From NCBI GenBank assembly GCA_022446905.1, contig JAKVBT010000014.1, positions 1 to 64,000 of the forward strand: a stretch of DNA of 64,000 bases. Direction: 5' to 3'. Made by a program: the position numbers and the translations under genes. Shown here one piece after another: positions 1-64,000 of this stretch; position 1 is the stretch's first letter; the number at the start of each line of letters is the position of its first letter. This DNA comes from Phycisphaerales bacterium (lineage in GTDB: Bacteria > Planctomycetota > Phycisphaerae > Phycisphaerales > SM1A02). A model generated the notes under the pieces. The model did not search any database, was not told the DNA's origin, and worked only from the letters and a program-made list of their open reading frames with translations.

Positions 1-216
1 GCCACCAAATGTATGCAACAAGATATCGTCAATCGGATCCTTCCCACACATTGGTTTTCTAGCCTGAAACTCTTGGCCCACATATTTCAAATGCCTGTCA
101 AGCTCTTGATCTGTTATGTAACTCGTTTGCCTACCGATAGTGCAAATCGCAGCATCGGCATTCTTTTTAGGAATTTGCTGAGTAAGCCATTTAAGATGTA
201 TGGCATTTATTCCCAT
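1..216 (-). CDS. Partial hypothetical protein running off the left edge
   Basis: On the minus strand an open frame runs from ATG at 216 to base 1 with no stop, so the gene continues outside the window. The 72 visible residues begin MGINAIHLKW and look protein-like, with mixed charged and aromatic residues (including CTIGRQTSYITDQELDRHL). The sequence TTGGAAATCG directly before the ATG gives a weak GGA ribosome site. The same frame extends ten further plausible residues upstream to a TAG, and a second minus-strand frame upstream (down to about base 400) also reads protein-like, so a frameshift or truncated gene is possible. This corner is more AT-rich than the rest. I do not recognise the family. 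The gap 217-468 would hold divergent promoters; I see nothing else certain in it. Confidence 0.4.
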   Translation of the reverse strand, partial: MGINAIHLKWLTQQIPKKNADAAICTIGRQTSYITDQELDRHLKYVGQEFQARKPMCGKDPIDDILLHTFGG

Positions 217-468
217 CGATTTCCAATATGCAAACCATGTCCATATCTATACAACGAGTTGGCTGGCCCGCGGAACAGATCAAGATTATCTGATTTCAGC
301 AGTTCAGTGCATTTCAATGACAACGATTCGAACCTCTTCACTCGCGCCCAATTATTTCTTCGCAGCACGGGAAGAAATATGTCATGCTGTGCAGGATATC
401 AAATTCTGAAATCACGAGTCACAGACTGCATCGCCGCAAAACCACTTGTTCTCTGAATTGAGTCTCAC

Positions 469-1290
469 ATGCGTTTCATTCTTCTGTGCCTCATCGGCTT
501 GTGTTTGGTTACAGGATGTGCCTCCCCTACGCTGAGCCACGAATCACATAAAGAATCTACTTCTATTCGAGTAGCGACCTACAACATCAAGCACGGCCGA
601 GGCATGGACGGCAGGATTGATCTCGAACGCACCGCCGCCACACTGGCGTCGCTTGAGGCCGACATCATCGCGCTGCAGGAAGTAGACGATCAGGCACGTC
701 GGAGCGGTGGCGTCGATCAGGCTTCCTGGCTGGCCCAGCGACTCGACATGCACGCGGCTTACGGCGCCTTTATGAACTTTCAAGGTGGACGCTACGGCCT
801 GGCGATCCTCTCCCGTCGACCGATCCAGTCCCATGAATCATGGCGATTGCCTGATGGCCATGAACCGCGCGTCGCACTCGCCGCACGCCTCATGACAGAC
901 ACAGGCGAGATGATTACTGCCATCGCAGTTCATTTTGACTGGGTCGACAACGATGGATTCCGATACCAACAAGCACGTGAGACCATCCGCGAGATCAAGT
1001 CTCTTGAGACGCCCTGGATCGTGTTCGGAGACTTCAACGATGTCCCGGACTCACGCACCATGCATGCCTTTAAGCAGATTGGCAGCGATGCCATCAAACC
1101 AAAGCATGCAGCAGCCACATTCCCCGCAGATCAACCGACCATTGAAATCGATTACATCATCGCAGGACCGCCGAAGGCCTGGTTGCCAGCAGCCGCGATA
1201 GTCATTCCAGAATCACGCACTTCAGACCACCGACCTGTGATCGCGGATCTCATCCTGAATGAAGGTCGAACAGTAAAGTCCATCAGATGA
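469..1290 (+). CDS. Endonuclease/exonuclease/phosphatase-family lipoprotein
   Basis: The 273-residue protein starts with a lipoprotein signal peptide whose lipobox V-T-G-C places the lipidated cysteine at residue 17, so it should sit on a membrane facing the periplasm. The rest is one exonuclease/endonuclease/phosphatase domain: TYNIKHG at 37-43, ALQEVDD near 67-73, GDFND at 187-191 and the terminal SDHRP at 252-256, which supply the metal-binding Asn/Glu and the catalytic Asp/His of the fold. Members cleave phosphodiesters or remove phosphates from nucleic acids, lipids or inositol phosphates; the substrate here cannot be told. It appears monocistronic and is followed by a bidirectional terminator. 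A second member of the fold closes the window at the right edge. Confidence 0.85.
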   Translation: MRFILLCLIGLCLVTGCASPTLSHESHKESTSIRVATYNIKHGRGMDGRIDLERTAATLASLEADIIALQEVDDQARRSGGVDQASWLAQRLDMHAAYGAFMNFQGGRYGLAILSRRPIQSHESWRLPDGHEPRVALAARLMTDTGEMITAIAVHFDWVDNDGFRYQQARETIREIKSLETPWIVFGDFNDVPDSRTMHAFKQIGSDAIKPKHAAATFPADQPTIEIDYIIAGPPKAWLPAAAIVIPESRTSDHRPVIADLILNEGRTVKSIR

Positions 1291-1362
1291 GATCGCGTCA
1301 CGCTGTGCCATGGGAATGGAGGCACTCCCGTGACCAAATGGACCAGAATGAAACCACATGCA

Positions 1363-1391
1363 AGACCAGGTGCCACCATGGCACCTGGTCT
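1363..1391. terminator. Bidirectional hairpin terminator
   Basis: Perfect 12-bp inverted repeat AGACCAGGTGCC / GGCACCTGGTCT with a 5-nt loop (1375-1379), lying between two convergent genes. The T-run after it is weak on both strands. Confidence 0.7.
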
Positions 1392-1414
1392 CATTTCAGA
1401 TATTCGGAGCGAAC

Positions 1415-2092
1415 CTAGTTTCTACGGCGGCGGGTACCGACCATGGATGCTGCAGCAAGCAGCGCGAGCGCACCTGGGGCTGGCACGTTCATGTAAATCC
1501 GGGGGTTGTCCAGCCATGTAGTCTCACTAATGCCCGTCCATGTCTCACCTGTAATATCCATACCGGTGACGTTGGAAAGCACACTCGTGATGTCTGACAT
1601 CGTGGCGACCTGAGCGCCACCACCGAGGCCATCGTTGATCATCCAACTCACACTGGTATCAAAAGCAAAGTCAAAAGAGTGCCAGATGCCTGGCACTGGG
1701 TCGGGATCGCTGCTTGCCGAAAGACGAACAGCTCCACTCAGAAATATCACGCTTGCTCGTTTGCCATCTTGCACCCTGTCAGCCATCCAGTCAAATGACA
1801 CGCCACCGTTATTGACTGCTGCAGAGAAGTCACCGGTAAATTGCGTAGGGGCCTCAAATACGTAACCACCAGGAGTGATATCTGCAAACTCCAGATGCCC
1901 TGTGGGAACGCCGCCAGATGGAAGCCAATCGGGCGTGTAGTAAGAAGTCGAGCCGTTGACTGTATCGCGAACCTGCCAGCCATCTTGGTCAGTGTCATAG
2001 GAGCTGTAGGCCAGATTGATTGAAGCAGCACAAGGAACTGCCACAACGGCAAATACCCCGAGCACTGTGATGAGAGAAGTAGTGTGTCGCAT
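1415..2092 (-). CDS. PEP-CTERM-like secreted protein with laminin-B-like domain
   Basis: A 225-residue exported protein. The ATG at 2092 is chosen because GGAGGGT lies about 9 nt upstream and a signal peptide follows at once (MRHTTSLITVLGVFAVVAV, then a cleavage-like PCAAS). A longer frame to 2191 lacks these features. The body resembles the laminin B / domain IV-like beta-sandwich found in bacterial surface proteins: an opening aspartate-rich DTDQDGW, a central GGVSFDWMADR and a late LDNPRIYMN. The C-terminus is a sorting tail: PAPGALALLAA, a hydrophobic stretch and then RRRRN, as in planctomycete PEP-CTERM proteins. It is probably anchored or processed at the cell envelope; ligand unknown. 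It is followed by the terminator at 1363-1391. Confidence 0.8.
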   Translation of the reverse strand: MRHTTSLITVLGVFAVVAVPCAASINLAYSSYDTDQDGWQVRDTVNGSTSYYTPDWLPSGGVPTGHLEFADITPGGYVFEAPTQFTGDFSAAVNNGGVSFDWMADRVQDGKRASVIFLSGAVRLSASSDPDPVPGIWHSFDFAFDTSVSWMINDGLGGGAQVATMSDITSVLSNVTGMDITGETWTGISETTWLDNPRIYMNVPAPGALALLAAASMVGTRRRRN

Positions 2093-2248
2093 GATGTAGG
2101 ACCCTCCATGAGTTAGGCAAACCCCACTTTTTGATGCATATGGGGCTGCAGTCATGATGAATCCGTTGACACAACGTGTTTCTGTCAGCACATGACAGAA
2201 ATTTGATCGCTTTCTATTTATATCTTGGCCGAGTTCGAGAAGAACACG

Positions 2249-3415
2249 TCAACACCCAACCAGTGTGTCGTAGATCACCGGATCGGTCGCCCCTTCGGTA
2301 CCGAAGACCAGAATCCTGCTGTCCGCGGACAACCCGAGCCGGTTCGCCAGATGCTGATCGCCAATCGCCTCAGTGAAACCCGCCAAGCCCGCGACCGCGG
2401 ATTCCCCGGCGACAATCGACTCCTCTTGCGCCAAACGTCGCATCAATGGGGCAACGGGCTCATCGGTCATCGTGAGAAAGTCCTCAACAGACCGCTCCAA
2501 GATCGGCCAGGCAATATGGGATACCTCGCCGCAGGAAAGGCCCGCCATCAGGCTTTCAGACTGAATATCAACACCGCGGATGCCCCCAGCACATGCACTT
2601 TCATAAAGACATGCTGCCGGCTCTGGTTCTACAACAATGAATCTGGGCTTCTTATCGCCAAGTCGACACCACATATCAAGACACACTGAGCCGGCCAACC
2701 CCCCACAACCTCCCTGAATAAACACATGGGTCGGTGGCTCGGCAAACGGCCACTGTTCCATCGCCTCACTAGACATGACCGTGTAGCCAGCCATGACCGT
2801 ACGCGGAACTTCCAAATACCCTGGCCAAGACGTATCAGAGACCATCAACCAGCCATTGGCCTTTGCATCCTCCTGAGCCTGACGGACGGAATCATCGTAA
2901 TTGCCCTTCACCCGCTGCACCTGAGCACCCAATGCTTCAACAGCTTGCTGCCGACCAGCACTGACCTGCTCATGCATGTACACCACACATCGACAACCAC
3001 AGCGATCTGCTCCCCAGGCAACTGAACGACCATGATTCCCATCAGTTGCAGTAACGACTGTCACAGACGCTGTATGCCCAGAGTGCTCATCGACTTGATC
3101 CATTGCAATCTCGCGACCACATGCTTCACTGATGACCTTGCGCAACTCTGATTGCACGGCATAGGCACCACCTAAGGCCTTAAAACTGGCCAAATTGAAC
3201 CGAGCACTTTCGTCCTTGTAGCAAAGCGCAGACACCCCGAACTCACCAGCCAACCCGTGCAAACTGCGCAGCGGGGTAGGCACATACCCCGACCACCCGG
3301 TAATGGTCTCCATCGCCTGATGTCGACACGGCGCTGGCAGGACATCCGAGATATGCACAGGACAAGACTGCCCAAGAAGCGCTTTGTCATTGTGCCAATG
3401 CTTTTGAATCGCCAT
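2249..3415 (-). CDS. dpaL: Diaminopropionate ammonia-lyase (PLP, fold type II)
   Basis: The 388-residue protein matches diaminopropionate ammonia-lyase in length (about 400) and motifs. These are YKDESARFNLASFKALGG, with the PLP-binding lysine at residue 79, ATDGNHGRSVAWGA, and the glycine-rich phosphate-binding GGCGGLAG. The enzyme breaks 2,3-diaminopropionate (D or L, by family knowledge) into pyruvate and two ammonia; threonine- or serine-dehydratase-like activity is the alternative. The start ATG at 3415 follows GGGAG by about 9 nt. It lies 86 nt downstream of the metallophosphoesterase on the same strand and may be cotranscribed with it, although no functional link is evident. Between its stop and the neighbour at 2092 I see no clear terminator. 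Confidence 0.9.
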   Translation of the reverse strand: MAIQKHWHNDKALLGQSCPVHISDVLPAPCRHQAMETITGWSGYVPTPLRSLHGLAGEFGVSALCYKDESARFNLASFKALGGAYAVQSELRKVISEACGREIAMDQVDEHSGHTASVTVVTATDGNHGRSVAWGADRCGCRCVVYMHEQVSAGRQQAVEALGAQVQRVKGNYDDSVRQAQEDAKANGWLMVSDTSWPGYLEVPRTVMAGYTVMSSEAMEQWPFAEPPTHVFIQGGCGGLAGSVCLDMWCRLGDKKPRFIVVEPEPAACLYESACAGGIRGVDIQSESLMAGLSCGEVSHIAWPILERSVEDFLTMTDEPVAPLMRRLAQEESIVAGESAVAGLAGFTEAIGDQHLANRLGLSADSRILVFGTEGATDPVIYDTLVGC

Positions 3416-3501
3416 GCGCAGCTCCCGCCAAGAAGATCAGTATTGGCGATACCCATCTGGAAATCAACATGGCAGCCAGTTGCCGAACTGGCGCCCGCCC
3501 A

Positions 3502-4527
3502 TCAACCAGTGATCGGCTCCACCCTGATGATCTCACGGTCACGAATCCGAGGTGCGATCTGCTCGCCACTAATCAGATTCGGGTGCATGTCGAGGCCAAG
3601 TTCAGCAGGCGATTTGCCGACCCAACTGCTGGATTGACCTTGAATGCGAATCGTATGCGTACGCGGATCTACAGTAAGCACAGCAAAGAGCGCATCACGA
3701 TATGGACAGGTGTATGAGATCGTTGGATGCGCCGCGTGAATCTCTTCGGCATAACTCTGGTGCCGGTAGTCCCCACCGACCCATTTGTAAGATGCTGAAT
3801 TGACATGTACATAGGTGACATGCTGAACCCGGACAACCTCGTCAATGTGCGAATGACCATTGATTGCCAAAACAACCTTGTCCGCAGCCTCACCGAGGAT
3901 CGACTGCAACAACTCCGCATTGTCCACCGCATAAGCACCCGCAAGCGGCTGATGGCTCGCCACAATGATCGGCCCATCTAAAGCTGCAAGTTGGGTTTTG
4001 AGCCATTCCACCTGTTCTTCTCCAACAAAGGTGGCATAGCCCCCCTTGTGGGTCGGTGACCCCGGATCATTTCCATCGAGCACCAATAGATGCAGTCCCC
4101 CAATGTCGCATGCGTAGTAGCGACCCGGCATGCCCCACTGCTCGATGCAATCGGATTTTGTGAAACCCGCATCAGTATCGTGATTGCCGATCACATGCAA
4201 CGATTTCGCGTGCGCAGCATTGAAACGGTCGATGCAGCTGCTGTTCTTGGCACTTGGATATGCAAAGTCGCCAAGTTGCACAATGGCATCTGGCGTGCGC
4301 GTCGACATTGCCTGGACAAATGCTCCAAGTCGAGCATCGCCATCGTGCATGATGTCGTAATGCAGATCAGCAATCAGCCCAATCTCGACTGGCTTCACTA
4401 ATGTCCGAACTGCCGCCAACGAGGCCGCCGGGAGTGCGAACGTCACAGATGCCGCTGCAGCCCGGTTCATAAATTCCCGACGGCTCAGCACGGATGATGC
4501 ACATGTTCGTCCTGTTGAATCAGTCAT
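3502..4527 (-). CDS. Tat-exported metallophosphoesterase (calcineurin-like)
   Basis: 341 residues. The N-terminus carries a twin-arginine signal, SRREFMNR at 15-22, followed by a hydrophobic AAASVTFALPAAS, so export in folded, metal-loaded form is likely. The calcineurin-like metal motifs appear in order: ADLHYD (D54, H56), GDFAYPS, GNHDTD, ASHQP and GHSHIDE. Together they give the full dinuclear metal centre. The protein probably hydrolyses phosphomonoesters or phosphodiesters in the periplasm; the substrate is not identifiable. The stop of a 51-codon ORF overlaps this start, suggesting translational coupling if that ORF is real. The next gene on the strand is the diaminopropionate lyase. 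Confidence 0.87.
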   Translation of the reverse strand: MTDSTGRTCASSVLSRREFMNRAAAASVTFALPAASLAAVRTLVKPVEIGLIADLHYDIMHDGDARLGAFVQAMSTRTPDAIVQLGDFAYPSAKNSSCIDRFNAAHAKSLHVIGNHDTDAGFTKSDCIEQWGMPGRYYACDIGGLHLLVLDGNDPGSPTHKGGYATFVGEEQVEWLKTQLAALDGPIIVASHQPLAGAYAVDNAELLQSILGEAADKVVLAINGHSHIDEVVRVQHVTYVHVNSASYKWVGGDYRHQSYAEEIHAAHPTISYTCPYRDALFAVLTVDPRTHTIRIQGQSSSWVGKSPAELGLDMHPNLISGEQIAPRIRDREIIRVEPITG

Positions 4528-4675
4528 CTACGCACCATATTGGAAAGGTCACACCCACTGGTGTTCGCACAGAACCAATCTGATCCAGCAGTACCAGAGA
4601 AGCGATATCAAATGCCCGCAGACTCACCACTGCGGCATTCCATGCACTGAACACACCGCGCGATAATTGACTCAT
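4520..4675 (-). CDS. Possible small ORF coupled to the metallophosphoesterase
   Basis: A 51-codon minus-strand frame begins at ATG 4675 with GGAG about 7-8 nt upstream, and ends in TGA at 4522-4520. The stop overlaps the ATG of the next gene by 8 nt (ATGACTGA). The product (MSQLSRGVFSAWNAAVVSL...) has a mildly hydrophobic first half, no recognisable domain, and ends FPIWCVDD. The ribosome site plus stop-start overlap is the only support. It could be a short leader peptide or chance. Confidence 0.33.
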   Translation of the reverse strand: MSQLSRGVFSAWNAAVVSLRAFDIASLVLLDQIGSVRTPVGVTFPIWCVDD

Positions 4676-4950
4676 GACCAGTCTCCATCATGCCCTCACC
4701 CGCACCTCAAGGCATTGCTGCTCGCAACCGATGACTTCCTTGAGTGTAAGTGTTTCACATGGAAGGTCAATCTTTGACGTCGGAGTTACTTAGTGCACTT
4801 ACAAACCGCTGACTGGCCCTCCTTTGGCCACCATTCATTCTTCAAAAGCACTTTGTTGTTACGATTTTGCCGGATTGCATATGCCCATCGCAGACCACTT
4901 GACGCATCTGGAAGCATGCCTCGTGCCACCTATTGGATATCGTTTCACTC
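4676..4950. other. Intergenic gap upstream of dld
   Basis: The gap between divergent genes should hold the dld promoter. A TTGACG hexamer occurs near 4774, but no convincing -10 follows at normal spacing. I see no RNA gene or strong repeat. Confidence 0.4.
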
Positions 4951-6633
4951 ATGGCTCATCTTTCTGAAATCTTCCAAGACATCGTCGGCAAGGCCAATGT
5001 CCTGACCAAGGAGATGGATACGGCCTATTACCGCTCAGGCTTTCGCTATGGATTTGGCGAGGCCGCAGCGGTTGTGTTCCCAAACACACTGGTGCAGCAA
5101 TGGCAGGTCCTGCAAGCTGCAGTGGATGCCCAGTGCGCCATCATTATGCAGGCCACCAAAACGGGGCTGACCGGAGGCTCCTCTCCCAGTGGCTTTGACT
5201 ACGACCGCCCAGTCGTGATCATCAACACCAGCCGTCTGCGTGGTCTCAAACTGCTCAAGCATGGCACCCAAGCTTTGGCCTTTCCCGGCACGACGCTCTT
5301 TGAACTCAGTCAGGAACTCAAAAAGATCAACCGGGTGCCTCATTCGGTACTTGGCTCTACCACCATCGGCGCTACTGTCATCGGCGGCGTCGCGAATAAT
5401 GCCGGCGGCGCTTTATGCAAACGCGGCTCTTCGTATACCGAGTTCGCGCTCTATGCACGCGTCAACCAACAGGGATCGCTTGAACTGGTTGACCACCTCG
5501 GCATCCAGCATCTCGGCGACACCCCCGAAGAGATCTTGCAACGCCTCGAGTCAGGTGATTTCACTGAGGATGACCTGATTGATGATGCCCGCGCCGCCTC
5601 TGACACAGATTATGTCAACCGCATTCGAGATCTCGAAGCCACGGTTCCTAACCGGTACAACGCCGACCCCAAACGCCTCTTCGAAGCCAGCGGCAGTGCT
5701 GGCAAGGTCGCCTGCTTTGCTGTTCGCGTAGACACCTTTGCAGCACCCAAGAAGAAGCAGGTCTTCATGCTTGGAACCAATGACCCAGCACACTTGGTCA
5801 CACTGCGCCGTCACATCCTGAGTTCTTTTGAACACCTGCCTGAAATGTGTGAGTATCTGAATCGCAATACATTTACAGTCGCTCAGAAGTATGGCAAAGA
5901 TGTGGCCCTGGCCATTAAGCATCTCGGCACGGATCGACTTCCGAAGGCCTATGCACTAAAGGCCAAGGCCGAGCATTTACTGCACAAGATCCCATTCCTT
6001 CCTCGATACCTGCCTGACATCTTCCTCTACTACGCGAGCAAGTTCTTTCCGCAGCACCTCCCAAAACGATTGCTCAAGCACAACAATGACTACGAACACA
6101 TGCTGATTCTGGTCACGGCCGATGAGGCAATCGAAGAGTCCAGACGCTATCTCCAAGATGAGTGGAGTCGCATTGATGGCGTCGGCTTTTTTGAATGTTC
6201 TGAGCAAGAACAAGAGGCAGCTCTGCTCCATCGTTTCAGCGCTGCTGGCGCAGGTATCCGCTATCAAAATGTGCACCAAGGAAGCACCGAGGAAGTGCTG
6301 GCACTTGATATTGCACTTCTGAGCAATGACCAATCATGGGCCGAAGCACTGCCTGAAGAACTCACGCAGAACATGGTTCTGGAACTTTCCTATGGACACT
6401 ACCTGTGCCACGTCTTTCACCATGTCTATATCTACCGCAAGGGCACTGATCTCGAACATATGAAGCGATTATTGCTGGAGCGACTTGAAGCGCGAGGAGC
6501 AAAGTTTCCTGCAGAGCACAACGTCGGCCATCTCTACGAGGCCGAGCAAGTCGTCAAAGACTTTCATCAACAACTCGACCCCACCAATACCTTCAATCCA
6601 GGCATTGGAAAGACCAGCAAATCACGCCGCTGA
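4951..6633 (+). CDS. dld: Quinone-dependent D-lactate dehydrogenase
   Basis: The 560-residue product matches membrane-associated FAD D-lactate dehydrogenase (E. coli Dld, about 570). It oxidises D-lactate to pyruvate and passes electrons to quinone. The N-terminal half is the FAD-binding (PCMH-type) domain with MQATKTGLTGGSSPSG and the later NNAGGALCKRGSSYTEFALY. The C-terminal half carries the lactate-dehydrogenase membrane-binding region and ends with EHNVGHLYEA and DPTNTFNPGIGKT, typical of this subfamily rather than of glycolate oxidase GlcD. The first ATG, at 4951, is preferred over an in-frame TTG at 4933 because neither has a strong ribosome site. The gene stands alone; a small hairpin of 7 bp (6656-6672) follows the stop. 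Confidence 0.93.
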   Translation: MAHLSEIFQDIVGKANVLTKEMDTAYYRSGFRYGFGEAAAVVFPNTLVQQWQVLQAAVDAQCAIIMQATKTGLTGGSSPSGFDYDRPVVIINTSRLRGLKLLKHGTQALAFPGTTLFELSQELKKINRVPHSVLGSTTIGATVIGGVANNAGGALCKRGSSYTEFALYARVNQQGSLELVDHLGIQHLGDTPEEILQRLESGDFTEDDLIDDARAASDTDYVNRIRDLEATVPNRYNADPKRLFEASGSAGKVACFAVRVDTFAAPKKKQVFMLGTNDPAHLVTLRRHILSSFEHLPEMCEYLNRNTFTVAQKYGKDVALAIKHLGTDRLPKAYALKAKAEHLLHKIPFLPRYLPDIFLYYASKFFPQHLPKRLLKHNNDYEHMLILVTADEAIEESRRYLQDEWSRIDGVGFFECSEQEQEAALLHRFSAAGAGIRYQNVHQGSTEEVLALDIALLSNDQSWAEALPEELTQNMVLELSYGHYLCHVFHHVYIYRKGTDLEHMKRLLLERLEARGAKFPAEHNVGHLYEAEQVVKDFHQQLDPTNTFNPGIGKTSKSRR

Positions 6634-6727
6634 AGTGATCAAAGGCATTTGATGTTCTGATGTACCATCAGAGTGAGAGGCCGCAACGGTCCAACAGACG
6701 ACTTTCAGACTGAGGATCCACAAGCAT

Positions 6728-7141
6728 ATGAACTCCACTACCAACATCTTTGGCGAAGATCCATTTGACGGCGAGACCTATACAAAAACACAAATTGATC
6801 AGGATGAGATTGATCGAAGCGCATTGGTATTGATCACCACCACCCCCACGATTGAGGGAAAACGAATCAACCAGTATCACGGAGTCGTCTTTGGTGAGTC
6901 AGCCTATGGCATTGGGATCGGGACCGGCATTGCTCAAGTATTCCAGGATGTGCTTGGCACGCGCGGAGACTCAACTGAACGACGTCTCGAGCAGGTCCGT
7001 CTTCGAGCCATGGCTCGCGCCAGCGATCAAGCCACAACACTGGGCGGCAATGCCATCGTGGGTGCTCGAGTCGACTACGAGTTTGGAGCGGGCATGGTCT
7101 TCGTCTGTGTCACTGGAACAGCCGTGTCTGCTGATCTCTAG
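6728..7141 (+). CDS. YbjQ-like (UPF0145) putative metal-binding domain protein
   Basis: 137 residues. After a charged 35-residue lead the protein follows the YbjQ/UPF0145 pattern: ITTTPTIEGKRINQYHGVV, then a long helix with ARASDQATTLGGNAIVGARVDYE, then a closing hydrophobic VFVCVTGTAV. The family forms pentameric heavy-metal-binding-domain-like folds; its cellular role is unproven. AGGA lies about 13 nt before the ATG. Unlike the usual family members of about 105 residues, this one has the extra N-terminal segment. It is not obviously in an operon with dld (94-nt gap). Confidence 0.75.
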   Translation: MNSTTNIFGEDPFDGETYTKTQIDQDEIDRSALVLITTTPTIEGKRINQYHGVVFGESAYGIGIGTGIAQVFQDVLGTRGDSTERRLEQVRLRAMARASDQATTLGGNAIVGARVDYEFGAGMVFVCVTGTAVSADL

Positions 7142-7298
7142 CAGACACCAGCAAGCATATGGCACAAGTTAGCTCCCATATGCAATCAACCACACGGTCC
7201 CAAGCTGCAATCAACTGAAGCAAATCGTCAATTGACAGAATGCCATTGCGGCCGATGGCCACAGCGAGTTTGGCTGTAGCCGGTACAATCCTCGACAC
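7110..7298 (-). pseudogene. Decayed dockerin-like repeat in an intergenic gap
   Basis: On the minus strand, 7262-7200 translates to AIGRNGILSIDDLLQLIAAW, which fits the second half of the dockerin-type EF-hand repeat seen intact in four genes of this window (DxDxxGxVxxxDLLxLxxxWG). The frame has no signal peptide, lacks the first repeat and most calcium-binding aspartates, and runs on into unrelated residues that overlap the end of the YbjQ-like gene. It is best read as the remnant of a lost exported-protein gene on the opposite strand to its present neighbours. Confidence 0.5.
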
Positions 7299-7310
7299 GG
7301 AGTGACCAGC

Positions 7311-8090
7311 ATGCAGACATCACTGGACGGACGACGGGCGCTGGTATGTGGGGCCTCACAAGGCATCGGGCGAGCCTGCGCAGAAGCACTGGCTGCCCAA
7401 GGCGCCTCGGTCACCCTTCTGGCACGTCGACCTGAAGCCCTGCAAGAAGTGCTCGCTGCTCTGCCAGGCCAAGACCATCACTGTCTTGTCGCAGACTTGT
7501 CTGACTGGGCTGCTGCTGGCGAAGTAGTCCAAGCCCATATCGCGGATATCGGCCCAGTCCACATTCTCGTGCACAACAGCGGTGGGCCAAAGGCCGGCCC
7601 TGCTCACGAAGCGCCTCCAGAGGCATTCCTCGAAGGACTCACGCCCCACATCCTCGGCGGGCAGCGACTTGTTCAAGCCGTGCTCCCAGGCATGCGGAGC
7701 GCTGATTACGGACGCATCATCAATATCGTTTCCACCTCTGTTGTCACACCCATCAAAGGTCTGGGGGTCTCGAACGTTGTCCGCGGAGCCATCAATAACT
7801 GGATGCGCACACTTGCCTCTGAACTTGGGCCTGATGGGATCACCGTCAACAACATCTTGCCTGGGTATGTAGGCACCGATCGCCTGTCCTCACTGATGGA
7901 AGCTCGAGCGAGCCGCGAAGGAAGTACCCCAGCGGATGTGGCCGCCACCTGGCAAGCATCCATTCCAGTTGGGCGCTTTGCTGAACCCTCTGAAATCGGC
8001 AGCGTGTGCGCCTTTCTTGCCTCCCCTGCTGCGGCCTACATCAATGGCGTTAATCTCCCAGTCGACGGTGGTCGACTGGCATCGATGTAG
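7311..8090 (+). CDS. SDR-family protein lacking the YxxxK catalytic pair
   Basis: 259 residues with the SDR Rossmann signature GASQGIG near residue 16, NSGGP in place of NNAG, and the late NNILPGYVGTDRL. At the catalytic position the usual YxxxK is replaced: the stretch after IINIVSTS reads GLGVSNVVRGAINNW, so Tyr and Lys are both absent while a Ser-Asn/Arg pair is kept. Divergent SDRs with this S-N-x-x-R pattern are known and annotated as oxidoreductases without firm function. ATG 7311 has GGAG 9 nt upstream (an in-frame GTG at 7302 does not). It is 2 nt from the semialdehyde dehydrogenase, so it belongs to the aminomuconate branch of the kynurenine island. Confidence 0.8.
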   Translation: MQTSLDGRRALVCGASQGIGRACAEALAAQGASVTLLARRPEALQEVLAALPGQDHHCLVADLSDWAAAGEVVQAHIADIGPVHILVHNSGGPKAGPAHEAPPEAFLEGLTPHILGGQRLVQAVLPGMRSADYGRIINIVSTSVVTPIKGLGVSNVVRGAINNWMRTLASELGPDGITVNNILPGYVGTDRLSSLMEARASREGSTPADVAATWQASIPVGRFAEPSEIGSVCAFLASPAAAYINGVNLPVDGGRLASM

Positions 8091-8092
8091 TC

Positions 8093-9547
8093 ATGACGCG
8101 TGCGCTTCACACGATCGGCGGTCAACAAGTCGATCCTGCCTCATCGGCGTGGCTAGAGATCATGGAGCCCGCTACCGGCGCCGCGTATGGAATGCTGGCC
8201 TCAGGCAATGCGACTGATGTCGAATCGGCAGTCAATGCCGCAGAAACTGCACTCCCGATTTGGACAGCCATGGGCCCGGGCGAACGTGCCGCCTGTATCC
8301 ACCGGCTCGCCGATGCAGTCGAAGCAGAACTCGAATCACTCGCTCGCATGGAGAGCATCGACAACGGCAAACCAATCGCCTTGGCTCGCACGATGGACAT
8401 CCCTCGGGCTGTGGCCAACCTCCGATTCTTTGCTGACGCAGCGCTGACCGATCGCCAAGAGGAGTACACCACCGGCGATGTCGCCATGAACACTGTGCTC
8501 CGCGATCCCATTGGCGTCGTTGGGGTGATCTCGCCATGGAATCTGCCGCTGTATTTGTTTACCTGGAAGATTGCACCGGCGCTGGCAGCTGGCAACACCG
8601 TGATCGCCAAACCCTCTGAACTCACGCCGGTCACAGCTACCAGGCTTGGAGAGCTCAGTGCCGAGTGTGGCATGCCCCCCGGAGTGCTAAACATCGTGCA
8701 CGGCACTGGTGCTGCTGTGGGAGAAGCCATGGTGGCCCACCCACGTATCAAAGCCATTTCATTTACTGGCGGCACAGCGACCGGCGCGCGCATCTCTGCA
8801 GCGGCGGCACCACACTTCAAAAAACTCTCACTGGAACTGGGCGGCAAAAACCCCAACATCATCTTTGATGATGCTGATCTGGACACTGCCCTTGAGACCA
8901 GCCTTCGAAGTTCCTTTGCCAACCAAGGACAAATCTGCTTGTGTGGATCACGCATCCTCGCGCATCGAGCGGTGTTACCGCAGGTCGTAGACGCCATGGT
9001 GCATGGAGCTCAGCAACTTAGAATCGGTGACCCACTCGATGAGCAGACACAACAAGGCGCCCTTGTCTCATCGGACCATCGCGACAAAGTAGCCGCTTGC
9101 GTGGCACGCGCCAGCGACGAAGGCGGTCAGGTGCGATGCGGTGGGCGTCATGCAACCGATCTGCCAGAGCGCTGCGCGAACGGATATTTCTACGAACCAA
9201 CCGTGATCACGGGCCTGCCGATTGATGCGCACACCAATATGGAAGAGATTTTTGGACCCGTCGTGACCATTACCCCATTTGATGATGAAGACCAAGCTAT
9301 CGCCATGGCCAATGCCACAGACTATGGACTCTCTGCTTCGGTCTGGACAACAGATACAGACCGGGCTGCACGGGTCGCTCGCCGCATTGAAGCTGGCACT
9401 GTGTGGGTCAACTGCTGGCTGCTGCGCGATCTGCGAGTCCCATTTGGCGGCATCAAAAACAGTGGCGTCGGCCGCGAGGGCGGAGAAGAAGCCATGCGTT
9501 TTTTCACTGAAGCCAAGACCATCTGTACGGCAAGGAGTTCAGGGTGA
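8093..9547 (+). CDS. nbaE: 2-aminomuconate-6-semialdehyde dehydrogenase
   Basis: 484-residue NAD-dependent aldehyde dehydrogenase. Visible motifs are PWNLPLYLFTWKIAPALAAGN (substrate and cofactor region), FTGGTATG, the glutamate motif LELGGKNP, the cysteine motif GQICLCGSR (catalytic Cys), and EIFGPVV plus the C-terminal PFGGIKNSGVGREGG. The ALDH8/hydroxymuconate-semialdehyde group has these features. Its neighbours, all other enzymes of 3-hydroxyanthranilate breakdown, point to oxidation of 2-aminomuconate semialdehyde to 2-aminomuconate in the cytoplasm. It overlaps the following deaminase by 4 nt (GTGA). Substrate assignment rests on context; the ALDH family call is certain. Confidence 0.88.
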   Translation: MTRALHTIGGQQVDPASSAWLEIMEPATGAAYGMLASGNATDVESAVNAAETALPIWTAMGPGERAACIHRLADAVEAELESLARMESIDNGKPIALARTMDIPRAVANLRFFADAALTDRQEEYTTGDVAMNTVLRDPIGVVGVISPWNLPLYLFTWKIAPALAAGNTVIAKPSELTPVTATRLGELSAECGMPPGVLNIVHGTGAAVGEAMVAHPRIKAISFTGGTATGARISAAAAPHFKKLSLELGGKNPNIIFDDADLDTALETSLRSSFANQGQICLCGSRILAHRAVLPQVVDAMVHGAQQLRIGDPLDEQTQQGALVSSDHRDKVAACVARASDEGGQVRCGGRHATDLPERCANGYFYEPTVITGLPIDAHTNMEEIFGPVVTITPFDDEDQAIAMANATDYGLSASVWTTDTDRAARVARRIEAGTVWVNCWLLRDLRVPFGGIKNSGVGREGGEEAMRFFTEAKTICTARSSG

Positions 9548-9972
9548 GCAAAGCACATCATTCCCAACGAGCACCCCAACCAGTTGGCGATTACCCCCAT
9601 GCCCGCCGCGCCGGGAATCTGCTCTTTCTCTCTGGCGTGGGGCCTCGCGTGCGTGGGTCCAATGACATTCCCGGTGTGACCCTCGATGACCATGGGCAGG
9701 TGACTGCTGTCGATATTGAAGCCCAATGTCGATCTTGCTTTGAAAATGTGCGGATGGTTCTGGAGGATGCCGGTGGCCAGTGGACGGATCTGGTCGATGT
9801 GCTCGTGTTTCTAACCAACATGGACCGCGACTTCAAAACCTACAACCGGATTTACGCTGAGTACTTTGCTGGCGATGGCAACCCCAATCCAACACGTACC
9901 ACCATTGAGATCAACGCGCTACCGACACCGATTGCCGTCGAAGTCAAAGCCGTCGCTTACCTGAGCGATTAA
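9544..9972 (+). CDS. nbaF: RidA-family 2-aminomuconate deaminase
   Basis: 142 residues of the RidA/YjgF family: PHARRAGNLLFLSGVG at the start, VRMVLEDAGGQWTDLVDVLVFLTNM in the middle, and NPTRTTIEINALPTPIAVEVKAVA at the end with the conserved substrate-binding arginine. Pathway deaminases of this family convert 2-aminomuconate to 4-oxalocrotonate/2-hydroxymuconate and ammonia; generic RidA proteins hydrolyse enamines. The start is GTG at 9544, overlapping the dehydrogenase stop, and the C-terminus overlaps the convergent kynB by 4 nt, so no terminator separates the two operons. The pathway role follows from position. Confidence 0.87.
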   Translation: MSKAHHSQRAPQPVGDYPHARRAGNLLFLSGVGPRVRGSNDIPGVTLDDHGQVTAVDIEAQCRSCFENVRMVLEDAGGQWTDLVDVLVFLTNMDRDFKTYNRIYAEYFAGDGNPNPTRTTIEINALPTPIAVEVKAVAYLSD

Positions 9973-10619
9973 ATTGCAGTCGTTTCGTACTGACGGAGCA
10001 CCGCTCGTACCGGTGATCCATCAAAGCCCATCAGTTTGAGAGGCTGCGCGTACAGGTCATATCGGCCTGGCGTTACATCAGCGAGCTTGAGCGTCTCGAG
10101 AATGGCCATCCCATTGGCCAAGCACCGCCCGTGCGCCGGAAGATCCTTTGAATCAATGATGTCGACACTTGGGCTATCGAGCCCAACCGTGATGACTCCG
10201 TGCTTGGCAAGATGATCGATGAGCTCAGGATCAAGCGCAGCAAAGTCCTCATTGAAAACATCAAGTCGATGAAATGTGCCGGTGTCAATCAGGATGCGAG
10301 GTGCATCGATCGGCGCCTCGCCAAGATCGCTGATCGTCACCCGAGCACGAGCAGCAGCCTGAATACGGATCACCCGACAAGGGCCGATGTAATGCTCTAG
10401 CGACATCTCGCCAACACCAGGATGGCCTGACCCGTAATGACACGGGCCGTCCGCATGTGTGCCAAGATGTACAGTGCTGTGGAGAGTCGAGAGCGTCACC
10501 GAATCACCGGCATCAAGCTCCATCAATACCTCTCGTGTGGGCGCAGTATCCCCGGGCCATACGGATGTGGATCCAGGAATAATGTCATGCGTGATGTCAA
10601 TGAGATTCGAATCAGGCAT
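9969..10619 (-). CDS. kynB: Kynurenine formamidase (cyclase family)
   Basis: 216 residues, the normal KynB length (about 210). It hydrolyses N-formylkynurenine to kynurenine and formate with a zinc centre. Metal ligands are in the family motif HLGTHADGPCH, and the substrate-side motif GLDSPSVDIIDSKDLPAHGRC and the C-terminal GFDGSPVRAVLR follow. It is the last gene of the minus-strand kynurenine operon, 6 nt after kynA, and its 3' end meets the aminomuconate deaminase tail to tail. Confidence 0.94.
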   Translation of the reverse strand: MPDSNLIDITHDIIPGSTSVWPGDTAPTREVLMELDAGDSVTLSTLHSTVHLGTHADGPCHYGSGHPGVGEMSLEHYIGPCRVIRIQAAARARVTISDLGEAPIDAPRILIDTGTFHRLDVFNEDFAALDPELIDHLAKHGVITVGLDSPSVDIIDSKDLPAHGRCLANGMAILETLKLADVTPGRYDLYAQPLKLMGFDGSPVRAVLRQYETTAI

Positions 10620-10625
10620 GAGGCA

Positions 10626-11429
10626 TCAGAACCGAGCGCGTATGGCCCATAGATCCGGGAAGGCCGGCTCATAGACTGTCTTCTTGAGGTACTCCACGCC
10701 TGGCGAGCCCCCGGTGCCGGTCTTGTCCCCAATCGTGCGACGCACCAACTGCACATGGCGATAACGCCACTCCTGCAGACCTTCGTCAATGTCAAGCATG
10801 GTCTCAAAGAGCATGTTCATATCCGGACGGTTGCGAGCGAGTTGCTCAAGCAAATCCTCAACAACTTCAGATGACTCCATCGGTGAGGCTGGGTCACGAT
10901 CAAGGACTGCCGATGGAACATCCGCACCCTGTGTCACGAGGAAGTGATAGAAATCATCCACCAGAGAGGGAGCATTGAATCGAGCAAGCGCTGCATCACG
11001 ACCATGCAGATGCTCAGGCATGTAGTCAAGTACCGCAGCCCGCTTCAGACCAAGTTTGAACTCAATCTCACGAAACTGCATCGATTGAAAACCAGATGAT
11101 GTATCGAGCCGGCTTCGAAACGACTCGAAGGACTCTGGGGTCATGGTTTCAAGAATGTCAACCTGGCCAACCAACGTCTTGAGGATCATCCGCACCCGCT
11201 TCAATGCGGCAACAACACCCCACAGATCACCACCGCGAAAATTCCTGCCTGCCAGATCCAGCTCATGGAGCATCTCCTTGAACCAGAGTTCATGGACCTG
11301 ATGAATGATGATGAACAACATTTCATCGTGCTCTGCCGGGCTCGATCGAGGCTTCTGCAAGTCAAGCAGACCCTCAATTTCAAGATAGGTGGCGTAATTC
11401 AAACCAGCTGATTCGGTTGCTTCACTCAT
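10626..11429 (-). CDS. kynA: Tryptophan 2,3-dioxygenase
   Basis: 267 residues, heme-dependent and homotetrameric by family. It opens the indole ring of L-tryptophan to N-formylkynurenine, the committing step of the island. The distal-pocket motif IIHQVHELWFKEMLHELD lies at 41-58 (active-site His43), SSGFQSMQFREIEFKLG follows mid-protein, and WRYRHVQLVRRTIGDKTGTG carries the proximal heme histidine and the substrate loop. The length is slightly below the usual 275-285. It follows kmo by 7 nt and precedes kynB by 6 nt, so the order is one transcript. Confidence 0.95.
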   Translation of the reverse strand: MSEATESAGLNYATYLEIEGLLDLQKPRSSPAEHDEMLFIIIHQVHELWFKEMLHELDLAGRNFRGGDLWGVVAALKRVRMILKTLVGQVDILETMTPESFESFRSRLDTSSGFQSMQFREIEFKLGLKRAAVLDYMPEHLHGRDAALARFNAPSLVDDFYHFLVTQGADVPSAVLDRDPASPMESSEVVEDLLEQLARNRPDMNMLFETMLDIDEGLQEWRYRHVQLVRRTIGDKTGTGGSPGVEYLKKTVYEPAFPDLWAIRARF

Positions 11430-11436
11430 AAGAACC

Positions 11437-12765
11437 TCAAATGGTACCGAGTATCCACAAGATCATCAGAATGACTCCAGCAATGAAGGCAAGGCTCATG
11501 CCCAGCACCCACCACTGCTGTCGCTGTGTCCGTCGTTTGACTTGTGCATATGGAATGGTGGTGAATGACACAAGGTTGTAGCGTGGGACATACCAGGTTG
11601 GAAACAACCGATTCAGTTGCTTGCCAATGCGCTGCCGAAGACGAAATATCCGTGAGCCAGTCTTGTCTCGCATCTCAATGAAGTTCTCTAAGGAGAACTC
11701 CGCGATGGCGGCGCCGTCAGGCTGCTGTGTGTGGTTATATGCGGCCAGGGCTTCGCCCTGATCAGCACAATCACGAAGCGTCGCAGCTAAGCGCAAGCAA
11801 TCTTGAAAGGCCGCGTTCATTCCCTGACCAAAAAATGGCACGATCGCATGCGCCGCGTCGCCGATCAGCACCGTCGTGCTTCCGTGGTGATACTGCTCGC
11901 ATCGCACCGTGCCAAGTGGCCCCACAGGATTGGCAAGGTAGTCCTCGACGAGATCTGGCATCAGCGGCACAGCATCGGCAAAGTTCTTCTTGAAGAAAGC
12001 CACAATGGCTTCTGGAGTAGCCACTTCTTCAAAGCTGTCTCGACCCTTGGTCGGCCAAAAACACGTGCAGGTAAATGACCCGTCCGCATTGGGCAGCCCA
12101 ATCATCATGTAGTGCCCACGTGGCCAAATATGTAGCGCATGCTCTGGCAACTGCCATGCACCACCGGGACCGGCAGGTATGGTGAGTTCCTTGTAACTGC
12201 TCTGCACAAACTCCGTCCCAGCATCAACTGGAGTGGCAGCATGCATGGCCGCGCGAACCGCAGATCCTGCCCCATCAGCACCCACCAGCAGATCCGCTTC
12301 GGTGATTGCCGATACCCCATCAGCATCGGTCCATGTAACACTTCCCGTTTCAACGTTGATATCGGTGATCTGAACCTCAAATGAAACTCGCACATTTGAG
12401 CGGCTGCACGCTGCATCGAGCAGCATGCAATTCAACCCGCCACGTGATACAGAATTGATCGCTTGGCCCTCAATAACGCTATATGGCGAGAACGCCATGC
12501 GTCCATTGGTGTCATGCATCATGCGACCCCGCATCGGCACGACCGTCGCCAGTACCTCTCGCTTCAGACCTACCTGATCTAAGGCCTGCAGGCCACGGGC
12601 GGAAAGCGCGAGGTTGATGCTTCGTCCACCTTGATACCCAGCTGCGCGTGGGTCCCCTCGCCGCTCAAGAATGTGCACTTCATTTCCATCGTCGGCAAGC
12701 AAACAGGCGAGCAAGGGGCCGGCGAGGCCGCCACCAATGATCGTGATGCGCCGCTGCTGGCTCAC
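11437..12765 (-). CDS. kmo: Kynurenine 3-monooxygenase
   Basis: 442-residue FAD/NADPH hydroxylase that converts kynurenine to 3-hydroxykynurenine. The Rossmann motif IIGGGLAGPLLACLLAD is at 9-25, LVGADGAGSAVR mid-protein, and GDAAHAIVPFFGQGMNAAFQD is the second FAD motif. The C-terminus ends in a clear membrane segment, WVLGMSLAFIAGVILMILW, after a basic run, so the enzyme is probably tail-anchored, as in eukaryotic KMO. Its ATG overlaps the kynU stop by 4 nt. Confidence 0.95.
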   Translation of the reverse strand: MSQQRRITIIGGGLAGPLLACLLADDGNEVHILERRGDPRAAGYQGGRSINLALSARGLQALDQVGLKREVLATVVPMRGRMMHDTNGRMAFSPYSVIEGQAINSVSRGGLNCMLLDAACSRSNVRVSFEVQITDINVETGSVTWTDADGVSAITEADLLVGADGAGSAVRAAMHAATPVDAGTEFVQSSYKELTIPAGPGGAWQLPEHALHIWPRGHYMMIGLPNADGSFTCTCFWPTKGRDSFEEVATPEAIVAFFKKNFADAVPLMPDLVEDYLANPVGPLGTVRCEQYHHGSTTVLIGDAAHAIVPFFGQGMNAAFQDCLRLAATLRDCADQGEALAAYNHTQQPDGAAIAEFSLENFIEMRDKTGSRIFRLRQRIGKQLNRLFPTWYVPRYNLVSFTTIPYAQVKRRTQRQQWWVLGMSLAFIAGVILMILWILGTI

Positions 12766-14057
12766 GTGCCCAGTGTGCCAAAGGACTGGCCCATCAACAC
12801 TGCAAAACGGTGACAGTCCTCGAACGTGTTGTACAGCGGCGTGGGCGCGACTCGAATGGTGTTGGGCGGGCGAAAGTCTGCAACCACACCCATCGATTCG
12901 ATAGTCTCAAAGGCCTGCTGCGCATCTCCATCAACAGCAATCGATAGCTGGCATCCGTGCGCCTCGGCTTCTTGCGGTGTCGTGATCCGATAGCGACGAT
13001 TCGGCACCGCTTCGAGTTGTTCACGCAAAAAGCGCGTCAACCGCAATGACCGTGATCGCAGCGACTCCATCCCCACTGCGTCAAAAAGATCAAGCGAAGC
13101 TCGCAGTGGCGCCATTGAGAGAATGGGAGGATTGCTGGTTTGCCAACTATCCGCTGAAGGAACTGGAACGAATGCGTCTTCCAAATGCATGCGGAAGCGT
13201 GTATCCGGATCATTGCCCCACCATCCAGCAAGCCTTGGAAGTGCTGTATTCGTGGCATGTCGCTCATGCACAAATGCGCCCGCAATCGCTCCAGGGCCAG
13301 CATTCAAATACTTGTAAGAACACCATGCCCCAAAGTCGACATTCCAATCATGCAGGCGTAGTGGAACATTGCCTGCGGCATGAGCGAGGTCAAAACCAAC
13401 CATCGCCCCAACACGGTGCCCCGCTTCTGCGATGGCGGCCATGTCCAGGACCTGTCCTGTCAGAAAGTTCACGCCACCCATCATGATGGTGGCAAGAGAA
13501 TCTCCCGCCTCTTCGATGGCAGCCAAGATGTCCCCCGTGTCGAGTACATCACTGCCTTGGCGAGGCCGCACCTGAATGATGTGCTCTTCGGGGCAGAGGC
13601 CACGCGCCTGCAGATGAGTCTGCAGACAGTAAATGTCCGATGGAAATGCAGGCATCTCCATGAGCAACTTCGTACGGCTTCCTTCAGGGCGATAGAAGCT
13701 GGTCAGCAACAAGTGGAGATTGATCGTGAGCGAATTCATCATCACTACTTCACATGGCTTGGCCCCAACGAGTCGGCTTCCCTGCTCCCGGAACACCTCG
13801 TGATAGGAGTACCAGGGCGTGCGCGCCTGAAGGTGCCCGGCCACACCAAGCCGCCGCCACTCATCCATAACCTCATTGACATAGTCAGTCGCAGTAAGAG
13901 GCAGCAGCCCAAGTGAATTGCCACACAGGTAGATCACATCTGAACCATCACTTTGCACCGGTACTGCAAAGCGGTCGCGCATGGATGCCACCGGATCATG
14001 CTCATCGAGGCGTCGGACTTCGGCCACATCAGCCAGTCCGCGGTGCGCAGTGGTCAT
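12762..14057 (-). CDS. kynU: Kynureninase
   Basis: 431-residue PLP fold-type-I enzyme that cleaves 3-hydroxykynurenine (or kynurenine) to 3-hydroxyanthranilate (anthranilate) and alanine. Typical signatures are IYLCGNSLGLLPL near the N-terminus, MNSLTINLHLL, GFDLAHAAGN with the PLP-ring aspartate, and WCSYKYLNAGPGA with the Schiff-base lysine. The C-terminal FRPPNTIRVAPTPLYNTFED is also family-typical. Both ends overlap neighbours by ATGA, showing translational coupling with ACMSD upstream and kmo downstream. Confidence 0.95.
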   Translation of the reverse strand: MTTAHRGLADVAEVRRLDEHDPVASMRDRFAVPVQSDGSDVIYLCGNSLGLLPLTATDYVNEVMDEWRRLGVAGHLQARTPWYSYHEVFREQGSRLVGAKPCEVVMMNSLTINLHLLLTSFYRPEGSRTKLLMEMPAFPSDIYCLQTHLQARGLCPEEHIIQVRPRQGSDVLDTGDILAAIEEAGDSLATIMMGGVNFLTGQVLDMAAIAEAGHRVGAMVGFDLAHAAGNVPLRLHDWNVDFGAWCSYKYLNAGPGAIAGAFVHERHATNTALPRLAGWWGNDPDTRFRMHLEDAFVPVPSADSWQTSNPPILSMAPLRASLDLFDAVGMESLRSRSLRLTRFLREQLEAVPNRRYRITTPQEAEAHGCQLSIAVDGDAQQAFETIESMGVVADFRPPNTIRVAPTPLYNTFEDCHRFAVLMGQSFGTLGT

Positions 14058-15094
14058 GCCTTGCTCACCTGCTCGGCTGATGATTGCCCAAGATCCGCTG
14101 CAGTCATGCCTAGAAAGTCCAAGGCTGTACCTGCAAGCAATCGCTGCTTGGTCGCATCGTCTAGGTCCATCGCTTCAATGATCGATCCTGGGGGGATCTC
14201 ACCTAATGGGAATGGATAGTCGGATCCCAAACAAACCCGATCGGCGCCAAAGCGACTGATCACGTAACCAAGTGAGTCCGGTCCGTGCAATGCAGAGTCC
14301 ACATAGATACGGTTGAATACTTCGCTCGGCGGTGTGTTCGTACGGGTCTGGCAAAGATCAGGCCGTGCTTCGAACCCATGAACGATGCGGTCCACTGTCA
14401 GTGGGAAACTTCCACCACCATGGGCAAAGCCAAATCGCAGATTGGGCAATCGATCAAGCACCCCACCCATCGCCAATGAGCAGATCGCCAGCGTGGTCTC
14501 TGCAGGCATTCCCACCAACCAAGTCAGCCAGTGGTCCTTGGTGCGATTCTGCCCAAGCATCTTCCATGGATGAACAAAGACGCTCGCTCCCAAGTCCTGC
14601 GCTGCTTCAAAAACGGGAAAGAAGTCATCATCATCTAGATTGCGCTCGTTGATGTTTGAGCCAATCTGAATCCCTGGGAAACCCAGTTCATTGACACAAC
14701 GCTCGAGTTCCTCAATAGCCAGATCAGTGGATTGCATCGGCACGGTGCCAAGCCCTATGAAGCGATTGGGGTGGCGACGAATCGTCTCAGCAATGTCATC
14801 ATTGAGCAGACGCGAGAAATCGAGGGCGTCCTTGGCTTCTGCCCAGTACGAAAAGAGGACAGGAATGGTGCAGATGACTTGGGCATTGACACCACTGCGC
14901 TCCATGTCCCGCAGACGGGCGTCGGCGTCCCAACAATTCTCATCGATGATGCGAAAGACTGTGCCCCCAGAGTGCATCTCAGCCTTGCCGGGCTCGTGGT
15001 GGTTGAGTTGGATCCACTCTCCATATCCGTACCGGTCATGTAGATCTGGCCAGTCGCGCGGAAGAATGTGTGTGTGCATGTCAATCTTGAGCAT
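14054..15094 (-). CDS. nbaD: 2-amino-3-carboxymuconate-6-semialdehyde decarboxylase
   Basis: 346-residue amidohydrolase-superfamily zinc decarboxylase that turns ACMS into 2-aminomuconate semialdehyde, diverting carbon away from quinolinate. The metal-binding HTHILP opens the protein, followed by VFVHPWKMLG, FAHGGGSFPLTVDRI and the late GSDYPFPLGE, which match ACMSD. ATG 15094 is chosen: GGGAGG sits 5-6 nt before it and MLKIDMHTH then begins the domain. Earlier in-frame codons (ATG 15112, TTG 15115) overlap the stop of the upstream dioxygenase. The C-terminus overlaps kynU by 4 nt. Confidence 0.93.
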   Translation of the reverse strand: MLKIDMHTHILPRDWPDLHDRYGYGEWIQLNHHEPGKAEMHSGGTVFRIIDENCWDADARLRDMERSGVNAQVICTIPVLFSYWAEAKDALDFSRLLNDDIAETIRRHPNRFIGLGTVPMQSTDLAIEELERCVNELGFPGIQIGSNINERNLDDDDFFPVFEAAQDLGASVFVHPWKMLGQNRTKDHWLTWLVGMPAETTLAICSLAMGGVLDRLPNLRFGFAHGGGSFPLTVDRIVHGFEARPDLCQTRTNTPPSEVFNRIYVDSALHGPDSLGYVISRFGADRVCLGSDYPFPLGEIPPGSIIEAMDLDDATKQRLLAGTALDFLGMTAADLGQSSAEQVSKA

Positions 15095-15111
15095 GCGGCC
15101 CTCCCTTGGCA

Positions 15112-15699
15112 TCAATCGCCTTCACGGACGATACGAACAACCGGCTCTGTCTCAAGCCGAGCCACTGGGGCTGGCTTGCCAATATGCGTGCCACAATTAG
15201 CACAGGTGGAACGCTCCTTGTCCGCCCAGAATGCCTCCATCGATGCAGCAAAGTGCTCAACGATGTCCTTGCAGTCAAACTCCTCATCCCAAACCAGTGC
15301 ATCGCATTGGGGGCAGTAGAACTGTTGGTGCTCGGTCTCTCCGGCCGGACGATTGCGCTCGACCACAATGCCAATCGTCCCGGGTGGTCGCTGAGGGGCA
15401 TGCGGGACATTCGGGGGAATAAAGAAGGTCTCGCCCTCTCGAATCACATGATGGACAGTCTTACCGTCCTCGATCGTGCTGACACAAACATCCCCCTTGA
15501 ACTGGTAGAAGTACTCCTCCGAGTTCGTTTTGTGAAAATCATTGCGAGCGTTCGGGCCGCCAATGACCATTACAAAGAAGTCTTTCCCCCGATACAGGTA
15601 CTTATTACTAACCGGCGGCTTGAGCTGATCGGCGTGCTCCTGGACCCATCGCTGGATGTTGATGGGAGAACGCACGGTGCTTGTAACGGCTGCTGCCAT
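15112..15699 (-). CDS. nbaC: 3-hydroxyanthranilate 3,4-dioxygenase
   Basis: 195-residue cupin dioxygenase that ring-opens 3-hydroxyanthranilate to ACMS. Iron ligands appear in NDFHKTNSEEYFYQ (His and Glu) and VPHAPQRP (His). The bacterial-type C-terminal rubredoxin-like site is intact as CPQC and CANC. ATG 15699 has AAGGAG 7 nt upstream; the frame continues to 15774 but without signal or domain. It is the first gene of the six-gene minus-strand operon, so the promoter should lie in 15700-15870, shared with the divergent peroxiredoxin. Confidence 0.94.
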   Translation of the reverse strand: MAAAVTSTVRSPINIQRWVQEHADQLKPPVSNKYLYRGKDFFVMVIGGPNARNDFHKTNSEEYFYQFKGDVCVSTIEDGKTVHHVIREGETFFIPPNVPHAPQRPPGTIGIVVERNRPAGETEHQQFYCPQCDALVWDEEFDCKDIVEHFAASMEAFWADKERSTCANCGTHIGKPAPVARLETEPVVRIVREGD

Positions 15700-15870
15700 G
15701 GCCTGCTCCTTACGCATGTGCATGCCTGCACCCCCACTATATCCACCCAGTGCAGTGGCACGCCGGCTCATCATCGCCCCATGCTCTGGAATGCCCAGTG
15801 CCGATCTGGAATCTGATCTGTTCCCCAGCGGCCCCCACCTCCATCACCACGCGTCGCTACCATATGGCCT

Positions 15871-16350
15871 ATGGATATTGGAACAAACGCACCGGATTTC
15901 ACGCTCTACGCCCATGATGGAGAGACCGTCACGCTTAGCGATCACCGCGGCTCAACGGTCCTGCTTGCGTTCTACCCCGCCGCCTTCACTGGCGTGTGTG
16001 AGGAGGAACTCTGCAGCTTCCGTGACTCAATGGCCAACTTCAACGAGTTGAATGTCACCGTGTACGGCATCAGCGTTGATTCACGCTTTGCCAATGCCGC
16101 CTTTGCAGAGAAGAACAATCTGACCTTCCCGCTGCTGAGTGATTACAACCGCGAAGTCACTGACGCCTATGGCATCCGTTTTAAGGACCTCGCTGGCATG
16201 CCTGGATATGACGTCTCCAATCGGTGCGTCTTTATCATCGATGGCGAAGGGCGCGTAGCCTGGCAGTGGACTGCAGACAGCCTTGGTGACCAGCCGCCAT
16301 GGGACGACGTTCGCGCCGCTGCGGAAGCAGCCTCCACGGTCAGCCAATAG
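15871..16350 (+). CDS. Peroxiredoxin (AhpC/TSA family, AhpE-like)
   Basis: 159 residues with a thioredoxin-like peroxiredoxin fold. DIGTNAPDFTLY opens the domain, and the active site reads YPAAFTGVCEEELCSFRDSM, where the first Cys is the peroxidatic one and the second lies five residues on, as in the AhpE subgroup. It reduces peroxides, taking electrons from a thiol partner. It is divergent from the 3-hydroxyanthranilate dioxygenase; the following AhpD-like gene is 102 nt away and may complement it. Redox protection of the oxygen-using kynurenine enzymes is an inference. Confidence 0.87.
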   Translation: MDIGTNAPDFTLYAHDGETVTLSDHRGSTVLLAFYPAAFTGVCEEELCSFRDSMANFNELNVTVYGISVDSRFANAAFAEKNNLTFPLLSDYNREVTDAYGIRFKDLAGMPGYDVSNRCVFIIDGEGRVAWQWTADSLGDQPPWDDVRAAAEAASTVSQ

Positions 16351-16452
16351 ATATCAGCATGAACACTCTGCGATCATCGCACCAATGGGCTGAATTGTCC
16401 GCTGGCATGACTGTCGCACATCTGCTCCCACTGACCTTCTAACATCCCGCTT

Positions 16453-16998
16453 ATGCGCATCAAAACAACCGATGAGGATCTTGACCGAGCAGCTCGCAGT
16501 ATCGAGTCCAATGCTGCGTTTCAGGAGACCATCAAACAACTGGCTGCCGGCAAAGCGCCTCATGACATGTTTCGCGCGATGGCTGCTTACCCACCATTTC
16601 TTGCCGCGATGGAGACCCTTGGAGAGAGCATCTATCCAGGTGGCTCCCTAGCACGCGACTTGAAGGAACTCATCATTCTCCAATCATCTATGGACAATGA
16701 CTGCCAATTTTGCACTCACAGCCATATCGATATCGCCAGTCATCTCGGCATTGGAGAAGATGCACGAAGTCTTGTTCATGACCCAACATCACTCAGCCCT
16801 GCGTACCAAGTCGCGCTGACGTATGCCCGCGCCGTACGCAAAGATTCGAATCGAGTGCCTGATGCTTTGTTTGCCGATCTGCAATCTCACTTTCAGGACG
16901 CTGAAATTGTCGAACTGACCATGCTGGTGGGCTATATCAACATGCTGAACTGGTTTAACAACGTGATTCAGGTGGAGTATCGCGGCGAACTTTCCTAA
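16453..16998 (+). CDS. AhpD-like / carboxymuconolactone decarboxylase-fold protein
   Basis: 181 residues of the alpha-helical AhpD-like family. The redox motif is complete: LKELIILQSSMDNDCQFC followed by THSH, giving the CxxC pair and histidine of alkylhydroperoxidase D-type proteins. These accept electrons from lipoyl or thioredoxin partners and reduce peroxiredoxins or peroxides. Position beside a peroxiredoxin fits such a role, though many family members act on unknown substrates. It ends 34 nt before the alpha/beta hydrolase on the same strand. Confidence 0.82.
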   Translation: MRIKTTDEDLDRAARSIESNAAFQETIKQLAAGKAPHDMFRAMAAYPPFLAAMETLGESIYPGGSLARDLKELIILQSSMDNDCQFCTHSHIDIASHLGIGEDARSLVHDPTSLSPAYQVALTYARAVRKDSNRVPDALFADLQSHFQDAEIVELTMLVGYINMLNWFNNVIQVEYRGELS

Positions 16999-17032
16999 TA
17001 CACACTGCACACATTCTTCATTGGTGACTCCC

Positions 17033-17788
17033 ATGAACCCGATGCTTGAAACGACAGAAATGATTGATGTTGGCAACGGCCCGCACACTTTTGTGTGCCT
17101 GCATGGCTGGTGCTGCCGAACTGGGGACTTTGCCTTTCAGGCTGAGGGGCTCAGCGACATCGGTCGCATCTTCGTACTTGATTGGCAGCACCGACTTGCC
17201 AGCCGTGGAGAAACCTGCGACTGTCAAGCGATTTGCGATGACATCGCGCAGGCGATTACTGATGCGGGAATTGAGCGTCCAGTGCTGTGTGGTCACAGCC
17301 TCGGCGGATTCCTTGCTGCGCAGCTGGCGTATCAGCAAACCCTCCCACTCGCTGGACTGTTGATTCTCGACTCAGCACTGCCACTGCCGCCGAAGATCCG
17401 GGAGTTGTGGCAACAGGCTGCCCGCACACTTGAATCACAACCCTGGGATGAGGTGTTCCCCGGTATAGAAAGCCCGTTCTTCACAGACGATGAGGCCGGT
17501 GCTCTCCAGGACTCCATCATTCGCGGCATGAAACAACAATCCCACCCACTGGCCATCGATCTTCTAGACGAGATTTGCACTTATCCATGGGCCGACGAAC
17601 TCGCCACCATCAATGTACCTACACACTTGGTTGCTTCTGAGTACGGGTGGTTGAACTTAGAAGGCTTGCAGGCTTTTGTCCCACACGCCACAGCAGAGCG
17701 CATTGTGGACAGTGGGCACTTCATCACAGTTTTTCATGGCGATCAGGTCAATACCATCATGCGTGAGTTTGCGCTACACTCGACGTGA
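17033..17788 (+). CDS. Alpha/beta hydrolase
   Basis: 252 residues with the alpha/beta hydrolase fold: the oxyanion-hole VCLHGWCC, the nucleophile elbow CGHSLGGFLAA with catalytic Ser, and a late GHFITVFH that supplies the histidine. No signal peptide is visible, so it acts in the cytoplasm. ATG 17033 has GGTGA 6-7 nt upstream; upstream TTG/GTG codons in frame are less likely. The family includes esterases, C-C hydrolases and haloperoxidase-like enzymes. The substrate is unknown; nearby aromatic catabolism makes an ester or lactone product of that pathway possible. Confidence 0.8.
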   Translation: MNPMLETTEMIDVGNGPHTFVCLHGWCCRTGDFAFQAEGLSDIGRIFVLDWQHRLASRGETCDCQAICDDIAQAITDAGIERPVLCGHSLGGFLAAQLAYQQTLPLAGLLILDSALPLPPKIRELWQQAARTLESQPWDEVFPGIESPFFTDDEAGALQDSIIRGMKQQSHPLAIDLLDEICTYPWADELATINVPTHLVASEYGWLNLEGLQAFVPHATAERIVDSGHFITVFHGDQVNTIMREFALHST

Positions 17789-17910
17789 TCGCAGGAGCAA
17801 GGGATTCGGATTCCCATGATCAGGCTGCACATCAGCAGCGACGACGAGTCCTACTTCGTTCAGAAATAGCACCACGCTTGATCACGCATACCTTCATGCG
17901 ACAGATGACA

Positions 17911-19245
17911 TTACGGCATCTTTGCGATTTTCTCGAAACCCTCTCCACATGCAACGACAAGCCCATCGATCTCCGCTTCCGTCATAGGCGTGGACATCAT
18001 GGCGCTGCATGTATTGATCATCACAAAACCTGCATCAAATAGATGGTCGAGCATGGCCTTGAGACGCCCAGCTTCTTGGGGCGACAGGTAGGCCTCGCGA
18101 AAATTGCGCGGCGGCTCGGGCTTCATGTGTACACGCAGAATTGAACCCCCACCCGTAACACAAGCCCGCGCTCCAGTGCGTTTGGCAGCCTCATCAATGC
18201 CTTGCATGGCTCGCGCAGCCAAACTATTGACATGATCAACCGCTGCTTGATCAAAGTGCGTCATGGCAATGTGCCCCGCCACCATGCTGATTGGATTGGC
18301 AGAAAATGTCCCAGAATGCGGGAGCAAGTATTTCTCAGCACTTGGATTCATCACATCCATCACATCGGCCCGACCAGCGAGCGCCCCAATGGGGAATCCG
18401 CCGCCCACCATCTTGCCCATCGCGGTGAGATCGCCCTCAACTCCGTACTTCATTTGCAATCCACCATAGGTAGAGCGGAAGGTGATGACTTCATCAAACA
18501 GCAAGAGTGAGCCGTTGTCCTTGGTCCACTCCCGAAGGGCCTTGAGATACTCCGGCTCCACCGGATTGAGTCCTACGCGATGCGGCATCAGGTCAAGCAG
18601 CACCCCAGCAATCTCACTTGCGTGCGCCTCCAAAATCGCAAGTGATCGCTCAATATCATTGAAGGGAAGAATAAGCACATCATTGAGTGCTGAGTCAGGG
18701 GTTCCGTGAGCCAGTGGCACACTGTTGGGTCGTTCAAGACTCCCCCAGGTGTCCGGGTTCGGCGCCTGGCTGACTTCGGCATAATCGTAGCCACCGTGAT
18801 ATGCGCCTTCGACCTTGGCAATGCGAGGTCGACCCGTAAAGGCACGGGCAGCCTTAATCGACACCATCACAGCCTCAGTGCCAGAATTCATAAAGCGGAT
18901 CCGCTCAAAGCCAGAGCTGCGCGAACACATATGCTCGGCATGGGCGACCTCGCACTCAGTGGCCATCATGAAGGCGGAACCACGCTGCAGTTGTTCGGTC
19001 ACTGCTTCCACAATGGGTTGATATGCATGACCATGAATCAACGAGGCCATGTTGTTGGAAAAGTCGATGCGGGTGACCCCATCGAGATCCGTCAGGCGAC
19101 AACCTTCCCCATAGGCTGCATACGCTGGATAGGGCTTGCGCAGTACCGTGTTTCGGCTTACGCCGCCAGGCATAACTTGCTTCGCCCGATCAAAGAGATC
19201 AGCACTACGTGCCTGACTGGTGGATGTGCTGGACTGATCACTCAT
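17911..19245 (-). CDS. Class III aminotransferase (glutamate-1-semialdehyde aminomutase-like)
   Basis: 444-residue PLP enzyme. Features include PGGVSRNTV, the NSGTEAVM phosphate-binding motif, AYHGGYD, the LFDEVITFR aspartate motif and the Schiff-base lysine in MGKMVGGGFPIGALAG. These place it near glutamate-1-semialdehyde aminomutase, but the genes beside it are catabolic rather than for heme synthesis. It is the last member of an operon with KamA-family and CoA-transferase genes (14-nt gap). By analogy with the B. subtilis kamA-yodPQRST cluster it may transaminate a beta-amino acid or its product. Heme-type GSA aminomutase remains the alternative. Confidence 0.82.
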   Translation of the reverse strand: MSDQSSTSTSQARSADLFDRAKQVMPGGVSRNTVLRKPYPAYAAYGEGCRLTDLDGVTRIDFSNNMASLIHGHAYQPIVEAVTEQLQRGSAFMMATECEVAHAEHMCSRSSGFERIRFMNSGTEAVMVSIKAARAFTGRPRIAKVEGAYHGGYDYAEVSQAPNPDTWGSLERPNSVPLAHGTPDSALNDVLILPFNDIERSLAILEAHASEIAGVLLDLMPHRVGLNPVEPEYLKALREWTKDNGSLLLFDEVITFRSTYGGLQMKYGVEGDLTAMGKMVGGGFPIGALAGRADVMDVMNPSAEKYLLPHSGTFSANPISMVAGHIAMTHFDQAAVDHVNSLAARAMQGIDEAAKRTGARACVTGGGSILRVHMKPEPPRNFREAYLSPQEAGRLKAMLDHLFDAGFVMINTCSAMMSTPMTEAEIDGLVVACGEGFEKIAKMP

Positions 19246-19259
19246 GAGATGGCCACCTT

Positions 19260-19922
19260 CTATGTCGCTGCTGCTAAAAGCGGCGCACCGGTGAGTGCCT
19301 GCACGGTCTCAAAAGACACTCCGGGACACAGTTCACATACCTGAAAACCGCCTGCAGTGACATCGATAACTGCCAAGTCAGTGTAAATGCGATCGACAAC
19401 GCCCTGCCCAGTTAACGGGTAGGTACATGCGCTGACTAGTTTGGGATCACCGGACTTGGTGCAGTGCTGGGTAATGACAAAGACATTCTTCACGCCAGCG
19501 ACCAAATCCATCGCGCCACCAACCGCGGGAATGGCATCTGGCTTTCCGGTCGACCAATTGGCCAGATCGCCGTTGCTTGCCACCTGCATCGCCCCAAGCA
19601 CACTCAGGTCCAAATGACCCCCGCGAATCATTGCAAAGCTATCTGCGTGATGAAAATAAGCTGCGCCCGGATTGGCCGTCACATGACGCTTACCAGCATT
19701 GATCAGTTCGGGGTCGCCATGCCCCTCTGCTGGAGATGGGCCCATGCCCAGCAAACCATTTTCCGTGTGGTAGATAAAGGTCCGCCCTTCAGGAACAAAC
19801 TTCGCAACCAATTCTGGAATACCAATGCCCAAGTTGACATAAGAGCCACTTGCGATGTCCTGCGCCAATCGCTTCGCCATTTGCTCACGAGTCCACCCCT
19901 GCACTTGCGTCTGAGCAGTCAT
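19260..19922 (-). CDS. 3-oxoacid CoA-transferase subunit B
   Basis: 220 residues, close to PcaJ/ScoB. The active-site motif HTENGLLGMGP carries the catalytic glutamate that forms the CoA thioester. INAGKRHVTANPGAAYF, FAMIRGGHLDLSVLGAMQV and CTYPLTGQGVVDRIYTDLAV are family blocks. With subunit A it transfers CoA from succinyl-CoA (or acetyl-CoA) to a 3-oxoacid such as acetoacetate, 3-oxoadipate or a 3-oxo-amino acid. The ATG overlaps the subunit A stop by 4 nt, which secures equal synthesis. Confidence 0.92.
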   Translation of the reverse strand: MTAQTQVQGWTREQMAKRLAQDIASGSYVNLGIGIPELVAKFVPEGRTFIYHTENGLLGMGPSPAEGHGDPELINAGKRHVTANPGAAYFHHADSFAMIRGGHLDLSVLGAMQVASNGDLANWSTGKPDAIPAVGGAMDLVAGVKNVFVITQHCTKSGDPKLVSACTYPLTGQGVVDRIYTDLAVIDVTAGGFQVCELCPGVSFETVQALTGAPLLAAAT

Positions 19923-20629
19923 GGATAACTCACTCCGGCAGCAATCAACTCCGATTCATGAGCTGGCTCGGGAACTTCCACAACCCGATCCACAAAGATG
20001 CCAGGCGTTATGACAATCTCTGGATCAATATCACCTGGCTGAATCACTCGCGCGGCCTGCACAATGGAGATAGTTGCGGCCATCGCCATAATCGGGGCAA
20101 AGTTGCGCGCCGTCTTGTTGTAGAGCACATTGCCATAGGTATCACTGGTAACACCCTTGACCAGTGCATAGTCAGCGGTCAAACCGTACTCAAGCAAATA
20201 GTCACGTCCATGGATAGCACGCACTTCCTTGCCTTCGGCCAGAGGGGTTCCAACGGCAGTTGGTGTATAGAACGCAGGCACGCCTGCGCCGCCAGCACGA
20301 ATGCGTTCAGCAAGGGTGCCCTGTGGCACGAGTTCAAGTGCCGTAAAGCCCTCACGATAGAGCTCCGGAAAGACTGTTGAGTTGAGGGTCTTTGGAAAAG
20401 AACAAATGACCTTGGTTACTCGCCGGGCCTTGAGCAAAGCCGCAAGACCGACCTCCCCACTGCCTGTGTTGTTACTAATGACCGTGAGATCTGAAGCGCC
20501 TTGATCGATCAACGCATGAATGAGTTCGATGGGACTGCCAGCCTCGCCAAAGCCCCCGATCATGATGCTGGAGCCGTCGCTGATATCCGCAACCGCCTCA
20601 GCAGGGCTGGGCACCCGTTTGTCGATCAT
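19919..20629 (-). CDS. 3-oxoacid CoA-transferase subunit A
   Basis: 236 residues of the PcaI/ScoA type. MIGGFGEAGSPIELIHALI near the start provides the CoA-binding region, and the downstream GVPAFYTPTAVGT, LLEYGLTADYALVKG and ITPGIFVDRVVEV blocks are typical. It pairs with the adjacent subunit B. The ATG overlaps the upstream KamA-family stop by 4 nt, so the whole set kamA-like, A, B, aminotransferase is one translationally linked operon. The accepted substrate cannot be fixed from sequence. Confidence 0.92.
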   Translation of the reverse strand: MIDKRVPSPAEAVADISDGSSIMIGGFGEAGSPIELIHALIDQGASDLTVISNNTGSGEVGLAALLKARRVTKVICSFPKTLNSTVFPELYREGFTALELVPQGTLAERIRAGGAGVPAFYTPTAVGTPLAEGKEVRAIHGRDYLLEYGLTADYALVKGVTSDTYGNVLYNKTARNFAPIMAMAATISIVQAARVIQPGDIDPEIVITPGIFVDRVVEVPEPAHESELIAAGVSYP

Positions 20630-22104
20630 GAGCAGCCGCTTTGCCGAGGCATGGAACTGGCCAGTGAAGCCGGGGCCTTGCCTGATTCGGTAAATCGCGT
20701 GTAGTCAAAGAGTCCTGCCTCGTCAAAGAGGACACGATCTTCATAATCATCGAACCAGACTGCATCAGGGTTTCGACCAACGATGCAGACCTTGCCACGA
20801 TCAGGAGCATCTAGCGCATTGCGCAGCAACTTGAAGATCACTACACCATTTTCGCTTCCTGGAAGACCTGGAATTGGCTCGTTTGTCACGGCATTGACTT
20901 CGGTCTTACCCTTGTAATGCGTGATCGAGAGTCGAGCATGATTCTCGATGCCCGAGAGACCCTTCTGGGATTCGTTGAGCGTCTGCCATGCTGTTTCAAT
21001 CGGCACATTAAAGGCCTTGTAGGCGACGATATCCCGACCACAGAAGAAGTAGTGGTTCTCACCACCAACACGCTTGAACTCTCGCTGCAGGGTGCGAAGC
21101 GCGACTGCGTCGTCATTGATGTCCTTAATAATTGGCGACTGGTTTTCGACTGTAAGCCAGCCACGCGATACGAGTCCGGTCATGGCTCGACCGGTCTCAG
21201 GAATCCACTGCAGGAACCCTTGTTCATCTCTGATGTAATTGCCGTCATCGTCCTTGTCGAGAATCTCATCCGGATGCTCAAAGTGAAGCATGAAGTGCAG
21301 GCCGACTTGCGGATAGGTCTCGTGGAAGCGATCAAGCATCGCTAGGAAAGCGTCGTCGAAACGCTGCGGATAGAAGGCCATCTCCTTGGTGCCGATCCGG
21401 ATCGACTCGATGCCTGCTTCTGCCAGTGCTCCGAGCCATGCAGCAAGCTTGGAGTTGTTAAGCACCATGGGGTCGCCACCGGAAAGCAAAATCTCGCGCA
21501 ACTTCTCACGGCCGGTATCGGGATGCCGACCACCGTTGGCTCGAACTATCTCGTTGTGCTCATGGATGTACGCAACAATTTCTGGAATCTTTGCCAAGCC
21601 CTTCTTGGCCACTGTGCCATCGTGCCGCTCAACCTCCTTGCGAGCAATCAATTCCTCGCGGTAACAGAAGCGGCAATGTGCCGAGCAGGTCGACACCACA
21701 TACATCAGGCCCATTTCGTACTTATGGAGAAGACCCTCCACTGGAGCAAAGTCCATCTGGTTACCTGGATCTTCTGAACCGGCCATATCGTTGGTCTCGT
21801 CAGGACTTGCCTTGACGATCCGCTGAATCGGCTTGCTCTTACGTGCGATCTCGTAGTAGTGCCGGGTGATCTTCACGGGCATCCGGTTTTCGACATCACG
21901 ATCGCTGCCGCTAAGCACCTGAAGCTTGACCACCTCGTCCTCGCTGTAGAAGGACATCATGTCCTCTGGCGCCTTCTCATTAAAGAAGGGCTTGAGGCCA
22001 TTGATGATCTCACGCTGGTGGCGGGTGTCCTCAACGGTGTCAAGGAAAGCCTGCTCACGCTCGGTCGGGATGTGCTTCAATTTCTCGGCCACGTGTAACT
22101 CCAT
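20626..22104 (-). CDS. KamA-family radical SAM protein (lysine 2,3-aminomutase-like)
   Basis: 492 residues from ATG 22104 (the frame extends to 22203). The radical-SAM cluster site is TCSAHCRFCYRE, fitting KamA CxxxCxxC. Domain landmarks are LLSGGDPMVLNN, IRIGTKEMAFYPQRF and LMYVVSTCSAH. The protein is longer than classical lysine 2,3-aminomutase (about 415), with insertions such as DKDDDGNYIRDEQGFLQW. The region that should carry the PLP lysine as DAPGGGGK instead reads SITHYKGKTEVNAV, so the glycine loop is lost although a GK remains. Family members interconvert alpha- and beta-amino acids; KamA produces beta-lysine. Whether this one uses lysine is uncertain. Confidence 0.82.
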   Translation of the reverse strand: MELHVAEKLKHIPTEREQAFLDTVEDTRHQREIINGLKPFFNEKAPEDMMSFYSEDEVVKLQVLSGSDRDVENRMPVKITRHYYEIARKSKPIQRIVKASPDETNDMAGSEDPGNQMDFAPVEGLLHKYEMGLMYVVSTCSAHCRFCYREELIARKEVERHDGTVAKKGLAKIPEIVAYIHEHNEIVRANGGRHPDTGREKLREILLSGGDPMVLNNSKLAAWLGALAEAGIESIRIGTKEMAFYPQRFDDAFLAMLDRFHETYPQVGLHFMLHFEHPDEILDKDDDGNYIRDEQGFLQWIPETGRAMTGLVSRGWLTVENQSPIIKDINDDAVALRTLQREFKRVGGENHYFFCGRDIVAYKAFNVPIETAWQTLNESQKGLSGIENHARLSITHYKGKTEVNAVTNEPIPGLPGSENGVVIFKLLRNALDAPDRGKVCIVGRNPDAVWFDDYEDRVLFDEAGLFDYTRFTESGKAPASLASSMPRQSGCS

Positions 22105-22282
22105 ATCCGTGCTGAATGACGGGCCGACGCCCTGCAGCGTCTGAACGAGAATTGTACACCGAGCCTGCCCGCTTTCCTCCTGAATCCAGTCCAGTTGAGG
22201 CAAGACCGACCATTCAAGACCCCATCATGGCTGCCCCTGGGGTGACGATCCTTGATCAGGGCAGAACGCCTCCTCTTTCATC

Positions 22283-23161
22283 ATGCCCCTACCTGCCAAC
22301 ATGAGGTGCTCACTGGCGTACACTTCCGCCTCCATGCCCGCCGCAACGGCCCCAACTGAACCTATTGGCATCGCCATGATTCTGCTCTGGGCAGGGCTTA
22401 TTGCTCTTGTCGGTGGCGTGGGTGTGGCCGCACCCTGGCTGGCTGCCCGCAGGGGCAACAAACAGATCATCGCCTATGGCAACAGTTTCGCTGGCGGGGT
22501 ACTGCTCGCGGCAGGGCTCATCCACCTACTGGCCGATGCCAGCGACGGTTTCGCAGCCGCCTATCCCGACCTTGACTACCCAGCAGCCTATGCCGTGGCC
22601 ACGCTGGCGTTCATTCTGGTGCTCGGCCTCGAGCGAGTTGTTCCGCGGGCTCTGAAAGCTGGCTCCGCCGGCGCTGACCCCGAAGCGGCAGCCATGATCG
22701 ACGCCGGCCAAGGCAGTGGCCTGGCCCCCTATCTGCTGCTGATCACACTCTCAATTCACAGCCTGATTGCTGGCGTGACGCTGGGCATCTCTACCGCAGC
22801 CGGTGCTGTAGTACTGCTCATTGCCATCCTTGCCCACAAGGGGGCGGCAGGCTTTGCCCTTGGTTCAACTTTTCGCGAAGCAGCAATCCCACCACGCACA
22901 CGCATCCCAGCACTCTTGGTCTTTGTTGGAAGTACACCCCTAGGTGTGATTCTCGGTGGCGTTGTGACCGAGACCATTGGTGCAGGTGGCGGTGCTGCCG
23001 AAGCGTGGTTCAAAGCTGTGGCCGCTGGCACATTCCTCTATATCGCGACACTTGACATCGTTCGCGAGGAGTTCTTCCCAGGAGGGACAAACCGTGGCCG
23101 CCGGTTGCTCTGGGCCATCGCAGGGGCTGGCCTGATGGCGCTGGTGGCGATCTGGGTGTGA
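22283..23161 (+). CDS. ZIP-family metal transporter
   Basis: 292 residues with about eight membrane segments in the ZIP arrangement. AYGNSFAGGVLLAAGLIHLLAD holds the first metal-site histidine, and the paired helices ITLSIHSLIAGVTLGIS and IAILAHKGAAGFALGS give the binuclear metal pathway. A short variable loop separates the halves. It likely imports zinc, iron or manganese. Alternative starts at 22334 and 22376 would trim the unusual N-terminus; no ribosome site distinguishes them. It is divergent from the KamA-family operon; a link to the Zur module at 36-38 kb is possible but not shown by a shared operator. Confidence 0.85.
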   Translation: MPLPANMRCSLAYTSASMPAATAPTEPIGIAMILLWAGLIALVGGVGVAAPWLAARRGNKQIIAYGNSFAGGVLLAAGLIHLLADASDGFAAAYPDLDYPAAYAVATLAFILVLGLERVVPRALKAGSAGADPEAAAMIDAGQGSGLAPYLLLITLSIHSLIAGVTLGISTAAGAVVLLIAILAHKGAAGFALGSTFREAAIPPRTRIPALLVFVGSTPLGVILGGVVTETIGAGGGAAEAWFKAVAAGTFLYIATLDIVREEFFPGGTNRGRRLLWAIAGAGLMALVAIWV

Positions 23162-23230
23162 GCTCATTGCCTGCCTTCGAATTCACACATCGATGGCAAG
23201 CTTGGCCCAAGAAATACAGCAACTGCAAAA

Positions 23231-23253
23231 TGATTGAGAATTGATCTCAATCA
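23231..23253. promoter_or_regulatory. Fur-box-like 23-bp palindrome
   Basis: Perfect 9-bp arms TGATTGAGA / TCTCAATCA around ATTGA. The core TTGAGAA...TCTCAA is like known Fur boxes. It lies upstream of the small cysteine protein. A copy with 19 of 23 identical bases is at 43348-43370. Confidence 0.6.
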
Positions 23254-23357
23254 CACGCGCGCAGTTGGTCATCGACCATGATGCATGCCACGCCAGCGGC
23301 GATTAAGAAACTGAGACTGTGACTCAACAGCGATTGCGCCATTCATGCAATTCCCAA

Positions 23358-23385
23358 TTGACCTTGACCGATTAAAGCGTAGATT
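23358..23385 (+). promoter_or_regulatory. Candidate promoter for the small cysteine protein
   Basis: TTGACC (23358-23363), 16-nt spacer, TAGATT (23380-23385), 45 nt before the chosen start. A second TTGACC abuts the first. Confidence 0.4.
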
Positions 23386-23430
23386 GAATCGTTCGAACAG
23401 TTAGTCGCATTCAAAATGGAGACCGACATC

Positions 23431-23637
23431 ATGCTTCAAATTTCTGATGGACAGTGTGGAAGCTGCAGGCACTTTGGCGATGGCATTCCGCAAGATCAAC
23501 TTGTTCAAATTCGCATCAACGGCACTGCCGAACACGGCACAATCGGCGGATGCGACCTCGCCACAAATGCCACGATGCACCTCAAGGTGTCACCAATAGG
23601 TAGCTGTGATGGCTATGAGGCCGCAGAAGCAGCCTGA
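23431..23637 (+). CDS. Small cysteine-containing protein
   Basis: 68 residues from ATG 23431, which has GGAG 9 nt upstream (the in-frame ATG at 23416 overlaps that site). Four cysteines occur: CGSCRHFG near the start, GGC in the middle and SCDGYE near the end. The pattern could coordinate a metal or iron-sulfur site. There is no signal peptide. I do not recognise a named family. Upstream lie a candidate promoter and a Fur-box-like palindrome, and a strong terminator follows, so it is a self-contained unit that is perhaps metal- or redox-regulated. Confidence 0.75.
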   Translation: MLQISDGQCGSCRHFGDGIPQDQLVQIRINGTAEHGTIGGCDLATNATMHLKVSPIGSCDGYEAAEAA

Positions 23638-23662
23638 TCCCCCACGCACTTGATGTTTCCGT

Positions 23663-23689
23663 ACACGCCAGCCACCTTGGCTGGCGTGT
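23663..23689. terminator. Strong bidirectional terminator
   Basis: Perfect 12-bp stem ACACGCCAGCCA / TGGCTGGCGTGT, 3-nt loop, followed by TTTT (counting the last stem base) on the plus strand and by AAAA toward katG, serving both convergent genes. Confidence 0.88.
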
Positions 23690-23691
23690 TT

Positions 23692-25899
<2,208 letters not shown>

Positions 25900-26168
25900 T
25901 CACTTCTTGCGACTGCCCAACAGAGCGCCGCTGGGAAGTTCAAAATGGGGCTTGACAACGAGTCGAGGTATTCCTGCTCGAGCCCTCGAAGCAGCGAGCG
26001 ATGGAGCCTACCAAAACAACCACATATGTACCCACTGAATCCTGCGATGCCAGGACATCTTGCGCCACTTGTGCACCTCAGGCGTCTATCATGCCCAACT
26101 CCACGAGCGTGCTGAATCACTTCAACCGACCTCTCTTGAGCACATTCACCAGCCCCTGCATAACACTG

Positions 26169-27080
26169 ATGACGACCGACGATTCCAACCACATCCACGA
26201 ATCCGGTTGGATTCGACCTGGCGCCGCTACCCAAGGGTGGCACGGACTGAACATCTTTTGCGTTGTCTCGATGCATCTCATCGCCGCCCTTGCCCTGATT
26301 CCAGGCACATTTAGTTGGTGGGCAGTTGGCATTTGCTTCTTCATGTTTTGGATCGTTGGCGGACTCGGGGTGTGCCTGGGCTACCACCGACTGCTTACCC
26401 ATGGCAGTTTCAAAACCACACGGCCTGTGCGTTGGATCCTGACGATGTTTGGCACGCTGAGCTACCAGGGCTCACCACTGCAATGGGTCGGTACGCATCG
26501 CATTCATCATGCCCACTCCGATGATCATCATGATCCACACTCACCAGGTCATGGTTTTACCTGGTCACACATACTGTGGACTTTCTATCGCCACCCGGAG
26601 GGACTGGACCCAGAAGATTTCACCCATGATCTACGGCGGGATCCATCGATGGTCCGACTTGATCGCTACTTCTGGCTGCCACAGGCCGTGCTGGCCATCC
26701 TGCTAGTCATTGCCGGATGGCTGATCATGGGTACCTGGCAATACGGAGTTGGCTGGATGGCTTGGGGAGTGGGTATTCGATCAGTGGTGCTATTCCATGC
26801 CACCTGGTTTGTGAACTCAGCAGCCCACACCTGGGGCTACCGCAATTTCGAGACCACTGACGGTTCACGGAATAACTGGTGGGTGGCGCTACTTTCATTT
26901 GGTGAGGGCTGGCATAACAACCACCACGCCCAGCAGCGATCCGCCGCCCATGGGATGCGGAGGTGGGAAGTTGATCCAACCTGGTGGACCATCTTGCTGC
27001 TCAAGAAACTTGGTCTTGCTTGGGACATCGTGCACCCAAAACTGCCTACACCCCCTACGCAGCCCAACGCCTCAGCCTGA
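26169..27080 (+). CDS. Acyl-CoA/fatty acid desaturase
   Basis: 303 residues from ATG 26169; in-frame codons to 26001 are open but give an unusual cysteine-rich lead with no signal. The three histidine boxes of membrane di-iron desaturases are present: HRLLTH, HRIHHAHSDDHHD and HNNHH. Four membrane segments surround them. The pattern fits stearoyl-CoA delta-9-type desaturases, which introduce a cis double bond. It neighbours a convergent lipid-modification operon containing a cyclopropane synthase-like enzyme, whose substrate would be exactly such unsaturated chains. Confidence 0.9.
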   Translation: MTTDDSNHIHESGWIRPGAATQGWHGLNIFCVVSMHLIAALALIPGTFSWWAVGICFFMFWIVGGLGVCLGYHRLLTHGSFKTTRPVRWILTMFGTLSYQGSPLQWVGTHRIHHAHSDDHHDPHSPGHGFTWSHILWTFYRHPEGLDPEDFTHDLRRDPSMVRLDRYFWLPQAVLAILLVIAGWLIMGTWQYGVGWMAWGVGIRSVVLFHATWFVNSAAHTWGYRNFETTDGSRNNWWVALLSFGEGWHNNHHAQQRSAAHGMRRWEVDPTWWTILLLKKLGLAWDIVHPKLPTPPTQPNASA

Positions 27081-27086
27081 CCCAAT

Positions 27087-27410
27087 TCAGGTTGAGCCAA
27101 GCCAGAACACCCGGCGGTCACCCTTAGCTTGAACGAAGGCCAATGCAGCGTAGATGCAAGCGGCCAAATTACCTAGCAAGCACAAGGCGATCAGCCACCC
27201 GATCGCTACGCCACGTCGGGATTCTCGAGCAAAGATCCAGCAGGCAAAGAGAATAAATCCGAGATAGAGATCGACCAGCGTCAATTGGAACCATGGACTT
27301 GGAAACAGCACTGCTGCTTCCGCCATGAAGGACCCTGCCACAAGGGCATAGACGATGACCGACACCATCAGGATGACGCCTGCGATGAGGAAAGCCACAG
27401 GCCGATTCAT
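27087..27410 (-). CDS. DUF1475-like membrane protein
   Basis: 107 residues from ATG 27410, which overlaps the upstream methyltransferase stop by 4 nt; the longer frame would lie inside that gene. Three hydrophobic segments are visible: VAFLIAGVILMVSVIVYALV, LVDLYLGFILFACWIF and GWLIALCLLGNLAACIYAAL. This fits the small DUF1475 membrane family, which commonly sits in the same lipid operon. Function is unknown; a membrane partner or carrier for the lipid-modifying enzymes is a guess. It is the last gene of the operon. Confidence 0.72.
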   Translation of the reverse strand: MNRPVAFLIAGVILMVSVIVYALVAGSFMAEAAVLFPSPWFQLTLVDLYLGFILFACWIFARESRRGVAIGWLIALCLLGNLAACIYAALAFVQAKGDRRVFWLGST

Positions 27411-28525
27411 GGGCGCACTCCTTGCGTTGAACACTTTCTGTACACGATCTGGTTGACATCGACCAAGCCGGAACGAAATGCTGCTGCGCAACCCAGCAGA
27501 TAAAATTGCCAGGTTCGCCGGAAGCGTTCGCCATATCGATCGCTAATGGTGTCCCAGCCATCTTCAAATCGCTGGTACCAAGCAAGCAGCGTGCGATCAT
27601 AGTCCCCAGAAATACGCTCCCACGAATTGATTCGCATTGATGTGCCGCGAGCAGAAAGCTCCTGTACCCGTGGTAAACATCCGTCAGGAAAGATGTGTCT
27701 GACAAGCCAGAGAATGTATTGATCCAGTCGCCGATCAGAGGTCTTTGAAATGGTGTCACCAACAATGGCCTGCAATGCAAAACACCCGCCTGGAAGTAGC
27801 CAGCGATCGATATCCCGATACCAACGAGGCAAATTGCGCCGACCCACGGCTTCAATCATCTCAATAGAAACGATGCGATCGAAACGACCATCAAAAGTGC
27901 GATAGTCCTGCAGCAGAATCTCAACGGGGAGATCTACACACTTGGCACGGGCATAGGCGGCCTGTTCTGCTGATACAGTCAATCCAGTGACTTCGACCTG
28001 ATGATGTGTCGCAGCATGGTGGGCAAAATTACCCCAGCCGCATCCCACATCCAAGACACGCATCCCCGGCTCAAGTTCAAGCTTGGTGCAAAGCACCTCC
28101 AACTTGTTCCGCTGGGCCTGCTCCAGATCCGCAGCATCCTTCCAATAGCCACATGTATAACTCATGCTGGAATCCAACATGATCTCAAAGAGATCATTAC
28201 CAAGGTCATAATGAGCTTCGCCAATACGATAGGCACGAGCTCCAGCCTGCTGGTCAATAAAGCGCGCCTTTGCAGCAGCAGCAAGTAGCCGCCACCAATT
28301 CAAGAATGAGATCTTCGGCGGCGGACCTGACATGATCACGTGAAGAAAGTCATCAAGATGGGCAACAGTCCAATCCCCATTGATCCACGACTCCCCCAAG
28401 CCATAGATGCCATCACGCCTCCAGCGACTTTGCGCCTCTGGCGATTGGAGCACCTCAAAGACATCGCCAGATGCCACATGAGATGAGCTCTCTGTCGCGG
28501 CTTTTTGTGTCTGATAGGTAGACAT
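27407..28525 (-). CDS. cfa: Cyclopropane-fatty-acyl-phospholipid synthase-like methyltransferase
   Basis: 372 residues of the Cfa family. The N-terminal part (GESWINGDWTVAHLDDFL) matches the lipid-binding lead, and YDLGNDLFEIMLDSSMSYTCGY is the family signature near the active site. The SAM motif VLDVGCGWGNFAHHAA is complete, followed by ISKTSDRR and the late HIFPDGCLP. It transfers a methyl/methylene unit from SAM to a cis double bond of membrane lipids. Neighbouring FAD-oxidoreductase and DUF1365 genes are the same set linked in proteobacteria to unusual fatty acids, so the product might be methylated or furan-type rather than simple cyclopropane. Confidence 0.9.
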   Translation of the reverse strand: MSTYQTQKAATESSSHVASGDVFEVLQSPEAQSRWRRDGIYGLGESWINGDWTVAHLDDFLHVIMSGPPPKISFLNWWRLLAAAAKARFIDQQAGARAYRIGEAHYDLGNDLFEIMLDSSMSYTCGYWKDAADLEQAQRNKLEVLCTKLELEPGMRVLDVGCGWGNFAHHAATHHQVEVTGLTVSAEQAAYARAKCVDLPVEILLQDYRTFDGRFDRIVSIEMIEAVGRRNLPRWYRDIDRWLLPGGCFALQAIVGDTISKTSDRRLDQYILWLVRHIFPDGCLPRVQELSARGTSMRINSWERISGDYDRTLLAWYQRFEDGWDTISDRYGERFRRTWQFYLLGCAAAFRSGLVDVNQIVYRKCSTQGVRP

Positions 28526-28527
28526 GA

Positions 28528-29361
28528 TTAGGAGGCTTCCTTGCTTGAACTCTGTCGTGTTGCCAGTGAGATCAACTTACGTCGAATCGTGTGCCAAACA
28601 GACAAACGGGGAGCGGGAATGGTACGGGGATGCCCCGGTGCAGGTTTCTGGCGTGGCCTAATACCAGCCCGCAATCTGAGCAACAATGCCTGCCAGTGAA
28701 TCCGAGCCATGACCAGTGTGATCGAAAGAGGCATGTAAAGCAGCGCCGCGAATAGGCGACCAGTGGTCATCCGAGCCCCATTGCCACGAAGATCCGCATG
28801 AAAAACCAATTCGCCACTTTGCACAAGAGAAATTGAAACTTCATATCGCGTTCCAGTGGAAAGCAGCTTCAATTTATACACCCCACCATCGCTAAGAAAC
28901 GGCGACACATAGAACTGTTTGGGAAACTCAAAGGTCGTCCAATCCCCTGATCGCTCCATGGCTGATGCAACATAGTGGTGCACTTCACCAAAAGTGTTTC
29001 GCACTTCACACACCAGAGCGACGACATCATCACCAGAACTACAAACATAGAAGTTGACTGGATTAAATACGTAGCCACAAACTCGTGGCATGGTCATCAG
29101 TACAATCTGCATCTCTGACGCATCAATGGCCTCAGATGCAAGCAACTTCTCCACTTGATTCCGTGCAGTAGCGCCATCCTCATCACGCGTTTTGATGCTC
29201 AGCAAGCCCGGTCGGTCAATGCCTAGCAGCCTTGAACCGGAAAGTGGGTCGCCACTGCTTGGCAAATGAAGACCGACCCAAAACAGCCGATACCCAAATG
29301 ATCGATGAACCGGGCAAAACCGTTCATGGAGGGTCTTTCCAACATAGAGCACCGCACTCAC
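28528..29361 (-). CDS. DUF1365 family protein
   Basis: 277 residues. It begins SAVLYVGKTLHERFCPVHRSF, has RDEDGATARNQVEKLL, and the diagnostic YVFNPVNFYVCS and GEVHHYV; the tail is basic (HTIRRKLISLATRQSS). This matches DUF1365, a widespread protein of unknown biochemical role nearly always found between an FAD amine-oxidase-like gene and a Cfa-type gene. Its ATG overlaps the stop of the FAD gene by 4 nt and its stop is 2 nt from cfa, so the three products are made together. Confidence 0.88.
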   Translation of the reverse strand: MSAVLYVGKTLHERFCPVHRSFGYRLFWVGLHLPSSGDPLSGSRLLGIDRPGLLSIKTRDEDGATARNQVEKLLASEAIDASEMQIVLMTMPRVCGYVFNPVNFYVCSSGDDVVALVCEVRNTFGEVHHYVASAMERSGDWTTFEFPKQFYVSPFLSDGGVYKLKLLSTGTRYEVSISLVQSGELVFHADLRGNGARMTTGRLFAALLYMPLSITLVMARIHWQALLLRLRAGIRPRQKPAPGHPRTIPAPRLSVWHTIRRKLISLATRQSSSKEAS

Positions 29362-30611
29362 CAGACCACCCCCAATCGACGAGCAACCCGACAGGCTGAG
29401 AGCACAGCATCTTCATGAAATCCATAACGCATATAACTGCCGCAATAGTGGGTATTGAGCGCACCATCGAGTTGGTCGATGGCCTGCTGCGCACGCATCG
29501 TGGCCGGCGTGAAGCATGGATGAGCATAGGTGGTCTCATACAGGACTTGGTCCACATCAATGCCACTTCGGCTGTTCAGTGTCACAAAATAATCACGAGT
29601 AGATTGAATGCCTTGCAGGCGATTCATGTGATAGGTGATTGGGACCGGATCTTGGATGGTCGCGCCTGCGGGACGCCGATAGTTCCAGGATGCCCAGTTA
29701 CGTCGATTGCGCGGCATAACAGATTCGTCTGTATGCAAAATTGTACTGCTTCGGTGGTACTCAAATGCGCCCAATGCAGCCCGCTCTTCTTGGGATGGAT
29801 CTTTCAGCAAATTCTGGGCCGTATCTGCATGAGTCGCGAAAACCACATGATCAAATGTCTCAGTATGACCATCTACAAATACGATCGTCGCGCCCCCGCC
29901 TGATCGCTCAACCTGACCAATACCTTCATTCAATCGGATCGTTCCGGAAAACTTGGACTGGAATGCCTGCACATAGACCTTGCTTCCCCCCACGATAGTT
30001 TGCCACTGAGGAAAGTTAGACACCTTGAGCAATCCATGGTTGTAAAAGAACTGAAGAAAACTCATCGCCGGAAACTCAAGCATCGATTCATCTGGGCTTG
30101 ACCAAACGGACGCCGCCAATGGAATCAGACATTGGTCGGTAAATACACGACCAACCCCAATCCGCTTCAGAAAATCACCCAGCGTCTCATGAGATGCTTT
30201 CGCTTCCAATACCAACGCGATCCCCGCACCGTTGAATTTGCGCCAGTCCATCAACATCTGCCAGCATGAAGGGCGCAGGAGATTCTCCGGCATGCGTATG
30301 AACTGTCTCCAGGATGGACCAACCCAACCAAACTCCGATCCAGCTGAGGAAAATCCAAAAGACATGTCACTATCGCGCCGGGCAACTCCCCACTGGTCAA
30401 GCAGGCGATAGAAATTGGGATAGTTGACTGGATTACACACGATAAATCCGGTGTCTACCGGGATTTTCTTATGTCCATCGACAACCATGCGCGTGTTGGT
30501 ATGGCCCCCCAATCGTGACCTAGCTTCGATGATCGTTACATCATGATGCTGACTAAGCAGCCAGGCCGAAGACAAGCCCGCCACCCCACCGCCAACCACT
30601 GCGATCTTCAT
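29358..30611 (-). CDS. FAD-dependent oxidoreductase (amine oxidase family)
   Basis: 417 residues from ATG 30611, five nucleotides after the upstream SDR stop. The N-terminus MKIAVVGGGVAGLSSAWLL is an FAD dinucleotide-binding motif, followed by IEARSRLGGHTNT. Mid-protein blocks GSKVYVQAFQSKF and VFATHADTAQNLL and the C-terminal YCGSYMRYGFHEDAVLSA are typical of the NAD(P)/FAD protein that partners DUF1365 and Cfa. Phytoene-desaturase-like relatives act as lipid dehydrogenases. Dehydrogenation of a methylated acyl chain is the likely role by analogy. An alternative start at 30632 adds seven residues. Confidence 0.88.
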   Translation of the reverse strand: MKIAVVGGGVAGLSSAWLLSQHHDVTIIEARSRLGGHTNTRMVVDGHKKIPVDTGFIVCNPVNYPNFYRLLDQWGVARRDSDMSFGFSSAGSEFGWVGPSWRQFIRMPENLLRPSCWQMLMDWRKFNGAGIALVLEAKASHETLGDFLKRIGVGRVFTDQCLIPLAASVWSSPDESMLEFPAMSFLQFFYNHGLLKVSNFPQWQTIVGGSKVYVQAFQSKFSGTIRLNEGIGQVERSGGGATIVFVDGHTETFDHVVFATHADTAQNLLKDPSQEERAALGAFEYHRSSTILHTDESVMPRNRRNWASWNYRRPAGATIQDPVPITYHMNRLQGIQSTRDYFVTLNSRSGIDVDQVLYETTYAHPCFTPATMRAQQAIDQLDGALNTHYCGSYMRYGFHEDAVLSACRVARRLGVVW

Positions 30612-30616
30612 TGGTT

Positions 30617-31405
30617 TTACTTTTTCTTCCATATCCGTCGCAGGATGCAGGCATAGAGCGGCATTGGGATAATACGAAAGAGAGAAATAACCCAACTAAA
30701 TGGCGCTGGAAATGCGACATCTCGCTTTCCGCGCTCAAGAGCGCGGCGAATGCGGCTCGCCGCATCACTTGCTTCTATGAGACATGGCATTCGAAAGTCA
30801 TTCTTGTCAGTCAATGGCGTCCGCACAAACCCCGGATTGATGACGGTGACTGCGATGGATTCATGCTCAAGATGAAATCGCAGGCTTTGGAGGAAGTGGA
30901 TGAGTGCGGCTTTACTGGCGCCATAGGCTGATGCAGTTGGCAATGCTCTATATCCGGCAAGTGATGCCACCCCAACAATGTGTCCATGCCCCTGGGCTTT
31001 CATGCCGGGAAGTACGGCTTCAATGCAATGAAGCACACCTCCATAGTTGATCTGCATCAGGTCTTGATATTGGCGACTGTCAAACTGAAGCGGTTCAGAT
31101 GGAATGTGTGTACCGGCATTGGCAATCAGCACATCGATACCACCCCAATTCTGGGAAATCGCTGCTGCAATCTCAGCCATCGCATCAGCATCCGTGACAT
31201 CGCCAGCATAGGCCTGGGCCTGACCTCCAGCGGAGCAAATCTCACCAACGACTTCTTCTAGCACATCTGTGCGTCTGCTGGTTATTGCTAAATGCGCACC
31301 GCATGATGCGAGTTCCTTTGCAAGCGCCCGCCCAATGCCCGTGCTCGCACCCGTAATCCAGACCCGAGCGCCCTTCCATACAACCTTTCGGTGCGATCGC
31401 TTCAT
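30617..31405 (-). CDS. Short-chain dehydrogenase/reductase
   Basis: 262 residues from ATG 31405 (an upstream ATG at 31447 is in frame; neither has a strong ribosome site). ITGASTGIGRALA is the cofactor motif, ANAGTH follows, and the catalytic YGASKAAL (YxxxK) is intact, with VINPGFVRTPLTD after it. The C-terminus adds a hydrophobic, strongly basic tail, FSWVISLFRIIPMPLYAC then RRIWKKK, which suggests membrane attachment. It heads the lipid operon and probably reduces or oxidises a lipid carbonyl or alcohol. Confidence 0.87.
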   Translation of the reverse strand: MKRSHRKVVWKGARVWITGASTGIGRALAKELASCGAHLAITSRRTDVLEEVVGEICSAGGQAQAYAGDVTDADAMAEIAAAISQNWGGIDVLIANAGTHIPSEPLQFDSRQYQDLMQINYGGVLHCIEAVLPGMKAQGHGHIVGVASLAGYRALPTASAYGASKAALIHFLQSLRFHLEHESIAVTVINPGFVRTPLTDKNDFRMPCLIEASDAASRIRRALERGKRDVAFPAPFSWVISLFRIIPMPLYACILRRIWKKK

Positions 31406-31619
31406 GAGACTGTGTACTCGGGAAGATACCTGATAGCTGACGAGCATCCAACGCGGCGCCGTCCTTCAATGCGAAAGAGCATTCTACTGGCCCGCGATTA
31501 CCATTCGGCACTCAAGCAAGTCGTTGCCTCCAGGACCAAGTGCTCCACGGCACAAATGCATCGCGCCGCAGGCATCATGAAATACCTTCGAATCATGCCA
31601 ATACATCATCCCAGTTCTG

Positions 31620-33161
31620 TCAGCAATCACCCCAAGCATTGAGCACGATGAGGAGATCATCCACTCCAACGGTGCCACTCTCATCTACATCGCCCAAACC
31701 AGACCCGCCCCAGTGGGCAATAAGAGTCAGCAAATCATCTACCCCCACGACACCACTGGCATCGATATCACCGATGCACTCTTCCAGACTGAAGTAGATA
31801 TCTGGCACACGATCCGCACGGTAGCCCGGCCGCAGTCCTGGACACGTTTCATAATTCAAAATATCAAGGTGCCATACTTCATTTCCCTTGGGATCAACTT
31901 CATACATGCCAGACAATTGCGTCGAGGTAACCAGCGTATTGCCATTGGCAAGGCGATCCGCATCGCCGGTTGATGGACAGTAGATCGGCGTCTCCCACGA
32001 CCAGACCACCTTCGCACTAACGGGCGGATCGCCCTCCAATGCGATTTCTACAGCTCGCGAGTATCCGTCGGCACCCACTGGCTCACCACCTCGTCGATTG
32101 CCGTTATCAAAGAGAAGCAGATTCCCATTCTCAAGCAACATTGGTGAGTGTTGATACGAGAATAAGTCATCACCCACAGTGACATCGCCAGATGGCAGTT
32201 CCATTCCGATGTTGAAGGCAATCTCGCCTGTGTCATAGTCAATCGCTGTGATACGACTGAGATGCCGTACTGAGATCCAGATGCGACCGTCACTGGGCTC
32301 AATGTGAGCATCGTTAATGTGCGTCCAGTCATTCCAGTGGTTCGTTTGAAAAACATCGTAATCATCTGTACTAAAGTGATCGAATGTCGACCAATCAAAG
32401 ACGATTTCATTTGTGACCGGATTCATCTCAACAATGCGATCTCCTTGCCAAGTGCGGCTCACACCATCCTGCGTCACCTCCCGATAGTCACGCACAACCA
32501 TCAATACTCCACCCCAAGGCGTTTCAGAAGCGCAGTGATGCACTCGAAAGTCATCGGAATCCGGTGACTTCCAAATCACTTGGCCCATTAAGTCAAGCAT
32601 GGCAGCTTGCCCACCCCCGACACAGAGCAAACGTCCGTCGGAAATGATCCGAGCATCTGACACTCGCGCCGGCGTATCGACCAGCAACTGCAACTCTCCA
32701 TTGAGGTCATACCCGACAATGGATTGACAGTGATTGAACAGGGTCAGGCCCATGGCTGGATCACTAACGCCAAAATTGGCTTCTACCAAAATCGGGAAGC
32801 CCACTGGAATCGTACGAATGGAGAATTCCGATACCTCCGACCAGTTATCCGGAACACCATTCAAATAGGCACGTGTCCGCCAAATCAGTGCGTCCCCAAA
32901 CTCCAACCCCTCGTCAATGACTGCACTTGTAGATGACGTGATCTCTGAATAGAGCGGACTTGTGAATGGATCGCCCGATCCGCCAGCCAGCCCGATCTGC
33001 AATTCGTATTGATCCGCCTGTGGCACCGCCATCCACTTCAGGTGCGCAATGGTTGTCTGTAATTCTGCTCCCGAAGGGGGAACCAAGCCCTGTGCTACCA
33101 CCCCAGCGCTGGGAATAACTACCTGGAGCACGAAGAGCACTTGCATCAATCTCAGAAACAT
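31620..33161 (-). CDS. Secreted arylsulfotransferase-like protein with dockerin-type repeats
   Basis: 513 residues. ATG 33161 has GAGGAGA about 8 nt upstream and opens a signal peptide (MFLRLMQVLFVLQVVIPSAG). A fibronectin-like beta-domain follows (about 30-120), then a beta-propeller of the arylsulfate sulfotransferase (ASST) type with THINDAHIEPSDGRIWISVR and HSPMLLENGNLLLFDNG. The C-terminus has two EF-hand dockerin-like repeats, DIDASGVVGVDDLLTLIAHW and DVDESGTVGVDDLLIVLNAW. It is exported; sulfuryl transfer is known only for some members, so activity is unproven. Confidence 0.83.
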   Translation of the reverse strand: MFLRLMQVLFVLQVVIPSAGVVAQGLVPPSGAELQTTIAHLKWMAVPQADQYELQIGLAGGSGDPFTSPLYSEITSSTSAVIDEGLEFGDALIWRTRAYLNGVPDNWSEVSEFSIRTIPVGFPILVEANFGVSDPAMGLTLFNHCQSIVGYDLNGELQLLVDTPARVSDARIISDGRLLCVGGGQAAMLDLMGQVIWKSPDSDDFRVHHCASETPWGGVLMVVRDYREVTQDGVSRTWQGDRIVEMNPVTNEIVFDWSTFDHFSTDDYDVFQTNHWNDWTHINDAHIEPSDGRIWISVRHLSRITAIDYDTGEIAFNIGMELPSGDVTVGDDLFSYQHSPMLLENGNLLLFDNGNRRGGEPVGADGYSRAVEIALEGDPPVSAKVVWSWETPIYCPSTGDADRLANGNTLVTSTQLSGMYEVDPKGNEVWHLDILNYETCPGLRPGYRADRVPDIYFSLEECIGDIDASGVVGVDDLLTLIAHWGGSGLGDVDESGTVGVDDLLIVLNAWGDC

Positions 33162-33504
33162 TGGAACGATCTCCTCTGGCCTATCCCAGGCTCCGTGGTC
33201 AAAATCCACCAATAAGATGGCGCCGGGCTGCAAGAACAGCCTCTGGTTGCAGAACATGCGCCCACAAGCCACTGGCGGATGCAGATTTATCCAATTTTGA
33301 CTGAGTATGATCGAATAACTAACAACTGCATTTCGAACTTGACTCGAGACATGACATCACTACGGCGCCTCCGTCCCTGAGCCACCATAGCGCAGCGCCC
33401 ATTTGCACTTTTACTCTCAACTCAGATCTGGCTTACCAAATCGTCTCAGACTGGTCATATGGCGGGCAGCAGCAGCGACGGCACTCTCGACAGCAAACGA
33501 AAAT
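33162..33504. other. Intergenic gap upstream of the secreted sulfotransferase-like gene
   Basis: 343 nt between two minus-strand genes. It must hold the promoter of the downstream gene and the end of the kinase transcript. An AT-rich patch lies near 33285-33320. I see no clear hairpin, RNA gene or repeat. Confidence 0.4.
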
Positions 33505-35622
33505 CTAGGGGGCCTGTGGATCGATTTCGCTGACCCCAAGCCGGTCATGAATCCGATCCAAGATCGATTGGAGCGCTTCACGCCTCATGGCAGCAAGCGA
33601 TGGAGTCTGATCATCGAGCAGTTCTTGCTTCTCAAGGACTGACACCGCTTCATCCAACTGACCAGTCGCCTCTAAAGCAAGACCACGAAGGATGCGCCAT
33701 TGTCGAGCCATATCACCGCGCGGACCGAATTGCATCACGACCGCCTCAGCTTGATCGATTGTTTCCAGCGCTGCCGCCGCCCGAGGGGTCGCAGTGATTT
33801 CATCTTCTAGAAGGTCGAATAGCAATTGAATCTCTGCCAATCTTCCACTAGCTAACAACAAGGCAAACCCTTCCACCATCAACGGAGAGCGGTCGTCCAC
33901 TGGAATGAGATTCAAGACAAAGGCCAAATCTGTGGCCTGCTTGTTTTGATCAAGCATCAGAATTGAGGGGTCACCAATAAATTGTTCACAGACAGCCCGC
34001 GCCTGATCAAGAATCTCCGCCTCACCCAACATGACAGCAACTTCCCAAGCCGAACCAAGCGTGTCTCGACTCTTTCGCCCAAGCGTACGCTCTTTGGCGG
34101 CAAGTACATCCATCGCAAGCGTGGTCGCCTCCGAAACGCGGCCATTGGCCATCAAAGCCATAGCTTCGGTCAGCTGCGCATCCAGCAGTCCGGGGGTGTC
34201 AGGTTGCATCCATTTGGATAACTCACCGGTGGTCTCCGCTGCCACAGCAAGGGCCTCTGCAGGCGCATTGCAGTTGAGATACGCATTGACCAAAACCAGA
34301 CGAAAATAGGCGACATGCATGGCATGAGTTGCATTGGCCGGCGTGCCAACAGTATCCCAATCGAGCAGGAGTCGACTGTGATCAAGCACTTCCTTCCAAG
34401 GTGTTTCGACGGTCCATTGCACACCCTCCCACACAGGTGGGGTGATCAGAGAGGTAATGCCATCGATCAGCGCCTGTGATCGAGTTGCCTGCCGCTCAGC
34501 CTCACGCAGCGCCGTGGTCTGGGCGGTTGCCAACCAGGCAAGCAATACCGTGCTGATGACAAGAAGTGTCGCCAAGGCGATCGTCAGTATGCCAACCGCC
34601 CGGTGCCGCTTGTAGAGCAACTTGAGTTGGTATGTCAGCGTTGGCTTTCGCGCCGCGATCGGTTCGCCTTCCAGATACCGTCGAATGTCCTGCTTCAGCT
34701 CAAGCGCTGACTGATATCGACGATCACGATCCTTCTCAAGGGCCTTCAGGCAAACCGTCTCAAGATCGCCACGAATCAAGCGAATGATTGTGCTTGGCTT
34801 GGCGGGATTCTGCTCACACACCAGCCGGGCAGCCTCATGCACAGGGCATCCCGAGACGTTGTACGGCACCTGATCAGTCAAGAGCTGATAGAGCACCACG
34901 CCAAGCGCATACACATCACTCCGCGAATCGATGTCGTGTGGATCAGCAGCACACTGCTCAGGCGACATGTATTGCAGCGTTCCAACTAACTCCCCAGCAT
35001 TCGTTTGCAAGGTATGGATGGCCATGTCGCTATCGGTCGATCGCGCCACACCAAAGTCAATAATCTTAGGATCACCTTGACTCGTTACCAAAATGTTTCC
35101 TGGCTTTAGATCGCGGTGGATGATCCCCTTCTGATGACCATGATGGGCGCCATCACAGATCTGCTCGAACAATTCGAGACGATCCTCCACACCCAGTTGC
35201 TTATCGTGGCAATACTGAGTGATGGTCTTGGCCCCGACGAGATACTCCATGGCAAACCAGGGCGTGTCCTCGCCATCGACATCCATACCAGCCTCATAGA
35301 CCTGCGCAATACAGGGATGCCGAAGCCGGGCTAAGACTTCCGCCTCATAGCGGAATCGCCTCAAGGCGTGCGGCGATGCCATCCCCGCCTTCATCACTTT
35401 CAGCGCAACTGTTCGCTTCGGGTGCTCTTGAATCGCCTTGTAGACAGTGCCCATGCCCCCGGAGCCGATGACCATCTTGATGGTGAAATGCCCCAGCCGA
35501 CTACCGATTCGCGAAGGCCCAGATGCCGCCGCTGGGCTTGCTGCAGGCGATGACGCCTGGCCCGAATCACGCAAAGTCGGCTCATCATCCGACTCCCAAT
35601 CATGATCTTGATCATCAATCAT
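33505..35622 (-). CDS. Membrane serine/threonine protein kinase with helical C-terminal domain
   Basis: 705 residues. A Hanks-type kinase domain spans roughly 42-310: glycine loop GSGGMGTVY, ATP lysine in VALKVMK, catalytic HRDLKPGNIL, DFGVARS and the activation-region GTLQYMSPEQ. A single membrane helix follows near 345 (GILTIALATLLVISTVLLAW). The C-terminal 330 residues are helical and resemble tetratricopeptide-like repeats found in planctomycete receptor kinases. It likely senses an outer signal through that domain and phosphorylates Ser/Thr. There is no partner phosphatase nearby. Confidence 0.9.
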   Translation of the reverse strand: MIDDQDHDWESDDEPTLRDSGQASSPAASPAAASGPSRIGSRLGHFTIKMVIGSGGMGTVYKAIQEHPKRTVALKVMKAGMASPHALRRFRYEAEVLARLRHPCIAQVYEAGMDVDGEDTPWFAMEYLVGAKTITQYCHDKQLGVEDRLELFEQICDGAHHGHQKGIIHRDLKPGNILVTSQGDPKIIDFGVARSTDSDMAIHTLQTNAGELVGTLQYMSPEQCAADPHDIDSRSDVYALGVVLYQLLTDQVPYNVSGCPVHEAARLVCEQNPAKPSTIIRLIRGDLETVCLKALEKDRDRRYQSALELKQDIRRYLEGEPIAARKPTLTYQLKLLYKRHRAVGILTIALATLLVISTVLLAWLATAQTTALREAERQATRSQALIDGITSLITPPVWEGVQWTVETPWKEVLDHSRLLLDWDTVGTPANATHAMHVAYFRLVLVNAYLNCNAPAEALAVAAETTGELSKWMQPDTPGLLDAQLTEAMALMANGRVSEATTLAMDVLAAKERTLGRKSRDTLGSAWEVAVMLGEAEILDQARAVCEQFIGDPSILMLDQNKQATDLAFVLNLIPVDDRSPLMVEGFALLLASGRLAEIQLLFDLLEDEITATPRAAAALETIDQAEAVVMQFGPRGDMARQWRILRGLALEATGQLDEAVSVLEKQELLDDQTPSLAAMRREALQSILDRIHDRLGVSEIDPQAP

Positions 35623-35704
35623 TCAGCGGCCACAGGATAGCAGCCATCGGACAGCCCCTGCCGATCACTGTATTGCAGGCTGCGCCGACGCATGAGTACC
35701 AATG

Positions 35705-35740
35705 CAAACCAACCCCCTGCAGATGCAGGGGGTTGGTTTG
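35705..35740. terminator. Very strong hairpin terminator
   Basis: Perfect 16-bp stem CAAACCAACCCCCTGC / GCAGGGGGTTGGTTTG with 4-nt loop AGAT, directly after the zinc-ribbon gene and before the kinase. It should close the putative Zur operon. Confidence 0.9.
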
Positions 35741-35759
35741 ATGAAAGGAACAGTGGGAT

Positions 35760-35978
35760 TCAGCAGGTCGCAGGCTGAGTCATGACAGACACGCCCAGTC
35801 GCTTTCGGCACTGCTTGACGACGACCAGACCAATACCAATCAGGGTCGCACATACGGCCATCACGCCAAGTGGAAAGGCAAATGATGGTGTGGCCAGCGT
35901 GCCGCACTCAAGACAGAGTGTCGCCGCATCCATCGCAATTTGATTCTCAGATCCGCACAGAGTGCAACATGCTTGCAT
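35760..35978 (-). CDS. Small zinc-ribbon membrane protein
   Basis: 72 residues. ATG 35978 has GGAGA about 8 nt upstream. The N-terminal half carries two cysteine pairs (CTLC and CLEC) separated by about 15 residues, as in a zinc ribbon. The second half is one membrane helix (FPLGVMAVCATLIGIGLVVV) followed by a basic tail. I do not recognise a named family. It is the last gene of the operon that begins with the prepilin-like gene and ends in a perfect hairpin, so a role in zinc sensing or supply is plausible but inferred. Confidence 0.7.
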   Translation of the reverse strand: MQACCTLCGSENQIAMDAATLCLECGTLATPSFAFPLGVMAVCATLIGIGLVVVKQCRKRLGVSVMTQPATC

Positions 35979-36043
35979 GTGACTTTCTCCAATTCAAATG
36001 GTGTACTTTCAAAGGCTCTCTCAAATCATCGCCAATGACAGAC

Positions 36044-36889
36044 TCAGTGGCAATCTCCAAAATCAGCCAACAGCTCCAGTAGGTCTTCTATATCAACTGC
36101 GCCGTTGTCATCCAGATCAGCATCGCATTCGTCACAAGGGCCCCACACCCCAAGCATCGCCAGCAGATCATTGATGTCGACCACATGGTCATCATTGACA
36201 TCACCATGGCAATGCTCTTCGCCTGCGAGATGTTCTTCAACCCACTCAACGGCAGCTTCGTGATCGTCTTCGCTGGCTTCGTTGTTAAATACGATCCAGA
36301 AGTGCTCTGAAGATTCCACCGCACTGTCTGTGCAATACAACTCCAGTTCGACCAAGTAAACACCAACGTGCGGATCTCCTGAGCCACTACTCAAGAAGAA
36401 CCCGATGTGGCGATGAAGACCACCATCAGGTTGCACAGCGAGGTCAAATCCATCAACGGGGTCATTGCCGATGACGAAGGACAGTGACGCATAATTGATC
36501 GTCATGTCCTCATCAAGGCCACCGTCAAAACCGTCTCCATTCCATCGAGTGAGACCGGCAGGCGCATTCCAACCAACTCGCGCGTTGGGACTGAAGGTGC
36601 CCGGGAATGCCTCCCAGCCAGGCTCGTCACTGAAGCCTGGAACGCCGGACTCGCCCAACTCGGATTCAAACACACGCATGCCAGGCTCTACATCATCCTC
36701 GTCAATCAGACCGGTCACGATGTGGCCTTCTTCAACGCCGACAAAGACATCACCAGCATGGCCTTCATGCGGATCACCAGCCATGACCTGATTTGCGGGC
36801 AACACACCCACCATCAGCGCCAGGGCGACCGCTCCACCCAAAGACCGTGATCCGATGAACAAATTCGTACGAGATTGCAAAAGACTCAT
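36044..36889 (-). CDS. All3515-like secreted protein with dockerin repeats (probably Zur-repressed)
   Basis: 281 residues from ATG 36889, preceded by AAGGAGG. A signal peptide leads to a His/Asp-rich start DPHEGHAGDVFVGVEEGHIV. The core (MRVFESELGESGVPGFSDEP, GGLHRHIGFFL, VYLVELELYC, FWIVFNNEASEDDHEAAVEW) resembles the All3515 family of Zur-repressed exported proteins of cyanobacteria, as I remember it. The usual PEP-CTERM tail is replaced by two dockerin-like repeats ending WGPC and FGDCH. Its place in an operon divergent from a Fur-family gene supports zinc-starvation control. The biochemical role is unknown; scavenging or binding zinc is inferred from the histidines. Confidence 0.72.
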   Translation of the reverse strand: MSLLQSRTNLFIGSRSLGGAVALALMVGVLPANQVMAGDPHEGHAGDVFVGVEEGHIVTGLIDEDDVEPGMRVFESELGESGVPGFSDEPGWEAFPGTFSPNARVGWNAPAGLTRWNGDGFDGGLDEDMTINYASLSFVIGNDPVDGFDLAVQPDGGLHRHIGFFLSSGSGDPHVGVYLVELELYCTDSAVESSEHFWIVFNNEASEDDHEAAVEWVEEHLAGEEHCHGDVNDDHVVDINDLLAMLGVWGPCDECDADLDDNGAVDIEDLLELLADFGDCH

Positions 36890-36919
36890 CACTCCTCCTT
36901 CATTGATGCAATTAAGCAA

Positions 36920-37726
36920 CTAAAAGCTGAACCCTGATACTTTCGGATCCAGTCGGTTTTGATCTGGCCGCGCAAAGAGCTCAAGAAAACTGAGCACCTG
37001 CACATGACCATCAACAAATCCATACACAGCACGTGCCTGCTTGGATTTGGGTTCCCCTGACACAATGTTGGTTTCCACCTGATTGGATGCAAGGACCGCA
37101 GGTGCGTCTGGATGCGCATCGCTGATCCACCAGTTTTCGACATGCACATGATCAGCGCCGGCATAGTCGCCATAGGCCGCCATGTGCATCAAATGCACTG
37201 TCTTGGATGGGCTCTTCAGCCGGCTTAATCGATCAACAACATCCAGTGGATCAAGCGCGGCATCTGGCGAGTGCGTTCGAGATAGATAGTTATTCCAGCC
37301 GTAACTGGTGCGCCGAAATCGATTCGTTGTTCCCTCAACAGGCACGTCCCAATGCGGACTCAGGTCCAGTGGCGAGCGGACGATCTGATCAATGTCCACG
37401 TACTCTGAGATCAAATTCAGCCAGGCAATGTCCTGATTCTCCAAACCACCATGAGCAAGCCCGGCGTCAGCAAACATGCCATCGGACGCCAATGCGTACT
37501 GGTAATGGGCCATTTGCAGTGAGCGGAGATTGCTCATATCTACAGAAACCTGAGACCGCCTTGACATCGATTGCATTGATGGCAGCAGAAAGCCGGTGAG
37601 CATGGCCAGGATGGCGACCACAACAACCAGTTCAATGAGCGAGAAACCGCCTGCATGACGGTCCCTTGCTACAGGCGCCGTCGGGGCTTGAGGCGCATTG
37701 CATTGGCAAGTTCCAAACAGTCGCAT
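36920..37726 (-). CDS. Prepilin-like (type II pseudopilin, N-methylation) protein
   Basis: 268 residues from ATG 37726; an in-frame TTG at 37762 is the alternative. The prepilin signature is GGFSLIELVVVVAILAML, where the peptidase would cut before FS and the Phe would be methylated. A second conserved part, SQVSVDMSNLRSLQMAHYQY, is typical of planctomycete proteins of this group. The globular domain is probably displayed outside the membrane. It heads the operon with the All3515-like gene (30-nt gap) and its promoter region contains the palindromic operator. Confidence 0.82.
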   Translation of the reverse strand: MRLFGTCQCNAPQAPTAPVARDRHAGGFSLIELVVVVAILAMLTGFLLPSMQSMSRRSQVSVDMSNLRSLQMAHYQYALASDGMFADAGLAHGGLENQDIAWLNLISEYVDIDQIVRSPLDLSPHWDVPVEGTTNRFRRTSYGWNNYLSRTHSPDAALDPLDVVDRLSRLKSPSKTVHLMHMAAYGDYAGADHVHVENWWISDAHPDAPAVLASNQVETNIVSGEPKSKQARAVYGFVDGHVQVLSFLELFARPDQNRLDPKVSGFSF

Positions 37727-37801
37727 TTGAGGATCCAAGCCCTTCCAAAGCCCTATGGACAAACCACTTCAGGCAGGTAGAGTAGTGCTGTTGGCATTCT
37801 A

Positions 37802-37833
37802 TTGTCAATAACTAATGACAACGAAATGTCATT
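37802..37833. promoter_or_regulatory. Candidate Zur/Fur operator with overlapping palindromes
   Basis: Two nested inverted repeats: TTGTCA (37802-37807) with TGACAA (37816-37821), and AATGACA (37814-37820) with TGTCATT (37827-37833). A perfect TTGACA -35-like hexamer on the minus strand lies inside. Genes on both sides read outward from it. Confidence 0.58.
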
Positions 37834-37883
37834 TTGTATGATCTTGACGGCACCTGGGCCATCCCATCTACTGGAGACTTCTC

Positions 37884-38264
37884 GTGACCCTGCAACGCAC
37901 CACCAAGCAACTTCAGGCGGTCCAAGCTGCCTTCGAAACGGCCGGCCGGCCGCTATCGATCGAGGAGTTGCACGCGCTGGCTGCCGAGCAAGTCACCTCA
38001 CTTGGAGTGCGCACCGTGTACCGCGCCGTTCGACGGCTCCAGGAGCTGGGAGATGTAGTGGCGGTCAGCGTGCCCGGAGGCAGTGACCGATATGAATTGG
38101 CCACGGTGGCATCCCACCACCACCACCACTTCCACTGCACAGCCTGTGACCGGTTCTTTGATATCCACGGTTGCCCAGGGGGACTACACAAACTCGTCCC
38201 CGAAGGGTTCCAATTGGAACACCACGAATTGACGCTTTCTGGACTGTGCGATTCCTGCGCGTGA
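37884..38264 (+). CDS. Fur-family regulator, probably Zur
   Basis: 126 residues. GTG 37884 has GGAG 9 nt upstream. The winged-helix part (RTVYRAVRRLQELGDV) is the DNA-recognition region. Next comes a histidine run VASHHHHHFHCTAC, the second-metal and structural site, and a C-terminal CDSCA that completes the structural zinc cysteines. Fur relatives sense iron, zinc, manganese or peroxide. The divergent, probably Zur-repressed neighbour and overlapping palindromes argue for zinc, but this is inference. It probably also represses its own gene. Confidence 0.83.
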   Translation: MTLQRTTKQLQAVQAAFETAGRPLSIEELHALAAEQVTSLGVRTVYRAVRRLQELGDVVAVSVPGGSDRYELATVASHHHHHFHCTACDRFFDIHGCPGGLHKLVPEGFQLEHHELTLSGLCDSCA

Positions 38265-38320
38265 GATGTTGAACCGCGCCACGCTCAGGAACATCAACTA
38301 TCGATCTCGATTCAGAAGAT

Positions 38321-38506
38321 TCAGCGATCAAGTGGCATCACGATCCACAGCAGGATGTACACCAACAGACCAGGAAACGCCACCGAAAGAAGCGACAGCA
38401 CAACGTAGACGATGCGCAGCTTTGTGGCATCCCAGCCAAAGTAGTTGGCAAGCCCACCACAGACTCCAGCGATCATCCGATTGTCCTGAGTTCGATGAAG
38501 TTTCAC
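38321..38506 (-). CDS. PspC-domain membrane protein
   Basis: 61 residues from a GTG at 38506 (an open frame to TTG 38572 adds a cysteine-rich lead). It holds one complete PspC domain: RMIAGVCGGLANYFGWDATK, then a long membrane stretch (VVLSLLSVAFPGLLVYILLW) and a closing VMPLDR. PspC proteins belong to the phage-shock envelope-stress response. It stands alone between the Fur-family gene and a large secreted protein, convergent with the former. Confidence 0.82.
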   Translation of the reverse strand: MKLHRTQDNRMIAGVCGGLANYFGWDATKLRIVYVVLSLLSVAFPGLLVYILLWIVMPLDR

Positions 38507-38572
38507 GCCACCACGGTAGCAGATGCCTCCGGTTTTGACCGCACAAGTCCAGAACCTGAGAACCTGAAGCAA

Positions 38573-41338
38573 TCAGAAGGTCCAGCTATCCAAGACCATT
38601 AAGAGATCAGATACGCCGACCAACCCATCACCATCGATATCTTCAACACCCCCCTGCTGTCCCCAGGCACCGATCACCAGCAGAATGTCATTCACACCGA
38701 CAACACCATCACCATCGATATCCGCAGGGTTCTGTGCTGCCGCATCCAATCCACCCGAATCACAGTGCATCAGACCATTGCGTAGGCCAGTCAGAACTTC
38801 CCATGAGCCATCCCCTGTGACATCGGGGATCACGGCCACTGCATCAACCGGACTCGGCATCAACTCCGTATGCAGAACTGCCCCCTGCGTACCATCCAGC
38901 ACATACAAAGCGTTATCAGTGAACAATGTGCCCACAACGACATCTTCAACACCATCACCAGTGATATCCGGTATCGCCGAAGCTACAGATGCCGCGTCAA
39001 TCGTTGGGCTTGACCAAATCAACTCTCCGGTACGGCCACTGTACACACGGGCATCATTGTCATAGTGCTCGGGAATCACATCCGGATGCCCGTCCCCGTT
39101 GACATCACCAATTGACTGCAAGCCTGCAAGTAGTCCTGTACCCGCGCGCCAGTAGGCTTCAGTCCCATTCGAGGCGTCAATGCCGTAGACATCGCCTGTC
39201 CAGAAGTCGCCGATCATGACATCATCAATACCGTCACCTGTGACATCACCAATTGGTGCCAGACCCCAGACAGATCCCCCGTCGACTGGAAAGCTCCAGA
39301 GGATCGCGCCTGTCAGACCGTCGATCGCAACCGCGCGCCCCTCTGTTTCATCGGCATTGGATGCCCCAGCAACCACGTCATCAAGACCATCACCATTGAC
39401 ATCCGCCACACCAGTGATCGAGAACACTGGCCCGCCGAGCGGACGCTGCCAAATCAACATGCCTGAATCCCCACTAATGCAATAGGCCCTATTCGGACCG
39501 GTATCTGATCCGTCATCCCCGGCGCAGGCCAATACGTCAACAACCCCGTCGCCGTTGTAGTCGCGCCGGCCATCGACCTGATACACCCAGCCGCCATCGC
39601 CCACCAGATTTGTGTTGTAAGTCCAGATGACCTCGCCGCTGATCCCAGACAGAGCACGCACCAACCTTGCGCCTCCAGTGGCTCCAAAGACCACGTCCTG
39701 TACACCATCACCATCCAAATCTGACACAACATTCAGACCCTTATTGGAGTACACGGAACCATTGCCCACATCATGAGCCCATAACGCATCACCTGTTCCA
39801 TGCGCATTGCCATTGAGGCAACGCACAACAGCGTCCTCACTGCAGACGATGACCTCAGTTCGACCATCGCCACTGACATCTTCAATTGCTGTCATCGCCT
39901 TGAGACTCTGATCCCAATCTTCCGGAACCTGCCAACTCCACAAACGATTCCCGAGCGGAAGTTCAGCAATGATCCCACTACCACTGACCGAAAGAACGGA
40001 TGTTGGCTCATTGACCGCATTGCTCGACACTTCGACCGTTGCGTTCACCAGAGCCTCTTCTTCAGGCAGAAACCAGATACCCAGATGACCCACGGCGCCT
40101 GGTTCGATTGAAAGCGGCAGTAAGTCGTGCACGCTGATGCGGTCACTACTGCTCATTGCAGCATCGATCACCAAGGGTTCTGCACCCTGGTTGGTCACAG
40201 GGACAAGCCAACGCGTTGATGCGCCAACACGCACTGCACCAAATGCGTGCTCTGTGGCCCCAAAGGCGATCGTGGGTGATGGTTCATAGGCAAAGCCTTC
40301 AATCGTGACGGGCGTTTGGGGGTGGACCGGATCATCACTAACAATTGTCGCTGTTGCCGCCAACTGGCCAAACTGCGCAGGCGACCAACCAATCGGCAAA
40401 GTGCGTGCCTGACCAACTGGAATCGTCATCGGAAGCAGCGTGCCGATGGATAATGTGCTTGAATCGCCTTGGGAGGCTTCAAACTCAACTGACTGAATCG
40501 TCAGCGGCGCATCTCCCACATTTGCTACAGAAAGATCCCATGTCGCCAGTTCTCCCACAATGACAAAGGGAAAGACATGAGAATCACTCCCAATGAGAAT
40601 CTCTGGTGCGCCAGCCCCTGCAAGATCGATCTTGTAAAGCCTGTCTGTCACCCAGCCATCGCCATTGTCGCACACCCAAAGATAGTCCCCGTCCCAGACC
40701 ACGCCTGCAGGATCGACACCTGTAGTGGGGTAGGTGTCTAGAACCGCTCCGGTATTGGGGTCAACGGCGTGCACAACATCGCCCCAGTAGTCCGCGATCC
40801 ACAACACGCCGTCACCTACTGCAATATCCCAAGGCTGATCATCCGGAGCATCAAACTCGTGCTCAACACCCCCGTCTGAATTGATTCGATAGACATGGCC
40901 TGGATCTTCGTAGTATCGCGCCACCCAGAAATCACCTGAATCCCAGGCAATGCCTGACATGTAGTGATCGGGGAGATCGATCGATTCAAGGATGTTGCCG
41001 TTCCAATCAAGTCGCAATGCTTGTGCTGGTGTCGAGCTGCTTCCTGCATGGTCCGTGGTCCACAGGTAAGTGCCATCAAAGGTGAGACCAAAAGCATCGT
41101 CATGATCGCCATCAAAAAGCAGTGTCACATCGCCATTTTCAGGATCAATCCGGTGTACCTGCTGTCCATCGGCTCCATAAATACCGCAGTACAGATGAGT
41201 GCCATCCCAAGCCAACCCGGAAGCACCCTCTGGGATCGGATAGCTGGCAACAATGGTCCAATCAGCCAAGGTCCCGCCAGCAATCAACGCCGGCAGCACA
41301 GTGCCACACAGCAATAGTGAAAATCCACTCTGTCGCAT
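38573..41338 (-). CDS. Large secreted FG-GAP/ASPM-like protein with dockerin repeats
   Basis: 921 residues from ATG 41338 (GTG at 41356 also in frame), with a signal peptide (SLLLCGTVLPALIAGG). Domain order: a beta-propeller of about 240 residues (SYPIPEGASGLAWDGTHLY); two HYDIN/ASPM-type Ig-like domains with ATIVSDDPVHPQTPVTIEGF; an FG-GAP integrin-type propeller with repeated DVSGDGRTEVIV, DLDGDGVQDVVFGA, DVNGDGLDDVVAGA and DVTGDGVEDVVVG motifs that bind calcium; and two dockerin-like repeats at the C-terminus. It is exported; adhesion or polymer binding is plausible, with no enzyme motif. Confidence 0.85.
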   Translation of the reverse strand: MRQSGFSLLLCGTVLPALIAGGTLADWTIVASYPIPEGASGLAWDGTHLYCGIYGADGQQVHRIDPENGDVTLLFDGDHDDAFGLTFDGTYLWTTDHAGSSSTPAQALRLDWNGNILESIDLPDHYMSGIAWDSGDFWVARYYEDPGHVYRINSDGGVEHEFDAPDDQPWDIAVGDGVLWIADYWGDVVHAVDPNTGAVLDTYPTTGVDPAGVVWDGDYLWVCDNGDGWVTDRLYKIDLAGAGAPEILIGSDSHVFPFVIVGELATWDLSVANVGDAPLTIQSVEFEASQGDSSTLSIGTLLPMTIPVGQARTLPIGWSPAQFGQLAATATIVSDDPVHPQTPVTIEGFAYEPSPTIAFGATEHAFGAVRVGASTRWLVPVTNQGAEPLVIDAAMSSSDRISVHDLLPLSIEPGAVGHLGIWFLPEEEALVNATVEVSSNAVNEPTSVLSVSGSGIIAELPLGNRLWSWQVPEDWDQSLKAMTAIEDVSGDGRTEVIVCSEDAVVRCLNGNAHGTGDALWAHDVGNGSVYSNKGLNVVSDLDGDGVQDVVFGATGGARLVRALSGISGEVIWTYNTNLVGDGGWVYQVDGRRDYNGDGVVDVLACAGDDGSDTGPNRAYCISGDSGMLIWQRPLGGPVFSITGVADVNGDGLDDVVAGASNADETEGRAVAIDGLTGAILWSFPVDGGSVWGLAPIGDVTGDGIDDVMIGDFWTGDVYGIDASNGTEAYWRAGTGLLAGLQSIGDVNGDGHPDVIPEHYDNDARVYSGRTGELIWSSPTIDAASVASAIPDITGDGVEDVVVGTLFTDNALYVLDGTQGAVLHTELMPSPVDAVAVIPDVTGDGSWEVLTGLRNGLMHCDSGGLDAAAQNPADIDGDGVVGVNDILLVIGAWGQQGGVEDIDGDGLVGVSDLLMVLDSWTF

Positions 41339-41471
41339 GCCACAATTGGAACACACAGATCATGCACGAACAAGCGTGGATGTAGGAATCCCACACCCAA
41401 GCTGCTTCGCGGCCTCCTACGGGCCACATGCGGCCCATAAATCTGAGAAGTGTCAGTGCACAAAATGTGAA

Positions 41472-41508
41472 AAGTGCTGACGTGACGGGTCGAGTCACGC
41501 CAGCACTT
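41472..41508. terminator. Hairpin downstream of the PEP-CTERM-like gene
   Basis: 15-bp stem AAGTGCTGACGTGAC / GTCACGCCAGCACTT with one A-C mismatch and a 7-nt loop, just past the stop at 41524. Confidence 0.75.
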
Positions 41509-41523
41509 CTCATCGGAACAAAA

Positions 41524-42207
41524 TTACTTGCGTCGACGTGAGCCCGCGAGCATCGCGAACCCGAACAACGCCAAGGCGCCTGGCGCTGGAATCGCTGAGA
41601 ATCGCAAATCGACAGTGGCCGTATCCAGACTGATATTGCTGGTCACAGAATTCCAGATCAATCCAACTTCGCGAATATCGGCATCAATGAAAGAGAGATC
41701 AAATGACCAACTCACATTATCACTGTATCCATTCTGGCCCGGACCAAACTCAAACTCTTCGCTGTAGTTCAAGTTGTAACCCATGCCGGGAAAGATCATG
41801 CCTTGCTCGCCATTGGCAGCAGTCCAGGCGAGCATCGCTCCTGTAAAGTCGATCTGCGTGCCCAGTGTGGCAAAATTGAAGACCACATCGGTGATGTCAC
41901 TTTCTGAATATGCATAGGTATGGATATTCAACGCGCCGGCATAACCATAGATGTTGTCACCTCCCGAGATAATGGCGCCATCACCAAAGTTGAAGAGCAA
42001 TGCATTACCAGAAGGAAACGGTTCGTTATTGGGCAAGTTGGGACCTTCGGCGTAACCGTTGGCAGAGGTGAAATCCTCCCAGTTGTAGTAACTGGTGTTG
42101 TCTTCGCCACGCCACGAAGGCGCATCTTCAACAACGTACGCCGCCATCGCCAAACTAGTTGTAACGGCCGCTGCAGCGGCTCCCGCGAGCATTGAGACTC
42201 GAAACAT
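41524..42207 (-). CDS. PEP-CTERM-like secreted protein
   Basis: 227 residues. ATG 42207 has GGAGGAAG about 9 nt upstream and opens a signal peptide (MLAGAAAAAVTTSLAMAAY). The middle is rich in beta-strand and aromatic residues (NTSYYNWEDFTSANGYAEGP) with no named domain I can place. The C-terminus is IPAPGALALFGFAMLAGSRRRK, with the same PAPGALAL and basic end as the protein at 1415-2092. It is probably exported and sorted by an exosortase-like enzyme not in this window. Confidence 0.8.
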   Translation of the reverse strand: MFRVSMLAGAAAAAVTTSLAMAAYVVEDAPSWRGEDNTSYYNWEDFTSANGYAEGPNLPNNEPFPSGNALLFNFGDGAIISGGDNIYGYAGALNIHTYAYSESDITDVVFNFATLGTQIDFTGAMLAWTAANGEQGMIFPGMGYNLNYSEEFEFGPGQNGYSDNVSWSFDLSFIDADIREVGLIWNSVTSNISLDTATVDLRFSAIPAPGALALFGFAMLAGSRRRK

Positions 42208-42289
42208 GATCAATCTTCCTCCAGATGCTCCTGCCTGATAAGCAATGGGCATCTTCCTAGGCCCTCGATAGAGGGTGTTCAAGGGAGCA

Positions 42290-43267
42290 CTATTGGCCCC
42301 AGTTCGAAATGAGCGACAACAGATCATCCACCTCCACAAATCCGTTGCCATCAATATCAGTCACACAACATGGGCAGCGCCCAAAATCCGCAAGCAGCAT
42401 CAGCAGGTCCTCAATGCCAACAAAGCCATCTCCATCGACATCACCCAGCACCCCCGATGGCTCAGCAATAGTGACATCCATGGTCAGCGTGGCGGCTGAG
42501 ACGAGTCCCAAGTCAACCAAAGCATTTTCCTTGAGAATCCAATCTGGATAACTTCCAGATCCATCCTGACTGCCGGTATGCAGTGAAGTCACCATGAATT
42601 CGATAAGCCCGTCTGCCAATCCAGTGCGGAGGTAGCATTGCACGTCAGGGTCATTCACATCTACGTCGAAAACGAGGTTGCTGAATTGGGGGATCAATTC
42701 TCCCGGCGATGCTAAATCTGTCTGTCCAATCGCAAATTCATTTGGCACAAATCCCTCCGCTAGTGAATTTGAGATGTCCCGAAGCAAACCGCTCTGGTCA
42801 AAGTCAGCAGCGAATGCATTTCGTGAATCACGGGCAATGTCTCCAAAGGGCCCGTCCTCGCCAAATGACCACCCGTCATACCCACCCCGAAAGCCAACAC
42901 CAGAAAGAAGCGTGGGACGTCCTGCATCAGCATCAGCCTGTCCATCAGGTTCATGGGTTGCTGGATCATCCAACGTGGGATCGAAGATGATGTCATCAGA
43001 TGCAAGCGCCACCGTTACAACACAGCTGGTCACCTCATAAGACGATGGCGACCATCCTGATTGCACAATGCTGTCAGTGCCCCAGCCCAATAACGCCTGC
43101 CCATCCCGGTCATCAAAGACCTGCTCTCCGTAGGCACTAAAGGTAGGGGCAACTCCCCGTGTGCCTGGTGTTACGTTGAAGGGGTAGACCCACCGATCAA
43201 AAAGCGGGGCTGAAACTGTTGTGCCTGTTGCCGAGGAAACAGATAACATCAGTGTTGCCAAAAACAT
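42290..43267 (-). CDS. Secreted protein with two dockerin-like repeats
   Basis: 325 residues with a short signal peptide (MFLATLMLSVSSATG). ATG 43267 has GAGG about 10 nt upstream. The N-terminal domain of about 250 residues includes DRWVYPFNVTPGTRGVAPTF and FDDRDGQALLGWGT. I recognise a general planctomycete exported-protein type but no function. The repeats DVDGDGFVGIEDLLMLLADF and DIDGNGFVEVDDLLSLISNW end it. A cysteine-rich linker (CPCC) joins the two repeats. Upstream are stacked palindromes and a Fur-box-like site, which suggests metal control. Confidence 0.78.
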   Translation of the reverse strand: MFLATLMLSVSSATGTTVSAPLFDRWVYPFNVTPGTRGVAPTFSAYGEQVFDDRDGQALLGWGTDSIVQSGWSPSSYEVTSCVVTVALASDDIIFDPTLDDPATHEPDGQADADAGRPTLLSGVGFRGGYDGWSFGEDGPFGDIARDSRNAFAADFDQSGLLRDISNSLAEGFVPNEFAIGQTDLASPGELIPQFSNLVFDVDVNDPDVQCYLRTGLADGLIEFMVTSLHTGSQDGSGSYPDWILKENALVDLGLVSAATLTMDVTIAEPSGVLGDVDGDGFVGIEDLLMLLADFGRCPCCVTDIDGNGFVEVDDLLSLISNWGQ

Positions 43268-43347
43268 GCATGTATCCTCAAGTAGATCTCAGGCCTCAGT
43301 CATACGACCAATACAGGCCGCTTGCCCATTGAACTGCGAATCCTAAC

Positions 43348-43370
43348 TTATTGAGAATTGATCGCAACAA
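43348..43370. promoter_or_regulatory. Fur-box-like site upstream of the dockerin protein
   Basis: Shares 19 of 23 bases with the perfect palindrome at 23231-23253, including the central ATTGAGAATTGATC. It lies about 80 nt before the start at 43267 and so near the promoter of that minus-strand gene. Confidence 0.55.
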
Positions 43371-43407
43371 CTCTTGTCAAGAATTTATTCTTGGCAAGAG
43401 TCTTGCC
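43371..43407. promoter_or_regulatory. Stacked inverted repeats next to the Fur-box-like site
   Basis: CTCTTGTCAAGAA / TTCTTGGCAAGAG arms (43371-43383 and 43388-43400, 12 of 13 paired, 4-nt loop), overlapping a second perfect palindrome GGCAAGA-G-TCTTGCC (43393-43407). A minus-strand TTGACA lies within. It could be an operator or a hairpin. Confidence 0.5.
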
Positions 43408-43501
43408 TATTTTGCGACTCGGTCTCAATAAGCGCTCTGATGGCCCGACCATGACAATGGATGATTACGGCACCAAAAGGCTCATGTGGCGGAGCACGTG
43501 G

Positions 43502-44722
43502 TCAACGATCTGGCCCAGTTCCCTCGGAAGCGGAGGTTGGCTGTGCCACAGCCACCGCCTCAAGCACCGCCTTTGGAAACTCCTCAGCCATGCTGAAGTC
43601 AAATGGGAACTTCTGGGTAATGAACACCGCTGTGAGATCTTGCCTCGGGTCGATCAGAAAATAGGTGCTTGCGGCCCCACCCCACGTCCAGCGACCACCG
43701 CCGCGCATACCACGAGAAGTCTGCACAGGTGGTTCCAAACCAAATCCAAGACCAAAACGCTGCGGTCCATCTATTGATGGACTGAGATGGTTCTGCGTCA
43801 TAAAGGCCACAGTGGCGGGTTTCAAAATACGCACACCATCAAGTTCGCCCCCACGCTCCATCGCCTGCATGAAACGCGTGTAGTCGCTCAGGGTTGACCA
43901 GAGACCACCGCCGCCAGAAGGGAAGCGTGGCTTGAGTGCCCGATCGGCTTCCGCCGCATAATGCGCTTGATCAATTTGCAGTTCACCGTCAACTCGCGTC
44001 ACGATATGCATGCGATGCAAGTCTGCCGGAGGCTCAAAGGCCGTGTCGACCATGCCGAGGGGCTCAAAGATCTCCGCCTCTAAGTACTCCTGGAAAGGTT
44101 GTTCAGCGACAACCTCAACCACCCGACCAAGTACATCGGTGTTGACCCCATAGGTAAATTGCTCGCCTGGATCATGCAACAAAGGAAGTTGAGCCATCCC
44201 GGCCCCAGCTTTTTCCAGCGTGCCAGACTGCCGGAACACGGTTTCATAAGCATGCTTGTATTCAGGTGGACATGAAAAATCGTACGCGAGGCCACTGGTA
44301 TGGGTCAGCAGATCCCGAATGGTGATCCCGCGACTTGGCGACCGCGATGCCTCTTCCAAACCGACTCGTACCTCAGTGAATTCAGGTATGTACCGCGACA
44401 CCGGATCATCGATGCCAAGCTGTCCCTGTTCAACCAACTGCATGATCGCAGCAGACGTGATCGCCTTGGTCATTGAGTAAATACGCACTACCTGATCGGT
44501 TCTCAACTCATCCTCAGCCATTGGCGTTCGATGGCCATACGCCTCTAGAAAGATGGTCCTGCCCCCCTGCGTCACCTGCGCAGCACATCCCAGTACACGG
44601 TTTTGTTCAACCAGCGATCTCATCCAGTCGGCCAGAGGCGCTAGGGGCTCAGCACGAACCACCGCCGGTATCAAGACCAACGCAAGGAAGAGCACAGGCA
44701 CAAATTGTCGAATTCTTTGCAT
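43502..44722 (-). CDS. Serine hydrolase of the class C beta-lactamase/esterase family
   Basis: 406 residues with a signal peptide (FVPVLFLALVLIPAVVRA), so exported. The active-site serine motif is SMTK (SxxK) in VRIYSMTKAITSAA, the second motif is YGVNTD (YxN), and GGGGLWSTLSDYTRF follows. This fold covers class C beta-lactamases, D-aminopeptidases and EstB-type esterases; the SxxK plus YxN pair without a clear KTG favours an esterase or peptidase. It lies 41 nt upstream of the small membrane protein. Confidence 0.87.
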   Translation of the reverse strand: MQRIRQFVPVLFLALVLIPAVVRAEPLAPLADWMRSLVEQNRVLGCAAQVTQGGRTIFLEAYGHRTPMAEDELRTDQVVRIYSMTKAITSAAIMQLVEQGQLGIDDPVSRYIPEFTEVRVGLEEASRSPSRGITIRDLLTHTSGLAYDFSCPPEYKHAYETVFRQSGTLEKAGAGMAQLPLLHDPGEQFTYGVNTDVLGRVVEVVAEQPFQEYLEAEIFEPLGMVDTAFEPPADLHRMHIVTRVDGELQIDQAHYAAEADRALKPRFPSGGGGLWSTLSDYTRFMQAMERGGELDGVRILKPATVAFMTQNHLSPSIDGPQRFGLGFGLEPPVQTSRGMRGGGRWTWGGAASTYFLIDPRQDLTAVFITQKFPFDFSMAEEFPKAVLEAVAVAQPTSASEGTGPDR

Positions 44723-44763
44723 GACCCTGAGCCTACCAGACCCAAGTCAATGGCGCGAAAGGC

Positions 44764-45021
44764 TCACTCTGGACTAACCATTGGCGGCACGCCAAGCCAC
44801 TTTGCAAGAAGGCCCTCACTGCGTTCCAGCACGATTCGTGCCACCGCTGCGACGCCAAGCGTGCCAATACCGACAAACACCATCAGTAAGGAGATTGGAG
44901 GCATGATGAACATGCACACCGCGGCAAGGACGCCCTCCCCAATTAATACCACCATCAGCACATAGGGCAGATTCAGGCGGCAGGCTCGAATGATCTTAAG
45001 TATCAACACAGCACCCACCAT
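44764..45021 (-). CDS. Small membrane protein of unknown function
   Basis: 85 residues from ATG 45021; TTG 45042 overlaps the pseudouridine synthase stop and is the alternative. Two to three hydrophobic segments are visible (VGAVLILKII, PYVLMVVLIGEGVLAAVCMF and PPISLLMVFVGIGTLGVAAV), with a basic loop and a charged tail. No family recognised. It sits between the synthase (17 nt) and the serine hydrolase (41 nt), so the three are probably cotranscribed. Confidence 0.6.
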   Translation of the reverse strand: MVGAVLILKIIRACRLNLPYVLMVVLIGEGVLAAVCMFIMPPISLLMVFVGIGTLGVAAVARIVLERSEGLLAKWLGVPPMVSPE

Positions 45022-45038
45022 CGTATCCAGCCGCTCTG

Positions 45039-45701
45039 TCAATCGCCGGACAATTGCCCCAGTTGAAATGGTGCCGCACTGCGGCACACCACCCATTGAC
45101 CAGAACGAGGTGCCCAAAAAGCCAACTCAGATGCATGGAGTAACAGCCGCGGTGCTGTGCTGGCTTCTCCGTACAACGTGTCACCGAGAATGGGACATCC
45201 AAGACCAGAGGCCATGTGCACACGCAATTGATGGCGACGCCCAGTGATTGGCTTCAGTTGCACCAATGTCCGCCCGAACGATCGACCAAGCACTCTCCAC
45301 AATGTCCGCGATGGACGTCCGGCGGCATCGACTTGTTGCCTGACATGATGAGATTCATCCTTGGCCAGCGGAAGGTCAATCGCTCCCGAGGCTCCTTCAA
45401 CCTCACCATCCACGACAGCCACATACTGCTTGCCAACCTTGCGCTGCTCAAATTGCTTCATTAATGAACGCCGGGCAGGACGACTTCGGGCAATCACCAA
45501 CAAACCACTGGTCTCCATATCCAAGCGGTGGGTAATCAGCCCACCACTTGAACCAACTGCAGACGGAAAGACTTCCTGCAATCGCGCCTCAATAGAGTCC
45601 TCGCCACCCTCTCCAGTACCACACACCGTGCGGAGGCCTGCAGGCTTCTCCAACACAGCCCACCACTGATCCAGATGCCAAACACTCAACAGCGGATGCA
45701 T
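45039..45701 (-). CDS. RluA-family pseudouridine synthase
   Basis: 220 residues from ATG 45701 (a TTG at 45716 overlaps the upstream stop). The catalytic aspartate is in ITHRLDMETSGLLVIARS, and the later KPITGRRHQLRVHMASLG-type block is present (KPITGRRHQLRVHMAS). It isomerises uridine to pseudouridine in rRNA or tRNA. It lacks the S4 RNA-binding domain found in RluC/RluD, so it is of the short RluA type. The exact target base is unknown. It lies directly after the kinase-phospholyase fusion. Confidence 0.88.
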   Translation of the reverse strand: MHPLLSVWHLDQWWAVLEKPAGLRTVCGTGEGGEDSIEARLQEVFPSAVGSSGGLITHRLDMETSGLLVIARSRPARRSLMKQFEQRKVGKQYVAVVDGEVEGASGAIDLPLAKDESHHVRQQVDAAGRPSRTLWRVLGRSFGRTLVQLKPITGRRHQLRVHMASGLGCPILGDTLYGEASTAPRLLLHASELAFWAPRSGQWVVCRSAAPFQLGQLSGD

Positions 45702-45712
45702 ACCCACCACAC

Positions 45713-47968
45713 TCAACGGCTTACCAACACATCACGCAAGGTGCGCAAAGCGCGATCGACATCCATGGCATCAAGAGCCAGTGGTGGTTTTATCTTGATC
45801 ACGTTGTGCTGTGGGCCATCGGTACTCAACAGAATGCCCGCGTGCTTGGCAGCATTCACTACCTGATGGGCCTCCGCCGCCGCAGGTTGCTTGGTGTTTC
45901 GATCCCGCACCAGTTCAATTCCGACAAACAGTCCCTGCCCACGCACATCCCCAATCAGGTCACAGTCCTCCCGCAACGCATGCAAGCCCTCCATCAAACG
46001 CTGGCCCAGCACTTGCGCCCTTTCCATCAAACCTTCAGAGTCAATCACATCAAGCACTGCCAAGCCGACTGCAGCTGATACCGGATTGCCACCAAAGGTG
46101 CTGAAGTACTCCATGCCATTGGCAAACGCATTCGCGATAGCCCGGGTTGTGACCACCGCGCCAATCGGATGTCCATTGCCCATTGGCTTGCCAAGCACCA
46201 CCATGTCAGGCAGCACGGGTTCCTTCTCAAACCCCCACATCGAAGTGCCTACTCTTCCAAAGCCAACTTGCACTTCATCGGCCACATAGAGCCCCCCCGC
46301 AGCACGCACATGCGCAACTGTCTCTTGAAGATACCCTGATGGAAGTGGAATCTGACCACCGCAGGAAAGCATTGATTCAGCAAAAAAAGCCGCTATTGAA
46401 CGACCGCTTTCGACCGCGTGAGCGATCACAGCACCAGCCTCTGATGCATATCTGTGACCAGCATCCTCCCCAGACCAGTCGCCTCGATACACATCAGGCA
46501 TGGGCGCAACATGGACCCATTCTGGACACCCCGCTCCACCTAAGCCATTGAACTTGTAGGGACTCATGGCCACGCAATTTCCAGTGTTGCCGTGATACGC
46601 GCCGTCAATGACCAAGACATCCTGATGTCCAGTAACCACCCGAGCTATTCGAAGAGCCAATTCATTCGCTTCGCTTCCCGAATTCACAAAGAAGCACGTA
46701 TCGAGCCCCTTGGGCAAGGTTGATGTCAATCGCTCTGCATACTCCAAAACAGTTTCATGTAAATAGCGCGTATTCGTGTTCAATGTGTAAGCCTGCCTAG
46801 CCATGGCCTCTACGACCCGTGGGTGACTATGCCCTACATGGCAGACGTTGTTGACCAAATCGAGGTACACGCGGTCATCTGCATCAATCAGATACGCACC
46901 ACGGCCCTGCGTGATGTGCAGCGGCTGGTCATAGCCCAGTGACAATGACCGCCCCAAACAGGCGCGACGATCTAAGAGGCTGTCGGCACTGGTTGCCGAA
47001 GGACTCGTTCTTGACTGGCCAGAGCACCACAGCATGCCAAGATCGCGTGGAGCAAAGGACATCAATTTCTCCAGCGCTTGCGATGTTGACTCCACATGCT
47101 CAAACCAAGTCGGATGCGAAGGATCTTTCTGTTGGCGCGATGCTGCTATGCAAAGGCTCATAGCCAACCGCGCCGCCACCAGGACCGGCAAGGCTTTTTT
47201 CTCCTGCATATTCAATGCACGCGTGGCTTCATAGGCTTGCACCAACACGCCCGCTCGCTGCACATCGACCCCATCCTGCTGTACTGCATAAGCCATCGTG
47301 ATTGCTAGATCCTGCACAAATGCACCAGCAAGGACATCGCCAAAATCTACGATGCCCACAACCGCATCACCATCGACCAAGACATTCTCATCGTTGAAGT
47401 CGCCATGGAGAACTCCGCGAGGACAACCATCAAGATCGATTGCCGCCATTGCCTGCATCGCCGCGTCAACTCCGCGACGGGTACTTGAGGAAGGCATCAG
47501 CCCGATGCTCGGGCGGTGCTGGCAGGCTGTGGCGAGATCCCACGCATGAGTGCGCTGGGCCGCTTGTGCACCAAGATCTACCTGATGCATCTGCGCCAAC
47601 GTCGCACCGATAGAGCAGAGCAGGGCATCGGTTGTGGGCGATGTGCGCCACATGCTCCCTGGAAGTCGCGGATAGAGCCGGGCAGTCATAGACTGACCGT
47701 CCCACTGACATGCGACAGAATCACTCCCGTCGAGCGCGGGGACTGCTTGGACCACAGGCAAGCCCGCCGCACTCCAACGCCCTAGGAGCTCTTGCTCCAA
47801 TTGCACCAAGTCATCGGCAACTGGGGTCAGCTTGAGGACAGATACCCCATTGGTGGCATTGAAATTCTCACCGGGAAGACGCGTCCAATGACCATCCTCT
47901 CCCCAGTACTGCAACGCCAGCGCTGCCGCATCATGGGCTTCCCGCTCTGTGCGTGCACACGAATTCAT
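45713..47968 (-). CDS. Kinase-phospholyase fusion (APH domain plus class III aminotransferase)
   Basis: 751 residues with two domains. Residues 1-310 are an APH/choline-kinase fold: [11 protein letters not shown] at 188-198 (catalytic D190) and DFGD at 208-211 (metal). Residues 335-751 are a class III PLP enzyme with [31 protein letters not shown] and the Schiff-base lysine at 594 in [12 protein letters not shown]. The latter resembles the AGXT2-like ammoniophospholyases. Vertebrates use separate hydroxylysine kinase and phosphohydroxylysine (or phosphoethanolamine) phospholyase; here both activities would be on one chain. Unlike larger bacterial fusions there is no peptidase M23 domain. The substrate (hydroxylysine, ethanolamine or other amino alcohol) is inferred. 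Confidence 0.85.
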
Positions 47969-48007
47969 GGACGCAGCGTAGCAGGAGAACGATGCTATCC
48001 TCGGAAT

Positions 48008-48814
48008 GTGCTACCACTGATTTTATCCCTGCTGTGCTGCCTCACACCTCTGGCTCCTTCAGAACCAGAACCTGTTGTGATCACACCCCCCAAGGCCGAG
48101 CCGCCAGTACTGGTATGCAAGGACGGCGAATCCATCTGGAGATACACAGCGTATGAGGTCCAAGGTTGGCGTGTTCTTATCGATGTTGATCTGTCAGCCG
48201 ATCAAAAGTTGGTCGCCGACCTCCTTGCGATCCTTAACGAGCGCCTGACATTCCTGCTCGAGGTTGTGCCGACTCAGCGACACGCCTTACTTCAATCAAT
48301 CCCCATCTGGGTCAGCAACGAACCCACCTATCCCCTACGGCCAGGAGAACGTGGTGTCATTCCATTTCATCGCAGCCCAACATGGCTGCGCAATCACGGC
48401 CTGAATCCGCAAATGGGCCCAGGCGTACACATCATTAACCCACGACCAGTGCTCTATGAGCATCGCGTCTTTCAGCATGCACCCGAAACCATGCTGCACG
48501 AGTTGGCCCATGCCTACCACAATCTCGAACTCGGACTCGATCATCCGCTGATTCAAGATGCCTACAAGAATGCCATGCAATTAAGGCTCTATGACGCTGT
48601 TCCTTCACGCAGCAACCCGGAAGTCAAAGCACGGGCGTATGCGGCGACGAACCATGAAGAATATTTTGCCGAATTGACCGAAGCATGGTTTGGTCGAAAC
48701 GACTGGTATCCACGCAACCGGGATGAACTGAAACAGCATGACCCGATCGGGTACGAGATGATTGAAACAGTCTGGAATCTTCCCCTCGGGCCAAGACTTC
48801 CATCACCCCCCTGA
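48008..48814 (+). CDS. Exported zinc metallopeptidase-like protein
   Basis: 268 residues from GTG 48008; the frame opens at 47792 but that would overlap the fusion gene. A short hydrophobic lead (LPLILSLLCCLTPLAP) suggests export. The zinc site is HELAHAYH (HExxH), followed about 55 residues on by NHEEYFAELTEAWFGRNDW, which supplies a third ligand glutamate as in anthrax-lethal-factor-like (ATLF) metallopeptidases. Its substrate is unknown. It is divergent from the fusion gene with only 39 nt between starts. Confidence 0.75.
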   Translation: MLPLILSLLCCLTPLAPSEPEPVVITPPKAEPPVLVCKDGESIWRYTAYEVQGWRVLIDVDLSADQKLVADLLAILNERLTFLLEVVPTQRHALLQSIPIWVSNEPTYPLRPGERGVIPFHRSPTWLRNHGLNPQMGPGVHIINPRPVLYEHRVFQHAPETMLHELAHAYHNLELGLDHPLIQDAYKNAMQLRLYDAVPSRSNPEVKARAYAATNHEEYFAELTEAWFGRNDWYPRNRDELKQHDPIGYEMIETVWNLPLGPRLPSPP

Positions 48815-48883
48815 CACCGCATCACCCATGATCTGGGTCGATGACCATTCGCGAAACCACGCCAAGCGTTACCCTCCTCTGTC

Positions 48884-49798
48884 ATGGCCCAAGGAAGCCG
48901 ACTGGTCATCTACGCCGCCTTAGTAGGCAACGGACTAATTTCGATTACGAAATTTGCCGCTGCTGGTATTACTGGCTCCGCTGCCATGATGTCCGAGGGC
49001 ATCCACTCGGTGGTCGATACTGGCAATCAGGTATTACTGCTCTACGGCATGAAACGTGCCGAACGCCCCGCCAATGAACGGTTCCCATTCGGACATGGCA
49101 AAGAAGTGTATTTCTGGTGCTTTGTCGTCGCGATCATGATCTTCGCACTTGGCGCCGGAGTCTCACTCTACGAAGGCGTCCACCGCACGCTCCACCCTGA
49201 ACCGGTAACCAATCCAATCGTGAATTATGTGGTGCTCACTGCAGCCATGATCTTTGAGGGTGCCGCGTGGTACTTCGCCTGGAGAGAATTCAAAAAGAGC
49301 ATGCGGGGCAGGGGTATTCGCGAGACGATCCGCGCCTCAAAGGACCCCACTACCTTCGTGGTGCTCTTTGAAGACTCTGCAGCCATGCTGGGTCTGCTCG
49401 TTGCCCTGATTGGTCTGATACTGAGTCAAGCGCTCGAGTTGCCAGTTCTTGACGGGGTGGCCTCGATCGGCATTGGTCTCATTCTGGCCGTCACCGCCAT
49501 CATGCTGGCGATCCGCACCAAATCTTTGCTCATTGGCGAGTCGGCAGACCCCAATATCGTTGCTGATGTGCGACGCCGAGCTGCAAGCATTAATGCCGTC
49601 GAAGCCGTCAATCAAGTCCTCACCCTGCATATGGGGCCACATCACGTCCTATTAACAGTGACACTGGACTTTCAGAATGACTTGCCTGCTGGAGATATGG
49701 AGCAAGCCATAGATCGACTCACTCGAGAGATCAAAGAGTGCCACCAAGACATCACCCACGTCTTTATTGAGGCCGAATCCAAACGGGCTGAATCATGA
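48884..49798 (+). CDS. Cation diffusion facilitator (CDF) transporter
   Basis: 304 residues with about six membrane segments in the first 200. Metal-site motifs are MMSEGIHSVVDTGNQ (usual HSxxD) and FPFGHGKEVYFW, then a second helix pair, VLFEDSAAMLGLLVALIGLI. The C-terminal cytoplasmic domain is present (NQVLTLHMGPHHVLLTVTLD). It exports divalent metal such as zinc or iron in exchange for protons. It overlaps the sulfotransferase by 4 nt (ATGA). A counterpart importer (ZIP) is at 22283-23161. Confidence 0.9.
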   Translation: MAQGSRLVIYAALVGNGLISITKFAAAGITGSAAMMSEGIHSVVDTGNQVLLLYGMKRAERPANERFPFGHGKEVYFWCFVVAIMIFALGAGVSLYEGVHRTLHPEPVTNPIVNYVVLTAAMIFEGAAWYFAWREFKKSMRGRGIRETIRASKDPTTFVVLFEDSAAMLGLLVALIGLILSQALELPVLDGVASIGIGLILAVTAIMLAIRTKSLLIGESADPNIVADVRRRAASINAVEAVNQVLTLHMGPHHVLLTVTLDFQNDLPAGDMEQAIDRLTREIKECHQDITHVFIEAESKRAES

Positions 49799-51291
49799 CT
49801 CAACCAACGAATGCATCACCCGCAACACGCGATCAACAGATTGCCATGATCAAAGTCCATCTGGGTGCTGGGCGTGCCAATGATGCCATGCAGCTGCTTG
49901 CACCGCTTACCAAGCCCAACAGCAAAGATGCTGAGGCATGGGCACTACGAGCCATGCTTGCTGAACAGATCAATCATCCGCTTGAGATGGAAGCATCAGC
50001 GCGACGCTCGTTTGAATTACAACCATCGCCACATGCATTGACTTCCATAGCCACTGCGCTAGGGATTCTTGGAAGAACCGATGATGCGATCAATTGCTGC
50101 AATCAAGCAAGAGAAATGGTCAATGACCCACTGCCCATAGACCTTCTGCAAGGCAAGTTGCTCGAGGAAGCTGGCCGCTATGCCCAGGCAGAAGCACTCA
50201 TTGAGCCGACTCGACTTGCGATGTCCAAGCAGAAGGATCCCTTGTTGCCAGGTGCCCACTACGAATGGGGCAAATTGCTGATGCATCGCGGCGATCTGAA
50301 AGATGCCATTCACTTGATTGACACTGAACTGATCCCATCAGTACAAGAAGATTCCCGCCGCGCTCAAGCGCTCTATCTCCGCGCCAAGGTCTGTGACCGA
50401 GCAGGCCAATATGACGATGCATGGGAATCCGCCACAACCGCCAATCAGATCGGGCGGCTCCGGTACAACCCGGAAGGACATGCCGCTCAGGTCGATGGGA
50501 TCATGCAACGATGGTCACCTGCTTTGATCGATCGCTTCCCAATCAGCACCTGCCTCACTGATGTGCCGGTGTTTATTACTGGAATGCCTCGAAGTGGCAC
50601 CAGTCTGGTTGAACAGATCATTCATGCCCACCCCAAAGGTGCCGGCGTCGGGGAGTTGGACACGCTCCAGCACTTTGCACGCCAACTTGGGCAAGCGTAT
50701 GACCCCAGCAAACCACCCCCAGAGTGTTTTGGCCCATTCCAAGAACAAGCACTCACACGTGCTGCCAATCACTACGTTGCCCAGATCACTGCCATGTCGC
50801 CACCGCAGTCTGAACGCATTGTCAACAAAGCAATCGGCACTGAACGGCTCGTTGGACTCTATTCAAGGCTGTTCCCCTCTACACGCATCATTCACACTGT
50901 CCGCGACCCACGAGATGAGGCTGTCAGCTGTTATCTGGCTGGATTCAACAATCGCACCTATGGCTGGACAACCGAATTGGCTTGGATTGCCCATGCCCAA
51001 CGTCAGTCTTCACGGATGATGGCCTTCTGGTCGCAACTCCTTGACATTCCCATTCTGGAACTGTCCTATGACGCAGTCGTGCGGCAACCTGATGTCGAGA
51101 TGCCTAGGCTTATTGAGTTCCTTGGTCTGGAATGGGACCCCGCGTGCAGTGACTTCCACACTTCCACACGCACCGTTCGCACACTCAGCTACGATCAAGT
51201 CAACCAGCCGCTCTACGACAGTAGTGTCGGCCGATGGCGACACTATGAGCGGCATCTGGAGGGCATTGAGTGGGAGCCCCAAGGCTCCTGA
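49795..51291 (+). CDS. TPR-containing sulfotransferase-family protein
   Basis: 498 residues. The N-terminal 240 residues form tetratricopeptide repeats (for example ALLGILGRTDDAINC-like helices and RAQALYLRAKVCDRAGQYDD). The C-terminal half is a PAPS-dependent sulfotransferase: the 5'-phosphosulfate loop FITGMPRSGTSLVEQ near 258-272 and the 3'-phosphate motif IIHTVRDPRDEAVSCY. It moves sulfate to an unidentified acceptor. The TPR part may bind a protein partner. Translationally coupled to the CDF gene by a 4-nt overlap. Confidence 0.85.
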   Translation: MTQPTNASPATRDQQIAMIKVHLGAGRANDAMQLLAPLTKPNSKDAEAWALRAMLAEQINHPLEMEASARRSFELQPSPHALTSIATALGILGRTDDAINCCNQAREMVNDPLPIDLLQGKLLEEAGRYAQAEALIEPTRLAMSKQKDPLLPGAHYEWGKLLMHRGDLKDAIHLIDTELIPSVQEDSRRAQALYLRAKVCDRAGQYDDAWESATTANQIGRLRYNPEGHAAQVDGIMQRWSPALIDRFPISTCLTDVPVFITGMPRSGTSLVEQIIHAHPKGAGVGELDTLQHFARQLGQAYDPSKPPPECFGPFQEQALTRAANHYVAQITAMSPPQSERIVNKAIGTERLVGLYSRLFPSTRIIHTVRDPRDEAVSCYLAGFNNRTYGWTTELAWIAHAQRQSSRMMAFWSQLLDIPILELSYDAVVRQPDVEMPRLIEFLGLEWDPACSDFHTSTRTVRTLSYDQVNQPLYDSSVGRWRHYERHLEGIEWEPQGS

Positions 51292-51438
51292 TTTGCCTGG
51301 CCGAACCCCTTGGCCTACCCCAGAATCTGACCAGCACAGTGACTTCGAAGGCCTCCCAAAGGCACGAATGCAGCCACTATTGCCCTTGAGCCGATATGGT
51401 GACATTGGCGTGGATGGCCACAGCCAGAAGGAGCAGGC

Positions 51439-51633
51439 ATGCTCGAGTGGGTCAATCAATGGAAGCGCTCGATGATGGGATGGGTTGGATTGGCCGCCAT
51501 CGCCTCTGGGCTGCTGATCGGAGGTATTGATCCAAACCTCCGCTACATCGGCATCGTGCTGGGCACCGCCCTCTTAATCTTGGCCATGCCCAAACGAGTT
51601 TGGTCGCAATGGCGCACCTGGTGGCAGGACTGA
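51439..51633 (+). CDS. Small single-helix or hairpin membrane protein
   Basis: 64 residues with AAGGAG about 6 nt before ATG 51439. Two hydrophobic runs (MGWVGLAAIASGLLIGGI and YIGIVLGTALLILAM) are framed by Trp/Arg-rich ends. No family recognised. The good ribosome site and membrane pattern support a real gene. It ends 9 nt from the convergent isocitrate dehydrogenase; a weak 5-bp inverted repeat lies at that junction. Confidence 0.6.
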   Translation: MLEWVNQWKRSMMGWVGLAAIASGLLIGGIDPNLRYIGIVLGTALLILAMPKRVWSQWRTWWQD

Positions 51634-51642
51634 CCAAACCAG

Positions 51643-53877
51643 TCAAACTGCTGCACACATGCCCTCAAGAACAGCATTGAAACGTGCAGATGGCCGCATG
51701 GCAGACGAGGCCTTGCCGACGTCTGGCTGGTAGTACCCACCAATCTCCTGGGGCACTCCCTGGCAATCAACCAGTTCTGACAGGATGATGTCTTCCGCAT
51801 CGGCAAGTTCTGTAGCCAACGGCTTAAAGCGTGTAGACAGTGCTTCATCCTGACTCTGGCTTGCAAGGGCTTCAGCCCAGTAACGCGCCATCCAATAGTG
51901 CGTCGCACGATTATCTGGCTCGCCGACACGTCGTGAAGGAGCTTTATTATTCATCAGGTATTGCGTCGTCGCCTCATCCAAAGCCGTCGCAAGTACACGA
52001 GCCACAGGCATGTCATGGCGATCAGCGAGATGTTCTAAAGAGGCTGCTAATGCGAGGAACTCCCCGAGCGAATCCCAGCGCAGATGGTTTTCCTTTTCAA
52101 ACTGCTGCACATGCTTGGGAGCGCTACCGCCAGCACCCGTCTCAAAGAGGCCCCCGCCATTCATAAGCGGCACAATCGACAACATTTTGGCGCTCGTGCC
52201 GACTTCCAAAATTGGAAACAAGTCAGTCAAGTAGTCCCGCAGCACATTTCCGGTCACTGAAATGGTGTCCTCACCACGTCGAATACGCTCAACTGAGAAG
52301 CGTGTCGCGACCATCGGTGAGAGTATGTGCAGTTCTAACCCCTCCGTATCGAGCGTCTGTAGATGTGCCTCGATCTTCTCAATAAGTTGTCGATCATGGG
52401 GACGCTCGGCATCAAGCCAGAACACAGCCGGCACTCCCGTGGCTCTCGCACGGGCACAGGCTAATTCCACCCAGTTGCGAATAGGCGCATCCTTGGTTTG
52501 ACATGCTCGCCAGATGTCCCCGGCTTCCACATCGTGTGAGAACAGCACAGTGCCATCTTCAGCAACGACCTGTATACGGCCAGCACGATCGACCTCAAAG
52601 GTCTTGTCATGTGACCCATACTCTTCGGCCTTCCGAGCCATAAGCCCGACATTTGGAACACTGCCCATGGTGGCTGGGTCATAAGCACCGTGCGCCAGAC
52701 AATCCTCAATGACCGCCTCATATACACCGGCATAACTACTGTCCGGGATGACTGCCAATGTGTCCTGGGTATCGCCCGCCGCGTCCCACATCTTGCCACC
52801 AATACGAATCATGGCTGGCATGGATGCATCAATGATGACATCGCTTGGCACATGAAGGTTCGTGATGCCCCGATCTGAATCCACCATTGCAAGTCCAGGG
52901 CCTTGCGCATACACCGCATCGATTGCTGAGTTGATCTCGGCCTGCTGTTCTGCAGGCAACTCATTGAGCCGATTCAACAGGTTCCCGAGACCGTCATTGA
53001 CATCCACCCCCAATTGCTCAAACACTTCATTGAACTGATCAAAAACCGGTTGGAAGAAGACACGCACAGCATGACCAAAGAGAATTGGATCCGACACTTT
53101 CATCATGGTTGCCTTCAAGTGCAACGAGAAGAGAACGCCCTCATCACGTGCTCGCTGCACCTGACTGGCCAAAAAAGCCCTCAATGCTGCAATGCTCATG
53201 TAACTCCCATCGAGGACCTCACCGGCTTCAAGAGCAAGATCATCTTTGAGAACGGTTGTTTCACCATTGGCCACATGCTCGATGCGCACCACCGTCGCTT
53301 CAGTCAGTGTCACTGACTTCTCATTGTGACGAAAGTCACCAGCTTTCATGGTTGAAACACGAGTCTGACATTGGTCAGACCACGCCCCCATGCGATGTGG
53401 GTGTGCACGGGCATAGGCCTTGACCGCCTTCGGAGCTCGCCTGTCTGAGTTGCCTTCACGAAGCACTGGGTTGACCGCAGAGCCTTTTACAGAGTCGTAG
53501 ATCGCCTTGATGGCGCGAGATTCATCAGAGTCAGGCTCATCTGGATAGTCAGGTAGCCCGTATCCCTGTGACTGCAACTCAGCAATGGCCGCCTTCAACT
53601 GGGGAATCGATGCTGAGATATTTGGCAATTTGATGATGTTGGCTGCTGGCTCCTGCACCATGTCACCCAATTCCGCCAATGCATCATCGACGCGTTGCGC
53701 TGGAGTGAGCTGATCTGAGAAATGCGCAAGTAGGCGGCCCGCAAGAGAGATGTCCCGAGTCTCAACCTTGATTCCAGTCCCAGCCGTCATCGCCTGAATC
53801 ACTGGCAGAAAACTGCAGGTTGCCAAGGCCGGCGCCTCGTCGGTGTGGGTATAGATGATCGTGGGTGCATCAGCCAT
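51643..53877 (-). CDS. icd: Monomeric NADP-dependent isocitrate dehydrogenase
   Basis: 744 residues from ATG 53877, the size of the monomeric IDH-II type (about 740). The N-terminus [19 protein letters not shown] and [35 protein letters not shown] and [20 protein letters not shown] are hallmarks of this class, and STRFxPLAxEL-type residues lie near the end. It oxidises isocitrate to 2-oxoglutarate with NADP in the TCA cycle. An open frame to 53964 lacks these features, and AGGA lies about 13 nt before the chosen start. Divergent from the PVC heme protein. Confidence 0.95.
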
Positions 53878-54005
53878 CACATGTCTATCCTGCTTGGTGC
53901 CTTCAATGGCAATGATTGGGAACAGCCTGGAAACCGACCATTCTATCGAATCAGCGATCACCAATGCTGCGATTTAGGACCATCGAGCAGTAGGATCAGT
54001 TTCTG

Positions 54006-56564
54006 ATGCAGTCCGGACCAAGTCTTTTGAATATCCGCATGATCTGGGCATTGGGCACGCTTCTAACGCTGGCCACCCCTGCGTGGTCGCAGCGGGGAGA
54101 TCGCCCTGGGGAAACCCAACCATCCCTGCCAGACCAACTGCACATCCCAGCAGCGTTGCCACAGAGCCCCGCCCAAGCCCTTTCCACTTTTCGTGTTCAT
54201 GAGGGCCTGCGCATCGAGCTGGTGGCCGCTGAACCGCTTGTCCATGCACCAGTCTGTATGGACCTCGATCCCGCTGGCCAACTCTGGGTTGTTGAAATGA
54301 GCGGGTACATGACCGATCCAGAGGGATCAAAGGAACTCGAGCCCTTAGGTCGCATCGTCACACTCACAGACGAGAACAGCGATGGAATCATGGACCGACG
54401 TCAGGTCTTTCTTGAGGGCCTAGTCCTTCCCCGCGGTGTTGCCGTGGTAGACGACGGCGTGCTGGTGATCGCACCACCGCATCTGATTTATGCAACCGAC
54501 GAAGATGGCGACGGACGAGCAGACCACACACAGGTACTCGACGATACTTTTGCTGGTCTTGACAATCCGGAGCATGCTGGCAACGGTTTGCGACGTGGCT
54601 TCGATGGCTGGCTGCATATGTCCCAGCACCCATGGGAATATCGCTGGCGCGATGGCCAACTCAACCGACGGCGAGTTCCCAATCACGGCCAGTGGGGAAC
54701 GACCAGTGATGCCTGGGGGCGTTGGTATGTCAATACCAACTCATACCCGCTCATCACGGATCTCATCCCCAAACACATCGCCTCTCATAACCCAGCGCAA
54801 CAAGACCGCAAAGGCATCAGCATCCCCGTGCCTGCCGACCAAGCCGTGCATTCAATCCGCGTGAACCCAGGTGTCAATCGCGGATATGCACCTGAGACCT
54901 TACGAGATGACTTTCACCTCAAGAACTACACCGCTGCCTGCAGCCCCGAGGTCTATGACGCTGACCAACTCGGCAATGCCTTCCGTGGAGATGTCTTTAT
55001 CTGTGAACCAGCTGGAAACACGGTCGAACATTTGAACATGATTGCAGGTGCAGGCACCCCTGGGGAAGCGCGAGTTGACCCTACTGTTGGCGCGATCGTG
55101 GCCTCGACAGACGAGCGATTCCGGCCAGTCGCCCTGCTCACCGGTTCGGATGGAGCCCTCTACATTGCAGACTTCTATCGAGGCATTCTGCAACACAAAG
55201 TCTACATGACCTCGTTTTTACGCCAACAAGTCATCGATCGAGGACTCGACGCGCCTATTGATGCTGGAAGGATTTGGCGGATCGTTCCGGACGACACCAC
55301 TTCGCGCAGTCTACCCAACCTGACCAATGACACGACCGAAGCACTCATCACGAGACTGCATGATGACAATGCCACAATTCGACGCTTGGCACAACAGCTT
55401 CTGGTCGCCCAAGCAGACCCAAATTCCATAGCCCCTCTTCATGACCTTGCTGGAAATGCAAACAGTTTCCCGCTAGCCCGCGCTCATGCGCTATGGACGC
55501 TTCACCTGATGGATGCACTCGAAGTTGATCTGCTGCGACGTACCTTGATTGATGACTTCCAACCACTTCGAATCCAAGCCATGCGCATTGCCGCTGACTA
55601 CGCGCATGAAAAACGAATTCGAGACATGTTGAGTAGTGCAATGCTGCACAAAACCCCAGAAGTACGACGCGAAGCCGCCGCTGCGCTCGTCCAACAATGC
55701 CCAAAGGTGATTGACGACATAGCGACTGCCCTAGCTACCTACCCATCCGACGATGTGCTTCGTACAGCGGCTGTGTCTGGCTTGTCCGGCTATGAGGTCG
55801 AACTGCTCGACGCACTGCTTTGGACATCACCACCCCTGAATAACAAGTCCTATTCCATGGTGCGATCGATCGCTCGAACCGCAGCACGCTCTTCTGCAGA
55901 TGGCTCAACACTTCACCTCATGGAACTGCTCGCAGCCATTCCCGCAGACCAGAACGCCTTGGCTACTCAAATAGCAATGGGGATGACAGATGCATACGCG
56001 CTCAAACAAGCAACACCGCGGCAAATTCACCTTTCCCAAGAACCATTTGATTGGACACAACGACTGCAAGATGAACCAGATTTGGCTGGAGGGCTTCTTC
56101 GCCTAATTGATGCCCACACCACCTGGCCAACGCGCCCCGGATACACGCCGCAACTGGACGTGGCCACTTACTCCCCGAAAGTCAGGGCACAAATGCAAAA
56201 GGGTGCCGAGTTGTATGCCTCGTGTGCAGGATGCCATCAACAAGATGGACGGGGAGTGCGCAGCTTCTATCCCCCACTTGCACAATCACCAATTGTCAAT
56301 GGCCCAGCCGAGCCACTTTTATCGGTTTTGTTGCATGGACTTGAAGGACCGATTGAACGTAACGGCACCCAATACAACTTCCCTATGCCGCCAGCCCCAG
56401 TCGTTAGCGACGAGGACGTGGCAGCACTAGCAACCTATATACGCTTATCTTGGAACAACACCGGCCTTCCAATCAGCGCTGCTGATGTAACGCGCGTACG
56501 CACTGCAACTAAAGGACAAAATGGACCGTGGTCCATTCAATCACTGCACGAACGCTGGGAATAG
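54006..56564 (+). CDS. PVC-type heme-binding domain protein with HEAT repeats and cytochrome c
   Basis: 852 residues with a signal peptide (MIWALGTLLTLATPAWS). The first 440 residues form a PVC-family beta-propeller, with FRVHEGLRIELVAAEPLVHA and MDLDPAGQLWVVEMSGYM. The middle (about 440-640) is helical, with HEAT-like repeats. A single heme-binding site CAGCH near residue 739 with a following methionine region completes a c-type cytochrome. Such proteins are planctomycete-specific periplasmic candidates for polysaccharide oxidation or electron transfer; the substrate is unknown. AGGA lies 12 nt before ATG. Confidence 0.87.
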   Translation: MQSGPSLLNIRMIWALGTLLTLATPAWSQRGDRPGETQPSLPDQLHIPAALPQSPAQALSTFRVHEGLRIELVAAEPLVHAPVCMDLDPAGQLWVVEMSGYMTDPEGSKELEPLGRIVTLTDENSDGIMDRRQVFLEGLVLPRGVAVVDDGVLVIAPPHLIYATDEDGDGRADHTQVLDDTFAGLDNPEHAGNGLRRGFDGWLHMSQHPWEYRWRDGQLNRRRVPNHGQWGTTSDAWGRWYVNTNSYPLITDLIPKHIASHNPAQQDRKGISIPVPADQAVHSIRVNPGVNRGYAPETLRDDFHLKNYTAACSPEVYDADQLGNAFRGDVFICEPAGNTVEHLNMIAGAGTPGEARVDPTVGAIVASTDERFRPVALLTGSDGALYIADFYRGILQHKVYMTSFLRQQVIDRGLDAPIDAGRIWRIVPDDTTSRSLPNLTNDTTEALITRLHDDNATIRRLAQQLLVAQADPNSIAPLHDLAGNANSFPLARAHALWTLHLMDALEVDLLRRTLIDDFQPLRIQAMRIAADYAHEKRIRDMLSSAMLHKTPEVRREAAAALVQQCPKVIDDIATALATYPSDDVLRTAAVSGLSGYEVELLDALLWTSPPLNNKSYSMVRSIARTAARSSADGSTLHLMELLAAIPADQNALATQIAMGMTDAYALKQATPRQIHLSQEPFDWTQRLQDEPDLAGGLLRLIDAHTTWPTRPGYTPQLDVATYSPKVRAQMQKGAELYASCAGCHQQDGRGVRSFYPPLAQSPIVNGPAEPLLSVLLHGLEGPIERNGTQYNFPMPPAPVVSDEDVAALATYIRLSWNNTGLPISAADVTRVRTATKGQNGPWSIQSLHERWE

Positions 56565-56566
56565 GT

Positions 56567-56719
56567 TCACTCTGCACAATCAGGGTGCCTACTCAAAGAG
56601 GCATAGCGCCGATGAGTGGATCTCGCTTTCGCATACTCACTACCACCAGACCAGTTTGTGAGAAGAGAAAGTAGATCAACAAGACCGATCTGCCCGTCAA
56701 GATTGATTCCCCGAAACAA
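56567..56719 (-). pseudogene. Decayed dockerin-like repeat
   Basis: The minus strand reads INLDGQIGLVDLLSLLTNW and then runs to a TGA; a TAG lies just before LFRGINLDGQ. The segment fits a whole dockerin-like repeat but has no start, signal or upstream domain in frame. It appears to be the 3' remnant of a lost exported-protein gene on the strand opposite its neighbours. Confidence 0.55.
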
Positions 56720-56983
56720 CTACTCGCACTTTCCCACTGCACATTGAGTTCACAAGCCAATGCCATAAACGTGGCCTATTCATGCGTTCATCACGCGAGG
56801 TCGACAAATCCTCTGGGGCAACTGGCAATACTCTTGGCCACCCACTGAAGTCTGACCCCAAACGAAGTCGGCTTGTGGGGCACAGGCGTGGAAAGCTGGC
56901 CAATATCGAGGCAAATCCTGACGGGCCAATCAAACCCCCAATCGTCCCTTCGAGGAGTGGGTCTTTGATGGTATCGTCATGGC
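56720..56983. other. Intergenic gap upstream of the DUF1549/1553 operon
   Basis: With the remnant beside it the gap is 418 nt. It must contain the promoter of the three-gene operon. I see no strong hexamers, hairpin or RNA gene. Confidence 0.4.
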
Positions 56984-59900
56984 ATGGGTCGGCCAAAAAC
57001 AGTCCTTCTGTTTGTTCTGACTGCCACTGTCATGGCTGCAGCGTCATCAGCCCAGACGATTGAGTATGGACGCGATATCCGACCCATCCTGTCCGATCGC
57101 TGTTTCCCATGCCATGGCCCCGATGAAGCTGCACGCAAAGCCCGTTTACGCCTCGATACTTTTGAATATGCCACCGCAGAACGCCGCCGGGGCAAGGTAG
57201 CCATTGCAGCTGGGGACTCTGAACGATCACAGGTATGGCATCGCATTTCAACCAATGACCCACTTGATCAAATGCCTCCACCTGATTCTGGCAAGGCGCC
57301 TCTGACGAAGGATGAACAGAGGCTTATCCGGCTGTGGATCGAACAAGGTGCTCCCTATCAGACACACTGGTCATTTAGCTCCCTTCAAACACCTCCCATT
57401 CCTGTCGTGCATGATCCGACCTGGAGCAGAACACCCGTCGACTACTTTGTGCTGGCCGACCACGAGCAGGCGGGCACCCTGCCCACACCCGAAGTCGACC
57501 CGGCAACCCTGTGCAGACGCATCTATTTGGACTTAACCGGACTGCCACCGTCCGTCGAAGAACTTGATGCATTCCTCGCCGACCAGGCACCTGATGCTTA
57601 CGAACAAATGGTCGATCGTCTTCTGAGCCGCGAACCATGGCGCACACGCTATGCCGAGCATATGGCAACACCTTGGCTGGATCTCGCTCGCTACGCAGAC
57701 ACCATTGGTATTCATACTGATGCAGGACGCAGCATTTGGCTGTGGCGGGACTGGGTCATTCACGCATTCCGAGACAACATGCCACTGGATCAGTTCATCA
57801 TTGAGCAACTCGCCGGAGATCTGATTCCAGAAGCAACCACTGAACAGAAGATTGCCAGTGGCTTCAATCGCTGCCACGTTATTAGTGATGAGGGTGGGGC
57901 TATCGATGATGAACTGCTCTTTACGTATGCAGTTGATCGAACCAATACTTATGGCACAGCCTTTCTCGGGCTAACCGTGGGCTGTGCTCAGTGCCACGAC
58001 CACAAATACGACCCGTTCACCATGGAGGACTACTACGGACTCCTTGCCTTCTTCAACAGCAACAATGAGCCCGGCCTCTACTCCCAACTCCCGAATCCGA
58101 TCCGTGCCCACGAGCCTGAGTTGCAGATCATCAGTGATGAACAATCTGATGAACTCGCTCAACTCAAAGCTCATGTAGAGCAGCTGACAGCAGATCAAAG
58201 CACCCACACTCTTGAAGAGTCGAATCAACTGACCGCCTTTCGAGATGAACTGCACCAAAGTGGCGGATGGAATTGGTCTACGCCGCCGATCAGCACTGCC
58301 AAAAGTCGACATGGCGCAACGCTGAGCATGCAGGAAGATCATTCAATTCTGGCGTCCGGTGACAATCCGGATGTTGATTCGTATGACATCACCATGCATA
58401 CGGATCGCACGAACCTCCGTGCTCTCCTTCTGGAGGTGATGCAGCATGAATCGCTCCCTCATGGCCGAGCGGGACGCGCTGGCAATGGCAACATGATTCT
58501 GAGCGGCATCGAAGCTAAAGCAGTCTCGACTGTTGACCCCTCGATGAGTATCCCAATCCGATTCCACTGGGCATGGGCTGACATTGAGCAATCCAATGAG
58601 GACTACCAAGTCACCGGCGCACTTAACCCGGACAATGGGAAAATGTGGGCCATCGACGCCCACCGCCAATCAGCTGACCGCGTAGCTCTCTTTCTCGCAG
58701 ATGCGCCATTTGGGTTTGAGGGCGGAACGGAACTGACCGTCACGCTGCACTTCCACTCGCCCTACCCACAGCATGCACCAGGTCATGTTCGATTGTCATT
58801 TGGATCGGCCAAAGATAGTGATCTGTCGAGACTGCCAATGGCCGCATCGGGCTGGTATATCGTCGGACCCTTCGCGACTAAAGACGGCGATGAAGCTTAT
58901 GAAACAGTATTTGGACCAGAGTCTTCGACACCTATTGATTACGAAGCGCGCTATCGTGGTCAAACTTGGCGGTATGCCCCTGGAGTCAAAGAAGACGAAT
59001 TAGTAACGCTTGCCCAAGGAGTTGGCGCTGAGTTTGTCGCGCGTGAACTCTACGCCCCCACACCACGCACCTTGCAATTTGCAATGGGCAGCGACGACGG
59101 CCTTCAGGTCTACCACAATGGTCGCCTAGTTCATGAAAATAGGATCGATCGCGGCGTTGCGCGAGATCAGGATCAATTCACCATCGACGTGCCTGCTGGC
59201 CGCAGCACCATGGTGTGCAAGTTTGTGAACACAGGCGCTCAGGGTGGCATGTTCCACCGACTTGAACTTCCAGACCGAGAATTGCGGGGCGATGTTCTTG
59301 CCATGGTGCTCCCCAAGCGATCCGTCCCCGAACACTTATCGGCAAGAGCCACTGCTGCTTGGCGTCTGGCTTACTCCCCTCGGTATCGCGCCTTAAATGA
59401 GCAGATCACAGAAGCAGAAGGTGCCCAGGAGACCATCTTGGCCTCTGCCCCACGAACCATGGTCATGGAGGAACTGCCTGAGGCAAGAGCGACCTATGTC
59501 ATGCGGCGCGGCCATTACGACGACCCCGATCTGGAACGCATGGTGGATCGTAATGTCCCAGGAGTGCTCGGTCGTCTGCAAAGCGGCGATCACAACCGCC
59601 TTGATCTGGCAGAGTGGACTGTTGGCAATGACAACCCCATCACTGCTCGGGTGTTTGTCAATCGACTGTGGCAGCAAGTGTTCGGCGCAGGACTTGCGGA
59701 AACAGTCGAAGACTTGGGCATGCAAGGTAGTTGGCCACGAAACCGCGCCTTGCTTGACTGGCTTGCTGCTGATTTACGAACCGATTGGGATTTGCAGCGT
59801 ACGCTGCGTCATATTGTCCTCAGCGCCACCTATCGACAAGCCTCCAGCGCCAATGGAGATGCGGGCCTGCGGGCCTATCCAAGACAACGTCTTGGCGCGG

Positions 59901-60514
59901 AACAAATTCGAGATCAAGCTTTATTTGTATCCGGACTACTTGTAGAAAAAACGGGCGGTGTTTCGGTCAAGCCGTATCAGCCAGATGGGCTGTGGCAGGA
60001 AGTCGCCATGCCGCAGTCGAATACACGTACTTTCGAACAGGGCAGTGGCGATGATCTCTGGCGACGAAGTCTCTACACCTACTGGAAACGTGCTGCACCT
60101 CCCCCATCTCTTATGACCTTTGATGCCCCAACACGCGAGTTTTGCACCGCTCGTCGCATCGCTACCAATACACCACTACAGGCCCTGGTTCTCTGGAATG
60201 ACCCCCAGTTTGTAGAAACCGCACGTGGCGCCGCAGTACAAGCCATGCAGGCAAGCACCAATGATCAAGAGCGAGCGATGTTCCTCTATCGAGCGTGCAC
60301 TGGGAAAACACCAAGTGCAGAAGTGGCCAATGCCATGACCAGTGCGGTAGCACACTGGCACCAGCGGTATGCTGAAGCTCCCAATGATGCCCAAGCGCTG
60401 CTGGCGGTAGGCGAGTCTTCCATCGGCAAGAATGTGGACCCTGCCCAACTGGCCGCTTGGACCATGGCCGCCTCTGGAGTGCTCTCCAGCGATGCCGCCA
60501 TTGTGAAGGACTAA
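56984..60514 (+). CDS. DUF1549/DUF1553 planctomycete cytochrome protein
   Basis: 1176 residues with a signal peptide (VLLFVLTATVMAAASSAQ). The PSCyt1 heme motif is CFPCH near 41-45 in ILSDRCFPCHGPDEAA. DUF1549 follows (about 140-350, with YLDLTGLPPSVEEL and FLGLTVGCAQCHDHKYDPF, a second CxxCH). A PA14-like region lies near 630-760 (GSDDGLQVYHNGRLVHENR). DUF1553 ends the protein, including NRLWQQVFGAGLAETVEDLG and FDAPTREFCTARR. The protein is usually paired with DUF1501 and thought to act in periplasmic electron transfer or sulfated-polymer breakdown. Confidence 0.9.
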   Translation: MGRPKTVLLFVLTATVMAAASSAQTIEYGRDIRPILSDRCFPCHGPDEAARKARLRLDTFEYATAERRRGKVAIAAGDSERSQVWHRISTNDPLDQMPPPDSGKAPLTKDEQRLIRLWIEQGAPYQTHWSFSSLQTPPIPVVHDPTWSRTPVDYFVLADHEQAGTLPTPEVDPATLCRRIYLDLTGLPPSVEELDAFLADQAPDAYEQMVDRLLSREPWRTRYAEHMATPWLDLARYADTIGIHTDAGRSIWLWRDWVIHAFRDNMPLDQFIIEQLAGDLIPEATTEQKIASGFNRCHVISDEGGAIDDELLFTYAVDRTNTYGTAFLGLTVGCAQCHDHKYDPFTMEDYYGLLAFFNSNNEPGLYSQLPNPIRAHEPELQIISDEQSDELAQLKAHVEQLTADQSTHTLEESNQLTAFRDELHQSGGWNWSTPPISTAKSRHGATLSMQEDHSILASGDNPDVDSYDITMHTDRTNLRALLLEVMQHESLPHGRAGRAGNGNMILSGIEAKAVSTVDPSMSIPIRFHWAWADIEQSNEDYQVTGALNPDNGKMWAIDAHRQSADRVALFLADAPFGFEGGTELTVTLHFHSPYPQHAPGHVRLSFGSAKDSDLSRLPMAASGWYIVGPFATKDGDEAYETVFGPESSTPIDYEARYRGQTWRYAPGVKEDELVTLAQGVGAEFVARELYAPTPRTLQFAMGSDDGLQVYHNGRLVHENRIDRGVARDQDQFTIDVPAGRSTMVCKFVNTGAQGGMFHRLELPDRELRGDVLAMVLPKRSVPEHLSARATAAWRLAYSPRYRALNEQITEAEGAQETILASAPRTMVMEELPEARATYVMRRGHYDDPDLERMVDRNVPGVLGRLQSGDHNRLDLAEWTVGNDNPITARVFVNRLWQQVFGAGLAETVEDLGMQGSWPRNRALLDWLAADLRTDWDLQRTLRHIVLSATYRQASSANGDAGLRAYPRQRLGAEQIRDQALFVSGLLVEKTGGVSVKPYQPDGLWQEVAMPQSNTRTFEQGSGDDLWRRSLYTYWKRAAPPPSLMTFDAPTREFCTARRIATNTPLQALVLWNDPQFVETARGAAVQAMQASTNDQERAMFLYRACTGKTPSAEVANAMTSAVAHWHQRYAEAPNDAQALLAVGESSIGKNVDPAQLAAWTMAASGVLSSDAAIVKD

Positions 60515-60519
60515 TTGAG

Positions 60520-62016
60520 ATGCCAAAGCGCCCCCATGACCGACCTGCTGCCGACCCACTGGAGGAGTATCTCCGCAATGTGACCCGGCGCCGTTTCTTC
60601 GGCTCGATGGCTACCACCATGACCGGAGGTCTCGGCTTGACAGCCTTGGGATCACTCCTCAACCCCACCGCCACGGGCGCTCCAACCACCGACGGTTTAC
60701 AACTTCCAGCGATCCCACATTTCGCACCGAAGGCCAAGCGTGTGATCTACATGCACATGGAAGGCGCTCCAAGCCAACTCGATCTCTTTGATTACAAACC
60801 CAACCTGCAGCGGCGGTTCGACGAAGACCTGCCAGACTCCGTGCGCATGGGCCAGCGGATCACGACGATGACTACCGGCCAAGCACGATTCCCAGTCGCG
60901 CCTTCGATCTTTGAATTCAAACGATTTGAGAACAACGAGAACGGCGTCATGCTTTCGGAGTTGCTGCCACACACCGCTGAAATGGCCGGTGAAATCTGCT
61001 TCATCCGATCGATGCATACTCAGGCGATCAACCACGAACCGGGTATCACTTTTTTCCAGACCGGACACGAACTTCCAGGTCGCCCATCATTTGGCTCATG
61101 GATGAGTTACGGGCTCGGCAGTGAGAATGAGGATCTGCCGAGCTTCGTCGTATTGATCACACAAGGCATTGGCAATATGCAGGCCCTGAGCGCGAGGTTC
61201 TGGGGCAGTGGATTCTTGCCCAGTGAACACCAAGGCTGCATGCTGCGCAGTGGGCAAGATCCGGTGCTGTATCTCCGTGACCCGGAAGGTGTAAGCCGCG
61301 CCGACAGACGCCGCATGCTTGACCTTGCTGCCGCCATCAATCGCGAGGAGTACGAACGCAGTGGCGATGCAGAAGCCATGGCTCGGATTGCGCAGCATGA
61401 AATGGCTTTTCGCATGCAGATGTCCGTCCCTGAACTCACCGATATCAGTGGCGAGTCTGAAACAACACTCGAAATGTACGGGCCTGACGTCCGCACGCCC
61501 GGCACGTTTGCCGCGAACTGCCTGCAGGCACGTCGCCTCGCCGAACGAGGTGTCCGGTTCATCCAACTCTACATGCGTGGCTGGGATCAACATGGAAATC
61601 TCCCAGGCGAGATCCGCCAGCAATGCCAAGCAGTCGACCAAGGACAAGCTGCACTACTTAAAGATCTCAAACAGCGCGGCATGCTTGATGACACACTTGT
61701 GCTTTGGGGAGGCGAATTCGGACGGACGGTGTACAGTCAGGGCACACTGACTACGACAAACTATGGGCGTGATCACCATCCACGGTGTTTTACCATTTGG
61801 CTTGCAGGCGGCGGCATTAAGCCAGGCATCACCTACGGCCAAACCGATGATTACTCATACAACATCGTTAAAAACCCAGTGAGCGTGCATGATCTTCATG
61901 CCACCATGATGCACCAAATGGGTATCGATCATACGAAACTGACCTATCGCCACCAAGGCCGTGACTTCCGACTGACCGACGTCGCTGGCAAAGTCATCAC
62001 ACCTATTCTTTCCTAG
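60520..62016 (+). CDS. DUF1501 family protein (sulfatase-like fold)
   Basis: 498 residues, start ATG 60520, 5 nt after the previous stop with AAGGA 12 nt upstream. The N-terminus has a twin-arginine-like RRRFFGSM before a hydrophobic stretch. The DUF1501 fold is related to the alkaline phosphatase/sulfatase superfamily: HMEGAPSQLDLFDYKP, MHTQAINHEPGITFFQTG, LWGGEFGRTVYSQG and GRDHHPRCFTIWLAGGG. No canonical CxPxR sulfatase motif is seen. It is cotranscribed with the DUF1553 gene, as is usual in planctomycetes. Confidence 0.9.
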   Translation: MPKRPHDRPAADPLEEYLRNVTRRRFFGSMATTMTGGLGLTALGSLLNPTATGAPTTDGLQLPAIPHFAPKAKRVIYMHMEGAPSQLDLFDYKPNLQRRFDEDLPDSVRMGQRITTMTTGQARFPVAPSIFEFKRFENNENGVMLSELLPHTAEMAGEICFIRSMHTQAINHEPGITFFQTGHELPGRPSFGSWMSYGLGSENEDLPSFVVLITQGIGNMQALSARFWGSGFLPSEHQGCMLRSGQDPVLYLRDPEGVSRADRRRMLDLAAAINREEYERSGDAEAMARIAQHEMAFRMQMSVPELTDISGESETTLEMYGPDVRTPGTFAANCLQARRLAERGVRFIQLYMRGWDQHGNLPGEIRQQCQAVDQGQAALLKDLKQRGMLDDTLVLWGGEFGRTVYSQGTLTTTNYGRDHHPRCFTIWLAGGGIKPGITYGQTDDYSYNIVKNPVSVHDLHATMMHQMGIDHTKLTYRHQGRDFRLTDVAGKVITPILS

Positions 62017-62028
62017 GAATTGGCTGAC

Positions 62029-63036
62029 GTGATCCATGCACTCGCCCTCACTGTGCTCCTCACGCCATCAACGGATGGCATGGTCTGGGTTCCCCCAGGC
62101 ACTGTGACGATGGGCAGCAATCATCCAAGCGCACGTGCAGATGAACGGCCTGCGCATCGTGTCGATGTAGATGGTTTCTGGATGGACGAAACCGAAGTCA
62201 CCAACGCGCAGTTCCGTACTTTTGTCGAGGCCACGGGGTACGTCACAACAGCAGAACGGCCGGTTGACTGGAACATCCTGGCAGCGCAACTCCCGCCTGA
62301 TACGCCTCGGCCTCCGAAGGACAAACTAGTCCCAGCCTCGGCTGTCTTTGTACCCCCACCCCGTCCAGTCTCACCAGAGCAGTATCTGGGGTGGTGGCAA
62401 TGGACTCCAGAGGCGAACTGGCGACACCCGGAAGGCCCAGAAAGTTCGATCGATGGACGTGATGACCACCCCGTAGTTCATATTTCTTGGGATGACGCTG
62501 TGGCCTACGCTACATGGGCTGGCAAGGAACTACCGACCGAAGCGCAATGGGAACGCGCCGCACGATTTGATCACGACGGCGCTGTCTATGCGTGGGGTAA
62601 TTCTCTGTTACCCGGAGGTAAACATCAGGCCAATCTGTGGCAAGGCGACTTTCCATACCACAACAAGGTCGAAGACGGGCACCGAACCGCTGCGCCTACT
62701 CGTTCATTCCCACCAAATACCCTTGGACTGTATGAACTGTGTGGCAATGTCTGGGAATGGACTGCTGACTCCTACCGACCAGACACCTATCAGGGGCGAA
62801 ATACCAATCGAACGGCATGTCAGAATCCAATCGGCCCCGCTCATGCATTTGACCCACGACTTCCTCAGGCCAAAGATGTGCGTGTCCAGAAAGGCGGATC
62901 CTTTCTTTGCCACGTGTCCTACTGCAGCAGTTACCGCCCAAGCGCTAAAATGGGCGCCACTCCGGACAGCACATTCAATCACACAGGGTTTCGATGTGTA
63001 AAGCAGGGCCTACCACCGAAGGTGCTCAACCCCTGA
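62029..63036 (+). CDS. Formylglycine-generating enzyme (SUMF1-type)
   Basis: 335 residues from GTG 62029, with AGGA about 11 nt upstream (TTG 62020 is too close). A hydrophobic lead (IHALALTVLLTPST) suggests export or membrane contact. FGE blocks are MVWVPPGTVTMGSN, DGFWMDETEVTNAQFRTF, HISWDDAVAYATWAGKELPTE (within the family pattern) and NVWEWTADSY. The active-site pair is kept: Cys294 and Cys299 in GGSFLCHVSYCSSYR, at the spacing of human Cys336/Cys341 that binds copper. It oxidises a sulfatase cysteine to formylglycine, which makes sulfatases active. Most FGE-domain proteins lack these cysteines. Confidence 0.87.
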   Translation: MIHALALTVLLTPSTDGMVWVPPGTVTMGSNHPSARADERPAHRVDVDGFWMDETEVTNAQFRTFVEATGYVTTAERPVDWNILAAQLPPDTPRPPKDKLVPASAVFVPPPRPVSPEQYLGWWQWTPEANWRHPEGPESSIDGRDDHPVVHISWDDAVAYATWAGKELPTEAQWERAARFDHDGAVYAWGNSLLPGGKHQANLWQGDFPYHNKVEDGHRTAAPTRSFPPNTLGLYELCGNVWEWTADSYRPDTYQGRNTNRTACQNPIGPAHAFDPRLPQAKDVRVQKGGSFLCHVSYCSSYRPSAKMGATPDSTFNHTGFRCVKQGLPPKVLNP

Positions 63037-63038
63037 CA

Positions 63039-64000
63039 TCACCCCGATCCCGGATTGCAACACTTCGCCGGCCGCTTCCCCTCAGCAAGTGCCTCGCCAG
63101 TTGAACCGTACTGCACACGATTCTTCTCTGAAATACGCTTGGCATTTCGACAAGTTGCCTGGTGGAAAACCTTGCTTCGCTTTGAGGCGACAAACGCCCC
63201 AGCAACATCTCCGACAGGCTCTGGCGTTGGTTTGGGAGAAGCGCTCGGCGTGGCACGTGGCTGGGCTGAAGCTGAAAGTGCTGAACGCATCGACTTGGGA
63301 CGCCATGCATCTGCTATGACGGCATTGCCCGCTCCCTCTTTGGGGACCAAATCAATTGCGATTGGATAGTGATCAGAGGCGTATCCCTTTGGGGGATCCT
63401 CCTCCATCCAGTTGTATTGTTCTGCAGAAGTCCCCAATACAAATCCACTATTGGGAACCAACTCACCAAGCGCCGCCTGATTGAGAAGAACAAAGTCAAT
63501 GAGACGATCAGAGGTATGCGTCTTGCGCAGCGGCGAGTTATCTCGATGCTCAAGATCCGTCGTGCGGAGCGTGTGGGCATCAACAAGACCACCACGGAAG
63601 TAAGACTGCATCGACCGATCCCATGGTTGCGCATTGAAATCACCAAGCACTGCAATGTTGACACCTGGATCACGCTTGGTGAGCTCATCAACGAAGGACA
63701 GGATCTGCACCGCTTCTGCTTCACGCAGCCATCTTGCGCGACCGGCCTTGTGATGCACAATAAACAAGGCCATCTCATAGCCCTCAGGCGTCCGCACCTT
63801 GGCATACAGCGGACTGCGCTGAAACTTGATGTCATTGCGATCGACATCTGATGGCAACTCATCCCAACCTTCGCTGGTTGGACCAGCAGGCTGGAGTCGG
63901 GTATTGGGCCAGACTGCAGACTCGGTAACTGGAAATCGACTCAATAGGCCCTGCTCAATGCCGCGGTAATACCCGACATCCTTGGACACAACAAAGTCAT
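63039..64000 (-). CDS. Exonuclease/phosphatase-fold protein with Ada-like zinc domain, partial
   Basis: The minus-strand frame is open to the right edge, so the N-terminus is missing; the visible part reads DFVVSKDVGYYRGIEQGLLS, a point inside an endonuclease/exonuclease/phosphatase domain. Motifs follow: VHHKAGRARWLREAEA, AVLGDFNAQPWD and YASDHYPIAIDLV. At the C-terminus a separate domain, FVASKRSKVFHQATCRNAKR then ISEKNRVQYGSTGEALAEG and PAKCC, resembles an Ada-type metal-binding fold. A DNA- or nucleotide-cleaving role is likely. The stop at 63039 is 3 nt from the end of the convergent FGE gene. Confidence 0.82.
   Translation of the reverse strand, partial: DFVVSKDVGYYRGIEQGLLSRFPVTESAVWPNTRLQPAGPTSEGWDELPSDVDRNDIKFQRSPLYAKVRTPEGYEMALFIVHHKAGRARWLREAEAVQILSFVDELTKRDPGVNIAVLGDFNAQPWDRSMQSYFRGGLVDAHTLRTTDLEHRDNSPLRKTHTSDRLIDFVLLNQAALGELVPNSGFVLGTSAEQYNWMEEDPPKGYASDHYPIAIDLVPKEGAGNAVIADAWRPKSMRSALSASAQPRATPSASPKPTPEPVGDVAGAFVASKRSKVFHQATCRNAKRISEKNRVQYGSTGEALAEGKRPAKCCNPGSG

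Follow-up and report, generated by a model that had tools for sequence, protein, structure and literature searches.

Organization of the locus

The analysed window is a stretch of 64,000 nucleotides from a genome of 2.58 Mb in 79 contigs, whose nearest named relatives are marine Phycisphaerales MAGs. As the original prediction had described, three minus-strand genes lie here divergent to a FUR-family gene. The locus comprises the following features:

35705-35740, no strand assigned: perfect inverted repeat with 17-bp arms 2 nt apart, a probable transcript-end hairpin
35760-35978, minus strand: 72-aa zinc-ribbon-like membrane protein with two CxxC pairs and one hydrophobic segment
36044-36889, minus strand: exported β-sandwich protein with a dockerin-like carboxy-terminal tail, the domain spanning approximately residues 41-222
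36047-36218, minus strand: dockerin-like tail of this protein (NF041540, 19 bits, cut-off 29)
36920-37762, minus strand: prepilin with an amino-terminal methylation motif, FxDGH and DHxHxE
37791-37832, no strand assigned: putative operator of two dyads with starts 24 bp apart and an overlapping central dyad at 37802-37821
37815-37842, plus strand: sigma-70-like promoter of the regulator gene (ATGACA-16-TATGAT, 10/12 matches, a consensus match only)
37884-38264, plus strand: FUR-family regulator of 126 aa with a GTG start, HHHHxxCxxC, DIxGCPG and a carboxy-terminal CxxC

The inverted repeat beyond the last gene substantiates the predicted end hairpin, its perfect 17-bp DNA arms corresponding in RNA to a 16-bp stem with a 4-nt loop (z = −6.2). 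It separates the operon from a same-strand Ser/Thr kinase gene starting at 35622 and, as it lacks a T-run, does not represent a canonical intrinsic terminator. No Rfam families were found in the region of the operon.

The zinc-ribbon-like protein, encoded once in the window's genome, yielded no family match in NCBIfam and Pfam searches. Its gene adjoins the β-sandwich gene in three close relatives, a fourth genome has a copy elsewhere, and it was not found in the remaining relatives examined. Of the predicted gene order, the pair of pilin and middle gene is kept across the order, whereas the third gene accompanies it in some close relatives only. A Pfam scan of 197 flanking ORFs revealed neither recurrent further neighbours of this pilin-sandwich cassette nor conserved zinc genes in its surroundings.

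A distinct pilin subfamily precedes the β-sandwich gene

The amino-terminal methylation motif of the first gene product was matched by PF07963 with 28.0 bits (cut-off 21.2), bearing out its earlier description as prepilin-like; its true start may be either the TTG at 37762 or an ATG further inside. At essentially all loci examined, a pilin of this one subfamily was located directly upstream of the β-sandwich gene, which follows in one copy or as two copies in tandem. In three genomes searched in full, one of which yielded about 127 prepilin-like matches, a single protein per genome matched the subfamily profile over its whole length, and the other pilins matched in their amino-terminal part only. 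The subfamily member is nearly always single per genome, with a few genomes of the wider set holding a second, weaker one.

Prepilin-like proteins with a carboxy-terminal DGH motif, which we take to be those of the 'H-X9-DG' type, share with the window pilin the methylation motif and FxDGH, the latter being common to the subfamily and several generic pilins of the same genomes. In contrast to these generic proteins, the subfamily carries a DHxHxE insertion, is nearly always present in single copy and is an obligate neighbour of the β-sandwich gene. DHxHxE was found in 42/43 subfamily pilins, but in 0/26 generic pilins of the three genomes. This motif resembles what a metal site would look like and is a candidate for one. 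A fold comparison for the pilin resulted in matches to the amino-terminal pilin helix only.

The middle protein belongs to a β-sandwich family with variable tails

The amino terminus of the middle protein shows a hydrophobic stretch, as judged by eye only. Pfam gave nothing significant for this protein, and its sole NCBIfam match was the weak one of its tail to NF041540, below the cut-off. The middle protein is a member of an unnamed but well-defined family, the domain of which is confidently predicted to adopt a β-sandwich (mean pLDDT 96.7). The alignment of this domain displays a conserved H(A/x)GD close to its amino terminus and an invariant histidine in an H-x-H strand: D6 and H120 are invariant, position 118 is His in 77% and Asp in 23%, and position 3 is His in 73%. 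The family is present in 32/61 related genomes and in 25/392 sampled genomes of the phylum; a β-sandwich relative rich in histidine was found elsewhere in the phylum. Among solved structures, the closest folds are generic β-sandwiches and fimbrial domains, including FmlH, FimH and other fimbrial adhesins and pilins, at Z < 8 and of low significance, a Z of about 7 being the level given by unrelated β-sandwiches. For both the β-sandwich protein and the pilin, the lack of closer folds is no evidence of a new fold.

The tail of the middle protein is dockerin-like and not of the PEP-CTERM type, in agreement with the original prediction, even if the match is weak. It resembles the tails of the planctomycete GC-type dockerin-tailed surface proteins described by NF041540, and tails of this type occur in about 70 copies in the window's genome. 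In contrast to the NF041540 proteins, the window tail stays at 19 bits against the cut-off of 29, and relatives with the same domain carry PEP-CTERM-like tails. Overall, the tails of the family vary between dockerin-like, PEP-CTERM-like and short hydrophobic ones. A PEP-CTERM protein encoded beside an Eleftheria FUR gene was considered as a relative and rejected, as it is unrelated to the window protein. In a plasmid collection, relatives of neither the β-sandwich protein nor ZepA were found.

The middle protein is distinct from ZepA

ZepA, the All3515 protein, is an exoprotein that binds zinc and that Anabaena needs for its zinc supply; it carries the zinc motif H-X2-9-H-[FY]-H (PMC10957091). 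The original prediction had likened the middle protein to this family and had named a missing family match as refuting, and the profile comparison contradicts it at the family level: NF040463, the All3515/ZepA model with a cut-off of 75 bits, gave no match to 36044-36889 at E ≤ 1, whereas it gave 272.9 bits on the true ZepA of a relative (L159), which served as positive control. The zinc motif occurred in no window-family member at the loci examined, although it is present in the true ZepA proteins of L159 and L177, and a direct profile-profile comparison of the window family with ZepA found nothing. Together, these results exclude the middle protein from the All3515 family.

The two protein types nevertheless have features in common, as both are exported β-sandwich proteins with a surface-type carboxy-terminal tail and conserved histidines, both gene types can neighbour a FUR regulator gene and its palindromic operator, as is the case in the window, and both share one locus in two relatives. 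Besides the missing NF040463 match, zinc motif and PEP-CTERM, the window family differs from ZepA in being always paired with a pilin, a word that does not occur in the ZepA paper (PMC10957091). An intermediate family of Planctomycetota offers a suggestive remote connection: a profile chain links A1 to this family (A5) with a probability of 41% and A5 to ZepA with 90%, the latter over the carboxy-terminal part, and partial NF040463 matches were seen as well. On the basis of this chain and these partial matches, a distant common superfamily of the window family and ZepA is possible.

A FUR-family regulator outside the reference Zur, Fur and PerR groups

The divergent gene product matched PF01475 with 62.5 bits and contains two CxxC pairs, the cysteines of which (C84, C87, C121 and C124) are invariant in its subfamily, as is an additional cysteine within DIxGCPG. 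In a maximum-likelihood tree the regulator was placed in a clade of 29 members with a support of 99/97, which leaves out B. subtilis PerR, the Fur proteins of E. coli, Vibrio and Campylobacter, and the Zur proteins of M. tuberculosis and S. coelicolor; E. coli Zur forms a long branch close to the clade, a placement without support. The grouping with PerR or iron Fur that would have spoken against the original prediction was thus not observed. A histidine at the regulatory site of the DNA-binding domain is a ligand typical of iron Fur and PerR. The corresponding position in the regulator subfamily lies within an invariant RPLS and holds no histidine. NF008646, which models E. coli-type Zur, gave 14.3 bits on the regulator (cut-off 167), and the best-scoring NCBIfam models were Fur and PerR rather than Zur, all of them far below cut-off.

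With the Zur proteins of E. coli, M. tuberculosis and S. coelicolor the regulator shares the FUR fold, the CxxC...CxxC structural-zinc pattern, a histidine cluster and a divergent promoter with dyad operators. It differs from them by its separate clade and low NF008646 score, by its single target promoter and by the extra invariant cysteine in DIxGCPG. As the regulator falls outside PerR, iron Fur and the reference Zur proteins, the label 'Zur' is unproven; of the predicted Zur control, a dedicated FUR-family regulator with a conserved operator was retained. Regulators of this subfamily were also observed on the second chromosome of Leptospira, near haem genes, and in Comamonas, adjoining a TonB-dependent siderophore receptor.

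A paired operator is confined to the cassette promoter

The palindromes suspected in the shared promoter region proved to be overlapping dyads: TTGGCATTCTATTGTCAA at 37791-37808 and ATGACAACGAAATGTCAT at 37815-37832 flank the central TTGTCAATAACTAATGACAA at 37802-37821. The consensus TTGRCA-N6-TGYCAA occurs in both copies between the divergent genes, the second dyad overlapping the sigma-70-like promoter of the regulator gene. As the pair is kept in relatives at the fixed spacing of 24 bp, it is not due to chance. Paired dyads upstream of the pilin were identified at the loci or in the genomes with a close regulator (the window, L040, L043, L046, L047, L049 and G010), whereas a single dyad was detected in L045, L054 and G021. 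Paired dyads were also present in L048, for which no regulator was detected in a genome that is 86% complete, and in a weaker form in L067, next to a regulator fragment. The operator is missing from nearly all other cassette loci, and most cassette loci have neither it nor an adjacent close regulator. At the genus level, the close regulator was found in 3/4 genomes with the cassette and in 0/5 genomes without it.

When 61 whole genomes were searched for the paired operator with up to two mismatches, six cassette promoters and three stray sites were obtained, and a control pattern gave three matches, equal to the stray count. The window's genome contains the paired operator once, at this promoter, and no further one that would indicate a Zur-type regulon elsewhere in that genome; nor was an operator site present at its only ZnuA-type transporter operon, which adjoins a DtxR/MntR-like gene. 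Among the further near-matches examined, none resembles a promoter site; the single-dyad ones with a locus are situated inside long open frames or, in the case of L126, within a GC-rich stretch devoid of the paired arrangement. With the paired operator confined to the cassette promoter and one dyad lying over the promoter of the regulator gene, the regulator seems to act locally and on its own gene, presumably by binding this operator.

True zepA genes lie within the cassette

A true ZepA gene was found in 2/301 genomes of the order (G399 and G472) and is absent from the window's genome. In G399 (L159), the order is pilin, β-sandwich gene, a gap of ~84 bp, zepA and then a FUR gene belonging to the same clade as the window regulator. 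In G472 (L177), a FUR gene is followed by another PEP-CTERM protein, the pilin, two β-sandwich genes and, after ~75 bp, zepA. The FUR proteins of both loci fall inside the regulator clade, and the β-sandwich proteins of both genomes are divergent (about 29-60 bits). The placement of zepA beside the cassette in both genomes would be very unlikely if it were random, although the linkage may count as one event in view of the kinship between these genomes. Apart from ZepA, no protein found in the cassette is characterised. The zepA gene lying inside the cassette in both genomes supports a genomic link of the cassette to zinc handling and suggests that the cassette is probably a surface metal-capture device. 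Further hints come from G045, which encodes a DUF2946-like, histidine-rich protein between the FUR gene and the pilin, and from the histidine-rich β-sandwich relative mentioned above.

Discussion

Our best reading of the locus, in which we have middling confidence, is that of a dedicated cassette that regulates itself and captures metal, most likely zinc, at the cell surface; it would match ZepA in role while consisting of different proteins. One divergent promoter with its paired operator serves both the regulator gene and the pilin-sandwich operon. Metal-bound FUR dimers would occupy both dyads and cover both promoters, switching off the operon as well as the regulator's own gene, so that the operon would be made when metal is scarce. 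General machinery of the type IV pilus or type II secretion-like kind would then assemble the DHxHxE pilin on the cell surface or anchor it there, and the exported β-sandwich protein would bind metal via its conserved His/Asp residues, with its dockerin-like tail, or a PEP-CTERM-like tail in relatives, keeping it on the surface. The two proteins would work together in collecting metal outside the cell, as ZepA does in Anabaena. Against this reading stand the placement of the regulator apart from characterised Zur proteins, the missing site at the ZnuA-type transporter, the many cassettes with neither close regulator nor operator, the possible single origin of the ZepA linkage, and the lack of ZepA in the window's genome and of conserved zinc genes around the cassettes. 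The gene order, the specificity of the pilin subfamily, the conserved motifs, the distribution of the operator and the linkage to ZepA are direct observations; metal binding, the repression logic, surface assembly, the partnership of the two proteins and zinc as the metal are what we infer from them. Of the surface zinc device that had been proposed for the locus, the zinc role gained independent support from the linkage to ZepA but is unproven.

The same design could serve another metal, with copper, iron or manganese being captured at the surface under FUR control, which we regard as unlikely but worth keeping in sight. In the tree the regulator subfamily is tied to no characterised metal, Fur and PerR outscore Zur among the NCBIfam models, if all far below cut-off, and the haem and siderophore-receptor neighbours in Leptospira and Comamonas as well as the DUF2946-like proteins in related loci point in the same direction. 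However, the only characterised protein in the cassette is a zinc protein by experiment (PMC10957091), and the regulator subfamily lacks the DNA-binding-domain histidine typical of iron Fur and PerR.

Less probable still is an adhesion or display module, in which a pilin and an Ig-like surface protein would have no role in metal handling and FUR would have been recruited in one lineage for redox or metal signalling. Such a module would be consistent with the fimbrial adhesins and pilins among the nearest solved folds, the lack of an adjacent regulator at most cassettes and the generic nature of dockerin and PEP-CTERM as surface tails. Yet the fold likeness does not exceed the level of unrelated β-sandwiches, DHxHxE sets this pilin subfamily apart, the β-sandwich domain keeps its His/Asp positions, and both genomes with ZepA encode it within the cassette.

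The original version, a Zur-repressed All3515 protein with a dockerin tail replacing PEP-CTERM, gains from the FUR neighbour with its operator and from the possible remote superfamily tie, but we consider it highly improbable: the NF040463 result next to its positive control, the missing zinc motif, the null profile-profile comparison and the coexistence of separate ZepA and window-family genes in two relatives refute it at the family level, with a remote common fold being possible.

For annotation, the middle gene should consequently not be named All3515-family. Returning to the metal-capture cassette, the two genomes with ZepA name candidate partners, the pilin and a second exported β-sandwich protein, for the open delivery route of ZepA (PMC10957091). 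As the window represents the cassette without ZepA but with its own FUR gene and operator, a role of the pilin in metal capture becomes testable, for which four genes and one promoter suffice. More tentatively, the DHxHxE pilin and the β-sandwich protein, sometimes with ZepA, may constitute a new class of metal acquisition, a zinc-harvesting surface fibre under a single-target FUR regulator. If this is true, ZepA-type proteins would pass zinc on via the pilin, their missing partner at the surface.

FUR-family proteins and the ZnuA-type operon in the genome of the window

Canonical FUR proteins have CxxC pairs and a His cluster. The sole other FUR-family member in the genome carrying the window has neither, which leaves the window regulator as the only canonical FUR protein found in this genome. 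The genome also holds a single ZnuA-type ABC operon, where a window-type operator was not found; the DtxR/MntR-like regulator gene lying divergent to it suggests a role in manganese rather than zinc transport.
G000:C45:685006-685365 (L195), second FUR-family protein
G000:C45:111822-112640 (L111), ZnuA-type ABC operon

An operator and a possible operator in related genomes

In the related genome G014, a recognisable operator adjoins a fragment of the regulator, as if the regulator had decayed once the operator was fixed. The perfect palindrome upstream of the pilin in G053 differs from the window operator and is possibly the operator of the other lineage.
L067:7604-8020, regulator fragment (G014)
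L077:6666-6683 (approximate), 18-bp palindrome TATCATTCGCGAATGATA (G053)

Genomic surroundings of the cassette

One genome of the order (G056) yields about 127 prepilin-like matches, and just a single one of them is a member of the cassette subfamily. The neighbouring genes in the window showed no evident link to the cassette.
33505-35622, Ser/Thr kinase with weak TPR matches
38321-38572, PspC-domain protein
38573-41356, large dockerin-tailed FG-GAP/choice-of-anchor D protein

In G045, a His-rich protein is flanked by the FUR gene on one side and the pilin on the other, and at two further loci the specific pilin adjoins PEP-CTERM proteins that are related to the window protein and rich in His.
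L158:7860-8269 (approximate), small exported His-rich DUF2946-like protein (G045)
L160:9020-9817 and L161:7543-8319, very His-rich PEP-CTERM relatives

A DUF2946-like His-rich protein likewise adjoins the HGDD...DEPGF proteins, which occur in tandem in other Planctomycetota (L173, L174, L175). These tandem proteins give weak matches to the All3515 profile, over its C-terminal half, and may form a link between ZepA and the window family.
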